Shown piece by piece: positions 1 to 64,000 of a DNA stretch of 64,000 nt; positions within the stretch are counted from its first letter, which is position 1, and each line of letters opens with the position of its first letter. The translations under genes and the position numbers were made by a program. This stretch comes from a bacterium. Lineage in GTDB: Bacteria; Zixibacteria; MSB-5A5; GN15; FEB-12. The stretch is taken from the NCBI GenBank assembly GCA_020444475.1, contig JAHLKV010000001.1:124001-188000 (forward strand), in the 5' to 3' direction. The notes below the pieces were generated by a model that searched no databases, was not told the origin of the DNA, and saw only the letters and a list, made by a program, of their open reading frames with translations.

Positions 1-1042
1 GGAACGATACCACCCATCGACCGTTCATCTCCGGCAGGAAGCTGTCCTTGATAGTGATGCCGAGCGTTAGGCCCCGGCCTTCGAAGGCAGGCGTGGTCAG
101 CTGAGACAGAAGGGCGTCCAGATCGAGCACCCGAAACATTATCCCCACCCCCGCCGTGTTGGTCTGGTGAAAGACCGGTCGGTCGATCACGTCGCTGTCG
201 TCGCGCGGGTCGGACAGCATGTACTGGAAGGCATCATCGGGCGACGTTATTCTGATCCGCCGCACCTGATCGAACTGACTGTGAAAGAACCCCAGCATCC
301 CTGACAGCGCGCGCGGCGTCAGGTAGAGCATGAAGTGCACCCGAAGGTCGTATTTTACGAAATTGCGTGGATCGAAGTTGCCGAACAGGATTTGTGCGTA
401 TCCCTCAAGCCTGCCGTCACGTTCGTAGCCCAGTAACTTCACGTTCGCCTCAGGGCGTAGTACTTTGCGGAAGGTGTGTTCGTTTTCTTCCGCCATACCG
501 TGACGATGCATAGCTAACGCATTGTGCATCTGCACCAGATCGGGGATGTCGTCGGCTGCGAGAAACCGACAGTGATGGCGTTCTTCCGAGGCGGGCAGTG
601 AATCGGGGGTGGCGTTGTACACGTACATCTTGGCGCCCGTACCAAAACCCATCTTGTGGTAGAAGTCGGGCCGGAACGGCCACAAGAGTGCCAGCGAAGT
701 GCCATTGTCACGATAGTGGGAGAGATATCGCTGCATCATCGACTTGGCCACCCCCTGCTTCTTGTGGAGCAGGTCGACCGCTATTCCGCCAACACCGCCG
801 CCGGCAATGACCGTCCCGCGGCAATTGAGCTTCAGATCGTGATACCGCATGAAACCCACCATTCTGCCCTCACGGAACAGCCCCCAGTAGCTGAGCCGCG
901 GATCCTCGAGCGCGCGCTTCATGAGTTCTTTCACCCGTTCCTGGCTGGCTCCGGTCGCTCGAACGTCACCGGGGTACGCATCGCAGGTTAACCTGACGGC
1001 ATCGTCGAAACTTGAGTCGTCTATTGCTCGCAGCTCTTCCAT
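1..1042 (-). CDS. GNAT-family N-acetyltransferase, Eis-like (3' end outside window)
   Basis: Open minus-strand frame from ATG at 1042 to the window edge, absent from the ORF track because it is partial; translation MEELRAIDDSSFDDAVRLTCDAYPGD...GGVGGIAVDLLHKKQGVAKSMMQRYLSHYRDNGTSLALLWPFRPDFYHKMGFG resembles Eis-type GNATs. Confidence 0.8.
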   Translation of the reverse strand, partial: MEELRAIDDSSFDDAVRLTCDAYPGDVRATGASQERVKELMKRALEDPRLSYWGLFREGRMVGFMRYHDLKLNCRGTVIAGGGVGGIAVDLLHKKQGVAKSMMQRYLSHYRDNGTSLALLWPFRPDFYHKMGFGTGAKMYVYNATPDSLPASEERHHCRFLAADDIPDLVQMHNALAMHRHGMAEENEHTFRKVLRPEANVKLLGYERDGRLEGYAQILFGNFDPRNFVKYDLRVHFMLYLTPRALSGMLGFFHSQFDQVRRIRITSPDDAFQYMLSDPRDDSDVIDRPVFHQTNTAGVGIMFRVLDLDALLSQLTTPAFEGRGLTLGITIKDSFLPEMNGRWVVSF

Positions 1043-1333
1043 GATTCCATCCCCTTGCTATGCAGCGATCTCATCGGCTTGAATCCGAAATCTCGCCCGG
1101 ATCAGTTCCGGGTGATTCGATAATAGGACGAGGCAGGTGATCGGGGCAACCGCTTTTGCGCCCCCTCCGGAAGCCGGTATGCAACTTCTTTCGCTGGTCG
1201 ATGCACAAGTCTCTCCCAGAACCGGCAGGGCCCGGTAATTAGTCCTTTATCAGACAACAGCTTAGAAGGCTCTCAGGATTCGAGGATGGAATGGCACACG
1301 GTTTACTGGAGATAGGGTGAGAGGACCAATGCA

Positions 1334-1804
1334 ATGGAACAGGATGTACTCCAAATCTTCAGTCAGGGCTCGTACCTGATTCTGCTCGGCACCGTCACCG
1401 CGGCAGTATTTTTTGCAATGACTGCCCTGCATGAACTGCAGTCACGCCATCTGGATGGCCTGGTCTATCTGGTTCTGGCCGTCTTTTTCGTGGCCGCCCA
1501 TTTCATCTACCTGGCAGAGCTGCCGAGCAAGACCATGGCGCTTCTCAGTGATCAGCCGATGAGCGTCTGGCTGTGGCTCAGTCTCTTTTTTGCTCCAGCG
1601 CTGATTTGTCTATTCATCCTGTTTGGAGTGTTCCGACTGATGTTCAGCTCGACTCAGGCAGGGCTGGTCAAGATCTTCATGGGATTAACCCTGCTCTGCT
1701 ACCTGTACATGCTTGGACCGAACTGGCCAGTCGATGTCAAGGGGATCCTCACCCTTGTCTATTCCGGCGTCTGGTTTGATATCGGTTTGAAAACGGCAGT
1801 TTAG
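1334..1804 (+). CDS. hypothetical integral membrane protein
   Basis: 156 aa ORF with four or more hydrophobic segments. Confidence 0.6.
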   Translation: MEQDVLQIFSQGSYLILLGTVTAAVFFAMTALHELQSRHLDGLVYLVLAVFFVAAHFIYLAELPSKTMALLSDQPMSVWLWLSLFFAPALICLFILFGVFRLMFSSTQAGLVKIFMGLTLLCYLYMLGPNWPVDVKGILTLVYSGVWFDIGLKTAV

Positions 1805-1830
1805 ATCGAGCGAGCGAGAAGCCGGCCGAG

Positions 1831-3069
1831 CTACCGGCCGTGGACCGGAGGCGTCTGCCGAAACTCCTTCGTATTCCCGACAATCGCAGCGCCGATAGAG
1901 TCTCCCCAAACATTCACCGTCGTGCGGCATCGATCGAGGAACCAGTCGATCGCCCATATGAAGCCGATTCCCTCCAGCGGTAGTTCCACCGCCTTTAGCA
2001 CCAGCACCATCATAACGGTACCGGCGTGCGGGATACCGGCGGCGCCGATCGACGCCAGCGTAGCGGTCAGGAAGATGACGATCTGCTGACCGAGAGACAG
2101 ATCAATACCATACACCTGGGCGATGAACAAGGCGGCGACCGCTTCATACAGCGCGGTGCCGTCCATGTTGATGGTTGCTCCCAACGGCAGCACGAATGAC
2201 GCCGCCCGGCTGTCGACTTTGTTGCGCTGCTCCACCAGCTCCATCGTCAGGGGGAGTGTGGCCGACGACGACGCAGTAGAAAAGGCGGTGGCGAGCGCCT
2301 GCCCCATATTGGTGAAATAGGAAAGGGCGCTCCGTTTTGCGAATATCCGAAGCAGTATCGGCAGCGTGATCACGGCATGGATCAGAAGCGCAATGACAAC
2401 CGTAAGTGTATACATCCCCAGCCGGGAGAGCAGGTCCTGTACCGAGTCGCGCTCACGGGCGACGATCTCACCGATGATCGCCAGGACACCGATCGGTGCG
2501 AAGTAGATCACCAGCGTCACGAGCTTCATGATCGCGAGGTTCAGCGATTCGAAAAACTCGATCACCGGTCTTCCCTTCTTACCCAGCGACGTGAGAATAC
2601 CGCCAAAGAGAAGTGAGAAGAAGATTAGCGGAAGAATGTCTCCCTCGGCCGCCGCTTTCACCACATTCGACGGTATGAGCCCGACAATCACGTCAACCAG
2701 CGTCTTTCCTTCCCCCTTGGCGACGATATCCGAAACGTCGGATCCAAGTTGCTCGACACCGGTTCCGGGCTGAAGAAGATTGACCATGACCAGTCCGACA
2801 ATCACCGAAAGTGCGGTGGTGGTCAGATAGTACAGGAACGTATACCCCGCCGTGCGTCCCAGCTTGCGAACATCGCCGAGCGACGCCACGCCAACTATCA
2901 TCGAAGCGACAATCAGCGGGACGACGATCATCTTGAGGGCGTTCAGGAAGATGGTGCCGAGGAAGCTTATCGAAGTGAAGAAGCCGGGCAGGTAGTACCC
3001 GCCGAAGGCGCCGATAACAGCGCCCGCTATCATGCCGAAGAGAATGAAATTGCCGGATCGTTTGGTCAT
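1831..3069 (-). CDS. dicarboxylate/amino acid:cation (DAACS) symporter
   Basis: TASSSATLPLTMELVE...LPLGATINMDGTALYEAVAALFIAQ signature of the GltP/DctA family. Confidence 0.93.
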   Translation of the reverse strand: MTKRSGNFILFGMIAGAVIGAFGGYYLPGFFTSISFLGTIFLNALKMIVVPLIVASMIVGVASLGDVRKLGRTAGYTFLYYLTTTALSVIVGLVMVNLLQPGTGVEQLGSDVSDIVAKGEGKTLVDVIVGLIPSNVVKAAAEGDILPLIFFSLLFGGILTSLGKKGRPVIEFFESLNLAIMKLVTLVIYFAPIGVLAIIGEIVARERDSVQDLLSRLGMYTLTVVIALLIHAVITLPILLRIFAKRSALSYFTNMGQALATAFSTASSSATLPLTMELVEQRNKVDSRAASFVLPLGATINMDGTALYEAVAALFIAQVYGIDLSLGQQIVIFLTATLASIGAAGIPHAGTVMMVLVLKAVELPLEGIGFIWAIDWFLDRCRTTVNVWGDSIGAAIVGNTKEFRQTPPVHGR

Positions 3070-3322
3070 GTGCGAGTCGGTTGACGTTAGGGTGATTCTC
3101 GTTGAGCTTCAGTATACGATTCCTCGACGGCATTTACAACGACAATTCGTCCTCCGGCTGTCGGCGCGGCCCGCACGAGTGAGGTGATAATTGATTGACA
3201 CCTGTGTACTCATTGGGTACATTGACGGCGACAAACCTGATTCTTCCCTCACTTTCGTCACACGAACACTGAATAAGAACGCGTCCTCGGTCGATCATTG
3301 TAAGTAACGATCAGGAGACCTC

Positions 3323-5872
3323 ATGAAGAAACTTATGGCGCTGGCAGGGGTAGTCGTATTGGCACTGGGCATCTACTGGCTTCAGTACGACCGCCCGCAC
3401 TACATCACCGACGACTACCCAATCAAGGAACATCTCGCGCAGGGTGAACGACCTCCCAAACCGCCCGGCAAGCGACCGAGCGACTGGTTCAGTTTCCAGC
3501 GCGCCTGGCCGCACGATACGCTGTCGGTCGAGAAGCAGGTCAGGGCAACCGAATTCAGCCGTAACGCCAACGCTGCACTGGCACTTAAGGCAGGCAACGC
3601 ATTGGTTTGGCAGCAGGCTGGTCCGACCAACATACCCGGTCGTATCACCGCGATTGACGTCCATCCCAGCGACATAGCGACCGTGTACGCCGGATCGGCC
3701 GCCGGCGGTATATTCAAATCGACTGATTCCGGTGTGACCTGGACGCCCATCTTCGATGACGTAGGCAGTCCGGCGATAGGCGCCATTGCCATCGATCCCA
3801 ACAACGCCAATATCATTTACGTCGGTACCGGCGAAGCAAACCAGGGAGCCGACAATTACCCCGGCACCGGCATCTACAAGTCAACCGATGCCGGCGCTAC
3901 GTGGACATATGTCGGACTGGCGGAGTCTCGTCATATCGCTCGAATAGTGATCGACCCCATCAACTCGCAGCGGGTGTTCGTGGCCGCCGGAGGTCGACAT
4001 TTTGGCGATGGCAACTCCGTGCGCGGTGTCTATCGCTCCGACGACGGCGGCGCCACCTGGGTGCAGAAGCTCTACATCTCGGATATCACGAGCTGCATTG
4101 ACCTGGTGTACAATCACAACACCGGCACGGTGCTGGCGGCCATGTGGGATAAGGTTCGCTATCTCAGCCAGCCTACCATCCTCGGTGGTCCCAACACCGG
4201 CTTGTACCGCTCCACCGATCTCGGTGAGAACTGGACCATTGCCGGCGGCGGTATTCCCGCACCGTCGGACACGCTGGGGCGTATCGGTCTTACGATGGCT
4301 CCTGCGTCGAACACGACCTACGCGATGTTTGCGAACCGCAACGGAGAGTTCGTCAGCATGTGGCGGAGCAACAACGGCGGCGTGTCCTGGACTCGCTTGA
4401 ACGACGGCGATCTGATCGCCGCTCCGCTCAACGGCTCCTGGGCCGGCGGGTGGTATTTCGGACAGGTTCGGTGCGCGCCGTCCAACCCGAATATAATCTA
4501 CGCCCTGGGACTGGACATCTGGCGAAGCAGTGACGGCGGCAACACCTGGAACTATTTCTCGAACGGGGTTCATGTCGACCAGCACGCCATGTGGATCAAT
4601 CCCAACGACCCGACCCAGATATATTCCGGCTGCGACGGTGGCGTGAACTACACCACAAACAGCGGACTGAGCTGGACGGTGCGGATCAACCAACCGAGCA
4701 CCCAGTTCTACGCCATCTCAATAGACCCGCATACACCGATTCGTCTCTACGGCGGTACGCAGGATAACGGAACGATGCGAACCATCTCAGGAAATCCCGG
4801 CGACTGGGCGAGAATAATCGGCGGAGACGGCTTCTATGTTCGGGTCGATCCGGTTGACCAGAACGTTATTTATGGTGAAGCGCAAAACGGTTACCTGTAC
4901 AAGTCGACCGACGGTGGCTTCAACTTCAGCTGGGCGCTGAGTTCCATCGACTACAACGACTACCGCCACAACTGGAATACGCCGATCGACATCGATCCCA
5001 ACGATCACAATACGATCTACTACGGCACCAATATCCTCCTGCGCAGTATCGATGCCACGGGGACCTTCGTGGAGGTCAGTCCCGATCTGACGAATGGTCC
5101 GCATCCCCGAGGGAACTTCGGCACCATTACCACGATTGCGGTGGCTCCGAGCAACAGCAGCGTGGTTTATGTGGGCACGGATGACGGCAATGTCTGGGTG
5201 TGCCAGAACATGGGGTCGGGTAACACCTGGACGCAGCTCGATGCAGGGCTTCCTGACCGCTGGGTCACGCGCGTCAATGTCGACCCGCACCATGCCAATA
5301 TCGCCTACGTCACCTTCTCCGGTTTCTGGGACGGTGAACCGCAGCCCCACATTTTCAGGACCGAGAACTTCGGAACGACCTGGACCGATATCGGCACCGG
5401 GCTCCCGGACTCGCCGATCAATGATGTCATCCCCGATCCTGATGACTCCCTCACCCTCTTTATCGGGACGGATTACGGCGTACTGACGACCGCTGATTTG
5501 GGCGCAACCTGGACTCCCCTGGGAACGGGGCTGCCGGTCATTCCCGTACACGATCTGGACTTTCACGCACCCACCCGGCTGCTTGCCGCCGGCACGCACG
5601 GGCGCTCGATTTTCACGGTTACGGTGGACAACAGCTGTTGCACGGGTCAGTCCGGTAATATCAACGACGATAGCGGAGGAAGTGTCGACCTGTCCGACCT
5701 GATCTACCTGGTCAACTACCTGTTCAGTGGTGGTCCGGCCCCGGTCTGTTTGGCCTCCGCCAATGTGAACGGGGATCTCGGCTGTGCCGTTGATCTGTCC
5801 GACCTGATCTATCTGGTGAACTATCTGTTCCTTGGCGGTCCGGCTCCGAGCCAGTGCCTGACCGGGTGTTGA
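3323..5872 (+). CDS. secreted BNR/VPS10-like beta-propeller protein with C-terminal duplicated dockerin-like module
   Basis: N-terminal hydrophobic signal; repeated S-T-D-x-G-x-T-W BNR motifs; C-terminal GSVDLSDLIYLVNYLFSGGPAP / CAVDLSDLIYLVNYLFLGGPAP. Confidence 0.88.
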   Translation: MKKLMALAGVVVLALGIYWLQYDRPHYITDDYPIKEHLAQGERPPKPPGKRPSDWFSFQRAWPHDTLSVEKQVRATEFSRNANAALALKAGNALVWQQAGPTNIPGRITAIDVHPSDIATVYAGSAAGGIFKSTDSGVTWTPIFDDVGSPAIGAIAIDPNNANIIYVGTGEANQGADNYPGTGIYKSTDAGATWTYVGLAESRHIARIVIDPINSQRVFVAAGGRHFGDGNSVRGVYRSDDGGATWVQKLYISDITSCIDLVYNHNTGTVLAAMWDKVRYLSQPTILGGPNTGLYRSTDLGENWTIAGGGIPAPSDTLGRIGLTMAPASNTTYAMFANRNGEFVSMWRSNNGGVSWTRLNDGDLIAAPLNGSWAGGWYFGQVRCAPSNPNIIYALGLDIWRSSDGGNTWNYFSNGVHVDQHAMWINPNDPTQIYSGCDGGVNYTTNSGLSWTVRINQPSTQFYAISIDPHTPIRLYGGTQDNGTMRTISGNPGDWARIIGGDGFYVRVDPVDQNVIYGEAQNGYLYKSTDGGFNFSWALSSIDYNDYRHNWNTPIDIDPNDHNTIYYGTNILLRSIDATGTFVEVSPDLTNGPHPRGNFGTITTIAVAPSNSSVVYVGTDDGNVWVCQNMGSGNTWTQLDAGLPDRWVTRVNVDPHHANIAYVTFSGFWDGEPQPHIFRTENFGTTWTDIGTGLPDSPINDVIPDPDDSLTLFIGTDYGVLTTADLGATWTPLGTGLPVIPVHDLDFHAPTRLLAAGTHGRSIFTVTVDNSCCTGQSGNINDDSGGSVDLSDLIYLVNYLFSGGPAPVCLASANVNGDLGCAVDLSDLIYLVNYLFLGGPAPSQCLTGC

Positions 5873-5906
5873 ACCCGTTACAGACCTGATACGATTACGC
5901 CAATAC

Positions 5907-5936
5907 GACGGCCGTCCATTAAGATGAGCGGCCGTC
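5907..5936 (+). terminator. hairpin downstream of the BNR gene
   Basis: GACGGCCG ... CGGCCGTC inverted repeat about 35 nt after the stop codon; weak T tail. Confidence 0.4.
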
Positions 5937-5960
5937 TCTATTGTCAGGTATGCTTGATGA

Positions 5961-7094
5961 TCAGACGAACGTCTTGGCGTCGCCCGATCGGAACAACGTG
6001 TACTCGATGATCGGTGGGCCAAGTGTTTCGTAGATCAGCACCGTCGCGAGAATGATGGGTGCGAGGAGCGCTCCGACACTCGTATCGGTGCGGTTCACAT
6101 AGTCGATCAGGCCGATCGCCACGCCCGCCTGCGCGACCATCCCCAACCCAAGATAGTTGTTGATGCTCGACGGGAGTTTCTGCCATCTGCCGACTACCCA
6201 CGATCCGACAACTTTGCCGGCCAGCCGCATGGTAAGGTAAACCGCGCCGGCCACACCCAAACCGGGAAGCAAATCGAGATGGAGCGAGGCGCCGGCGAGA
6301 ACGAAGAAGGCGATATACAGGGGCTGCTCGATCTGCCGAAACTCGGCATATACCAACCGGTGCATCATCGAGAGATTCGTCGTCACACCGCCGAGTATCA
6401 GGGTCGCAAACAACGGCTGTAAATTGAGGGTGAGGGCCAGTCCCACGGTGAGAACGATCCCGGCCAGCAGAATCATCAGCAACTCCGCCTGATCTTCGAC
6501 ATGCTCCTCCCACCGCGAAATGATATAGCCGACAACCAGCCCAATAACGAGCGATCCCCCCAGTTCGTAGAAGGGAGTAATCAAAGCTTTCTTGAAGTCC
6601 ACACCCTGGGTGATACTGCCCAGTGAGAAAGTAAACTCGAACAACAGAATACACACCATATTCGATGTCGCCGTGACCGTGATGAGTGAATCGGTAAACT
6701 CGCCGTTGGCCGAGAACTCCCGGATCACCAGCAGCGTGGCCGCCGGCGCCGTGGCAATAGCTACCATGCCGAGAAGCAGCGATGGATAGAAGTCCATTCC
6801 CACGAAATACAGTCCGCCGGTAACGAAGATGATCACGGCTGCGGTCTGCCCTACGGTAAGCCAGAGAATGCGCCGTCCGACCGCTTTGAGATGGTGCACC
6901 TCGAACACACCCCCGATCGCAAACATAATCATGCCGAGCGCGATGTCGTTGACGAGCCGCAGCCCCTCCACGATCTCCGTGCTGATCAGCCCCAGCACAG
7001 ACGGACCGATGAGAATTCCGGTGATGATGTAGCCACTGACCTTCGGCAAATGCGCCCAGCGAGCAAGTTTACCGCCCAGCAGACCGAGCAGCAT
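5961..7094 (-). CDS. cation:proton antiporter (CPA2/KefB-like membrane domain)
   Basis: LPKVSGYIITGILIGPSVLGLIS...ALGMIMFAIGGVFEVHHLK typical of Na+/H+ exchanger family; the start may lie slightly upstream. Confidence 0.88.
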   Translation of the reverse strand: MLLGLLGGKLARWAHLPKVSGYIITGILIGPSVLGLISTEIVEGLRLVNDIALGMIMFAIGGVFEVHHLKAVGRRILWLTVGQTAAVIIFVTGGLYFVGMDFYPSLLLGMVAIATAPAATLLVIREFSANGEFTDSLITVTATSNMVCILLFEFTFSLGSITQGVDFKKALITPFYELGGSLVIGLVVGYIISRWEEHVEDQAELLMILLAGIVLTVGLALTLNLQPLFATLILGGVTTNLSMMHRLVYAEFRQIEQPLYIAFFVLAGASLHLDLLPGLGVAGAVYLTMRLAGKVVGSWVVGRWQKLPSSINNYLGLGMVAQAGVAIGLIDYVNRTDTSVGALLAPIILATVLIYETLGPPIIEYTLFRSGDAKTFV

Positions 7095-7237
7095 GACGGC
7101 GCCGACCGGGGCCAGATCGTGGAGTGTGAGATCGAACAGGAAGCTACCTCCTCTTTGTTTGAAGATAGCTACCCGTTCTTTCCCACGCCAAACAAAATAT
7201 CCGTGGGGGCTCCGAGTCGGTGGCAGGAAACAACAAA

Positions 7238-7270
7238 CGGCCGGATATCGCGTTCATCGACATCCGGCCG
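7238..7270 (-). terminator. hairpin downstream of the DUF4340 gene
   Basis: CGGCCGGAT/ATCCGGCCG stem followed on the minus strand by TTTGTTGTTT. Confidence 0.55.
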
Positions 7271-7297
7271 CACGGGAATTTGGGTATATCGACGAGT

Positions 7298-8656
7298 TTA
7301 CATCGCCATCGTAAGATCCTGACGCTTGAGGTGCAGCTGCTCGAAGCTGTCCGCCGAAATCACGTAGTACCAGTCGGCGAAACGGCTATTCAACTGCTCG
7401 GTAAGTGTCCGGCCGCGTTCCACCCGGCCCTTCCACTGATCGTGCTTCAGTGCCAGATCCTTATTGCGACGATCCGCATCGGTCAGAAGCGAATCCGGCT
7501 TCCCACGAAAATCTTCATTCGACGGTCGCTCCGGCTCCTTGAACGCGGACTCATCGAATGCAGCGGACACGAACAGGTAGCGGCTTTCCTGTTCCTTACC
7601 ACCGGTCGATCCACCGGCATCATTGCCCGCCGTCAGTGCCGAACCGGCCCCGACCAGCACCTCTCCGAAACGAAGCGTGTACACGACACCATCGTCGGTG
7701 TGGGCCTTCATCTCTCCCTCATTGGAAAGGAGTTGACCGTTCTGACTGATGTAGTAGCCCTTGCTCTGGAGAGACAGGACATCGCTCTGTGCAATCTGCG
7801 CCGCATCGGAGGTCGTCAGCGATTTTGACAGGCCCTCAGGCTTTGGCCGCACCCCGACTATCGAGAGGCTGTCGAGGGCGTTGAGCAGATTGTCTACCGC
7901 CACGGTGTCGAGCGCCCGGTTCTTGCCGAGCCGATTGATAGACCACTTCCCATCATCCATACGGGTGAGATTGATCCGGTCTCGCTCATCGACCGAACGG
8001 GTTCGCTCGTTGATGGAGTAGTCGTTGATCTCAACCCGATTGATCCTGCCGCGAGACACATCTAGCAGATCGGTCTTGATCCAGTCTCCGAATCGCCCGC
8101 TCAGATCGACATCGGAGCGCACTGCATAGACACGCTTCTGATCCGGCAACCGAACGAACTTCATCCCCTGACGGCCGGGCACGTCGCGCCCGACGATCAG
8201 GTCCGCAAGCACAACATCGTTTTGCCCGCGGACTGTCACACGGGTGCCCCGTCCTGACAGTGAAGGGTTCGTTTCGTCGAGCGGATCGACCACGCCGAGC
8301 GTATCGAAGTCGGCCGGGCTGTCGGTGCGGAAGTCATCCTTCTTCAGCTCGATGATCGATGCCGCTGTTTCTGCCAGACGATCTCGCGCATCAGCCGGAT
8401 AATCATGATGTGACGGGATGGTCCAACGACCATCCTTGAAATGTACCTTGAATGGTCTGGCGGAGCCGGTCTCCGAATCGAAACTGATGATTTCCAGACT
8501 GGTGGCGCTGTTGGGATCAGTGAACTCCGGGAAAAATGGTTGTCCCTGATCGAGAAACGCCTCGGGTGTGATACGTGACGGCGCTGCGACCCAGGCGATG
8601 ACACCGAGTACCGCCGCCACCGCAACGTAGATGAGTGTCTTCTTGGTATTATCCAT
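7298..8656 (-). CDS. DUF4340 domain protein
   Basis: Single TM N-terminus and DUF4340-like pattern (DLLDVSRGRINRVEI..., VYTLRFGE); directly downstream of a GldG-like gene. Confidence 0.8.
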   Translation of the reverse strand: MDNTKKTLIYVAVAAVLGVIAWVAAPSRITPEAFLDQGQPFFPEFTDPNSATSLEIISFDSETGSARPFKVHFKDGRWTIPSHHDYPADARDRLAETAASIIELKKDDFRTDSPADFDTLGVVDPLDETNPSLSGRGTRVTVRGQNDVVLADLIVGRDVPGRQGMKFVRLPDQKRVYAVRSDVDLSGRFGDWIKTDLLDVSRGRINRVEINDYSINERTRSVDERDRINLTRMDDGKWSINRLGKNRALDTVAVDNLLNALDSLSIVGVRPKPEGLSKSLTTSDAAQIAQSDVLSLQSKGYYISQNGQLLSNEGEMKAHTDDGVVYTLRFGEVLVGAGSALTAGNDAGGSTGGKEQESRYLFVSAAFDESAFKEPERPSNEDFRGKPDSLLTDADRRNKDLALKHDQWKGRVERGRTLTEQLNSRFADWYYVISADSFEQLHLKRQDLTMAM

Positions 8657-8659
8657 GAG

Positions 8660-11332
8660 TTAGCTCCTCATCCTGCGGGCCGTACGAGCGCCTTCGACTT
8701 CGCGCTTTCGCCGCCTGAAGAAAATGAACGTCCCCAGTAGCAGCGCCGGAATCGGCGGCAGAAGAACCGCCATGGTCTTGATCCGGCTCTCAATGGCGCG
8801 GATCGACGCTTCCATCTCTTCTTTGCTGGCCTGAATCTGTGCCGCTTTCTGAGACTCGATAGTGGCCCGAACCGTTTCAAACCGCCGGTTTTCGACTTCC
8901 TGCAGATTCCGCATCATAATTTGCTTCGTCTGATCATCGAGGTCCGTCCTCGTCTGCACTTCGGCCACCCGTTCATTCAGTCGCTGCTGTGCTTCATTCA
9001 GCGCTTTCTGAGCGTTTTGCTCCGCCTGCTGCTCCTCGTCGAAGCGACGCTGTACGAAGTCCCGTGTCTGGTCTTCGACCGCCGTCAGGGTACGATGTTT
9101 CACGCGCTTTTTGCGAAGCTCTATAAACGACGAGTCGCCCACCAACAGGTCCATGCAATTAAGCACGAACGGGATATTGTCGAAATTCAGGGCCGCTATC
9201 CCCTGCTGGCGGAGCGTGAAGAACTGTTCGCCGATGACGTCCGTATCGGCGATGACAATAGCGTTTACCCGCTTCGTACCGGAGTTTGCGTCGGTCGTAT
9301 CGGCGCCGGCAATCTGTCCTTTGACCCGGGCCGCCAGTATGAACGACTCCGGACTCGACACCCGCCGTACGTTGCGGCTGAGCTGCATTCCGAAAAAACC
9401 TCGCTGCACCAACTGCTGAAACTGCGACTTGCCGGATATCCGACCGGTTCTCAGCAGTGGTGTGAACTCGAGGGGCGAATCAATCGCGTTAAACAGGTAG
9501 CCGGGGTAAATCAGCACCACTTCCTGCAGATCAGCAGTCGCCATGTCCGATTCGTTAAAGGCGTCCCCACTCTGGTTTCCTTCGCCGATAAACACAACCT
9601 CGGGCTGCACCTGCGAGAGCTCCGGATGCGGATTGTAGTTGTCCCACACGATCTCGGCCGGATTCCATTTCACACCGATCGACGTGAGCAAACCGTCGAT
9701 ATTCCCCTTCGGTTTGGGCGCCGGCCCCTGGTTCTGCTGGAATGGATTGCGCTGCGCATCGGCCGGAAGGATCGGCGACATGGCGATATCCGACATAGGC
9801 ATCGGATCAACCATCAACAGCACCGGATGCCCGTTCATCAGGTACGACTGCAGGTTGTCCATCTGCTCTTGTGAAAGCGAGGACGGCAGTATCACCAACA
9901 ACCCATCAAGATTCTCGGTGATCGGCTCATCGGCAGATATCTGCACGACCTCGTATTGCTTGCGGAGTTCCTCCACGATCGACCACGCCGGTTTATTTCG
10001 CATGGTCTGAAAATCGAAACCACCGAACAGATCGACGGCGGTATTCAACACACCAATCTTTTTGCGAGCCGTCTGCGCGACAGTGCGGATCGAGCGGGTG
10101 AGCTCGTATTCGACCGGCAGACCGCGATCGAAAAATGGTATCACCTCTTCCCCGGCGCCACTGGTGAAGGCAAGCCCCGCAAAAACGGCTTCATCGGTCG
10201 TCCGTCCACCGCCGCCCACCACCATAGTGCGAGGGGTGATCCCGAATTTCTCACGGGCATCGCGGGCAGCATCCGAGTACGGTTCGGTATCGTGAATCAG
10301 TACCTGTACCCGATCGCCGCCGATGGCACCGATCTCCTGGAGCGTGCTGAGCAGGTTCGCGCGCGTCTGGACATACGCCTGAGGAACATCGGGAGAAACA
10401 TACGCTTGGATCAGAACCGGACGATCATCGGGGACGTCGGCAATGAGTTCCTCGTTCTCATCTGACAGTGAGTGAAGTCCTTCGGCCGTCACATCGACAC
10501 GGAGCCCGGCGCGACCGAGGATCACGTTTATGCTGATCAGTGCGACGACCAGCGCGACGGTCCGAATGACCTGGTGCTGCCAGTACCCTGCCCCGCTGGT
10601 CTGTTTCGACCAGTGACGTCGGCCGAGAATGAGCACGTTCAGGTAGATCATCAGACCGGCCAGCGACGCAAAGTAGAGAACCCCTGACAGAGATATCACA
10701 CCCCGAGCGAAATCATTGAAGTAGTCGAAAACGCCCAGCGGAGCGAGCCAGTCCTGCAGGGTCTGGTTCACGACCCACTGTCTCGATGTAACGAAAATCA
10801 GTACCGAGCACATCGCTGCGCCAAGCACAAAGGCTACGGTCGCGTTCCGCGTCAACAGTGAGGCCAGCATGCCGACCGAAATCATCGCACAGCCGAGCAG
10901 CCAGTAACCGACGTAGTTGCCGAACATCAGGCCGATATCGGGAGAGCCCAGCCAACCGAGGACGATCACGTGGCTCACCGACAGAATCAGCGAGCCGGTG
11001 TAGACGCCTGCGACGGCCAGGTACTTACCGAGCGCGACTTCCAGATCCGTGCCGGGCAGGGTCAGCAGTAGCTCATCGGTCCCGCGCTTGCGCTCCTCGG
11101 CCCACACCCCCATGGTCAGGGCCGGAACGAAAAACAGCAGGATGTACGGGAAGTAGGTGTTGAGTTGGTCGAGGTTGGCGAGATTATATGCGAAGAAACG
11201 TTCCTGCCAGAAGGCTGCCGCTGCGCTGAGGAAAATAAACAGCGTAACGAAGACGTATCCGGTCGGGCTGCTGAAGTAGGAACGAAGATCTCGCTTGGCG
11301 ACGGCGATGATGAATTGCCGGTTGAGCTTCAT
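8660..11332 (-). CDS. ABC-2 permease (GldF-like) fused to GldG-like auxiliary domain
   Basis: N-terminal ABC-2 permease ([29 protein letters not shown]) followed by a GldG/IFT52-like region ([14 protein letters not shown]...[16 protein letters not shown]...[13 protein letters not shown]). Confidence 0.88.
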
Positions 11333-12099
11333 ACACCCCTCCCTTCTGCGGGAGCCGCGCCGGGGGCATGACCGTAGTCAGTCAGGCGATAGAAGGTCTC
11401 TTCGAGCGATCCTGACTCCTTCAACTCTTCCGGCGAGCCGTCGAATACCAATCGTCCGTTGTGAACCAGCAGGACACGATCGGCGACCGCCTCGACTTCC
11501 TGAAGGATGTGTGTGGAGATGAGGATCGTCTTGTCGCGACCCAGCTCTCTGATGTCCTTTCGGAAGTCTCGGATCTGGTTGGGGTCGAGACCCGCCGTGG
11601 GCTCATCCATAATGAGCACCTCCGGATCGTGGAGCAGCGCCTGCGCGAGACCGGCGCGTTGGCGATAGCCGCGCGAGAGCTTGCCGATCGGCTTTTCAAA
11701 CACCAGCTCTAGCGCGCACTGGTCCGATACGCGCTTGATGCGGTCGCGTAATGCGGCGCCCGTTAAACCGCGCGCTTCGCCGAAAAAGCGCAAGAGTTCG
11801 TGCGGCGTCATATCGTCGTAGAGCGGTCCGTTCTCCGGCAGATAACCGATCTTACGGGCCGCCTCGAGTCGGTTGGCACCGACATCCACGCCGCCGATCG
11901 TAACCTGACCACGGCTCGGCGCCAGGTAACCGGTCAGGATCTTCATGGTTGTGGTCTTGCCTGCCCCGTTGGGACCGAGGAAGGCGACCACTTCCCCCCG
12001 GGGAATCGCGAACGAAACGTCCTCGATCGCGACAAAGGAGCCGTAGTACTTGCTGAGCGACTCCGCTCGGATCATTACCTCGTAATCGTCGTGGCTCAC
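11329..12099 (-). CDS. ABC transporter ATP-binding protein (GldA-like)
   Basis: Walker [15 protein letters not shown], signature [15 protein letters not shown], Walker [14 protein letters not shown]; 4 nt overlap with the permease gene. Confidence 0.95.
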
Positions 12100-12259
12100 A
12101 GCTTACCTCGATTGTTTGCGTACGCCCGGCGAGTGCCTTCCCCCCGAGCGACATCTGTTCATGCCATGATATTACGGATGAAACGAAACGAACATAGACC
12201 CGATCGACGCATCTGTCAAGCGGGCTGCTCGTTCGAAGTTACAGGGAATTATAGTGCCG

Positions 12260-14644
12260 TCAGGTGCGCGAGGTTCCAGTCGAAGATACCCCCATCTCAG
12301 AGAATCTTCGAAAGAACACGATCGAACTCCCGATAAGAATCAGGATCGCCCCCGCCCACACCAGATTAATCAGCGGCTTGCGGGAGACATCGAGCACCAG
12401 CCTCTCCGGTGAGCCGGACTTCACCAGTCCCGGTACGTCCAGTTCGATAGTTCCCTGATCGACCTGCAAACCGGAGATCGTCACGAGCACCGTATCGCCG
12501 GTGTGCGTGCGCATTATCCCGGGTTCATCAATGAGGTGGTTGTGTCCGGCATCATCAATCATTTGTATGACCGCCGGCGCGATCGTGTCGCGGTGTTCGG
12601 CACTCACGACCTCAATCAGCGCAGTCGCCCGGAGCCCTTTCGACATGTCCGCCGAATGATCCGAAACGCTGAATCCGAGGAACGTGAAGGTATAGCCGCC
12701 GACTTCTTTCGGCGTCTCGCGAGTCAGTGAGAGACCGCCCGAAGCCTGTGCTTCGAGGATTTGCTCCGGAGCCATGTATAGGTCGGCGAGAAACGTTCGG
12801 ACGATCGCAGGCTTCTTGAACAGCCCGTCCATACGACGCGAGTAGTACAATTCCGGCCCCAGTCGCTCGGTCTTCTCACCGGTTTTCATGGAGAGGATCA
12901 ACCGATTGTGCGGCTCCATGATGTCCGACTCCATGCCGAGATAGGTTATCGTGCGGCCGAACGCCTCCCCTGACTCATTGCGGGGAAGGATGAGCTTCTG
13001 GCTGGTGCTGAACGCCGACGAGGCAAGAATGCCGATCAGCATGAGCGTAAAGCCGGAGTGGGCGATGTGACCTCCGGTGAGACGCCAGTTGCGGGCTATC
13101 TGCGGAACGAGTATCACGACGTTCGAGGCGATCCCCATTGCTGCTGTCGCAATGAAAAGTATATAGAGATAATCGGTGACACCGGCTATCGCCGACGCGA
13201 TTGCGGCTACTGTCAGCGCAACCAGGGCCGGAACCACGCGATTGATTCCCGCCGGGTTTAGTACGAACATCACCACACTGCCCAGTACCACCGTAAACAG
13301 CAGGGCGAATTCCACACTCGCTCCGAGGACCGCGAGAAACAGACCAAACCCGAGCACCGCCCCGACCAGGTACCCGATCAATATCGGCCGCGTCGCGATC
13401 CGGGCGCCGGCGCCGGCATAGGTTGAGAACGGCGAGTACATAAGAACGAGTGAGAACAGTATGGCGAACGGTAATGCGAAATTATTGTAGGTGGCGATTT
13501 CGGCGGCGCGCGGCTCGATACCGAGTATCGATGTTGTCACCGGGAGTGAACTCCAGAAGAGCACCACGACGCCGGTCGCAAACAGGAGCACCATCGCCGC
13601 AAACAGCGAGAACTCCCGGCCGTAGGGATTGTAGTTCAACTGCTCGCTGGGCACTTTGGCGGCCCGCCAGATGAAAATGCCCAGCGCGAGGACGAAAAAG
13701 AGCGCCATGAAGCCGACCAGGTAGACATTGACCCCCAGGTCGACAAAGCTGTGTACCGAAAAGTCGGAGAGCACTCCCGAACGGGTCAGGAAGGTCCCGT
13801 ACACGACCAGCAGGAACAAGAACGCCGACATCAGCAGGTTGATTCTTCGAAGTGCTCCGGTGCGGCGCTCGATGATCAGCCCGTGGAGCAGGGCCAGCGA
13901 AATCATCCAAGGGACAAACGAAGAATTTTCCACCGGGTCCCATCCCCAGTAACCGCCCCAGCCGAGGGTCTTGTAGGCCCAGAAACCGCCCAGGATGTTT
14001 CCGGCGCCCAGCATCACGGCGGTTAGCGCAGCCCAGGGGAAGGCCAGCTTGAGCCAGCCGGAGTAGTCATTTCGAATCAGGGCCGCCATCGCAATCACGA
14101 ACGGAATCGCCGCCAGCGCATAGCCGACAAACATGATGGGCGGATGAACCACCATCCACGGGTCCGTAAGCAACGGATTGAGCCCGGCGCCGTCGGGCGC
14201 GTAGAACGGCAGGTAGGCGAACGGCGAGAGTTTGGTCATGACTAACAGGAAAAAGAGATTTGCCAGGCAGTAAACGGCCATCGCCGGACCGGTGTATTGA
14301 CCGCCGCGCCGGACAATAATGAATCCAAACAGGGCCATGAGAAGCAGCCAGAGCAGGTAGGTTCCCTCCTGCCCCCCCCAGAACGCGGAAAGGACATAGA
14401 AGAATGGCTGGCTTTTCTGCGAGTACTCGTAGACGTACTTAAACGCGTAGTTGTGCGTGAAAAAGAGATAGTAGAGCAGTGCCGAAGCCAGCACGGCTGC
14501 GACCGCAAACAGGTTATAGGAAGTCCTGGCCAGAGATTCAAGTGCTCTGTTGCCTCGCCCCACCTGCCAAAACGAGACACCGGAGACTACATTCAGAGCC
14601 AGGGCGGCCAGTATCAACAACTCCCCAAACGCTTGCAGCGACAT
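12260..14644 (-). CDS. ccmF: cytochrome c-type biogenesis heme lyase CcmF/NrfE
   Basis: WGGYWGWDPVENSSFVPWM tryptophan-rich motif; FWGGQEGTYLLW; HPPIMFVGY. Confidence 0.95.
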   Translation of the reverse strand: MSLQAFGELLILAALALNVVSGVSFWQVGRGNRALESLARTSYNLFAVAAVLASALLYYLFFTHNYAFKYVYEYSQKSQPFFYVLSAFWGGQEGTYLLWLLLMALFGFIIVRRGGQYTGPAMAVYCLANLFFLLVMTKLSPFAYLPFYAPDGAGLNPLLTDPWMVVHPPIMFVGYALAAIPFVIAMAALIRNDYSGWLKLAFPWAALTAVMLGAGNILGGFWAYKTLGWGGYWGWDPVENSSFVPWMISLALLHGLIIERRTGALRRINLLMSAFLFLLVVYGTFLTRSGVLSDFSVHSFVDLGVNVYLVGFMALFFVLALGIFIWRAAKVPSEQLNYNPYGREFSLFAAMVLLFATGVVVLFWSSLPVTTSILGIEPRAAEIATYNNFALPFAILFSLVLMYSPFSTYAGAGARIATRPILIGYLVGAVLGFGLFLAVLGASVEFALLFTVVLGSVVMFVLNPAGINRVVPALVALTVAAIASAIAGVTDYLYILFIATAAMGIASNVVILVPQIARNWRLTGGHIAHSGFTLMLIGILASSAFSTSQKLILPRNESGEAFGRTITYLGMESDIMEPHNRLILSMKTGEKTERLGPELYYSRRMDGLFKKPAIVRTFLADLYMAPEQILEAQASGGLSLTRETPKEVGGYTFTFLGFSVSDHSADMSKGLRATALIEVVSAEHRDTIAPAVIQMIDDAGHNHLIDEPGIMRTHTGDTVLVTISGLQVDQGTIELDVPGLVKSGSPERLVLDVSRKPLINLVWAGAILILIGSSIVFFRRFSEMGVSSTGTSRT

Positions 14645-14796
14645 ATCTTACACCTCCAGGGCCGCTCTTCATCGAGTGACCAACAATCCTCATAAGACAG
14701 ACAGTATGCACCGAGGTCGGGCAAAAGGCAAGAAAATAGATACGGTATGTCGTCACTCTCCACGCTCGGCGGGACCTTGACAGATGTCACCCCGAA

Positions 14797-15132
14797 TTGT
14801 ATTTTTCAATAAAGGTGGCGCCTAACCCCTCCTCCCCGAGTCATCAGCTACATGTCTTGTCGCTTCACCAGTACGCGGCGCCCTGTCTCTATGCCGAAAG
14901 CCCAACCAACGTGTTTGCAAGAGTTGTTCAAATCGAAGAGGATGCGCTCTACCTCGAGATAGAGTCGCAAATCCGCTTCCTTGCCCAGTGCCGACCGTCT
15001 CCCCTGTTGCGTCGCCTGAGCCCCGACGACCGGATCGAATTCCACATCGAATGTCGTGGCCACACTCCCCGCATAGCGCTGGACGCAGTGATTCCCTCCG
15101 GCGGACTGCGGCCCGTCAGGCGTCGCCACTAG
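14797..15132 (+). CDS. hypothetical protein
   Basis: Intergenic ORF of 111 aa with no recognised domain. Confidence 0.35.
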   Translation: MYFSIKVAPNPSSPSHQLHVLSLHQYAAPCLYAESPTNVFARVVQIEEDALYLEIESQIRFLAQCRPSPLLRRLSPDDRIEFHIECRGHTPRIALDAVIPSGGLRPVRRRH

Positions 15133-15206
15133 TCTCTGCCTGCACGCTCAGTTGACGTGGGGACGGACACACTGTATTTTATCCCGCACATTCAGATACG
15201 AAGGGC

Positions 15207-16436
15207 ATGATCAGGAAAGGTACGGACATGATCAAACGAATCGGGCTTATCACCAGTGGCGGTGACTGCGGGGGCCTCAATGGCGTAGTCAAGGGGGCGG
15301 CGCAAATGGCAACCCGCAAGAACGTCCAGGCGCTTGCTATTCCGAACGGCTACGCCGGTCTCTACAACCTCGTCGATATGGACTCACTGGTCGAACTCAC
15401 TCCCTCTCGGGTCGACACCTTCAGCATCGGCCTCGCGGGATCCGAGGCCGGTCACTCACGGGTGAAGATTTCCAAGATAGATGACCCCGACAAGTACAAC
15501 CGAATCAAAACCGGTCTGGCGAAGTTTGATATCGGCGGGCTGGTCATTTCCGGCGGCGACGATACCGGTTCCGTGATAGTCGATCTCGACCACAACGGCA
15601 TCCAGTGCGTGCACGCCCCGAAGACCATGGACCTCGATCTCCAGCCCTACTCGGTCGGCGGTGACTCTACCATCAACCGGATCGCCGAAATCTGCCGAGA
15701 CCTCAAGACGACCGGCCGAAGCCACAATCGCATTATGGTCCTTGAGGTGTTCGGTCGCTATGCCGGACATACTGCCTTCCGGGGCGGAGTCGCGGGCGAA
15801 GCCGACGCTATCCTGATTCCGGAGATTCCGGTCGATTTCGACGAACTGTACCGCCACCTGAAAAAAGTCTACATGAAGCGTGTTATTGAGAGCGACGTCA
15901 ACGCCGGGACGTACACTATCGTCGTCGCCGAGGGCCTCAAGGATGCCTCGGGCAAGGAGATCTACGATGATTCGGTGCCGCCCGATGCATTCGGGCACCG
16001 AAAACTGGCCGGCGCCGGAAAGTACCTGGTCCAGGAGCTCAAGAAGCTTCTCAAGGCTGACGATGAGATCAAGTCGTTCATGTCCCGACAGGGGATGTTT
16101 GTGAAGGGACACTATGAGATCCCCGAGGTTCGCGCTATCACACCGGGACATATCGTTCGATCCGGGTTCACCTCCGCCTACGACGCCAATTTCGGGATGG
16201 AAGCGGGCGCGAGCGCCGTTATGCTTCTGCTCGACGGTCTTTCCGGCGTCACCGTGACCCGGTTCAAGAACGGAAAGATCCACTATATGAAGGTCCAGGA
16301 AGCGATCAAGCAGCGCTATGTCGATCTCGATCAGGTTAATCTCTACGAGCAGCTGGGATTCACCTTCGGCCGTGTCCGGCAGGAGTTCTCGCCGGGACGC
16401 CAGGAGGTCACCGAGAGAATCGACCGGATTTACTAG
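15207..16436 (+). CDS. 6-phosphofructokinase family, residues indicating PPi-type
   Basis: KRIGLITSGGDCGGLNG; GGDDTGSV; PKTMDLDL; VLEVFGRYAGHTAF; probable start at MIKRIGL (15228). Confidence 0.92.
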   Translation: MIRKGTDMIKRIGLITSGGDCGGLNGVVKGAAQMATRKNVQALAIPNGYAGLYNLVDMDSLVELTPSRVDTFSIGLAGSEAGHSRVKISKIDDPDKYNRIKTGLAKFDIGGLVISGGDDTGSVIVDLDHNGIQCVHAPKTMDLDLQPYSVGGDSTINRIAEICRDLKTTGRSHNRIMVLEVFGRYAGHTAFRGGVAGEADAILIPEIPVDFDELYRHLKKVYMKRVIESDVNAGTYTIVVAEGLKDASGKEIYDDSVPPDAFGHRKLAGAGKYLVQELKKLLKADDEIKSFMSRQGMFVKGHYEIPEVRAITPGHIVRSGFTSAYDANFGMEAGASAVMLLLDGLSGVTVTRFKNGKIHYMKVQEAIKQRYVDLDQVNLYEQLGFTFGRVRQEFSPGRQEVTERIDRIY

Positions 16437-16462
16437 TATCCTGATCCGCGATAACCCAATTA

Positions 16463-16488
16463 GGCGGCCCCTGAGGGCCGCCTTTTTT
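16463..16488 (+). terminator. Rho-independent terminator after the PFK gene
   Basis: GGCGGCCC-CTGA-GGGCCGCC followed by TTTTTT. Confidence 0.92.
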
Positions 16489-16611
16489 CATCCGCCAACT
16501 CGTCCCTTGTCAAATGGGAAATTTCGGCTATATTGTGGCGATACCCGCAGTTCGGTCGTCTATACAAAATACGACTGTACTTGCAGTTACAACATGAACT
16601 GGAAGTAGTGC

Positions 16612-17448
16612 TTGGGCTATGACCGGGGGCTTAGCGAACCCCGGCATCTTCACGCGTCCATGAGAACAAACAGATTCGCAGGACAGACGTTATTGGCCGC
16701 CTGTATGGTGGCCTTTCTGGCGCTCGCGCCTCAGGTCTCGGCGCAGATCGATCCGGGAATAGCGGACACCATCAGGGTTGATTCACTCACGGGCATTCTT
16801 GGGCCCCATTCAGCCCTGGATATCTTTCTGTTCAACGATGAGGCGCTCTCTGCCCTGGAGGTGACCATAGTCGGTTCCGACACGCTGGCAACCGTGGATT
16901 CCGTCTCGTTTGTCGACTCCCGAATCGACTATGTCTTTACCAAGGGATGGGTCATCAATGATTCCACCGGCGCTGCAACTTTCTATTGCTATCCGTCCGA
17001 CGAGTTGCTGATTCAGCCCGGCAGTGGCCTTCTCGCGACCGTGCATTTCGCGCATCCAGACGTTCCGAGCTTTCCACACGACGTGATCGTGGACACGATC
17101 ACCATCGAGATCGACCTGATCACCCGAAGTACACTGCTTCGCGACAGTATCGGTACTGTCTTCGCACCTCAGGTCAGACCGGGTTTGCTCAGAATCGAGG
17201 GACTCAACTGCTGTCCGGGATCGACGGGCAACGTGAACGGCGATGCGGGCGGCTCGGTGGATCTGTCAGATTTGATTTACCTGGTGAACTATCTGTTCCT
17301 TGGTGGACCGGATCCGGAATGTCCGGCGGCGGCTAACATCAACGGCGACGAACAGTGTGCGGTTGACCTCTCCGATCTCATCTACTTCGTCAACTACCTC
17401 TTCCTGGGCGGACCGGACCCATCGGCCTGCCTGACGGCCTGTCTTTGA
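16612..17448 (+). CDS. secreted cohesin-like/dockerin-like protein
   Basis: Probable start MRTNRFAGQ (16660) with signal peptide; cohesin-like beta region; C-terminal NVNGDAGGSVDLSDLIYLVNYLFLGGPDPEC / NINGDEQCAVDLSDLIYFVNYLFLGGPDPSAC. Confidence 0.82.
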   Translation: MGYDRGLSEPRHLHASMRTNRFAGQTLLAACMVAFLALAPQVSAQIDPGIADTIRVDSLTGILGPHSALDIFLFNDEALSALEVTIVGSDTLATVDSVSFVDSRIDYVFTKGWVINDSTGAATFYCYPSDELLIQPGSGLLATVHFAHPDVPSFPHDVIVDTITIEIDLITRSTLLRDSIGTVFAPQVRPGLLRIEGLNCCPGSTGNVNGDAGGSVDLSDLIYLVNYLFLGGPDPECPAAANINGDEQCAVDLSDLIYFVNYLFLGGPDPSACLTACL

Positions 17449-17490
17449 AGCAATCTGATTGAGAACCGGATGGGTGGCGGGCAAAAAAAG

Positions 17491-17563
17491 AGCCACCGCG
17501 CAGATTCGAACTGCGGACCTGCTGATTACGAATCAGCTGCTCTACCAACTGAGCTACGGTGGC
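17491..17563 (-). tRNA. tRNA-Thr (anticodon CGT), no encoded CCA
   Basis: GCCACCGTAGCTCAGTTGGTAGAGCAGCTGATTCGTAATCAGCAGGTCCGCAGTTCGAATCTGCGCGGTGGCT on the minus strand folds as a cloverleaf. Confidence 0.96.
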
Positions 17564-17688
17564 TGGTCTGACTATATTCGGTAGTGCGTGAAGGTTAGTG
17601 ATCCGCAGAGCATCATGCCTGCACGCAAAACGAGAATCTACTGATTCTCATCGGCTTGTCAACTGAAATCATGACCGCCTGAGACAGA

Positions 17689-18306
17689 TCAGCCGAGGCG
17701 ACGAAGCAGCCCCACGACTTTGCCTGCGATTCGAAAGTCACCGGAGTTTTTCTCAACCTCAATCGGCTGGTAGTTGTCGTTGGCAGGCTGGAGAATGACT
17801 TTCGATCTTTGCGGGAGATACCGTTTCACGGTCGCTTCGCCGTTGATAAGCGCGACCACGATATCACCTTTCACTGCTGTCTCCTGTTTCTTTACAACCA
17901 CCACGTCACCGTCGAGAATCCCCGCGTTCTTCATCGAATCCCCGGTCACCTTGAGTGAAAAGGAATCTCCACTCGGCAGGAAACTGAAATCGACTGCGAT
18001 CTCCCCCTCGATATTTTCTATAGCATCAATGGGCGATCCGGCCGGCACCGACCCGACCAGGGGCACCCGACCGACCTGACCGGCCAGTGGACGGGCCAGC
18101 TCAAGACCGCGCGAGATAAATCCCTGCTTTTTGAGCAGCCCTTTCCTGATGAGCGCCGTTAGGTGAGTCCGGACTCCGTTGGTAGACCGAATCCCAAACG
18201 CCTCGCCGATTTCACGAATGGTCGGCGCGTGGCCCCGAGAGACGATTAAATCCTGAATATACTCGAAAATGGCGCGCTGCTTCTCGGTCAGCTTCGCTTT
18301 GGCCAT
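17689..18306 (-). CDS. lexA: LexA repressor
   Basis: N-terminal wHTH (RDLI..RGHAPTIREIGEAFGIRSTNGVRTHL) and S24 peptidase (GDSMKNAGILDGDVVVVKK). Confidence 0.96.
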   Translation of the reverse strand: MAKAKLTEKQRAIFEYIQDLIVSRGHAPTIREIGEAFGIRSTNGVRTHLTALIRKGLLKKQGFISRGLELARPLAGQVGRVPLVGSVPAGSPIDAIENIEGEIAVDFSFLPSGDSFSLKVTGDSMKNAGILDGDVVVVKKQETAVKGDIVVALINGEATVKRYLPQRSKVILQPANDNYQPIEVEKNSGDFRIAGKVVGLLRRLG

Positions 18307-18341
18307 ACTACATCCTTGTGCATCTGATTCATCCTCCCTTC

Positions 18342-18370
18342 ACATTACTGCCCACCTGTTCACCTGTCAA
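18342..18370 (-). promoter_or_regulatory. predicted sigma70-type promoter of lexA
   Basis: Minus strand TTGACA-N17-TAATGT, about 35 nt before the lexA start codon. Confidence 0.7.
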
Positions 18371-18403
18371 TGACATTTTTGGCTATTGTCGACAATCGGG
18401 GAC

Positions 18404-18433
18404 AAAAAAAAGGCGGCTCGGTTGCGAGCCGCC
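18404..18433 (-). terminator. terminator of the EF-G-like gene
   Basis: GGCGGCTCG-GTTG-CGAGCCGCC with an 8-T tract on the minus strand. Confidence 0.92.
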
Positions 18434-18459
18434 TCCTGAGATCCGGGATAAATCGATTA

Positions 18460-20547
18460 CTACCCTTCGGCCTCTTTCTCGGCCTGGGCCTCAGCGATAA
18501 TCTTCTGCGCCGCATCGTGCGGGACTTCTTCATAATGCGAGAATTCCATCGTGTAGAAGCCCTGCCCCTGCGTCATCGAACGCAAGTCCACAGAGTACTG
18601 ATAGAGTTCGGCCTGCGGAACGGAAGCGCGAATACGCTGGCTCTTCCCTTCCGGGTCCATACCGGCGATCTTGCCGCGGCGAGACGAGAGATCTCCCATC
18701 ACGTCACCCGTGAAATCCTCCGGCACGAGGATTTCCACATTGTAAATCGGCTCGAGAATGACCGGTTTGCACTTCATGTAGCCCTCTTTGAAGGCCATCG
18801 AGCCGGCGATCTTGAACGCCATATCCGAGGAGTCGACATCGTGGAACGAGCCGAAGTACAAGGCCACTTTCACGTCCACCACCGGTGCGCGGCACAGTCC
18901 GCCGTGATCAAGAGATTCGACGATGCCCTTCTCGACCGCGGGGACGTACTTGCTGGGAATCACGCCGCCGGTGATTTCATCGGCGAACTCGAACCCGCCA
19001 CCGCGTTCGTTCGGTTCGATCCGGATATACACGTCCCCGTACTGGCCGCGGCCGCCACTCTGTTTCTTGTGCTTATATTGTTGCTCAGTCTTCCCTTTGA
19101 TTGTCTCACGATACGGTATTTTGGGTTTGACCAGCTCGACTTCGACGCCGAAACGCTTCTTGAGCTTTTCAACCAGAAGTTCGATATGGGTGGAACCCTG
19201 TCCCCAGAGCACCTGCTGACGCAACGCCGCATCGGGTACTAGCCTGAAGGTCGGGTCCTCTTCATGCAGCTTGGCCAGACCGGTCGCAATCTTCTCTTCG
19301 TCGCCTTTGTTCTTTGACTTCACGGCAACGTCCATAATCGGATTGGGATAAACCACCGGTTTCACGCTGACGCTGAAGTCTTTATCGGAGAGCGTGTTGC
19401 CGGCATGGGTGTTTTTCAGTTTCACCAGCACGCCGATATCCCCGGCGGCTACCGACGGGACCTCAACTCGATTCTTGCCCTGGAACGTGTAGAGCTGACC
19501 GATGCGCTCGGAAGTCGAAGTCTGCTGATTGTACAGCTCCAGCCCCTGACTCATGGTGCCGGAAATCGCCTTGAAGTAGGTCATGTCTCCCAGGTGTCCC
19601 TCGGAGATCACTTTGTATATAAAGGCAACGTGCTTACCGTTGGGGTCCAGTTTCACATCAACCTTATCTTCCTTGCCGGTTTTGAAGACATCGGTCGGCG
19701 CCATCTGGTTCGGCGACGGCAGATACTCGGCGAGGAAATCCAGCAGCACCTTGATGCCAAAGTTCGCCGACGCTGAGCCAAACAGCACCGGATACAGGGT
19801 TCCCGCCTGGATACCCTTACGAAGTCCAACCAGGACGTCTTCGTCCGGCAGGGTGCCGTTCTCGAAAAACTTCTCCAGCAGAGCGTCATCGGACTCGGCC
19901 GCCACCTCGATCAGGGCCTCACGAGCCGCCTCGGCGTCCGTCTTCAAGTCGGCCGGGATGTCAATGTCCTTTCGGGTGTCGCCTTCGAAGGTGTACGCCT
20001 TCATATGGAGCAGGTCTACGAGGCCGTGGAATTTCTCGGCTTCGCCGATCGGGATCTGCACCGCAACGGCCTGTTTGCCGAACGCCGCGTTGATGGAATC
20101 AACATTCTGCTTCCAGTGGGCGTTTTCCTTCTCGATTTTGTTGACGAAGAAGAAGCGGGCCAGGTTGGCGTTTTCGAGCATCTTCCACTGAAGAGTCGTC
20201 CCCACTTCCACGCCGGCCGTCGCGTCAAGGACGAAACCGACCGAATCGGCCACTTTGGCGGCGGCCAGCAGCTCGCCGACGAAATCGGCGTGTCCGGGGC
20301 AATCCATCAGGTTGATTTTGGTGTTGTTCCACTCACACGCGAGAAGCTTGGAGGTGACCGATGTCTTGCGTGAAATCTCAGCCTCGGTATAGTCAAGCAG
20401 CGAACTGCCGTCGTCGACACGGCCGATACGGTTGTTGACACCGGTGTGGAATGCGATCGCATCGGCAACCGACGTCTTCCCGGAGCCGCGCTGACCGGCC
20501 AGACAGATGTTGCGAATCTTATCGGTACTATACTGCTTCACCAGCAA
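18460..20547 (-). CDS. elongation factor G-like translational GTPase
   Basis: GQRGSGKTSVADA (G1), DCPGHADFVGE (G3), EF-G C-terminal domains (GRGQYGDVYIRIEP, FHDVDSSDMAFKIAGSMAFKEG). Confidence 0.93.
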   Translation of the reverse strand: MLVKQYSTDKIRNICLAGQRGSGKTSVADAIAFHTGVNNRIGRVDDGSSLLDYTEAEISRKTSVTSKLLACEWNNTKINLMDCPGHADFVGELLAAAKVADSVGFVLDATAGVEVGTTLQWKMLENANLARFFFVNKIEKENAHWKQNVDSINAAFGKQAVAVQIPIGEAEKFHGLVDLLHMKAYTFEGDTRKDIDIPADLKTDAEAAREALIEVAAESDDALLEKFFENGTLPDEDVLVGLRKGIQAGTLYPVLFGSASANFGIKVLLDFLAEYLPSPNQMAPTDVFKTGKEDKVDVKLDPNGKHVAFIYKVISEGHLGDMTYFKAISGTMSQGLELYNQQTSTSERIGQLYTFQGKNRVEVPSVAAGDIGVLVKLKNTHAGNTLSDKDFSVSVKPVVYPNPIMDVAVKSKNKGDEEKIATGLAKLHEEDPTFRLVPDAALRQQVLWGQGSTHIELLVEKLKKRFGVEVELVKPKIPYRETIKGKTEQQYKHKKQSGGRGQYGDVYIRIEPNERGGGFEFADEITGGVIPSKYVPAVEKGIVESLDHGGLCRAPVVDVKVALYFGSFHDVDSSDMAFKIAGSMAFKEGYMKCKPVILEPIYNVEILVPEDFTGDVMGDLSSRRGKIAGMDPEGKSQRIRASVPQAELYQYSVDLRSMTQGQGFYTMEFSHYEEVPHDAAQKIIAEAQAEKEAEG

Positions 20548-20757
20548 ACCTCCTGCGCATAATCAATAAGAGCGGTTGTCCCGGAAAAACGGGTCCAAAA
20601 CAAGAATGGAAGAATATAACATCCCCCCAGCCTTGTCAATCGGTTTTGCCCCCATTCGGCTGCCGGACAAGGCGCTTGCAGGGAGATGCGCGCCCGTCCG
20701 CCGAGGATCCGGGCGCGCTGTTCGGCTACATGCGAATTCGAGAGAGCGAGCGACGGC

Positions 20758-21255
20758 TCAGTTGGCGGCCTTGCTCATGCTGCCGGGAAGCTCCGACGGA
20801 AGTTCCACCTGGTCAACATAGGCGGACAGGAACTGGCTCGCTTCGCTTTGCGATGAAAGCAAAAATTCCATAAACGAAAGCAGTTTCCCGGTGGTTTCCA
20901 TACTCAACAAGTGCTCGACCTTGCAGGCATCTTCCTGAGCCAGATTCCCGTCAACCAGCAGCACCTTGCGGAAGAATCGCTCTATCGTGCGGCGACGGTT
21001 CAGGACCGAGTTGACGGCGTCCACCCCTTTCACCGTCAGCCGGTAAAACTTGTTATTGTCCTCCGTGAGATAGCCCTTGGTCTTCAGCTTGCTCAAGGTG
21101 ACGGAAACCGATCCGCGCGTGATGTCGAGATGTCGCGCGATGTCAATGCCCCGAGCGTAGCCGTGTTCCTTGTGCAGTTCATGCACGGCCATCAGATGGT
21201 GGTAGCAGCTGTGACTGAGTTCAGTTTCTTCAAACTTTTTCCAGATCTCGTCCAT
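20758..21255 (-). CDS. DtxR/MntR-family metal-dependent transcriptional regulator
   Basis: HLDITRGSVSVTLSKLKTKGYL HTH; VLLVDGNLAQEDACKVEHLLS dimerisation/metal-binding region. Confidence 0.85.
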   Translation of the reverse strand: MDEIWKKFEETELSHSCYHHLMAVHELHKEHGYARGIDIARHLDITRGSVSVTLSKLKTKGYLTEDNNKFYRLTVKGVDAVNSVLNRRRTIERFFRKVLLVDGNLAQEDACKVEHLLSMETTGKLLSFMEFLLSSQSEASQFLSAYVDQVELPSELPGSMSKAAN

Positions 21256-21585
21256 TGTATCAGCCCATCATTGCAGTGCTTTATAGCCCAAACTTATGTT
21301 TATATCATAGCGAACTTGTGAATAATATAACAAGCGTCGCCGTTCGTCAAGAAAATCCTGCAGGAATAGCGAAGAAATCATCGGGCCCTCTCCGTAGTTC
21401 ATACTACGAATCTAACCTATTGCTAATAGAGCTATTAAGAGAATTCGCCAAAAATACTGCGGATCGCACCGAGGAGACTGCGGGGTGCCGTCACGGCGAG
21501 CCCTGGGATTTCGCTTCTGGACGAAGGATATGCATTGTTCAAACACTCGAGTTCCAGCGCAAGTTCTGTTTGTCACAAAGGGGGA

Positions 21586-21611
21586 CAAAAAAACCCGCCC
21601 GAAGGCGGGTT
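21586..21611 (-). terminator. terminator of the YceI gene
   Basis: AACCCGCC-CGAA-GGCGGGTT with a T tract on the minus strand. Confidence 0.88.
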
Positions 21612-21633
21612 CGAGATCACCAGGCGCGGGTTG

Positions 21634-22230
21634 CTAGCCCTCTTTCGCCATTACCGTTTGGAGATTGAACGATATCTCGACGTCGTTGCTGACAACCAAT
21701 CCACCGGCATCGAGGCTCTTGCTCCAGGAAACGCCGAAGTCCTGACGGTTGATCGTCGTCTCGGCAGAGAATCCAGCCCGCGTATTGCCCCAGCCATCCT
21801 CAATGGCGCCGTTGAACGTGCAGTCAAATGTAACTTCTTTGGTCACCCCGCGCATGGTGAGGTCACCGACCAGCTTAAACTGGTTGCCCTCCCCGGGAAT
21901 GACCTTGCCGGATACAAACGACAGTTCCGGGTGCTCCTCCACGGCGAAGAAATCCGACGACTTGAGATGATCGTCGCGCTTCTCGTTGTTGGTGCTGATT
22001 GAGGCAGCTTTCGCGGTCACGGAAACGGATGCATCGGCCAGATTTTTGCCGTCGAAATTGGTAACGGTCCCCTCAAACTCGGTAAACTGGCCGCCCACGG
22101 TAGAGATCACCATGTGCTTGACCTCAAACTCCAGGTCGCTGTGGACCGCATCGATCTTCCAGTCGGCCGCCTGAACTGAGGCCGTGAGAGTGGCCGCGAT
22201 TGCGGCGGCGCCAATTGCGTGTTTCAACAT
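21634..22230 (-). CDS. YceI family periplasmic protein
   Basis: Signal peptide; WKIDAVHSDLEFEVKHMVISTVGGQFTEFEGT...KLVGDLTMRGVTKEVTFD. Confidence 0.95.
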   Translation of the reverse strand: MLKHAIGAAAIAATLTASVQAADWKIDAVHSDLEFEVKHMVISTVGGQFTEFEGTVTNFDGKNLADASVSVTAKAASISTNNEKRDDHLKSSDFFAVEEHPELSFVSGKVIPGEGNQFKLVGDLTMRGVTKEVTFDCTFNGAIEDGWGNTRAGFSAETTINRQDFGVSWSKSLDAGGLVVSNDVEISFNLQTVMAKEG

Positions 22231-22324
22231 ACTTTTACTCCTGTATATACGGGTGCTTCGAGATGGTTTGGTCGATTAACCGTGCATCTGTCAGGATTGT
22301 TCCCGGCCAAACGATCGGGAAGGC

Positions 22325-22951
22325 TTACCGCGTGATCGCCCGCTGCCTGACCGCCTCATACAGACAGATTCCGGCGGCCACCGATACATTGAGGCTCTCG
22401 ACGGCGCCCAGCATGGGCAACGAGGCGAGAAAATCACAGCTTTCTCTGGTCAATCGCCGGATCCCCGGTCCCTCGGCTCCCAGAACCAGGGCGGTCGGAC
22501 CGGCCAGATCGCAGTCGTAAATCGTCCGATCCCCGTCAACCACCAGGCCGACAATCCACACCCCGGCATCCTGCAGCTTCTTCAGCGTTCGCGCCAGATT
22601 GGTGACCTGCACCAGCGGGATATGCTCGGCGGCCCCGCACGAGACCGTCCGGACGGTTGGCGTCATGGCAACAGCCCGGTCTTTTGGGACGACAACCGCG
22701 TGGGCGCCGGCGCCGTCGGCAGCGCGAAGACAGGCTCCCAGGTTGTGCGGGTCGGTAACGCCGTCCAGGATCAACAGGAGCGCCGGGACCTCGAGCTTCG
22801 CCACCAGCGAGAGCAGGTCATCATCACTCAGCACTTCCACACGGGCGTTGAGGTCGGTGTGACGGTTTACTCTCGGCATCGGTTGCCGGTTCGCATTTCT
22901 CTTTGGCACAATTAGTCCTTTCCGGAGTGTAATGAACAGGACTTCCGCCAC
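22325..22951 (-). CDS. TrmH/SpoU family RNA 2'-O-methyltransferase (RlmB-like)
   Basis: [73 protein letters not shown]. Confidence 0.92.
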
Positions 22952-23029
22952 CGCCGCAACGTCTTTCTGTTGTAGCGACCCGGCGCAAGTTCCTGTATAC
23001 TGATCGCAGCTTGACTGAGAAGGGAGTAC

Positions 23030-23650
23030 ATGAACAAAACACTCGCGATAACAATATCAACTTTGGCGATCGGAGTCTTCGGGTGCACCTCGCCGGACAG
23101 CCACTCCCGGTTTCTCGAAGGGGATATTCTGTTTCAGGATTTTCCTTCCCCGCAAAGCGACGCCATAAAAATCGCTACCGGTTCGGAATACAGTCACTGT
23201 GGCGTACTCTTCTATGAGGATGGGGAGCCAATGGTGTACGAGGCCGTCCAGCCGGTGCGAGTGACTCCCCTTAACCAGTGGATCGGTCGTGACGCCGACA
23301 GCCACTTTGTCGCTCTGCGTCTCAAAGATCGAGATCACCTCCTGTCCCCCGAGCGCCTTGCAGCCATGCGGTCGTATGGTAGCCAGTTTATGGGCAGGAA
23401 CTACGATCCGCTCTTTGAGTGGGGCGATGAGCGGCTCTACTGCTCGGAGCTGGTGTGGAAAATCTATGCCAACGGCGCCTCAATCGAGCTCTGCCGGCCC
23501 CGTGCATTGAGAGAATACTCGCTCGATCATCCGATCGTTCTCGAAAAGCTGGCGGAACGCTACGGGGATGACGTCCCACTTGACCAATACGTCGTCGCGC
23601 CGTCGGATCTGTTTAGTTCGGACCGGCTCTCGGTCGTCGAGCAACGTTAA
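23030..23650 (+). CDS. YiiX/YaeF-like permuted NlpC/P60 lipoprotein
   Basis: Lipobox IGVFGC; GDILFQ...[22 protein letters not shown] and [11 protein letters not shown]. Confidence 0.82.
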
Positions 23651-23656
23651 TCGGTT

Positions 23657-25459
23657 CTATTCTTCTTCAACCGGATCGACTATACTGATCACCGTATCGC
23701 CCGGTTTTGGTGTCAACTTCGACTCCATTGAAAACAACTGCAGCGATCCGGACTCCGTGACGAGAAACAACGGTATCACCGAATCACCATATCGCGACCG
23801 CAGCCGCTCGAGATTGAACTCTTCGGTGATGGAAGTTCTCTTGACGATCGCACCACGCTGGAAACGGTTCGTCAGCGCCGCGTAGGTCGCGTCCTTTGCG
23901 AACAGATACCGACCCCGGAGATGCATCGGCAGCTCCTTGCGCTTTTCGTTTTTCGCGGTGGCTCCGCCCGGTATTTGATAGACATCTCCCCTGCCGAAAA
24001 TATCCACGAAATGCAAAGCCGCCAGCGAGTTTACCTCGTCGTTGGGCGTCAGCGCCACCAGCCGACCGATCCCATCGAGCTGCAGTTCGTTAAGCACATC
24101 TTCGGAGAGGATACTGCCATAATATCCGCGAAGTCCCAGGTTGCGTGCGGTCGTAACATTCGACCAGTTGGAGTCTACCATCGCGACCTGGAAACCGAGA
24201 TCCGAAAGCGCCTTCGCCATCTCCCGCGCCCATACGTGGGCGCCGGCGAAGAGCACCCCCTGCGGATTTGGTTTGGATAGCTTGAGCTTGCGCGCCACCG
24301 GACCGGCGGTGAGGCCGTAGACCGCTACCGTGCCCACGATCACCTGGAAGATCAGGGGCACCAGCGGCTCGAACTGCACGTAACCGGCCTCGCTAAGGCG
24401 AAGCACGAACACGGAGGTCACCGCGGCGGCGACTATTCCTCTCGGGGCCATCCAGGCAACGAACAACTTTTCGTTGAGACTGATTTTAGATCGAAACGTC
24501 GCGATGAAAACGGAAAGTGGTCGCACCAGAACTATCAGCACAATTACGAATATCCAGTTAGACACACTGTCCAGAGCCATCTCACTTATCGGGAGTCTCG
24601 CCGAGAGGATCACGAACAGGCTCGCGATGAGCAGCACGCGGAGATTCTCCTTGAACTCGAGGATATGGCGAATCGATACGAACTTCTGATTCGCAAGCGC
24701 GATTCCCATGACCGTTACCGCCAGCAGTCCGGACTCGGTCTGGATGTGATTGGCCCCGAGGAATACAATCAAGACCATCATGAGTGCGACCGGATTCTGC
24801 AGGAAATCGGGCACGAGATACCGTCTGAGTAGAAGAACGATCGCTCCGGCGCCAGCCAGACCTATCAGCCCGCCGAGAAACAGGGACTTGAGGACAGCCG
24901 GGATGACAATTCCCATCCCCTGTTTCAGACCGCCCTCGAGGATCACCTCGAAGACGATAACGGCAATGATGGCGCCGATCGGATCATTGACGATTCCCTC
25001 CCACTTCACGATCGACCCGATTCGCCCCATCGGTCGCACCTGCCGCAGCAGCGGGATAATCACGGTCGGACCGGTCACCACCAGCACGGCGCCGATCAGC
25101 AGCGACGGTCCGCTGGGGAGACCGACGATCCACGAGGCGGCCATCGAAGAAAGCACCCACGTTACGAGGGCTCCAACGGTGATGAGACTCGTGATTACAC
25201 CGCCGATCTTCCGCACCTCCTGGAAGCGCAGGCTCAGACCGCCTTCGAACAGAATAATCGCAACCGATACCGACACGAGCGGAAAGAGAATATCGCCGAA
25301 CAATTCGTCCGGGTGGAGGATACCGGTTACCGGACCGGCGATGAAACCGCTCAACAGGAGGAGCAAAATCGCCGGCAGGTGCAGCCTCCAGGCCAGCCAC
25401 TGGGCGAGGATGCCCAGCACGATAATCGCTCCCAATCCGATCAGCAGATGTTCAGACAT
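23657..25459 (-). CDS. CPA1-type Na+/H+ antiporter with C-terminal TrkA-N domain
   Basis: Start chosen at MSEHLLIGLG (ORF open to 25522); WMAPRGIVAAAVTSVF; C-terminal nucleotide-binding domain. Confidence 0.9.
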   Translation of the reverse strand: MSEHLLIGLGAIIVLGILAQWLAWRLHLPAILLLLLSGFIAGPVTGILHPDELFGDILFPLVSVSVAIILFEGGLSLRFQEVRKIGGVITSLITVGALVTWVLSSMAASWIVGLPSGPSLLIGAVLVVTGPTVIIPLLRQVRPMGRIGSIVKWEGIVNDPIGAIIAVIVFEVILEGGLKQGMGIVIPAVLKSLFLGGLIGLAGAGAIVLLLRRYLVPDFLQNPVALMMVLIVFLGANHIQTESGLLAVTVMGIALANQKFVSIRHILEFKENLRVLLIASLFVILSARLPISEMALDSVSNWIFVIVLIVLVRPLSVFIATFRSKISLNEKLFVAWMAPRGIVAAAVTSVFVLRLSEAGYVQFEPLVPLIFQVIVGTVAVYGLTAGPVARKLKLSKPNPQGVLFAGAHVWAREMAKALSDLGFQVAMVDSNWSNVTTARNLGLRGYYGSILSEDVLNELQLDGIGRLVALTPNDEVNSLAALHFVDIFGRGDVYQIPGGATAKNEKRKELPMHLRGRYLFAKDATYAALTNRFQRGAIVKRTSITEEFNLERLRSRYGDSVIPLFLVTESGSLQLFSMESKLTPKPGDTVISIVDPVEEE

Positions 25460-25607
25460 GCCATTCTCTTTCGATTCAATCCTGGATGTGCCACAAGGTA
25501 CGCACGACAGCCGACGATGCAATTAAAAGCCGCTTGCCGTTTGCGGTACCCTCTGCCTACCTTCCGATCAAGTCTCGTCCCACCAGAACACGAGTTAGCC
25601 CGGGGAG

Positions 25608-26801
25608 GTGCCCATGTCGCGATCCGTCCACGCAACGCCGCTTCCTGTTGCAATGCTTTTGACCCTGCTCGTCACGATCCTCTGTTCCTGTTCGGACGAT
25701 GATCCTACCGGGCCGGATGTTGATCCGAATGCGCCGATCATCGACTCGATCGTACCCGCCGACGGGACGATCGGCGACACGGTTGTTGTGTACGGGTCCA
25801 GATTCTCGATGGTTCCGGACTCCAATATTGTTGTGTTCGGGCGTGGATCTTCGCGTCCCTTTGCCGGTGATCACATCGAACTTCAGGTTGTCGTCCCGCC
25901 GGGCGCGACAACGGACAAACCGGTCGTGCGATCCGGAGCTCGGACCGGCATGGCAGGTCAGGATTTCACGGTTTACTGGAAGCTCGTAGCAGCCCCGGCA
26001 GCATCGCGCCTGCATGACATAATCTACACCGACAGTCGTTTCGTCATTTTCGGGAACGAAGGGTTGACCATGTCTTCCGCGGACGGAACAGGGTGGTCAA
26101 ATCACAGCTCCGGAACATCTCCCTTCTACACCGCGGTGGCCGGACAGGGACGAATCGTGGCCGCACAAGGGACTTCCGGTGTTCGCGCATTCGAACTGGA
26201 GGGACCGCTGGACCAGTCAGTAAACTTCGGCGTGGCGTCATCCGGGGGCTACCTGCTGGCGGCGTCCAACGCGATCTTCGTCGCGGCGCCTCGCCAGGGA
26301 GGAGAGATTCGATACTCCGCCGACGGGGTCATCTGGACGACGGCGGCGCTGAACCCCGCCCTCCCGCTCTCTGCGGTTGTGTACACGGACCACTTTGTCG
26401 CGTACTCCGAGGGGGCCGATATCTGGACGTCGAGCGATGGCGTCACGTGGTCTCACACCTACTGCAACCTGATCGCCCCGGCGCCGAGCGCGTTCGCCTG
26501 GACCGGAACACTGCTCATGGCAACCAAGCCGTCGACGCTTTATTATTCGTTTAACGGCTCGAACTTCATCGACGGGACTCCCGGCGCCTATGAAAACGAG
26601 GGTTTCTCGCATGTGGAGTGGACGGGCGAAGTCATTTTAGTGCAGGCGGGCGACGGCCTCATCTGGTCGGAGGGCGCGGTGCAGTGGAGGCGACATGCGC
26701 TGTTTCCGGTGACTCCGACTTCGCCGCCGAAGATCGCCTGCAGTGATACTGTTTGTATTGCGGTGGGTGGGTTTTACGGTCTTCTCGCCTGGCGGCAGTA
26801 G
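25608..26801 (+). CDS. IPT/TIG-domain lipoprotein with sialidase-like repeats
   Basis: Lipobox TILCSC; PIIDSIVPADGTIGDTVVVYGSRFS (IPT/TIG); YSADGVIWTTA, TSSDGVTWSHT repeats. Confidence 0.8.
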   Translation: MPMSRSVHATPLPVAMLLTLLVTILCSCSDDDPTGPDVDPNAPIIDSIVPADGTIGDTVVVYGSRFSMVPDSNIVVFGRGSSRPFAGDHIELQVVVPPGATTDKPVVRSGARTGMAGQDFTVYWKLVAAPAASRLHDIIYTDSRFVIFGNEGLTMSSADGTGWSNHSSGTSPFYTAVAGQGRIVAAQGTSGVRAFELEGPLDQSVNFGVASSGGYLLAASNAIFVAAPRQGGEIRYSADGVIWTTAALNPALPLSAVVYTDHFVAYSEGADIWTSSDGVTWSHTYCNLIAPAPSAFAWTGTLLMATKPSTLYYSFNGSNFIDGTPGAYENEGFSHVEWTGEVILVQAGDGLIWSEGAVQWRRHALFPVTPTSPPKIACSDTVCIAVGGFYGLLAWRQ

Positions 26802-26832
26802 TATCGGGCAGTGCTTATTGTATGACAAGCAG

Positions 26833-26870
26833 AAAGCCCCTCCGGCGAACCGAAGGGGCTTTTCTTTATT
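26833..26870 (+). terminator. terminator between the IPT lipoprotein gene and 5S rRNA
   Basis: AAAGCCCCT-CCGG-CGAA-CCG-AAGGGGCTTT followed by TTCTTTATTT. Confidence 0.85.
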
Positions 26871-26872
26871 TA

Positions 26873-26989
<117 letters not shown>

Positions 26990-27094
26990 ATATCTTCATA
27001 GTTTCTGCTGTGATGTGGTTTGACATCACCCAACAGGTGCGCAGGCCATTTTCTCTACGGCTTACTCTTAGAAGAGCAGTGATCGTAATTTTTA

Positions 27095-30101
<3,007 letters not shown>

Positions 30102-30192
30102 ATAACTCACCTAAGAGCATACCTATAGATGCAACGATCCTGCGCAACCTGTTGGAAGATGCGCAAACCGTTTATTACAGCAGAAACTATGT

Positions 30193-30206
30193 AGTTGTCA
30201 AAGAAC
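30193..30206 (-). promoter_or_regulatory. boxA-like antitermination element before 23S
   Basis: Minus strand TGTTCTTTGACAACT, repeated upstream of 16S. Confidence 0.6.
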
Positions 30207-30263
30207 AGTCGCTCGCCCTGCGGCGAACTATATCACAAGCGAACTTGCGTTCGATTTCTCTCA

Positions 30264-30336
30264 TGGAGATGACCGGGATCGAACCGGTGACCTGTGGCTT
30301 GCAAAGCCACCGCTCTCCCAACTGAGCTACATCCCC
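30264..30336 (-). tRNA. tRNA-Ala (anticodon TGC), no encoded CCA
   Basis: GGGGATGTAGCTCAGTTGGGAGAGCGGTGGCTTTGCAAGCCACAGGTCACCGGTTCGATCCCGGTCATCTCCA. Confidence 0.97.
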
Positions 30337-30350
30337 GAAACGTACCAAAA

Positions 30351-30427
30351 TGGTGGGCCTAAATGGAGTTGAACCATTGACCTCGCGCTTATCAGGCGCG
30401 CGCTCTAACCAACTGAGCTATAGGCCC
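30351..30427 (-). tRNA. tRNA-Ile (anticodon GAT), CCA encoded
   Basis: GGGCCTATAGCTCAGTTGGTTAGAGCGCGCGCCTGATAAGCGCGAGGTCAATGGTTCAACTCCATTTAGGCCCACCA. Confidence 0.97.
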
Positions 30428-30584
30428 GTCCATCAGGCCACCGCCTCACGGCGATAACGTAATTTATATCTAAACAGCCAGCTAAAGACAGGGCGACATT
30501 TGATCGCCCGAGATGCATGTCGAGAGGCTCGACCATCGATGTTGTGGCCGGTCCGTGAGACCGACCTAGCACACCGTGCTCCTT

Positions 30585-32138
<1,554 letters not shown>

Positions 32139-32286
32139 TATTTCGAATTGTTTGAATTCGACTCTTTGATCGAACGTGTCATTTGTTGAACACATTCACT
32201 ATAAGAATACACAAAATCAAAGGATTTTGCGAAAGACCTCACAACATGCGAGCGTTCGCATGTGCCCGTCTTTAGCATGGCTATTT

Positions 32287-32300
32287 AGTTGTCAAAGAAC
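32287..32300 (-). promoter_or_regulatory. boxA-like antitermination element in the rRNA leader
   Basis: Minus strand GTTCTTTGACAACT, same motif as upstream of 23S. Confidence 0.6.
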
Positions 32301-32349
32301 TTGTTCGGTCGAAAAAAAACCTGCTCGACGTTTCCGTCGGCAGATGCCC

Positions 32350-32378
32350 ATGATACTCGGGCCGGAGTGATCTGTCAA
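32350..32378 (-). promoter_or_regulatory. predicted rRNA promoter (proximal)
   Basis: Minus strand TTGACA-N17-TATCAT. Confidence 0.75.
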
Positions 32379-32511
32379 GATCTTTTTTTCGACTTTTTCA
32401 TCCGATCCGATCCGAACTCGACCTTTCGGCCTTCTCGTCGGATCTCGTGCACCAACCCCTGCTCCGGGCTTCCGCTCGCGATCATGAGCCGTGTTTTTTG
32501 ATCGGCCGACA

Positions 32512-32540
32512 AGACTAATACTTTAGCCCAACCTTGTCAA
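32512..32540 (-). promoter_or_regulatory. predicted rRNA promoter (distal)
   Basis: Minus strand TTGACA-N17-TAGTCT. Confidence 0.5.
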
Positions 32541-32945
32541 GCCCTTTCGTTAATATTTTGTAAGCCTCCCAGTCGAAAGTCGTTACCGCCGTGGTCACAC
32601 GCCACCAAAAGCCGCCCCGGAAGCAGGTTTTGCGACCGTCGACCACCTGCAAAAAAGTGTCACCAAACCCACCCCAAACTCCCCAAAAGCGATCCCAATG
32701 TCGCCTTCCGCCTCCATGCAACAGCTGCCTGACCCCGAAAAACTCCCTGCCGTGAACCGCTGACAGAAACTGCCAGAAAGCTCAAATGGACCGCAATCAA
32801 TGCCCTGCCTCCCCGCACAACCCCTCCCCCGACTTCCAGACAAAGGGCGCACCGGCTCGCACTTTTTTGACTTTTGTCAAGTCACCCCCGACATTTTGTA
32901 TTATATTCCCCAAGCGAACACGTAACTAACAAGGGTGTAACGACT

Positions 32946-33281
32946 ATGCTGGCTGTATCCGACAAGGCATGTGAAGAGCTTCACAAGTTCTTCGATTCCG
33001 ACCAGGGCAAAGAAGCACATCTCATTATTTACTTTCAGGGCATGGCCTGCTCCGGACCATCGCTGGGACTGACTGTCGACAAAAAGATCGATGAGCTGGA
33101 GAAGATCGAAGCGAATGGTATCGAAGCGTATATCGACCCGAAACTTCGCGAGTTCCTCTCTCAGTTCAAAGGTATCAATATCGACTACGTGACGATGAAC
33201 GACCAGTCGGGCTTCACGATCAAGGTCGAAGGGGCTGGCGGCTGCGCCTCCTGCGGCGACAAAAGCGAGCACTGCGAGTAA
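32946..33281 (+). CDS. HesB/IscA-like protein, cysteine form
   Basis: MLAVSDKACEELHKFFDSDQGKEAHLIIYFQGMACSGPSLGLTVDKKID...CASCGDKSEHCE; start reset to the internal ATG that aligns with the neighbouring paralog. Confidence 0.85.
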   Translation: MLAVSDKACEELHKFFDSDQGKEAHLIIYFQGMACSGPSLGLTVDKKIDELEKIEANGIEAYIDPKLREFLSQFKGINIDYVTMNDQSGFTIKVEGAGGCASCGDKSEHCE

Positions 33282-33417
33282 GTTGGTTTCAGGGAAACAA
33301 TCCTGGCTGTCCGGTGGTTGAAAAAAGGAATATCATGTCTCGGTTTGAATCAAATCGACCGAAACGGAATCCAATAAGCGATGCCGAGAAAGCAACTTTG
33401 AGAGGCGGACCATACCT

Positions 33418-33747
33418 ATGCTGAATGTTTCCGACAAAGCCAGCCAGGAGCTGAGAACTTTCCTGGCCTCTGACAAAGGACAGGGCAGCCACCTTGTCAT
33501 CTACTTCCAGGGCATGGGCTGAGGCGGCCCCAGTTTGGGGTTGGCTCTGGATGAGTCAGTGGATGGATTGGAAAAGCTCGAACATAATGGTATCGAGACC
33601 TATATCGAGCCCGGACTGAAAGAGTTTCTCACCCAGTTCGAGGCGATCTCTATCGACCACGTGACGATCGGCGGACGGTCCGGATTCGTGGTCAAGGCCG
33701 GCGCCGGCTGTGACAGCGGCAGCTGTTCCTCGGGCACCTGCGGGTGA
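33418..33747 (+). CDS. HesB-like selenoprotein; in-frame UGA (33520-33522) read as Sec at codon 35
   Basis: MLNVSDKASQELRTFLASDKGQGSHLVIYFQGMG[U]GGPSLGLALDESVDGLEKLEHNGIETYIEPGLKEFLTQFEAISIDHVTIGGRSGFVVKAGAGCDSGSCSSGTCG; aligns without gaps through the UGA with the upstream Cys paralog. Confidence 0.88.
33523..33546 (+). promoter_or_regulatory. candidate bacterial SECIS hairpin
   Basis: Immediately 3' of the UGA: CCCCA-GTT-TGGGG (33528-33540), extendable by G-U and C-G pairs to about 10 bp with one bulge; first loop base is G. Confidence 0.6.
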
Positions 33748-33770
33748 AACTCGCTACAGAATATCGAACG

Positions 33771-33799
33771 AAGGCCGGTCGCGTGATCGGCCTTTTTCT
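33771..33799 (+). terminator. terminator of the HesB-like gene pair
   Basis: AAGGCCGGTC-GCGT-GATCGGCCTT followed by TTTCTTTG. Confidence 0.9.
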
Positions 33800-33972
33800 T
33801 TGTCGCCAATCAGAATGCCGCCTCGCCGAGATTCTGCCGGCCGATGACAGTCGGTTGCCGTGCACATGGATACCGGGAAGCATCACGCGCCTGATCGGTC
33901 CTCGGTAAACCGGCCAACCGACGAAATGTTGACTTGACTTGGATTGCTTTTCTATTACTTTGGCGCAGGTAC

Positions 33973-34049
33973 GCCGGGGTAGCTCAGTTGGTTAGAGCAC
34001 CAGATTGTGGATCTGGGGGTCGAGCGTTCGAGCCGCTCCCCCGGTACCA
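33973..34049 (+). tRNA. tRNA-His (anticodon GTG), CCA encoded
   Basis: GCCGGGGTAGCTCAGTTGGTTAGAGCACCAGATTGTGGATCTGGGGGTCGAGCGTTCGAGCCGCTCCCCCGGTACCA. Confidence 0.95.
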
Positions 34050-34170
34050 AATTCCTTCGGACAGCCCGGTGGCCGCGAACCGGCCCCCCTTCTCGATTCC
34101 CCCGAAACTAAAAAAGGGCCCGACTGTTGAGCCGTACCCTTGAGGACTATCGCCTGCATTCGGAACGCGA

Positions 34171-34500
34171 TTAGACGCCGGACTGCTCGCTGTTGTCGTC
34201 GGAGCGATTGAAGCGCTCGTCAAACACTCTCCCCTTGCGTAGCCCCTCCAAACGGGCCTTCTGGCGAGCCTCGCGCAACGGCTGGTTCGGTCTCAGCGGC
34301 AGGTCGCACAGAGTCTGGAGCGCCATCACCTGCTCCCGCTCGTTGGCCCGGCGCCGGAAGTAAATGATGTTGAACTCCAGGTCAGGCAGATCGTCTTCTT
34401 CTTCAGGAAGAAAAACAGACCACAACTCCTCCGGAATACCATCCAACATCATCTGGATATTATCGTAGTGGTAGAGTGCTTTCTCGACGTCGTACTTCAT
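34171..34500 (-). CDS. hypothetical protein
   Basis: 109 aa ORF, acidic and charged, in an otherwise empty region. Confidence 0.6.
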   Translation of the reverse strand: MKYDVEKALYHYDNIQMMLDGIPEELWSVFLPEEEDDLPDLEFNIIYFRRRANEREQVMALQTLCDLPLRPNQPLREARQKARLEGLRKGRVFDERFNRSDDNSEQSGV

Positions 34501-34696
34501 TCTGCAATCACCGTCCTTTATCGGACTTTGTCGGTCGGATAAGGGTTTGATGAATCCCCGTTATCCATTTTCATGGTAAAACAATAAGTGACGCCCCGAT
34601 GTTCCGGGCTTCACCTCTTGGCCCATATTATAACATAGGCCCATGCAGTCCAAGATAAAAATGGTGCGGTACTCGGGCGGCACCGGATGGGGTGGC

Positions 34697-35074
34697 TCAG
34701 GTCGACCTGGGCGCCTTCCCCGAAGGCGCGTTGTCCTCTTCGGGGACCAGGCGGCAGTACAACCGGTGGTCCTGCTCGGCCATGGCCGTGATATGGAAGC
34801 CGGTCTCGTACCAGTCGGCCTTGGCGTTGTGGCGGGTCCAACGACTTTCGGCGTCGAAGAAGATCTCGGTCACACCGTTGACGGGATGCGGCAGCAACAG
34901 ACGGCAGAACAGGACCTGCGGGACTTTGATAGGCTCGGCGCTCATCAGCAAAAGACCGGTATCGGAGAAGTTCAGGACGCGACCGAGCGGTTCGTTGGAA
35001 TCACGATCAAAAACGACGAAATAGTCGCTGGTCCATCGACGCGGATTGTGCTGTTCCTCTGCCATGACTGTCAC
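34697..35074 (-). CDS. PilZ-domain-like protein
   Basis: RRWTSDYFVVFDRDSNEPLGRVLNFSDTGLLLMSAEPIKVPQVLFCRLLLP pattern. Confidence 0.65.
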   Translation of the reverse strand: MTVMAEEQHNPRRWTSDYFVVFDRDSNEPLGRVLNFSDTGLLLMSAEPIKVPQVLFCRLLLPHPVNGVTEIFFDAESRWTRHNAKADWYETGFHITAMAEQDHRLYCRLVPEEDNAPSGKAPRST

Positions 35075-35196
35075 CGTTTCGAGTGTCAGATTTCCAAGCC
35101 TTATGGCTAGTTATCGGTTCGGAGAGGATGCAAATTGAGACCTACCGAGCCGCTGCGGAGGTCCTGGGGCGGGCAATATGGACAGATTCAGACATA

Positions 35197-35700
35197 TCAG
35201 CCCGGTGGTTGCAGCGAGCGAGCCATTACGATGGTCTCCCGCCTGTAGGGCAGGGGGCCGATTACCGATGGGTCGACGTAGTCAAAACCACAGGACAGGT
35301 ATAGCCGGTTGGCTGCCTCGAGGACCCTGCTGGTAGCCAGGACGAGGTTCTCGGCTCCCAGGCTGCGGGCCCGTTGCACCGAAGCTTCGATCAGCTTCCT
35401 CCCCACTCCCCTCCCGCGACTCGACTCGTCGACCGCCATCTTCGCCAGCTCGTACTTCTTCTCGGTGTGCTTGAGCAAGGCACAGGTGCCGACCACCTCT
35501 CCCTGGATGCGGGCGAACATGACGCAGCCGCCGTGCCGAATGATCTGGTTTTGCGGATCGCCGAGAACAATACGATCGTACGGCTCAATCTCGAAATAGC
35601 GCTCCAGCCAGGCATAGTTCAGATCGCGAAAGTACTTCGCGAAACGGGGGCGGAAGTCGATGATTTCGATCGCCGATTCTTGTCCGAGTCGGTCCTGCAC
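35197..35700 (-). CDS. GNAT family N-acetyltransferase
   Basis: ELAKMAVDESSRGRGVGRKLIEASVQRARSLGAENLVLATS. Confidence 0.92.
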   Translation of the reverse strand: MQDRLGQESAIEIIDFRPRFAKYFRDLNYAWLERYFEIEPYDRIVLGDPQNQIIRHGGCVMFARIQGEVVGTCALLKHTEKKYELAKMAVDESSRGRGVGRKLIEASVQRARSLGAENLVLATSRVLEAANRLYLSCGFDYVDPSVIGPLPYRRETIVMARSLQPPG

Positions 35701-35815
35701 ATCTGCCTCGATTGAAATGAGATAGTCTTTCTACAGGCGAACGTGATGATAGTTCACACGCTGACGATATACAATCGCATTTTGCCTGTCGGCGGCGGCC
35801 TGTCCGGTCGAACGA

Positions 35816-35852
35816 AAAAGCCGAAGCGCCCCCTCCGGGCGCTCCGGCATCG
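35816..35852 (-). terminator. terminator of the YfiR-like gene
   Basis: GCCGAAGCGCCC-CCTCC-GGGCGCTCCGGC; minus-strand TTTTT. Confidence 0.75.
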
Positions 35853-35892
35853 TGACCGTTCGGTCTGGTACGAGACTCGTGCTCGACGGCGC

Positions 35893-36438
35893 TTAGCCTT
35901 CTTCGATAATGTGCGCCAGCTTCAGGAACTTCGAGCTGATCTTCAAACTGGCATCCTTCACCTTCGTCAGGTTGACCTCGAATTTCTCTTTTTTCTTGGC
36001 GTCGACATCGCGAATGAAGTTGACCATCACCCCGGCCTCACCGAACCCCTCGGCGTCACCGATCGTCAGGATCGACTCACTTGCGGCTTTGCCGAGTATG
36101 GTCGCCAGCGTGGCTTCATCATCGGTCGTGATAAACATCACGTGCGTGCCGGTATATTCGTCGTCCTCAGCCAGATGCTGGACTTTCGGTTTGGGCTCGA
36201 GGGCCGAGAAGTTGGCTATCTTGGCGAGTTCATCGTAGACCTTCGAATCACCAACCACCGAGATAACGATCGGCTCTCCGTCCGCAGGTCCCTGTCCTTC
36301 GGGCCAACTCACGTATTCCACTAATTTGATCAGGAGGGCTGCTTTGTATGCGGCCACTGCCTGCTCGTCTTGCTGGGCGTAGCCGGAACCGATCAGCAGT
36401 ACCGCAACCATCAAGATCGCTGCCACCGTTTTCATCAT
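35893..36438 (-). CDS. YfiR/DUF4154-family protein
   Basis: Signal peptide; YKAALLIKLVEYVSWPEG...ITIGDAEGFGEAGVMVNFI typical of YfiR/DUF4154. Confidence 0.88.
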   Translation of the reverse strand: MMKTVAAILMVAVLLIGSGYAQQDEQAVAAYKAALLIKLVEYVSWPEGQGPADGEPIVISVVGDSKVYDELAKIANFSALEPKPKVQHLAEDDEYTGTHVMFITTDDEATLATILGKAASESILTIGDAEGFGEAGVMVNFIRDVDAKKKEKFEVNLTKVKDASLKISSKFLKLAHIIEEG

Positions 36439-36769
36439 GACATCCCTTCCGCCGCCGCCGGGCGGCGACCATTAAACAGCCTGCCTTCTACCGTGAACGA
36501 ACTCCTCCCCCGATGCGGAGTCAGGACCGTTCTTGCCAAGTAATCGTCAGGGGATACGATCTGGTTAACGCCGCAGGAGCCAGGGGTTCCATCTCTGTCC
36601 ATTATTTGCGCATGAACGGGCCCAGAGAGGGCAATTGACTGACGATGTCCCGGACCGGCTTCTCAATCGGTTAAGCGTCTCGCTCCGGTGTTCGATAACT
36701 ACCCTAAGACACACATATATACATATACGAATTCAGTTTGCCGTGGGCGGGCATACGGAGGTTCTATCG

Positions 36770-38428
36770 ATGCGCTTGAGAGACTTCTCAATCGGATTTC
36801 GACTCGCGGTCGGGATTGTTGCCGCCATTACCGTTCTCCTGATCCTCACCTCGATGGTGTACTATATCTTTCAGAAGCAGAACGTCACGGACAACATGAA
36901 AGAAGAGTTCCGGCTGCTGGCAGATGTTCTTGCCGACAACAGCCGTTCAGCAGTAGAGTTCGATGACACCGAGAGTGCGACTGAGATCCTGCAGGCCCTG
37001 GCCAGAGACGAAAACGTGACGTGGGCGGCCATTACCCTCCCGGATAACTCCGTGTTTGCATCGTATCTCAGCCCGGCCGCTGCCTCCCTGCCGCCCTTAC
37101 CGCAGGAGGCGCTGACCGCACCGTACATGGATGATCGCTCCCTGACAGTCTCCAAGGGCCTGGAAAGCGGCGACAAGGAAATCGCCCGAATCTGGATTGA
37201 GACCAATCTTAACGACCTGCAGCATCGAAGTCAGGTGACCCTGATGCTCGCGATAGTGGTATCAGTGGTCGGATCGCTCATCGGGTTGTTCGTCGCCTGG
37301 CTGTCGCAGCGGACTATCACCCGACCGATCAAGATGCTCCGGGGAGCAGGAGCTTCGCTGTCACAGGGGGATATCTCGTTCGAGATCGCTTATCGGGGCA
37401 AGGACGAAGTCGGCGGACTTGCGGACGCCTTCCGGGACTTTCAGGACTATCTTCGCGAGTTGTCGCACGCCGCCCGACGGATCGCCGACAACGACCTGAC
37501 GGTTCGGGTCAAACCGCGCTCGGACAAGGACGTGCTGGGCTTGTCGTTTTCGATGATGGCGTTGAATCTCTCCGGAATGGTCCGCCAGCTCGGCGACAAC
37601 GCTTCGCAACTGGTCTCCGCGGCCAACCAGATTTCGTCCTCCTCCGAGGAAATGTCGCGAGGTGCCCAGATGCAGACCGAGCAGGTGACACAGGTAACTT
37701 CGGCCATCGAGGAGATGAGTCAGACCATCATGGAATCTTCGCAGAACGCCGGCGAAGCGACCAATGCTTCGGAGAACGCCTCGGAAGTGGCCCGCCAGGG
37801 CGGCGAGATTGTCAGTGAGACGATCCAGGAAATGCAGCAGGTCACGGCCGTGGTAAGTGCCTCCGCCGAGTCGATCCGCAAACTCGCCTCTTCCGTCAAC
37901 GAAATCGGTGAGATCGTCAACGTCATCGATGAAATCTCGGATCAGACCAACCTGCTCGCGCTCAATGCCGCGATCGAGGCTGCCCGTGCCGGTGAGCAGG
38001 GCCGGGGCTTCGCAGTGGTCGCCGATGAGGTCAGAAAGCTGGCCGAGCGGACCGGCAAGGCGACCGACGAAATCGCCGCCAAGATCAAGACCATCCAATC
38101 GGAGACTGCCGACGCGGTGTCCTCCATGGAAGCGGGCATCAACGAAGTCTCCAAGGGGCAGCAGCTCGTCGATCAGGCCGGCGACAGCCTCACCGAAATC
38201 GTCGATATCTCAAGGCGGGTGATGGAAATGGTGCGGCACATCGCGCACGCGTCGCAGGTCCAATCGAATTCCGCCGAACAGATATCTTCAAACATCCAGA
38301 CCGTGACTAACATCGCCCGCGAAACCAGCTCGGGAGCCAACCAATCGGCCGCGGCCGCCGAGGAGCTGCACCGTCAGGCTGAAGGACTGCAGCAGATGGT
38401 CGCCAGGTTCAAGGTTGTCGAGGAATAG
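36770..38428 (+). CDS. methyl-accepting chemotaxis protein
   Basis: TM-sensor-TM-HAMP; signalling hairpin [51 protein letters not shown]; start set to [10 protein letters not shown]. Confidence 0.95.
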
Positions 38429-38454
38429 CTCACGCTACGACGATCGCTGACAAG

Positions 38455-38487
38455 CGGCGGCGCCTTCGGGCAGCCGCCGTTTCTCTT
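38455..38487 (+). terminator. terminator after the chemotaxis gene
   Basis: CGGCGGC...GCCGCCG followed by TTTCTCTT. Confidence 0.75.
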
Positions 38488-38596
38488 GCCCCACTGACCG
38501 CTGCTCGCCGATCTACTACGTACTTGCGACTAACCGAATTTTAACAGACCTTAAACAAAACGATGTGTATCTTACGCCCCTTGAAAAGATAACAAT

Positions 38597-39175
38597 GTGA
38601 TATATATGGAGTCAGCTATGCGTACCGTATTGCCGAGTCTGGTCCTGGTCCTCGTGTTCGTGCTCGCGGTGGGGTGTTCACAAGATGAGGGAATTCAATC
38701 CGATATACACGATGGTCGCGTCAACCGTGACTGGCGGTCCCTGGTCGGGATAGACTCGATGCAGGTGTATGCTTCGGTTCACATCCTGGGGCAGGACATG
38801 GCCTCGGCCGGCGCCGGAATCGAGGATCAGCTCACACAGCGGCTGGACACCGCCGGTATCGGTATCACGCGCACCCCGTTCGTCTTTAACGCCGGCTACG
38901 TGAGTGTCTGGATTGACGGCTATCCTGCGACCGTCGGAGGTGACACCGCGAACCCCCACGTTTTCTTCAGCGCTATCATGCAACTTGACCGATATACGCA
39001 GATTCGGCATACGAAAGAGCTCCAAGACGAAGAACCGAAGCTGTCGCTGTCTACCACATGGAAGAAGTTTGGGGCGGGATCCTGCCCACTGGATTCGTTC
39101 GAAGTATACGCCGGTCGCCTGGTGGATATCTGGACGGACACGCTGCTGACGGAGCACGTCAAAGCCCAGAAATAG
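38597..39175 (+). CDS. hypothetical lipoprotein
   Basis: Lipobox LAVGC after a hydrophobic signal. Confidence 0.65.
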   Translation: MIYMESAMRTVLPSLVLVLVFVLAVGCSQDEGIQSDIHDGRVNRDWRSLVGIDSMQVYASVHILGQDMASAGAGIEDQLTQRLDTAGIGITRTPFVFNAGYVSVWIDGYPATVGGDTANPHVFFSAIMQLDRYTQIRHTKELQDEEPKLSLSTTWKKFGAGSCPLDSFEVYAGRLVDIWTDTLLTEHVKAQK

Positions 39176-39179
39176 CCGG

Positions 39180-39638
39180 TTACGGTTCGATGGCGACCAA
39201 TTCCACCTTGATGCGGTCGGGGTCTTCGAAGTACACGGCGTAATGATCCGGACCACCCGCATACGGATGGCGATCTTCGTACAAGACGGTGGCACCGCGT
39301 TTGTTCAGCTGCTGCGTGAATTCGTCGACCGCTTTGCGCGATGCCACGTAGAAGGCGAGGTGATTCAGACCGACATGGCAGCGATTGTACGAGTGTCCCT
39401 GATACTTCTCATCGATCTGTACGAAAACGAGGTAGGTCTCGCCGAGTCGGTAGCTGAACCCGCGTTCCCACTGCTGATAGAGTGAGTATCCCAGTCGCAG
39501 CAGCAGCCAGCGCCAGAATTCCTGGCTGCGTTCAATATCGCTGACATATATCTCCAGATGGTGGAGCTGGCCAATCTTCGGCCTGCGACTTCCGCCGACA
39601 ATCCTCCCCACTCGCCTGTCGTCATGTTCCAGACTCAC
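39180..39638 (-). CDS. VOC/glyoxalase family protein
   Basis: GQLHHLEIYVSDIERSQEFWRWLLLRLGY...HLAFYVASRKAVDEF...YAVYFEDPDRIKVELV. Confidence 0.92.
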   Translation of the reverse strand: MSLEHDDRRVGRIVGGSRRPKIGQLHHLEIYVSDIERSQEFWRWLLLRLGYSLYQQWERGFSYRLGETYLVFVQIDEKYQGHSYNRCHVGLNHLAFYVASRKAVDEFTQQLNKRGATVLYEDRHPYAGGPDHYAVYFEDPDRIKVELVAIEP

Positions 39639-40758
39639 AGAAAACCGCCTTCATCACCCGTACCCAGTTGTCCACCGCTATTCGCCGGCAGTCCGCACCG
39701 CTCACGCCCCGACTGCGCAGCCTTGTAAATAGTATCGGCAGGCCGCGAACATCGTTCATCTCGGCTGGAATCGTAGCCCCGTCGAAATCAGAACCGAGCG
39801 CCACGTGTTCGGCACCGACACGGTCGGCAATATAAACGAGATGATCCACGATTCTGTCAATCGGTGTCTGCGGATTGAGAGCGCCGTCGGACCGAAGATC
39901 GGCCACATGAAAGGTAACACCGATCAAACCACCGGATTTGGCAACAGCATCAATCTGCTTATCGGTCAGATTCCTTGCCGACGGGCAAAGGGTATGGACC
40001 GCTGAATGGGAGATGACCAGGGGCCTTTGACTGAGTCGGGCGACATCCCAAAACCCCCGCTCGGTGAGGTGGCTGAGGTCGATCATGATCCCCATTTCCT
40101 CACATTCCCGGACCAGCCTCTCCCCGGCGCTTGTCAGTCCCGGACCGGTGTCGGGTGTCGATGGGAAGACAAACGGGACCCCGTGACCGAACACATTCGG
40201 ACGACTCCAGACGGGACCTACTGACCGGAGTCCCAAATCGTACAGGGCGCGAAGATTGGAGAGATTCCCGGCCACCGGCTCTGCGCCTTCGAGATGAACG
40301 ACAGCACGAAAGGTGTCGTCACTCCCGATGGAGTCGAGATCCTGGCGGTTCCTAACGACCCGGAAGCGTCCTCCCGATTCAACCTCCAGAGCAAGAATGT
40401 CTTTCACCGCCCGGAGTCCGAATTCCATGGCGAACGCAGAATCAAGCGGCGGCGGCAGAGGTACTTCGTACCCCCCTTCCCGGCGGATGATCCGTTTCTC
40501 GGTGTCCCCAAACCCCTGTGGTGTCGGGGGCGTGCAAATGGCGCATATACCGCCGACCATGCCACCCCGGCGAGCCCGTGCTAAATCTACATGCTTTGAG
40601 GCCTGCTCCGAAAGAAACGGCGACATCGAGCCGGTTCCCTCAAAATACCAGTTGAAGAGGCTGTCGTTGTGACCGTCGAAGACCGGGAATTCGACTTTTT
40701 GCATCTGTTTCCGCACTCCGCAATCAGGGTTGGCCCAACATCGGTGAAAAGCCAACAA
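39622..40758 (-). CDS. membrane dipeptidase (M19 family)
   Basis: DGHNDSLFNW; MGIMIDLSHLTERGFWDVARLSQRPLVISHS; HVALGSDFDG. Confidence 0.95.
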   Translation of the reverse strand: MLAFHRCWANPDCGVRKQMQKVEFPVFDGHNDSLFNWYFEGTGSMSPFLSEQASKHVDLARARRGGMVGGICAICTPPTPQGFGDTEKRIIRREGGYEVPLPPPLDSAFAMEFGLRAVKDILALEVESGGRFRVVRNRQDLDSIGSDDTFRAVVHLEGAEPVAGNLSNLRALYDLGLRSVGPVWSRPNVFGHGVPFVFPSTPDTGPGLTSAGERLVRECEEMGIMIDLSHLTERGFWDVARLSQRPLVISHSAVHTLCPSARNLTDKQIDAVAKSGGLIGVTFHVADLRSDGALNPQTPIDRIVDHLVYIADRVGAEHVALGSDFDGATIPAEMNDVRGLPILFTRLRSRGVSGADCRRIAVDNWVRVMKAVFCESGT

Positions 40759-40968
40759 AGCGCAATTGACTTCCGTAAGTTAGTTATTCCTAACACATTT
40801 ACCGCCTTGATTGACGCCGAACATGGGCACGAAGCACTCCGCTTGGGGCGCTTATGCGGAAAAGTACACCTTCTCGTATTTCTTTTATTGACAAGACGTT
40901 GCCTAAAGTTAACAGGCACTTCGCCCGACCATATCAAAAGCACATGAAATCGCTCTTTTTGGTCTATA

Positions 40969-40986
40969 AAGTGAAAAAATTCACTT
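40969..40986. promoter_or_regulatory. palindromic putative operator upstream of cytochrome gene 1
   Basis: AAGTGAA-AAAA-TTCACTT; core GTGAA-N4-TTCAC shared with 43209-43224. Confidence 0.55.
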
Positions 40987-41094
40987 GCGCGAAGATAACA
41001 CAACATTTATCTTCGTGTCCAGATTAGCGAAAACCTGTCTTCGATCCGGCGATGAGCCGCCGATGATTGAGGCGCTTTTGTTGGGAGACGCAGC

Positions 41095-43113
41095 ATGCAC
41101 GGTCTGAATGAATCTCGCCGTCCAACCTCCACGGCCGGACATCGGCGCGGGTGGCTGCTATGTTCGGCAGTTTTCATGCTCATTATGGTCCTCCTTCTTT
41201 CCGCATCGCCGCTGGTGGCCCAGGAAGAAGATCCCGGCATTTCCGACAATTGTCTGATGTGCCACGACGGGGCCGTTAGACAGGACGAGGGCCCCGTCAT
41301 GGAGGCTCATCGCGGCTCGGTGCACGAAGGTCTGGAGTGTGTAGACTGTCACGCATCGATCGAAGAGCTGCCGCACGACGAAGACCTTCCACCGGTCCAA
41401 TGCGGTGACTGCCACGATGATGCTTCCGATGAATACAAGCGCCACGGCCGGCTCTCGTTCCCCGGCGGCGAAGACATCCCTGACTGTGCCGCCTGCCACG
41501 GCGCCCACGATATCCTCTCGTCAACCGACAAGGCCTCCCGTGTCAACCCGGTGAATCTGCCTGCCACCTGCGGTGTCTGTCACGAAGACATCGATCTCAC
41601 CCAGAAGCACGAGATCCTGTTCGGTAAGGCCGTTGACCTTTACAAGAGCTCAGTCCATGGCACGGCCTCGCTGGGCGGTGTCTATCTCGCAGCGACCTGT
41701 AATGACTGCCACTCGACTGGTGGGACGGCCCACAAGATTTATTCACCGGACCACCCGGAATCATCGATCAATCACTTCAATATTCCCAGCACCTGCGGCA
41801 AGTGCCACCATAACGTCGAACTCGACTTCTGGGAGGGCATCCACGGCAAGCTTGTTAAACGAGGTGAGACCGACGCTCCGGTGTGCACCGACTGCCACGG
41901 TGAGCACGGCATCGTCTCACCGGACAATCCGGAGTCTCGCGTCAGCCCGACCCGAGTCGCCGAAGCGACCTGCGCCCCCTGCCACGAATCGGCCCGCCTG
42001 AACGAGAAGTACGGTACCCCGGTCGGCCGGATACAGTCGTGGGTGGATTCTTATCACGGTCTCAAGAGCCGCGCCGGTGACCTCACTGTCGCCAACTGCG
42101 CCTCCTGCCACGGGGCGCACCGGATTCTCCCCCACACCGACCCGACCTCGTCGATCTATCCGGGCAACCTTAAAGAAACCTGCGGCCAGTGCCATGCCGG
42201 TATGACGGCCGAGATGGCCGCTGCGACACAGATTCACGGACAGCCCGGGGTCTCGCAGACCGAAATGGCCAACATAGTCAAGAGTATCTACATCGTCATC
42301 ATCGTGATAGTCATCGGAGTCATGATCCTCCACTGGCTGATAGACCTGCTCAAGCAGATTCGGGCCGTCAACAAACTTCCGCAGATCCGGCGAATGACCG
42401 CCAACGAAGTCTGGCAGCACACCTTCCTTATGGTGACGTTTATCGTGCTGGTGATCTCCGGCTTCTCCCTTCGATTCTACGAAGCCTGGTGGTCGCAGTG
42501 GCTGTTCGGTTGGGAAGGCGGCGCCGAACTTCGAGGTGTCATACACCGAGTCGCCGCGGTCATCTTCATGCTGACGACACTCTGGCACGTCGTCTATCTG
42601 GCCGGAAAACGTGGACGGCAGTTCGTCGCGGACATGCTCCCCGGCAAGCACGACGTGACCCAGTTCATCGAGATGATCCTCTACAATATGGGACTCAGGA
42701 AGGAACATCCGCGCTTCCGGCGCTTCAGCTACGTTGAGAAAGCCGAGTACTGGGCGCTGGTGTGGGGAACGATCGTCATGGCGCTGACCGGCATCGCGCT
42801 CTGGTACGACAACCTCGTCGTGGCCTTCCTCCCCAAAGGTGCGTTGGACGTTATACTCGTGGTTCACTACTACGAAGCCTGGCTGGCCACACTTGCGATT
42901 CTCGTCTGGCATATGTACTCGACGGTTTTCAATCCGAAGGTCTATCCTATGAATCCGTCGTGGTACACGGGCCAAATGCCGATCGACATGCTCAAGAGCG
43001 AACATCCGGAAGATCCGGCTATACTCGAGCTCGAGGGCCGACTCCCCAGGCAGGATACGGTGAAACCGGCAGCCCCGAACCAAACCGACAAGCAGAGCAA
43101 CGATACGAAGTAG
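41095..43113 (+). CDS. multiheme cytochrome c (11 CxxCH) fused to cytochrome b561-like membrane domain
   Basis: 11 CxxCH motifs counted (CLMCH, CVDCH, CGDCH, CAACH, CGVCH, CNDCH, CGKCH, CTDCH, CAPCH, CASCH, CGQCH), then a multi-TM domain with conserved His. Confidence 0.95.
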   Translation: MHGLNESRRPTSTAGHRRGWLLCSAVFMLIMVLLLSASPLVAQEEDPGISDNCLMCHDGAVRQDEGPVMEAHRGSVHEGLECVDCHASIEELPHDEDLPPVQCGDCHDDASDEYKRHGRLSFPGGEDIPDCAACHGAHDILSSTDKASRVNPVNLPATCGVCHEDIDLTQKHEILFGKAVDLYKSSVHGTASLGGVYLAATCNDCHSTGGTAHKIYSPDHPESSINHFNIPSTCGKCHHNVELDFWEGIHGKLVKRGETDAPVCTDCHGEHGIVSPDNPESRVSPTRVAEATCAPCHESARLNEKYGTPVGRIQSWVDSYHGLKSRAGDLTVANCASCHGAHRILPHTDPTSSIYPGNLKETCGQCHAGMTAEMAAATQIHGQPGVSQTEMANIVKSIYIVIIVIVIGVMILHWLIDLLKQIRAVNKLPQIRRMTANEVWQHTFLMVTFIVLVISGFSLRFYEAWWSQWLFGWEGGAELRGVIHRVAAVIFMLTTLWHVVYLAGKRGRQFVADMLPGKHDVTQFIEMILYNMGLRKEHPRFRRFSYVEKAEYWALVWGTIVMALTGIALWYDNLVVAFLPKGALDVILVVHYYEAWLATLAILVWHMYSTVFNPKVYPMNPSWYTGQMPIDMLKSEHPEDPAILELEGRLPRQDTVKPAAPNQTDKQSNDTK

Positions 43114-43208
43114 TAGTCAGAATTGACGACGGGACAACCGAACGGTTGTCCCGTTGTCTGCATAGAGAGGATAATGCGGACCGCAATTAGACAATTGAGC
43201 AGCACCTT

Positions 43209-43224
43209 CGTGAATCGATTCACG
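43209..43224. promoter_or_regulatory. palindromic putative operator upstream of cytochrome gene 2
   Basis: CGTGAATCGATTCACG perfect 16-nt palindrome; core GTGAA-N4-TTCAC. Confidence 0.55.
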
Positions 43225-43307
43225 ATATTTTGCTTGACGGGTAGAGCGACGCGGGCCACATTATCGCCGTTAGTAGCCACTAACTTCTGAATCGCGGGAA
43301 AGGGTGT

Positions 43308-46130
43308 ATGGGCGTTTCAAGAGACTACGGCTCCGGGAAAACCGCACGCGCAGGGACGCTGGCAGCCTTTCTGCTGCTCACGGTCCTCCTTGCTTTGCCA
43401 CTGACGTCGTTCGCACAGGAAAACGATGAGTGCCTGATGTGTCACGGCGACCCCGACCTCTCCGCGGAGCGGGACGGTCTCGAACTCTCCCTGTTCGTCG
43501 ATGAGGACACCTTCGGCAAATCGGTTCACGCTCCCCTGGAGTGTATCGACTGCCACCAGGATCTGGCGGGCGCCGAAATGCCCCACGATGAGATGGTCGC
43601 CGACGTTGACTGCGGCATGTGCCATGATGATGTCGCCGAGATATACGGCCACAGCGTCCACGGCCAGCAGGTGGCGAAGGGTGAGAAACTCGCCCCCCAA
43701 TGCTGGGACTGTCACGGCAAACACGACATCCTTCCCAGGACCGATCCGAACTCCCAGGTCACGAAGTTCAACATTCCCGTCATGTGCGCCACCTGTCACC
43801 GTGAAGGAACGGCGGTCACCCGGAAGTACGACATCCCGGCCGATTCGGTGTTTCACTATTATTCGCAGTCCATTCACGGAGCGGGCCTCTTCCAGCAGGG
43901 CCTGACGGTCACGGCCGTCTGCTCGGACTGCCATACGGCTCACAACGTGCTGCCCCATGATGACCCCAAGTCGAGTATCAACCGCGCTAATGTCGCCAAC
44001 ACCTGCCAGAACTGCCACGGACGAATCGAGCAGGTTCACAAAAAAGTCGTCCGCGGTGAGCTATGGGAGAAGGAACCGAATAAGGTCCCGGCCTGCGTCG
44101 ACTGCCACCGTCCGCACGAAATTCGTCGTTTGTACTATGACGAAGGGATCGCCGACGCAGAGTGCATGACCTGTCACGGCAAGACCGATCTGTTCGCGAT
44201 GCGCGACGGGGAGCAGGTGTCGATGTATGTCGACACCGGCGAAGTTCAGCATTCGATCCATCGCTCCATCCAGTGCGCCCAGTGTCACACCGGCGCGACT
44301 CCGCAACGTGCCTCCCGACCGTGCGTCACGGTCATCCAGAAGGTCGACTGTTCCATTTGCCACTCGGAAGTCGTTGCAACGTACACGACCAGCACGCACG
44401 GAAAGCTGGCCGAGCGGGGCGATCCCGATGCTCCCGTCTGCGAAACCTGCCACGGCACGCACACCATCCAGAACCGACAGAACTCGAAATCTCCCACCTT
44501 CCCGACCAATGTCCCGGATCTGTGTTCCAAGTGCCACGGCGAAGGTGGTGTCGCCACCGCGCGCTATGCCGATGGTCAGCGCAACGTCGTCGAGGAATAC
44601 AAGCACGGTACCCACGGCGTGGGTCTGCTCGCCAGTGGACTGGTGGTGACCGCGATGTGTACGGACTGCCACACGCCACACCATGAACTGCCGCCGGAGG
44701 ACCCGCAATCGACCGTCCACCACGACAATATCCCCGCGACCTGCGCCAAGTGCCACAACGGCATCTACGAGCAGTACAGCATGAGCATTCATTCGCCGCT
44801 CGTTAATGATACCGACAAGAAGTTGCCGATCTGCTCCGACTGCCACCAGTCACATAATATCACCGAGTCGAATCTCTCCGGCTTCCGACTGGAGATCATG
44901 CAGCAGTGCGGTGATTGTCATGAGGATGTTACCGCAACCTATTTCGAAACCTTCCACGGCAAAGTGTCGCAGCTCGGTTCGTCGGCTGCCGCCATGTGCT
45001 ATGACTGCCACGGCGCCCACGACATTCTCCCGCCGGATGAGCCGGCTTCGCACCTGTCACGACAAAACGTCGTCGAGACGTGCGGCAAGTGCCACGAAGG
45101 CTCGCACCTGCAGTTTGCAGGCTATCTGAGCCACGCGACGCACCACGATCGGACCAAGTATCCGATCCTGTTTTATACTTTCTGGTTTATGACCACGCTG
45201 CTGGTCGGTACCCTTATTGTTGCCGGCACACACACCCTGCTGTGGCTGCCACGCTCGTTCCAGGCCATGAAAGCTGCCCAGGCGATCCGTCAGGCTACCC
45301 GCGGTCAGCTCGAATACCAGCGCTTCAAACCCCTCCATCGCCGTTTGCACATAATGGTCGTGATCAGCTTCCTCGGCCTGGCGATCACCGGTATGACGTT
45401 GAAGTTCTCGTACCTCGGCTGGGCACAGTGGCTCGCCGAGCTGCTCGGTGGACCGGCGTCGGCCGGCTTCATTCACCGTGTTTGCGCGGTCATAACATTC
45501 GCCTATTTCGCGATTCACATCTACGACCTGATTAGCGAAAAACGCAAGGCGGGGCGTTCGTGGAAGTCGTACCTGATTGGCCAGGACTCGATGCTGCCCA
45601 ACAAAAACGACTGGATCGATCTCAAGGCGACGATAAAGTGGTTCATCGGCATGGGGCCCCGCCCCGAGTACGGCCGCTGGACCTACTGGGAGAAGTTCGA
45701 CTATTTCGCGGTATTCTGGGGTGTGACGGTGATCGGCGCCACCGGCCTCGTGCTGTGGTTCCCCGAGTTCTTCACGATATTCCTGCCCGGGTGGATCATC
45801 AACGTCGCGACCATCGTCCACTCGGACGAGGCGCTGCTGGCGGTGGCTTTCATTTTCACCGTTCACTTCTTCAACACCCACTTCCGTCCGGACAAATTCC
45901 CCATGGATACGGTGATCTTCACCGGACGCATGCCGGTCGAGGAGTTGAAGCACGACCGTCCGCGTGAATACCGGGAGCTGATCAATTCACGGCAAATCCG
46001 AAAACACCTCGTAGAGCCGCTGCCGCCGTATGTGGTCAGGGGTTTGAAGGTATTCGGGACCGTCGCACTCCTAATTGGCCTTGCGTTGATCCTGTTGATT
46101 ATCTATGCTGAGGTGTTCGGATACAAGTAG
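43308..46130 (+). CDS. multiheme cytochrome c (19 CxxCH) fused to cytochrome b561-like membrane domain
   Basis: 19 CxxCH motifs counted in the translation, then a multi-TM b-type domain. Confidence 0.95.
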
Positions 46131-46253
46131 TGGATCAGCCGATGCGGACCAGACATCCTTTCCGGGAGTCGACCTGATCGGCTCCCGGTTTCGTTTGAGT
46201 CCGATCGAATCGAGTGTGCCTGCTGCCCGAATGAGCTATTGTAAGGAGGTTGC

Positions 46254-47771
46254 GTGGAGAAGCCCATTCAGAAAAGAACCGTGTTTCGCCATCCCCTGGC
46301 CGCGCTTGGTGGCGCGCTTTTCCTTGCCGGCGGGTTCCTCTTCCTGATCCTGCTGTTTTTCGATTTCACGTCCAACAACGAAAACCCCTATCGCGCGCTG
46401 GTGACATGGGTGGGCGTCCCGTTTGTCATTACGCTCGGTTTCGTGCTCTTCCTCTGGGCGATTCGCCAGCAGGTGAAACAGGCTCGGAAAGAAGGACGGC
46501 GGGTTCGATTCAATCTCTCAATCGATCCCAGCGATCCGGTCTACATGCGCAACCTGTGGCTCTTCCTCGGACTCTGCGCGGTCTTGCTGCTGCTGGTGGT
46601 TTACAGCGGCACCCAGGCGTACGAAGCTACCGACTCGGTAGCCTTCTGCGGAGAAACCTGCCACACCGTGATGGAACCACAAGCGGTGACCTACCACAAC
46701 TCGGCCCACGCCCGTGTGCCCTGCGTGGAGTGCCATATCGGTCCCGGCGCTTCGTTTTATGTCCGCTCAAAGGTGGACGGTATCCGCCAGCTCTGGGCGA
46801 CTGCGCTCGACACCTATTCGCGTCCGATCGAAACCCCCGTCGCAAACCTGCGACCGTCCCGAGAAACCTGCGAGAACTGTCACTGGCCCCAGCAGTTCTA
46901 TGGCGAGAAGCTGGTTACCCGGACCTATTACAAGACCGACGAACAAAACTCTCCCTGGACCATCAATCTTCTTCTCAAGATCGGCGGCGGTAACCCCCGA
47001 ACCGGGATCAACGAGGGAATTCACTGGCATATGGTGACCGCCAGCGACATCCGCTATGTCGCCTCCGATCCCAAACGCAACGACATTGTCTGGGTGGAAC
47101 TGGTAGATAAGCAGACCGGGGACACGACCATCTACACCAAACAGGGAGCCGACCTTCCCGACCTGGAGAGTCCCGAGACGGAGATTCGGAGATTCGACTG
47201 CATGGACTGCCACAACCGACCGTCACACAAATTCCTCGCTCCCGCGACATCGCTCAACCTGGCCATGTCGACCGGTCAGATTTCTCCCCGCATCCCCTAC
47301 ATCAGGCAGGAAGGACTGGACGTGCTCAATGCGGAGTATGAGAATCGGGAAGAAGCGCAGGAGAAGATTCGCAGTGGGATCCAATCCTACTATGAAGAGA
47401 AGTATCCCGGATTCACCGACTCGAATCGAACGCTGATCGAACAGGCCACGACGAAAATCCTTGATATATACAACAACAACTTCTTCCCCGAAATGAAGAC
47501 GGACTATCGAGACCGCGAGAACCACCTCAGCCATTTCGTAAACGATGGTTGCTTCCGGTGCCATAACACCGACATGCAGGACGCCGAAGGCAACGCAGTG
47601 AAGAGCGACTGCAACAGCTGTCATCTGATCCTCGCTCAGGGCCCGTCGGAGTCGGTGGACAGCTTAGAGAGCAATCTTGCGGGCCTGACCTTCCAGCATC
47701 CGGAAGACATCGGCGGCATGTGGCAGGACTCAAAGTGCACGGATTGTCACACTCCCGAACAGGGTTACTAA
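46254..47771 (+). CDS. NapC/NirT-like membrane multiheme cytochrome
   Basis: Two N-terminal TMs; FCGETCHTVMEPQAVTYHNSAHARVPCVECHIGPGASF; 6 CxxCH plus one Cx3CH; GTG start after AAGGAGG. Confidence 0.93.
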   Translation: MEKPIQKRTVFRHPLAALGGALFLAGGFLFLILLFFDFTSNNENPYRALVTWVGVPFVITLGFVLFLWAIRQQVKQARKEGRRVRFNLSIDPSDPVYMRNLWLFLGLCAVLLLLVVYSGTQAYEATDSVAFCGETCHTVMEPQAVTYHNSAHARVPCVECHIGPGASFYVRSKVDGIRQLWATALDTYSRPIETPVANLRPSRETCENCHWPQQFYGEKLVTRTYYKTDEQNSPWTINLLLKIGGGNPRTGINEGIHWHMVTASDIRYVASDPKRNDIVWVELVDKQTGDTTIYTKQGADLPDLESPETEIRRFDCMDCHNRPSHKFLAPATSLNLAMSTGQISPRIPYIRQEGLDVLNAEYENREEAQEKIRSGIQSYYEEKYPGFTDSNRTLIEQATTKILDIYNNNFFPEMKTDYRDRENHLSHFVNDGCFRCHNTDMQDAEGNAVKSDCNSCHLILAQGPSESVDSLESNLAGLTFQHPEDIGGMWQDSKCTDCHTPEQGY

Positions 47772-48103
47772 GTTAGACAACCGCTCGCCAGGTAGACGTC
47801 AGGAGACGAACGGCTCAGCCTGCCGATTCGTCTCCACTCCCTTTTGAGATAGAGCAAATAACTGTCTGTCAGACCGTTACGAGACCCGCCCGTCGTCTTC
47901 GGCCGGCTTGCCTGGTGCCGATGCCACGCCGGAGCTGCAGTCGCAGATTTTGCATTTCCGTGAACTCCCCCACCCCATTTGCGTTATAGATTTCGAATTC
48001 TCTTTGCAAAATGGACTAGTATAGTATATTCTCGGTTGGGTAACCCCTTGTACCTTACCGCCCTTTTGACTCAACATCTGATAGGAACAGGAAGGAAGAT
48101 GTC

Positions 48104-49984
48104 ATGGGACGTTCCGTATCACGCGTCGCGTCTGACAGCACGCTCGTCCGTCTGACTCTGGCTCTGATCGTGGCCGCAGCGATGCTGCTGGTGGCCGGCT
48201 CTGTGCGGGGTGATGAGAATCCGCCCGAACAGAATCTGATGAGTGAAACCGGCAGCCTTTTCGGCAGTCCGGGTGGCGCCGAACACTGCTGGACGCAGAT
48301 CAAGTACAATCAGAAGTATGCCACCAAAGATGCGCAGGCTTGTACGCCGCAGGGACCGTGCGACCTGCCTGCCACACGCGATTCCTGGATACCCGATGAA
48401 AACGTCCCCATCACCTACATCAAGCTTTTCTTCCACATTTTGCGTAACGACGATGGGTCGAATGCCGCGACCACGCCTGAGATGGTCGGCCTGCAGGTGG
48501 CCCACCTCAACGAGGACTATCTGCCGTTTCGAATTCAGTTCGAGTACGACTGGGACTTCGTCAACAGCTCGGCCTATCGTTATCTCGACGATAATGAAAT
48601 GAACCCGATGAAGGCAGCTTATGCGATAGCCCCGGACTCTCAGTTGAACGTATTCGTCTCGTACGTCAATGAGTCGTATTCCTACGGCACCTTCCCCTGG
48701 GATAACGACGCGCAGACCGTTTTCGGTGGCATTGTCATGACCACCGGCCACTTTTCGTCCGTTCAGTCAGTTCTGGCTCACGAGATAGGCCACTGCCTGG
48801 GACTCTGGCATACGCACCACGGGGTATCCGAAGTCAGCACGTGCGGTTCCTGTTACGAGCGCGCCGGAGCTGCCGACCGGGACTACACCGGCGACCTCTG
48901 CTCCGATACCGATCCCACGCCGGTGAACTACTCTTGCAGTGGACCGGGGGGCGTCGACGGCTGCTCGGGCAACAACTGGGGCCAGACCGACACGCAGAAC
49001 TTCATGGGCTACGGCCCAGACTTCTGTATCACCGAATTCTCCCCGCAGCAGGCAGGACGTATGCACTGCTGGATTGACGACGAGCTGTCGAGCTGGGTCG
49101 AAGGCGTTCGCTTCGCTGCCTCGAACACGTTTGGTCCGGTCCCGCTGGATGTCAGCTTTGAGGGGATCACCAGCAAGAGTGTCAACGAATGGAACTGGGA
49201 GTTCGGCGATGGATCTACGGCTGATATAGCCTCTCCGGATCACACCTATACCCTGCCCGGCAACTACACGGTCGACGTATCGATCAACGCAACTGATGGT
49301 GTGTTCGCGGCACAGCAGAAGTACCTCGTGTTCGCGTACGCCGATACGATGCTCGCCACCGACGCCACCGGACAGGCGGGCCAGCAGGTTCGCGTGGATA
49401 TCAACGCCGTGAACTACATCCCGCTTACCAGGATTGAGATTCCTTTCTCGTGGGCCGGTGACTTCAATATGACGTTTGATTCGCTGAGCACTGCCGGTCT
49501 GCGTACCGATTTTGTCAGTCAAAAGACATTTATAAATTATGGCGCCGCCGCACGGCGAGCTGCTTACCACTTCGATATGGCGGCGGCTGCGCAGACTTTG
49601 GAGCCGGGGAGCGGGCCGATACTCAGCCTGTACTTCCGTATTCCGCCGGGCGCCACGGGGATCTCGAACCCCATTACGATCGCTCCTTACTCGTCGTACA
49701 CCATCGAGTTCGAGTGTACGGAAGGAACCTACGAGCCGGTCTTCTACTCCGGCGTCGTATCGCTCGATGCCTGCCTGGCCGGCGATGTCAATGCCGACGG
49801 CCAGGGGCCGGATCTTTCCGACCTTATCTTCTTGGTGAACTACCTCTTCAGTGGTGGTCCGTCGCCGGTCGATTCCCGCCAGGCCAACGCCAATGGCTCC
49901 GGGGATATCGATCTCTCGGACCTCATCTATCTGGTGAATTACTTGTTTAACGGCGGGCCCGATCCGATCTGCCCCGCTTCATAG
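48104..49984 (+). CDS. secreted M43-like metalloprotease with PKD, cohesin-like and dockerin-like modules
   Basis: HEIGHCLGLWH zinc motif; EWNWEFGDGSTADIASPDHTYTLPGNYTVDVSI (PKD); C-terminal duplicated DLSDLIFLVNYLFSGGPSP / DLSDLIYLVNYLFNGGPDP. Confidence 0.9.
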   Translation: MGRSVSRVASDSTLVRLTLALIVAAAMLLVAGSVRGDENPPEQNLMSETGSLFGSPGGAEHCWTQIKYNQKYATKDAQACTPQGPCDLPATRDSWIPDENVPITYIKLFFHILRNDDGSNAATTPEMVGLQVAHLNEDYLPFRIQFEYDWDFVNSSAYRYLDDNEMNPMKAAYAIAPDSQLNVFVSYVNESYSYGTFPWDNDAQTVFGGIVMTTGHFSSVQSVLAHEIGHCLGLWHTHHGVSEVSTCGSCYERAGAADRDYTGDLCSDTDPTPVNYSCSGPGGVDGCSGNNWGQTDTQNFMGYGPDFCITEFSPQQAGRMHCWIDDELSSWVEGVRFAASNTFGPVPLDVSFEGITSKSVNEWNWEFGDGSTADIASPDHTYTLPGNYTVDVSINATDGVFAAQQKYLVFAYADTMLATDATGQAGQQVRVDINAVNYIPLTRIEIPFSWAGDFNMTFDSLSTAGLRTDFVSQKTFINYGAAARRAAYHFDMAAAAQTLEPGSGPILSLYFRIPPGATGISNPITIAPYSSYTIEFECTEGTYEPVFYSGVVSLDACLAGDVNADGQGPDLSDLIFLVNYLFSGGPSPVDSRQANANGSGDIDLSDLIYLVNYLFNGGPDPICPAS

Positions 49985-50001
49985 ATCATTGACGAATGCG
50001 C

Positions 50002-50038
50002 AAGGGCGGGTATCTTACGGGTATCCGCCCTTCTTTTT
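50002..50038 (+). terminator. terminator after the metalloprotease gene
   Basis: AAGGGCGG...CCGCCCTT followed by CTTTTT. Confidence 0.8.
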
Positions 50039-50058
50039 GATCTTCTGAAAGTGAGCAC

Positions 50059-50985
50059 GTGGATACGGCACACCGTCACAACATCAGTCATCGCCTGACT
50101 CACGGACCACGGCCCGTGATTGCCGATGGCGCCGTTGGTTCGATGCTGCTCAAACGCCTCCCACCGGATCACCCGTCATGGGGCGGACATTTCCCATGTT
50201 GCGAGATACTCAACCGGACCGCCGCCGATGTCGTCCGCGACTTGCACTCGGCATACGTCCGGGCCGGCGCTGAGATCATCACCACCAATACCTTCTGTGC
50301 CACACCGATTATGCTTGATCGATTCGGACTGGATAGAGAGGCTGCCTCCTTAAATGCCCGGGCCGTCGAGCTAGCTCGACAGGCCATCAGCCCGGTTGAT
50401 TTGCATCGAAAGGTGTTTGTGGCCGGATCGGTTGGTCCCATCGTGATCGGGGAGCGGAGTGTCACGGACAATGACCTGGCCGGGACTTATGAAGTGCAGA
50501 TCCGCTCCCTCGCCGACGCAGGTATCGACCTCCTTCTGATAGAAACGGTCGTCTCCCTGCGCCAGCTGCGCGCAGTGCTGACCGCCGCGACGCGCGCACA
50601 TGTCAACCCCGTTTGGGTCTCCCTGGCACCGCTGGAGGGGCAACTCTTCCCGATCGACGGCACGGTCGAGCAGGCGGTTTCGACGTTCGCGGAGTTCGGT
50701 GTCTCGATTGTGGGAGCAAATTGCGGCGAAGGGCCCCGAAGTCTCGAATCGACTCTTCGCCAGTTGTCCTCACGGTTCGACGGCTCCCTCTACTGCGCCC
50801 CGTCGGCCGGACTTCCCGACACCACCGCTGAACCGGTACGATATCCGATCGACTCGGAGAGTTTTTTTTCAGAAGTTGGCTCTCTTCTGGAATCATATGA
50901 TATATTGGTACTGGGAGGCTGCTGCGGCACCACCCCGGAGCACATCGCCCGTCTTCAGGCGCTTGCAGTAGATAAGAGCGACTGA
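50059..50985 (+). CDS. homocysteine S-methyltransferase family protein
   Basis: DGAVGSMLL; GANCGEGP and LGGCCGTTPEHI Zn-binding motifs; GTG start. Confidence 0.92.
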   Translation: MDTAHRHNISHRLTHGPRPVIADGAVGSMLLKRLPPDHPSWGGHFPCCEILNRTAADVVRDLHSAYVRAGAEIITTNTFCATPIMLDRFGLDREAASLNARAVELARQAISPVDLHRKVFVAGSVGPIVIGERSVTDNDLAGTYEVQIRSLADAGIDLLLIETVVSLRQLRAVLTAATRAHVNPVWVSLAPLEGQLFPIDGTVEQAVSTFAEFGVSIVGANCGEGPRSLESTLRQLSSRFDGSLYCAPSAGLPDTTAEPVRYPIDSESFFSEVGSLLESYDILVLGGCCGTTPEHIARLQALAVDKSD

Positions 50986-51051
50986 AGCAATAAGTGACTG
51001 GACGAAAAATACCCGAGGTTCGTCTTACCTGCACACGGACTTCGGACCGAG

Positions 51052-54000
51052 ATGCAAAACGCTGATATGTTCAATAGAAACGCCACCACATTCAAGCTCT
51101 TCCGTGCCGCTCTCTTCGTCGCACTGTTCCTGAGCCCGACCCTCACCATGTCAGCTCAACGCTCCGGACCCGTTCCCGGACGGTTCATCATCAAGCTGCA
51201 GCCCCGGGTGGACGCCGCAACGGTGGCTCAGTCACTTGACGACCAGACTGTCTTCCGGCAGCTCACTCCCGGCGCTGCCCTGAAGACCACCGCAGCGAGC
51301 GAACTCGATCGCTACTACCTGTATGTCACCCCGGATACAACAGCGAGGAGCACGGATGCAATTGCCGCGATCGGCGCCGATCGTATCGCCCACATAGAGC
51401 CGGACTACTACCTCGAGCTCTTTGATCTCCCCTCCGATGGTTTGTTCTCGAATCAATGGGGACTGTACAACGATGGTCAGGGGTATCTCGGCATCGTGCG
51501 CCTTCCGGGTGTCGGTGACGATACCCTCGCTCTCAAGTCCGGCATCGCCGGCAAGGACATGAACCTTCGGCCTTTTTATCAGAGCCCCCCGAGCGAGACA
51601 ACCTCGGTGGTGGTCGGCGTGATTGACTCCGGAACCGATCTCCATCATCCCGAACTGGCCGGTCGTCTCTTCCACAATGAGGATGAGATACCCGGCAACG
51701 GCCTCGACGACGACCACAACGGCTTCATAGACGACACCCTGGGGTTCGATATGTCCGGTGACATAGAGACTATTACCGACATTGTTCCCGACAATGACCC
51801 TACCGATGAGCACGGGCACGGCACTCACATCGCCGGTATCGTCGCTGCAAACAACGACGCTCAGGGCGTGGTTGGTGTGGCGCCGTGGGTCAAAATTCTG
51901 CCGGTCAAGATTCTGCCGAACGCCACCACCGCCGTCGGCGTCTCGGGAATCATCTACGCCGTCAACGCCGGAGCAAAGATCCTTAATCTGAGCTGGGGCT
52001 CGCCGTACGAATCGTTGCTGCTGCAGGAAGCCATTGCCTATGCCCGTTCCAACGGTGTCATCGTGATGGCCGCATCGGGCAACTCCGGACAACGAGAGTT
52101 CTTCTACCCGGCCAACACGCCGGGCTCGTTTACGGTCGGCGCCGGTAACTCGAGCGGCGATGTCACCTATTTCTCGACCTATGGAGAACACATAGACCTG
52201 ATTGCGCCGGGCGAAGACATTCTCTCGCTGCGCGCGGCCGGCACCGACATGTACGCCGGACTCGGCGAGCCGGGTGTGCGGATCGTTGGTCCGGATTCTC
52301 TGTACTATCTCTCTGACGGTACGTCTATGGCCACACCGATGGCGGTCGGAGCCGCGGCGCTCCTCTGGTCATATCGACCGGATCTGTCCGCCGACGAACT
52401 GGAAGAGATCCTCCGGCTCGGCGCCACCGACCTGATCGATCCCCTGCAGGCGGGAGACACCCTGGTCGGCCCGGATTCGATCTCCGGCTGGGGGTATCTG
52501 AATGTCACCGCCTCCTACTCGCTCCTCGACGAAGGGGGCTTGTATCTCGTCGACCCACAGCCTCGAAGCAGATACACGGACGACGTCGCCATCAGGATCG
52601 CACCGGTCGCCGACTATCTCGGTGGCTGGCGGCTCGACTACTCAGTTGGAATCGGGTCCACCGACTGGCAACCACTCGACTCAGGTCTCATTCTCCCGGT
52701 CGACTCCATTGCCCATATCTTCAGCAGCACTGATATCGCGGGCTTCATTAACCTCCGCCTCACCGATGACAACGACCGCCAACGCACAGTGACCTTCATC
52801 TACTCAGGCTTCAACCGTCTCGACATAGTCGCGCCGACGGACGGCGAGCAGATGCAGTACGCCGTGCCGGTGTTCGGTTCGGCCTTCGGCCCCAACTACG
52901 ACTCACTTCGCATCGAGTACCGCGGAATCGAGCCGAGCGCGAACCGCCTGTACACCTCCTCGGCGGAGTATTTCGACAGTTTGATTTTCACCTGGAATCT
53001 CTCGGGAATCGAGGCGGGAGATTATACGGTACTCCTGCGCGGTTACTATGGAGCAGAGGTCCGATCCGACAGCGTCGATGTGACCATCCTGAACTCCTTC
53101 GCTGCCGGCTGGCCGCGCCAAATGCCGGGCAAAGGGGCGCAGAGTCCCGTCTCCGCCGATCTGGACAACGATGGAGTCAACGAGTTGATCGTCGGTACTT
53201 CGTATGGACTGATGGTCTACAACGCCGATGGGACGCTCTTTAGTGGTTTCCCTGCTTTGTCCGGGACCGACATGAGATCAATGCCGGCCGTTTACGATGT
53301 CGACCGCGACGGCTATGACGACATCATCTGCACCAACGCTGACGGACTGCATGTGTTTAATCGGTTTGGCGAATACGTCGACGGCTGGCCGATCGAATGC
53401 ACCACCGGCCAGCTGCAATTCGGCTATCCTATCCCGTCGGTGGTACAGCTCGGAGGCTCGGTGCCTGATACCGCAATCGTGCTGATAAACAACCGAGGGC
53501 AGATACTCGCCTTCGACCTGCAAGGCGATTCCTATTTCTACTCCCTCGACGGCTGGTTTGCGGATTTCGGCCCCAGTCCGAGCGCGTCGTTTTTCTACGG
53601 TGGTAACTCCGTCGCGTCAACCGATCTCAATGGGGACGGTCTGCCCGAGCTCGTCGCGACATACTCCAACAATCTCCCCTATGCCGGCAATGCCATTCTT
53701 GACGCTCGCACGGGCCAGACAGCGTGGGACATGGTGAGCCCGCTCACGATGCCGGCCAGGGCGGTGTACGGTTCGGTCATGGCGGATCTCAATCACGACG
53801 GGCTGCCGGAGATCATAACTACCGGATACACTGACAACAGCTCCCGGACGATCTGGGCAAAAACGCTCGGTGTCGTTGATCTCCCCGGCTGGCCCATCGA
53901 GCTGCCCGAACTGGGAGGTTGGATCGGGAATATCCCGACCGTGGCGGATCTCGACTTGGACGGCAGTCCGGAAGTGCTCGTGACCTTCTTTGAGTTCGAC

Positions 54001-54750
54001 ATCGGCGGTCTCTTCATATATAGAGCCGACGGCACTCCGTATTCGCAGTTGAGCGGCCAACCCTACGGCGAGGCGTTTTACTACCCCGCCACCTTCGGCC
54101 CCCCGATCGTTGCAGATCTGCTCAACGATGAAGCCCCGGAAATCGCCATCCGCGGTGGCTACATCCTGCCCGGCACCGGTACCGAAAAATTGTTCGTGCT
54201 CGACAATGCCGCATCACTCATCCCCGGCTGGCCGATCGCCACACCCAATCGCCCAAACACGGTATTCTCGACCGCTTACGCACCGATGGTTGATGATATC
54301 GATTCCGACGGCCTGGTGGAACTGGCTCTTTTCGGCGACGATAACCAGCTCTATGTCTGGGATTTCACGGCCTCTTCACGAGCGGGGAGAAATAGCGGAA
54401 GACTGTTTGTCGATAAGCTTAACTCGGGGCTGATGCCTCAGGACGACATTCCTACCGACGTCGGCGACCTGCCAAACGCCTTGCCGTTGTCATTCGAACT
54501 GCAACAGAACTACCCAAACCCGTTCAATCCGTCCACCGTGATCGAGTTCGCCCTGCCCGAGCAGGCGGAGACCAGACTCGACGTGTTCAACGTGCTCGGT
54601 CAGCGTGTGACGACTCTGGTCGACCGGACTCTTCCGGCCGGCAGACATCGTGTTCGGTTCGATGGCGCAGGTCTGGCCTCGGGTGTCTATCTCTATCGCC
54701 TCAAAACCGACGACCGGGAGACGTCGAGAAAGATGATGCTCGTCAAATGA
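51052..54750 (+). CDS. secreted subtilase (S8) with FG-GAP/VCBS-like repeats and T9SS/FlgD-like C-terminal domain
   Basis: Asp VVGVIDSGTDLHHPELAG, His DEHGHGTHIAGI, Ser DGTSMATPMAVGAAAL; C-terminal LQQNYPNPFNPSTVIEFALPEQ...ASGVYLYRLKTDDRETSRKMMLVK. Confidence 0.95.
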   Translation: MQNADMFNRNATTFKLFRAALFVALFLSPTLTMSAQRSGPVPGRFIIKLQPRVDAATVAQSLDDQTVFRQLTPGAALKTTAASELDRYYLYVTPDTTARSTDAIAAIGADRIAHIEPDYYLELFDLPSDGLFSNQWGLYNDGQGYLGIVRLPGVGDDTLALKSGIAGKDMNLRPFYQSPPSETTSVVVGVIDSGTDLHHPELAGRLFHNEDEIPGNGLDDDHNGFIDDTLGFDMSGDIETITDIVPDNDPTDEHGHGTHIAGIVAANNDAQGVVGVAPWVKILPVKILPNATTAVGVSGIIYAVNAGAKILNLSWGSPYESLLLQEAIAYARSNGVIVMAASGNSGQREFFYPANTPGSFTVGAGNSSGDVTYFSTYGEHIDLIAPGEDILSLRAAGTDMYAGLGEPGVRIVGPDSLYYLSDGTSMATPMAVGAAALLWSYRPDLSADELEEILRLGATDLIDPLQAGDTLVGPDSISGWGYLNVTASYSLLDEGGLYLVDPQPRSRYTDDVAIRIAPVADYLGGWRLDYSVGIGSTDWQPLDSGLILPVDSIAHIFSSTDIAGFINLRLTDDNDRQRTVTFIYSGFNRLDIVAPTDGEQMQYAVPVFGSAFGPNYDSLRIEYRGIEPSANRLYTSSAEYFDSLIFTWNLSGIEAGDYTVLLRGYYGAEVRSDSVDVTILNSFAAGWPRQMPGKGAQSPVSADLDNDGVNELIVGTSYGLMVYNADGTLFSGFPALSGTDMRSMPAVYDVDRDGYDDIICTNADGLHVFNRFGEYVDGWPIECTTGQLQFGYPIPSVVQLGGSVPDTAIVLINNRGQILAFDLQGDSYFYSLDGWFADFGPSPSASFFYGGNSVASTDLNGDGLPELVATYSNNLPYAGNAILDARTGQTAWDMVSPLTMPARAVYGSVMADLNHDGLPEIITTGYTDNSSRTIWAKTLGVVDLPGWPIELPELGGWIGNIPTVADLDLDGSPEVLVTFFEFDIGGLFIYRADGTPYSQLSGQPYGEAFYYPATFGPPIVADLLNDEAPEIAIRGGYILPGTGTEKLFVLDNAASLIPGWPIATPNRPNTVFSTAYAPMVDDIDSDGLVELALFGDDNQLYVWDFTASSRAGRNSGRLFVDKLNSGLMPQDDIPTDVGDLPNALPLSFELQQNYPNPFNPSTVIEFALPEQAETRLDVFNVLGQRVTTLVDRTLPAGRHRVRFDGAGLASGVYLYRLKTDDRETSRKMMLVK

Positions 54751-56894
54751 AGAGGCTCTCTTTCATACTCGTGATCTTGCTGACTGCGGTTGTGTCGGCG
54801 CAGGCGGTCGTTCCGGGTGAACCGGACTATACCATCCTGTGGAACAACTTCAACGCAGTCTCGATGGTCGACGGCTTCGCCGTAACCTCTTCACCGAATG
54901 GTCTGGCTGTTCTTGCACCGGATTCCGTGACCGGTTACTATCGACAAGTGGCACAGCATTTCCTGCCCACCGAACCTCTTGCCCACAAACGATACGACTC
55001 GGTGCTCGCCGTGCAAACCGAAGCCGACCTGATATACTTCATCGATCTAAACGACCTGCCGCAGATTACCATCCTCGGCTACGCCGATCTCCCGGGACCG
55101 TTCGCCGACTTCGCTGTCGTCGATCAGCATCTGTACGTCGCCATGGAGTTCGAAGGACTCTGGCAGTATCGGCTTACCAACTTCAATAATGCGCAGTTCG
55201 TCGACTCGAGCATGCTCGGGATTCACTACACGAAAGTGGACGCCTTTGGTCAGGAGTTGCTGGCGCTCGACGACTACAACGGCGTACTGCGATACGATAT
55301 TCGCTCGGACGGTTTTGCGGAGTTCCGGGACTACCTTTTCATCCCCTTCCGGGCCACGGCTTTCCGGCGGGCCGACTCACTTTTGCTGGTTACGTTGTCG
55401 GACGCCAGGCTTCTGGTGAGCGATCTCTCCGCGGAGCCACCGACTATCACTGACACCATTCCCCTGCTCTTTCCAGCCGCTCGGATATTCGCGAACGACT
55501 CCCTCGCAGCAGTGTTGAACTCCAGCGCTCCGACGATGGAAGTGTTCACTCTTAATGACAGAAACCCATATGTACGTCAACTCGCCATCGCCCCCTCGTC
55601 CACACTAAACGGCGATGTGTTTGCGGATACATCACTCCTGATGCTTCCCACCTCCGGCGGCGGCTTAGCTTCATACTGCATGGCCACGGGCCTTGTTGAT
55701 CCGGTGGGTCGGTCCGTCCTCGAACGCCCGGGGCCGATCGAGGATGTTGTCGTCCGGAACGAAGGGATCTACACCGGCGGAGTGCAGAATCCTCTCGAGC
55801 TGTATTCGCTTAAGTCGGATACCGCCCTGACCCGGGATACGACCTTCTATCCCGGCCTGCGTGGTGTCGGTGCGGTTGCGTTTAATGGTGACACCATGCT
55901 GGTCATGTACCAGAGCCTCGCTCGCATTTTCATGATCGACCTGACAAACGACACTCTTCCGTTCCTCGGGTCGGCCAGCCCGGGTTTGACCGGCATCAAA
56001 GAGCTGGTGATGACCAATAGACCGGTCGACACACTGGCGGCGTTTTTTGCCGTTGGCGGTAACGGGGTTGAGTTGTTTTCTATCTCCGACTCGGCAGGAA
56101 TCTCGTCTCAGGGGATTCTCTACTCAATAGACGGCGTTACCGGTGCGGCCTATCTCGATTCTCTGCTGTTTGTCGCATCGCCCAAAACCGGCGTTCGGAT
56201 CTATCGCCTTTACAACGACTTCTCGGTCGAATACCGAACCAGTATCTCATTCGGCGTTCAACCCTCGCATATCACTGTTCACGACGGGCGCCTCTTTGCA
56301 TTCGCAGGGCGCGATCTGCAGATATTCTCCGTTACGAATCCGCTCACACCACACCTCGATACTACGGTGCACCTCCCGCGGGGAGTCACCGATGTCTCTA
56401 TCGACGGCAGCCTGATGTACACCACCGGTCCTGAGGGCATTCTTGTTTTCGGTCTGGGAGGCGGCTACCCGCAATTGATTGACGAAGGTGGCCGGGCAGG
56501 AAGAATAATCTCCGTTCGCAACGGCATCGCTGCACTCTCCGACGGCAACTCACTTGATGTCTATCGTTTGCTTGGTACACCGACCGGGATTGAGGACGAG
56601 GAGCTGCTCCTTCCGGTAGCGGCACGGCTGGAACAGAACTATCCCAATCCGTTCAATCCCAGTACGACGATACGCTTTTCGCTGGCGGCGCAGTCACAGG
56701 TCCAGTTGACGGTCCACAATGTGCTCGGGCAGACGGTCGATGTGCTTGTCGATGACCGGCGCCCGGCGGGTGACTACGAAATCGTCTGGGACGGTCGAAA
56801 TGCGAGCGGCACGACAGTTGCCAGTGGTGTCTACTTCTATCGCCTTGTCACCCCTGGCGCGGTTGAGTCTCGCAAGATGATTCTGATGAAATGA
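54747..56894 (+). CDS. secreted beta-propeller-like protein with T9SS-type C-terminal domain
   Basis: ATGA overlap with the preceding gene; C-terminal LEQNYPNPFNPSTTIRFSLAAQ...ASGVYFYRLVTPGAVESRKMILMK. Confidence 0.9.
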   Translation: MKRLSFILVILLTAVVSAQAVVPGEPDYTILWNNFNAVSMVDGFAVTSSPNGLAVLAPDSVTGYYRQVAQHFLPTEPLAHKRYDSVLAVQTEADLIYFIDLNDLPQITILGYADLPGPFADFAVVDQHLYVAMEFEGLWQYRLTNFNNAQFVDSSMLGIHYTKVDAFGQELLALDDYNGVLRYDIRSDGFAEFRDYLFIPFRATAFRRADSLLLVTLSDARLLVSDLSAEPPTITDTIPLLFPAARIFANDSLAAVLNSSAPTMEVFTLNDRNPYVRQLAIAPSSTLNGDVFADTSLLMLPTSGGGLASYCMATGLVDPVGRSVLERPGPIEDVVVRNEGIYTGGVQNPLELYSLKSDTALTRDTTFYPGLRGVGAVAFNGDTMLVMYQSLARIFMIDLTNDTLPFLGSASPGLTGIKELVMTNRPVDTLAAFFAVGGNGVELFSISDSAGISSQGILYSIDGVTGAAYLDSLLFVASPKTGVRIYRLYNDFSVEYRTSISFGVQPSHITVHDGRLFAFAGRDLQIFSVTNPLTPHLDTTVHLPRGVTDVSIDGSLMYTTGPEGILVFGLGGGYPQLIDEGGRAGRIISVRNGIAALSDGNSLDVYRLLGTPTGIEDEELLLPVAARLEQNYPNPFNPSTTIRFSLAAQSQVQLTVHNVLGQTVDVLVDDRRPAGDYEIVWDGRNASGTTVASGVYFYRLVTPGAVESRKMILMK

Positions 56895-59488
56895 GTAGTC
56901 CCACCATGCTAAAACCTCGCATGCAAGCCGTCGTCCTGGTCATGTGCCTGGCAGTGCTGATCACCGCCGCACCCCCGGCAACAGCGGCATTGTATTCGGT
57001 GACTTCCGGAGAGGATCTTCCCGACACCAATCCCGGCGACGGCATCTGCGAATCCGGCTTCGGATGCACATTTCGCGCAGCCGTACAGGAAGCCAATGCG
57101 ATCGCCGGGCCTGATACTATCATCGTCACGAACTCAGCATCTCCCTGTCAACTGACATTTGGGCCGGTGGCGCTCACCGACAACAGTACCCATGTGTTCG
57201 GTGACGGCTCGCTGCCGCAGATCGACGGCCTGAATAACTTCTTTGAGGCGGCTTCCCTGGTCGTCTCAGCGGACGGCTGCCGTATCAGCGGCCTGTGGTT
57301 TCGCCGATCCAGAGGCGACGCGGTGAGGATAGAGGGAAGTAACAACGTCATTGGCGGGCCTGCAACCGCTGACAGAGTCGTTTTCACTGCCAACGGCCTC
57401 GACAGAAACACCTCGGCGGCAGTCCACCTCTCGGGCGGTGACGCACACCTCAACCAGATCCACAACTGCTTCGTCGGAGTGTACGGCAATGGTATGACCA
57501 CCGACGGCAATGCTCTCGGCGTAGTGGTATCCGGTGGCGCCTACAACAATCTCATCGGCGACACCCTCACCGGTCCCGGCTGCATCATCTCGGGCAACAG
57601 CGGCTTCGGCGTCTGGATCACCGACGGAGCGTACGGCACGATCATCAGCAACTGCCTGATCGGCGTGCGTGCCGACGGCGTCTCTCCTGCCGGAAACGGC
57701 TCTGATGGCGTCAGGATCGACGACGGCGCCCGAAAGAACCGTGTTGGCAGCGATGATCCGTCGGTGCGAAATGTCATCTCCTGCAATGCTGGAAGCGGTG
57801 TAACCATCGAAGGTGTGCTCGCCGAGCAGAACCGCATTCTGGGATGCTACATCGGACTCGACATTACCGGCCTCGTTACGCTCGGCAATCGTGGGAACGG
57901 CGTCGCAATCGCGGGCGCGAGCGGCAATATCGTCGGTGGCGACGCGTCGTATCAGCGGAATCTGATCTCCGCCAACGATGCATCCGGGGTGCTTATTTCC
58001 GGGGCGTACGCCCGGGACAACATTGTCACAGGAAATTACATCGGCCTCGACCCCGACGGTCGACGTTCGTTCGGCAACGGCAGAGTCTCGGGGCACGGCG
58101 TCATGATAACAAACGGCGCCTCGCACAACACCATCGGCAGCGGAGTACTGGGAAACACGATCTCCGGACAGCCGTCGTTTGGCGTTCTGATCGAAAACGC
58201 CCACTTCAATGACGTGATTGGCAACCAAATCGGATGCAACCCGGCGGCGACCTACTCCATCCCGAACGGCGCCGGCGTCGTTCTCCGAGGCGGTTCATCC
58301 GGCAATATTATCGGAGGCAACTCCCCCGACGAACGGAATATCATTTCCGGCAACTGGGGTGACATCTTCCCGCTTGGCTGCGGCGTCATTCTTCTCGATG
58401 CGGGAACAACCGAAAACGCGATTCAGGGAAACTTCATCGGGACCGACAGCAGCGGCGCCCGCTCCGTACCAAATCGTGAATCGGGGGTGCTGATCGGCGC
58501 CGGAGCGTCACACAACCTCATCGGCGGATCTCTCCCCGGTCAGGGCAACGTCATCTCCGGAAACGGCTTCGGCACTCTGCTCCCCGATCTCGGACGGGGC
58601 ATTCACGTGTTCGGCCCCGGCACACTCTCCAACCGAATTGAAGGCAATATCATCGGGGCGTCAGCCGACACCACCATCGTCGTCCGGAACTACGGCCATG
58701 GAGTATCAATCCTGGCCGGCGCCGAAGGAACCCGTGTCGGAGGAGATTCGCCCAACCACGGCAATATCATTGCAGGTAACATACGTCAAGCTATCTATAT
58801 CAAGGACCAGCCGACCCGGTTTACAACTTTTCGGTTCAACAGAATGAGTAACAATGATCCACCCGGCATAACAATTCTCGATGAAGCACAGGAAGGAATT
58901 GAACCGCCGCGCCTCATCGCCGCCACGCTGACCACCGTCGAGGGTGAGCTTGGACCGCCCGGGGGAGTGGTTGATTTCTATACGTCCAACATACCCGACG
59001 AGGAGAAGGCCGAGGGCATTGCCAATCGCTATGTTGGCACTGCCGAAGTTGACCTGACCGGACAATTCACAGGCGAGCTGTTTGGTGTCGTGTTTGGTGA
59101 TACTATTACCGCTATCGCGACCGATCACCGAGGGAACTCTTCGATGTTCGCGGCGCCGATAAGCATCGGTACCCTCACCGAGGTCGGCGACGATCTTCCT
59201 GAACTTCCGACAGCGTTTACGCTGAGCCAGAACTACCCGAATCCGTTTAATCCTGCGACCACGATTCAATACTCCCTGCCGACCACAAGCATCGTTCGGT
59301 TGGAGATACTGAATGTGCTCGGGCATCGCGTGCGAACTCTCGTCAACACCAGACAGTCGGCGGGCTCTTATTCTGTTGATTGGGATGGCCGCACCGAAGA
59401 CGGTCACCGTGCCGCCAGCGGTGTCTACTTCTACCAACTCAGCACCGAGTCTCAGACTGCGACCCGCAAGATGATCCTCCTGCAGTAG
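56891..59488 (+). CDS. secreted right-handed beta-helix protein with T9SS-type C-terminal domain
   Basis: ATGA overlap with the preceding gene; repeated NxIGGxxxxxxNxISGN motifs; C-terminal LSQNYPNPFNPATTIQYSLP...ASGVYFYQLSTESQTATRKMILLQ. Confidence 0.93.
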   Translation: MSSPTMLKPRMQAVVLVMCLAVLITAAPPATAALYSVTSGEDLPDTNPGDGICESGFGCTFRAAVQEANAIAGPDTIIVTNSASPCQLTFGPVALTDNSTHVFGDGSLPQIDGLNNFFEAASLVVSADGCRISGLWFRRSRGDAVRIEGSNNVIGGPATADRVVFTANGLDRNTSAAVHLSGGDAHLNQIHNCFVGVYGNGMTTDGNALGVVVSGGAYNNLIGDTLTGPGCIISGNSGFGVWITDGAYGTIISNCLIGVRADGVSPAGNGSDGVRIDDGARKNRVGSDDPSVRNVISCNAGSGVTIEGVLAEQNRILGCYIGLDITGLVTLGNRGNGVAIAGASGNIVGGDASYQRNLISANDASGVLISGAYARDNIVTGNYIGLDPDGRRSFGNGRVSGHGVMITNGASHNTIGSGVLGNTISGQPSFGVLIENAHFNDVIGNQIGCNPAATYSIPNGAGVVLRGGSSGNIIGGNSPDERNIISGNWGDIFPLGCGVILLDAGTTENAIQGNFIGTDSSGARSVPNRESGVLIGAGASHNLIGGSLPGQGNVISGNGFGTLLPDLGRGIHVFGPGTLSNRIEGNIIGASADTTIVVRNYGHGVSILAGAEGTRVGGDSPNHGNIIAGNIRQAIYIKDQPTRFTTFRFNRMSNNDPPGITILDEAQEGIEPPRLIAATLTTVEGELGPPGGVVDFYTSNIPDEEKAEGIANRYVGTAEVDLTGQFTGELFGVVFGDTITAIATDHRGNSSMFAAPISIGTLTEVGDDLPELPTAFTLSQNYPNPFNPATTIQYSLPTTSIVRLEILNVLGHRVRTLVNTRQSAGSYSVDWDGRTEDGHRAASGVYFYQLSTESQTATRKMILLQ

Positions 59489-59500
59489 GCAACAGAGAGA

Positions 59501-59977
59501 TCACTCGTACTGCTTCATGAGTTTCCGGACGATCTTCCACTCTTCGGGACTGACCGGCTGCACCGACAGCCTGCTCCCCCGCTGAACGACCATCATCCCT
59601 TCAAGACCCGGAGTCTCTTTCAGCACCTTCAACGGCAACGTTTCCCGAAGCTTCGACTTAAACGTAACATCGACCATATACCAGACAGGGTTGTCGGGAC
59701 TTGCTTTGGGATCGAAGTGATTCGATTCAGGATCCCAGGCGGTGTGGTCCGGATAACCCGCCCTGGTGATTGTGCACAGTCCCGCGATGCCGGTCGGATC
59801 AGCGCTACTGTGATAAAACAGCGCTTCATCTCCAACTTTCATGTCGTCTCGCAAGATATTGCGGGCCTGATAATTACGAACACCGTCCCAGTGCTCGGTA
59901 TGATTCGGGGCCGCCTCTAAATCGTCGATCGAGAAGCAGTCAGGCTCGGACTTGAGCAGCCAATATCGTTTCGGCAT
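59501..59977 (-). CDS. EVE domain-containing protein
   Basis: YWLLKSEPDCFSIDDLEAAPNHTEHWDGVRNYQARNILRDDMKVGDEALFYHSSADPTGIAG. Confidence 0.95.
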   Translation of the reverse strand: MPKRYWLLKSEPDCFSIDDLEAAPNHTEHWDGVRNYQARNILRDDMKVGDEALFYHSSADPTGIAGLCTITRAGYPDHTAWDPESNHFDPKASPDNPVWYMVDVTFKSKLRETLPLKVLKETPGLEGMMVVQRGSRLSVQPVSPEEWKIVRKLMKQYE

Positions 59978-60189
59978 TTCGTGTATCCTCGTTTAAGTTC
60001 CGTCTAAACCGGTAGTGTATCAATTTATGGACAACCCAATCGGGGTGTCAACGGTTCAGATAATCCCAAATCCACCAACAAGATGCCCGTTGACAAGGAG
60101 TCGAGATCGCGTATATTTATGACGACCGATTAAGTCGATAATACCGCCGTACCCAGAACCCACCTTTCTCACCAAAGGAAAGGATAACG

Positions 60190-63100
60190 ATGCTCACACG
60201 TCTTCGCGCCGTGCTGACGGTCGCAATCGTCGTGCTCGTGGCTGCCGCTTCGACCTACGCCGAATTCGACTACACCTTGAAACTCCGTACCGGCGAATTC
60301 ACGCCCCAACAATCGAGACTGTCCAAGTCGGCTGCTGCCGCCCTTGAGGACAAACACGTCTTCATTCAGTTCGATCAACCCCTGACCGATTCAGAGCGCG
60401 ATCGCCTGGCATCCCGCGGCATCGTGCTGCTGGACTACGTCCCCAATATGGCATATACCGCCCGACTGGAAAGCGCTCCTGATCAATCGACACTCGATGA
60501 GTTCGGGATCCGCTGGCTCGACCAGATCAAGCCGAACCAGAAAGTGTCCCCCGTGATCACTGATTACGGCATATTCGACTGGGCACGGCGGGGCGGCGAC
60601 CGGGTGCAGTTCGTGGTCGTGATTCATCGCGACGAAGACGCGCGGGCATGGGCGGATCGTCTCGAGCAGGACTACGACGCGGAGATAATCGGAATTGAAC
60701 CGACCACCAACTCGATCGACCTGATTCTCCCCGAGCAAGCCTACTTACGCCTCCCGGAACTCGATGGGATCGTGTGGATAGAGCAGGGATACCCCTACCC
60801 CGAGGAACACAACAATGGAGCCCGGGCAAACACCGGCGCCGATGTCCTGCAGGCATCGCCGTGGAACCTCACCGGTTCTGGTGTGGTCGTCAGTGAATGG
60901 GACGGCGGTTCGGTCTACGATACTCACCCCGACCTGATCGGTCGCGTGCAGAAGATGGACTTTTCTTCGGACTCTGAACACGCCACCCACGTCGCCGGAA
61001 CAATCGTCGGCGACGGCACCGCCAGCGGCGGCCTGTACGCCGGCATGGCCCCGCAGGCTTCGCTGAAGTCCTACCTGTGGTGGAACAGCGGTTCCGAGGC
61101 GCAAACCGAATACAGCTATGTCATCTCCAACTACAACGCTCGCATTGCAAGCAACTCGTGGGGCTACGGAGTCGGTGATCCGGCCACCCAGGCGGCGTGC
61201 GAAGCGACTATGGGCAACTACTTCACGGTATGCGCAACGATCGACAATATCGTCCGCGGCTCGTCCGGCGCCCCGATTGCGATCGGCTGGTCGGCCGGCA
61301 ATCAGCGCGGCACCTCCAGCAAGTACTGCGGCTCCATCGGCTGGTCGTACAATACGGTCACGCCCCTGCCCACGAGCAAGAACGTTATCGCAGTCGGCTC
61401 GATAAACTCCAACAACGATGTCATCTCCTCTTTCTCGTCGTTCGGTCCGACCGATGATGGCCGTGTCAAGCCCGACGTCGTCGGACCCGGCTGTGAATCC
61501 GGCGGCGGCATTACCTCGACATTCCCCAACGGCGGATACTACTCCATGTGCGGAACGTCGATGTCTTGTCCGGCAGTCACCGGCACCATGGCGCTCATTT
61601 TCGAACGCTGGGATCAGGCGGTAGGCACCGGCACGCCCCTCTCCTCGACTATCAAAGGAATCCTGATCAACACCGCCCAGGATCTTGGCGCCGTGGGTCC
61701 GGACTATGCCTACGGTCACGGCAAGGTTGACGGTGTAGCGGCGGTTGAAAAGATCGGCTTCGGCGAAGGCTCGTATGTCGAGAGCGATATATCTACCGGG
61801 ACCTCACACCTGTACGATCTCACCATCCCCGGTGGTACCCCCAAGTTGAAAGTCACCGTGGTTTGGGATGATCCGGGAGGCACGGTTAGCTCCTCTCAGA
61901 ACCTGATCAATGACATCGACCTCGTACTGATAGATCCGTTCAACGGCGAAGAGTATCCGTGGGTACTGGACCCGCAAAATCCGAGTGCTCCGGCAACTCG
62001 CAGCGACGATCACCTCAACAACGTGGAAACGGTGGAGGTGGACAATCCGACTCCCGGCCTGTGGAAAGCGCGCGTTTCGGGATTCAATATCCCCAACGGA
62101 CCGCAGAGCTACTCGATCATCTTCTCCCCGGACGACATCAACACGCCGGGCAACCTCGCTGCTCTCGCCGTCTTCGACCAGGGCACTATCGTAGAACAGC
62201 CCGGTCAGCCCGTGACAGTCGATTTCTACGTAACCAACATCGGCGCCAACCCGGACTCGGTGACAGTGTCGATCGACGGACTGAACGGCTGGCTCAGCGG
62301 CAGTATTATCGATTCCGTGGTCACCCTGGCCCCCTGGGACTCGGCCCTCTTCAGTTTGACGGCCAACGTCCCGCCGGCGTCTCTCGCCGGAGAATACGAC
62401 CTTGTTTCCTGCACCGCCGTCTCGCTGACCAGTGCCCAGGTCACGGCCCAGCGTGAAACGAGAGTCGAAGCCGGAGCCTACTACGGCGTGGACCTGACGC
62501 CTCCGCCGATCGATACTACGGCCTCTCCCGACACGGTTCTCTTTACTCTGTCCGTGCTGAACACCGGCAACGACACCGACTACGTCACGGTTATTCCGAC
62601 CAACGACTCGGGCTGGACGATCATCCCGGAAATCCGGCAGACACCGCTGAATCCCGCCGCAAGCACCAACCTGTCGTTCTCCGTGATCATCCCGGCTGAG
62701 GTTACTGATGGGGCTGAGACGCCTATCGACTTCGAAGTCACTTCCGACGGCGGTGTGTTCGAGCAGGATAGCTTCATCCTGTACACCAGCAATCCTAATC
62801 AGCCCCCGGCACTAGTGCTGCCGGATGATCGCACCTATACGCAGAACGGACGGGTCGATTTCGAGTGGGCCGGTCCGGCGGACAGCTTCACCTTGTATGT
62901 CGCCGAAGATTCGCTGATGAACACCATCGTCCGCGAATACCCGGGACTCACCCAGACATCGTTCACCGTGCCGTCGGTAGACTCATTGGGCGATGGCGGC
63001 TACTATTGGGCGGTCCGGCTCTTTACCGGAGCCGACTCATCCTCGCTGCAGCGCCACTCACGACTGGTCGTAGTCGACAACATCCCCCCGAACGACCTGA

Positions 63101-63915
63101 TTCCGGTGACTCCGGCCAACAATTCCTACACCAAGCAGCAGTATGTGCACTTTGGCTTCCAAATCGCGCCGGACAAGGACCCCGATGACACCTCACCCGA
63201 AGTCCGTCTGATTCAGGTAGCCTCGGATTCCGGGTTCTCACAGGATCTGATGACACTGGGACCAATTTCCGGACAGGGATATGATCTGACGGCGCCACAA
63301 CCCACCGGACGCTGGTACTGGCGAGCCTTTGCAATCGATTCCGCCGGCAATGTTTCGGATACGTCTCAGTTCAGCACTTTCCTGATCGATACCGAAACAC
63401 CGCCGGTGCCGACCCCGCTGCGCCCCGCCGACGGCGGATCGGTGAGCGGTGATACGCTGGCGTTCGCCTGGACCCTGTCACCCGATCCCAGCTATGAGAC
63501 CGCCCCGGAGTACTTCTACGTCCACATCTCCGTGCTGCCGAATTTCGCGGACTTCAGCACCTTCAACCAGTACGTCTACAGCGACAGCCTGGTGCTGCCG
63601 TCCTCGGTGCTGACGCTGGGTGAGACATACTACTGGCGTGTAAAGGCCCATGACTCGGCCGGCTGGTACTCCGACTATTCGGTGGCCAAGTCGTTTACGT
63701 ACCAGAACTACGTGTGCGGCGACGTCAACCAGTCCAACCAGGCGCCGGACTTGAGCGACCTGATCTATCTGGTCAATTACCTCTTCCTCGGTGGACCGGC
63801 GCCGACCAATCCGAGCGCCGCCGATGTCAACTGCGACGGAGGAGTTGATTTGAGCGACGTTATCACGCTCGTCAACTATCTGTTCCTCGGTTCCGGGGAA
63901 TTGTGCTGTCTCTGA
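60190..63915 (+). CDS. secreted subtilase (S8) with Fn3/CARDB-like repeats and duplicated dockerin-like C-terminus
   Basis: GVVVSEWDGGSVYDTHPDL, EHATHVAGTI, CGTSMSCPAVTGTMALI; C-terminal DLSDLIYLVNYLFLGGPAP / DLSDVITLVNYLFLGSGE. Confidence 0.93.
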   Translation: MLTRLRAVLTVAIVVLVAAASTYAEFDYTLKLRTGEFTPQQSRLSKSAAAALEDKHVFIQFDQPLTDSERDRLASRGIVLLDYVPNMAYTARLESAPDQSTLDEFGIRWLDQIKPNQKVSPVITDYGIFDWARRGGDRVQFVVVIHRDEDARAWADRLEQDYDAEIIGIEPTTNSIDLILPEQAYLRLPELDGIVWIEQGYPYPEEHNNGARANTGADVLQASPWNLTGSGVVVSEWDGGSVYDTHPDLIGRVQKMDFSSDSEHATHVAGTIVGDGTASGGLYAGMAPQASLKSYLWWNSGSEAQTEYSYVISNYNARIASNSWGYGVGDPATQAACEATMGNYFTVCATIDNIVRGSSGAPIAIGWSAGNQRGTSSKYCGSIGWSYNTVTPLPTSKNVIAVGSINSNNDVISSFSSFGPTDDGRVKPDVVGPGCESGGGITSTFPNGGYYSMCGTSMSCPAVTGTMALIFERWDQAVGTGTPLSSTIKGILINTAQDLGAVGPDYAYGHGKVDGVAAVEKIGFGEGSYVESDISTGTSHLYDLTIPGGTPKLKVTVVWDDPGGTVSSSQNLINDIDLVLIDPFNGEEYPWVLDPQNPSAPATRSDDHLNNVETVEVDNPTPGLWKARVSGFNIPNGPQSYSIIFSPDDINTPGNLAALAVFDQGTIVEQPGQPVTVDFYVTNIGANPDSVTVSIDGLNGWLSGSIIDSVVTLAPWDSALFSLTANVPPASLAGEYDLVSCTAVSLTSAQVTAQRETRVEAGAYYGVDLTPPPIDTTASPDTVLFTLSVLNTGNDTDYVTVIPTNDSGWTIIPEIRQTPLNPAASTNLSFSVIIPAEVTDGAETPIDFEVTSDGGVFEQDSFILYTSNPNQPPALVLPDDRTYTQNGRVDFEWAGPADSFTLYVAEDSLMNTIVREYPGLTQTSFTVPSVDSLGDGGYYWAVRLFTGADSSSLQRHSRLVVVDNIPPNDLIPVTPANNSYTKQQYVHFGFQIAPDKDPDDTSPEVRLIQVASDSGFSQDLMTLGPISGQGYDLTAPQPTGRWYWRAFAIDSAGNVSDTSQFSTFLIDTETPPVPTPLRPADGGSVSGDTLAFAWTLSPDPSYETAPEYFYVHISVLPNFADFSTFNQYVYSDSLVLPSSVLTLGETYYWRVKAHDSAGWYSDYSVAKSFTYQNYVCGDVNQSNQAPDLSDLIYLVNYLFLGGPAPTNPSAADVNCDGGVDLSDVITLVNYLFLGSGELCCL

Positions 63916-63939
63916 TGAGACTAAACTGACTACACCAGC

Positions 63940-63973
63940 AAAGGCCGGTCGATCTGACCGGCCTTTCTTCTTT
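63940..63973 (+). terminator. terminator after the dockerin-bearing subtilase
   Basis: AAAGGCCGGTC-GATCT-GACCGGCCTTT followed by CTTCTTTC. Confidence 0.9.
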
Positions 63974-64000
63974 CATACGGTCACCGAAATTCGTATTCTC

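Follow-up and report, generated by a model that had tools for sequence, protein, structure and literature searches.

The 64,000-nt window that we analysed (contig 1, positions 124001-188000, of a 3.4 Mb genome in 6 contigs, estimated to be 79% complete) carries, at 33418..33747 on the plus strand, a HesB/IscA-like gene whose product is almost certainly a real selenoprotein. We infer that selenocysteine (Sec) is inserted at its in-frame UGA, as a sequence-only reading of the window had proposed; the decoding machinery of the genome, conservation of the UGA, a SECIS element and selective constraint past the UGA all support this. The named organisms nearest to this genome belong to candidate division GN15 / Zixiibacteriota. 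As judged from sequence, the gene brings a whole bacterial class into a selenoprotein family that is already known, and is not a new kind of system.

The reading frame and its in-frame UGA

The frame opens at ATG 33418, meets TGA at codon 35 (33520-33522) and then stays open, as re-reading of the sequence bears out. Because the TGA at 33745-33747 is the stop codon, the selenoprotein is 109 aa long, and the end coordinate 33747 given by the sequence-only reading is correct and includes that stop. The same reading had aligned the gene without gaps to the adjacent 111-aa paralog (32946..33281, plus strand), which has Cys35 and no SECIS; this alignment holds over residues 1-85, with the UGA opposite Cys35. 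It had also described a remnant in the list of open reading frames, rightly giving it 70 aa (33535-33747) but placing its start at an internal ATG, where the start codon is in fact TTG.

A gene matching the HesB-like gene was found in 78 of 118 relatives; among the class members searched, about two thirds have the family. One of these matches (G104) is an ordinary ErpA-type Cys protein, and another (G013), at the end of a contig, was left out of detailed reading. The Sec-type set comprises 77 loci in 76 genomes, the window's own genome counted; one genome (G011) has two Sec copies on different contigs. At least 75 other genomes of the class (Zixibacteria/GN15) carry the gene with TGA at the same codon. 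The homologues, which the sequence-only reading had proposed to compare at codon 35, have TGA there in 77/77 Sec-type loci and TAA or TAG in none, and Cys in four copies with an xGP motif. Codons 35-38 of the window gene read UGGP, and the UxGP motif is retained in all 77 loci. Since two further, separately sequenced species of the window's genus also have TGA at this codon, as do all 77 loci, the UGA is not a product of chance or of sequencing error.

Comparison of the window gene with its two orthologs in the genus gives dN/dS of about 0.05-0.09 for the part 5' of the UGA and 0.07-0.11 for the part 3' of it, values that indicate strong purifying selection on both sides. The neutral Ka/Ks past the UGA that the sequence-only reading had named as evidence against Sec is thus not what we find. 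In the same comparisons dS is about 0.77-1.10 before the UGA and 0.89-0.97 after it, and 0.10-0.22 in the SECIS codons.

SECIS element and decoding machinery

Among 59 sequences with pairwise identity below 75%, synonymous codons occur at background frequency over the whole gene apart from the SECIS region, codons -1 to +13 (33517..33561, plus strand), where synonymous positions are frozen. Within this region CTG is used in 100% of sequences against a background of 29%, GCT in 98% against 19%, GAG in 98% against 29% and TCA in 84% against 16% (log10P -25 to -32, a calculation in which relatedness of the sequences is not modelled), and outside it no column in the 59 sequences falls below log10P -4. 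Through these nearly frozen synonymous sites, sequence comparison shows a bacterial SECIS with great clarity.

The predicted apical hairpin (33541..33559, plus strand) has the stem UUGGCUC/GAGUCAG and the loop UGGAU (33548-33552), 25 nt past the UGA. Its five core pairs (33543-33557, GGCUC-UGGAU-GAGUC) are standard in 73-75 of 75 distinct sequences, with frequent G-U/A-U/G-C exchange and isolated compensatory changes (C-G to U-A and U-A to C-G). The published bSECIS rule (PMC13188914) calls for an apical loop 16-37 nt past the UGA, a G in the first two loop positions and a stem of at least 4 bp; applied by hand, in answer to the bSECIS check suggested by the sequence-only reading, it recognises this element at 25 nt, with loop UGGAU and a stem of 5-7 bp. 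The minimum-energy fold of the window RNA alone favours another hairpin nearer the UGA, so our assignment of the hairpin rests on comparison among sequences.

The window genome possesses all four components of the Sec pathway for which the sequence-only reading had advised a search: tRNA-Sec (69 bits, above the Rfam cut-off, anticodon TCA (UCA)), SelB (313 bits), SelA (514 bits, directly adjoining SelB) and SelD. The SelD gene (G000:C3:60870-61796, L043) has its own in-frame TGA, in the context CAGUASK, and a candidate SECIS, identified by eye, 20 nt past its UGA (CGCCAAA/UUUGGCG, loop GUU); SelD is likely a second selenoprotein in this genome. The best match to formate dehydrogenase, considered as a further selenoprotein, is free of in-frame stops. 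Co-occurrence of the gene with SelB proved uninformative as a test because SelB is over the cut-off in 107/118 relatives, and the remainder have partial or weaker matches. We propose that SelB, with Sec-tRNA, reads the UGA at 33520-33522 as Sec, and that the hairpin with loop UGGAU, starting 25 nt past the UGA, would direct this insertion.

Three other accounts of the UGA have to be weighed against Sec insertion. That it is a real stop, leaving a pseudogene or a truncated 34-aa product with a downstream remnant, would fit with ORF finders showing only the 70-aa frame, yet purifying selection and frozen synonymous positions continue past the UGA and the codon is always TGA in 77 loci across many families; we regard this account as very improbable. 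We give equally little credence to decoding as another amino acid, by Trp or Gly suppression or an altered genetic code. An in-frame UGA with readthrough would suffice for such a model, but UGA is the stop codon of 18 of the window's 33 stop-bounded frames with 300 codons or more, and of the selenoprotein gene itself, the full set of tRNA-Sec, SelA, SelB and SelD is present, paralogs have Cys at the site, and the SECIS is conserved. Least probable by far is a sequencing or assembly error at 33520 concealing a true TGC or TGG: the window does come from a single assembly of a genome that is 79% complete, but independent genomes from its own genus, its family, its order and its class also have TGA at this codon.

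The Cys paralog and the genomic surroundings

Cys copies with the xGP motif are rare: only the four were found, three in the window's genus and one in a genome of another family (G066), each in a genome that also has a Sec copy. In one genome (G001), about 5 kb of other genes lie between the Cys and Sec copies. Other relatives lack a Cys copy of this kind, so the pair in the window is most simply read as the result of a recent duplication in which Sec changed to Cys. The protein tree makes the genus' three Cys copies the sister group of its Sec copies (support 100), nested in a Sec-only radiation, and separates the G066 Cys/Sec pair from them (support 100). The AU test rejects (p = 0.020) a topology that groups all Cys copies and places them outside the Sec copies. 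With a distant ErpA outgroup, placing only the window genus' Cys copies outside gives AU p = 0.50 and placing only the G066 Cys copy outside gives AU p = 0.22; both placements escape rejection because that outgroup is distant, and we set aside the ErpA-rooted tree as sole judge of whether the Cys copy of the window's genus is derived.

From these data, the Sec gene is probably ancestral in the Zixibacteria/GN15 class, and the Cys neighbour is most likely a genus-specific tandem duplicate in which Sec changed to Cys and the SECIS was lost. The sequence-only reading had stated that Sec normally replaces a catalytic or metal-binding Cys; for this pair that order is probably reversed, since the tree nests the Cys copies in the Sec radiation, although the AU value of 0.50 leaves doubt. 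The tree further indicates that the family of G066 acquired another such tandem pair independently. There the Cys copy lies upstream of the Sec copy (L040 1000-2000, minus strand) and retains a near-intact fossil SECIS with two substitutions (CTG to CTC and GAG to GAT). Two Sec-to-Cys changes in the HesB-like family had already been noted (PMC1794560).

The gene pair in the window adjoins a minus-strand ribosomal RNA operon (26873-32138) with a complete 16S (30587-32138), two tRNAs, 23S and 5S, and the selenoprotein gene sits between this operon and a tRNA gene at 33973-34046 with anticodon GTG (read by eye), a tRNA-His. A plus-strand hairpin with a T tail (33770..33795), 22 nt past the selenoprotein stop, resembles an intrinsic terminator by consensus match only. 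With neighbours identified by eye at 78 loci, no recognisable Fe-S, redox-partner or selenium gene stood among the recurrent ones, and gene neighbourhood was dropped as a functional clue for this reason. Elsewhere in the window, a YfiR/HmsC-like protein (DUF4154, minus strand) is encoded next to a CHASE8-HAMP chemotaxis receptor (35893-38428), and four relatives (L038, L039, L040 and L058) have a similar-looking YfiR-like gene just 3' of their HesB-like gene. The window also encodes a 672-aa protein in which multihaem cytochrome c7/c3 repeats are fused to a cytochrome b561-type membrane domain (41095-43113).

Function and relation to known proteins

The AlphaFold model of the selenoprotein (pLDDT 81, with a disordered tail below 50) matches ErpA, IscA and SufA structures in Foldseek (2apn, 1r94, 1s98 and 2d2a; E 6e-6 to 8e-4, probability 1.00). 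Against the gathering cut-off of 26.3 for PF01521, the Sec protein scores 23.0 and the Cys paralog 27.4, and the window genome also has a separate IscA/ErpA-like gene without an in-frame stop (G000:C5:212671). By alignment, Sec35 takes the place of the first Cys conserved in the A-type carrier fold, facing the CSG cysteine of ErpA (2apn). We read the product as a small protein of A-type (IscA/ErpA/HesB) fold in which Sec stands where such proteins have their first metal-ligand or reactive Cys.

We propose that Sec and the Cys-rich C-terminal tail, which has at least three Cys in 65/77 Sec proteins, form a site that probably binds Fe, an Fe-S cluster or another soft, thiophilic ligand. A redox role for Sec, whether peroxidase-like or in thiol exchange, in place of metal or cluster binding is the less likely interpretation but deserves serious consideration: a redox function is presumed for most of the uncharacterised selenoproteins of prokaryotes (PMC13188914), and the C-terminal Cys tail could resolve a selenenyl-sulfide. 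The A-type fold and the alignment of Sec with the Fe/Fe-S ligand Cys of IscA/ErpA count against a redox role, as does the failure to recognise a redox partner gene among the recurrent neighbours. Tandem Cys/Sec copies have been fixed separately in two lineages, and we raise, as a speculative and rather doubtful idea, that such copies might act together, either by forming a mixed Sec/Cys oligomer that binds a single metal site or as two isoforms of the same carrier switched by selenium. Such tandem pairs are a natural setting in which to ask what an A-type carrier gains from Sec.

HesB-like proteins are a known bacterial selenoprotein family, as the sequence-only reading had stated and in agreement with the listing of HesB-like UxGP proteins (PMC13188914), and the Methanococcus maripaludis member was identified via mutagenesis and 75Se labelling (PMC11097638). 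The best curated models for the window protein are NF038090 IscA_HesB_Se (70.2 bits, cut-off 85, E 1.4e-19) and TIGR01911 HesB_rel_seleno (38.5 bits, cut-off 66.35, E 1.3e-09). Both scores are under cut-offs that are model thresholds rather than biological features, and the NF038090 cut-off is passed by 0/134 genomes searched in the phylum. A locus in Acetoanaerobium noterae (Clostridia), found by tblastn, has UGGP and passes TIGR01911 (77.6 against 66.35), and its SECIS core, GCTCTGGATGAGC, is identical to that of the window gene, which ties the Zixibacteria clade to the known family. Sequence comparison thus places the Zixibacteria gene in a clade of this family spread across the class, which we call divergent because of its scores under the curated NCBI cut-offs. 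Because the curated models fail to recognise so widespread a family, many annotations of Zixibacteria genomes probably lack a conserved selenoprotein.

Like other HesB-like selenoproteins, the window protein has a predicted A-type fold, a UxGP motif whose Sec replaces the first conserved Cys, and a Cys-rich C-terminus, and its gene shares the SECIS core of the Acetoanaerobium member. It differs in scoring under both curated cut-offs, and in this class the family nearly always has Sec, while two lineages keep a Cys copy next to the Sec copy. ErpA, IscA and SufA (PF01521) resemble the selenoprotein in predicted fold and in the alignment of U35 to the CSG cysteine, whereas they have CSG(F/M) where the selenoprotein has UxGP, with Sec replacing Cys, and end in CGCG where its tail is longer, variable and Cys-bearing. 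The closest parallel to the Cys copies that we describe is the HesB-like Cys protein of Desulfitobacterium hafniense, which has a SECIS-like structure (PMC1794560). Both cases involve a Sec-to-Cys change in the same family, and G066 likewise has a Cys copy with a near-intact SECIS, but in the Cys/Sec pairs described here the Sec copy persists beside the Cys copy.
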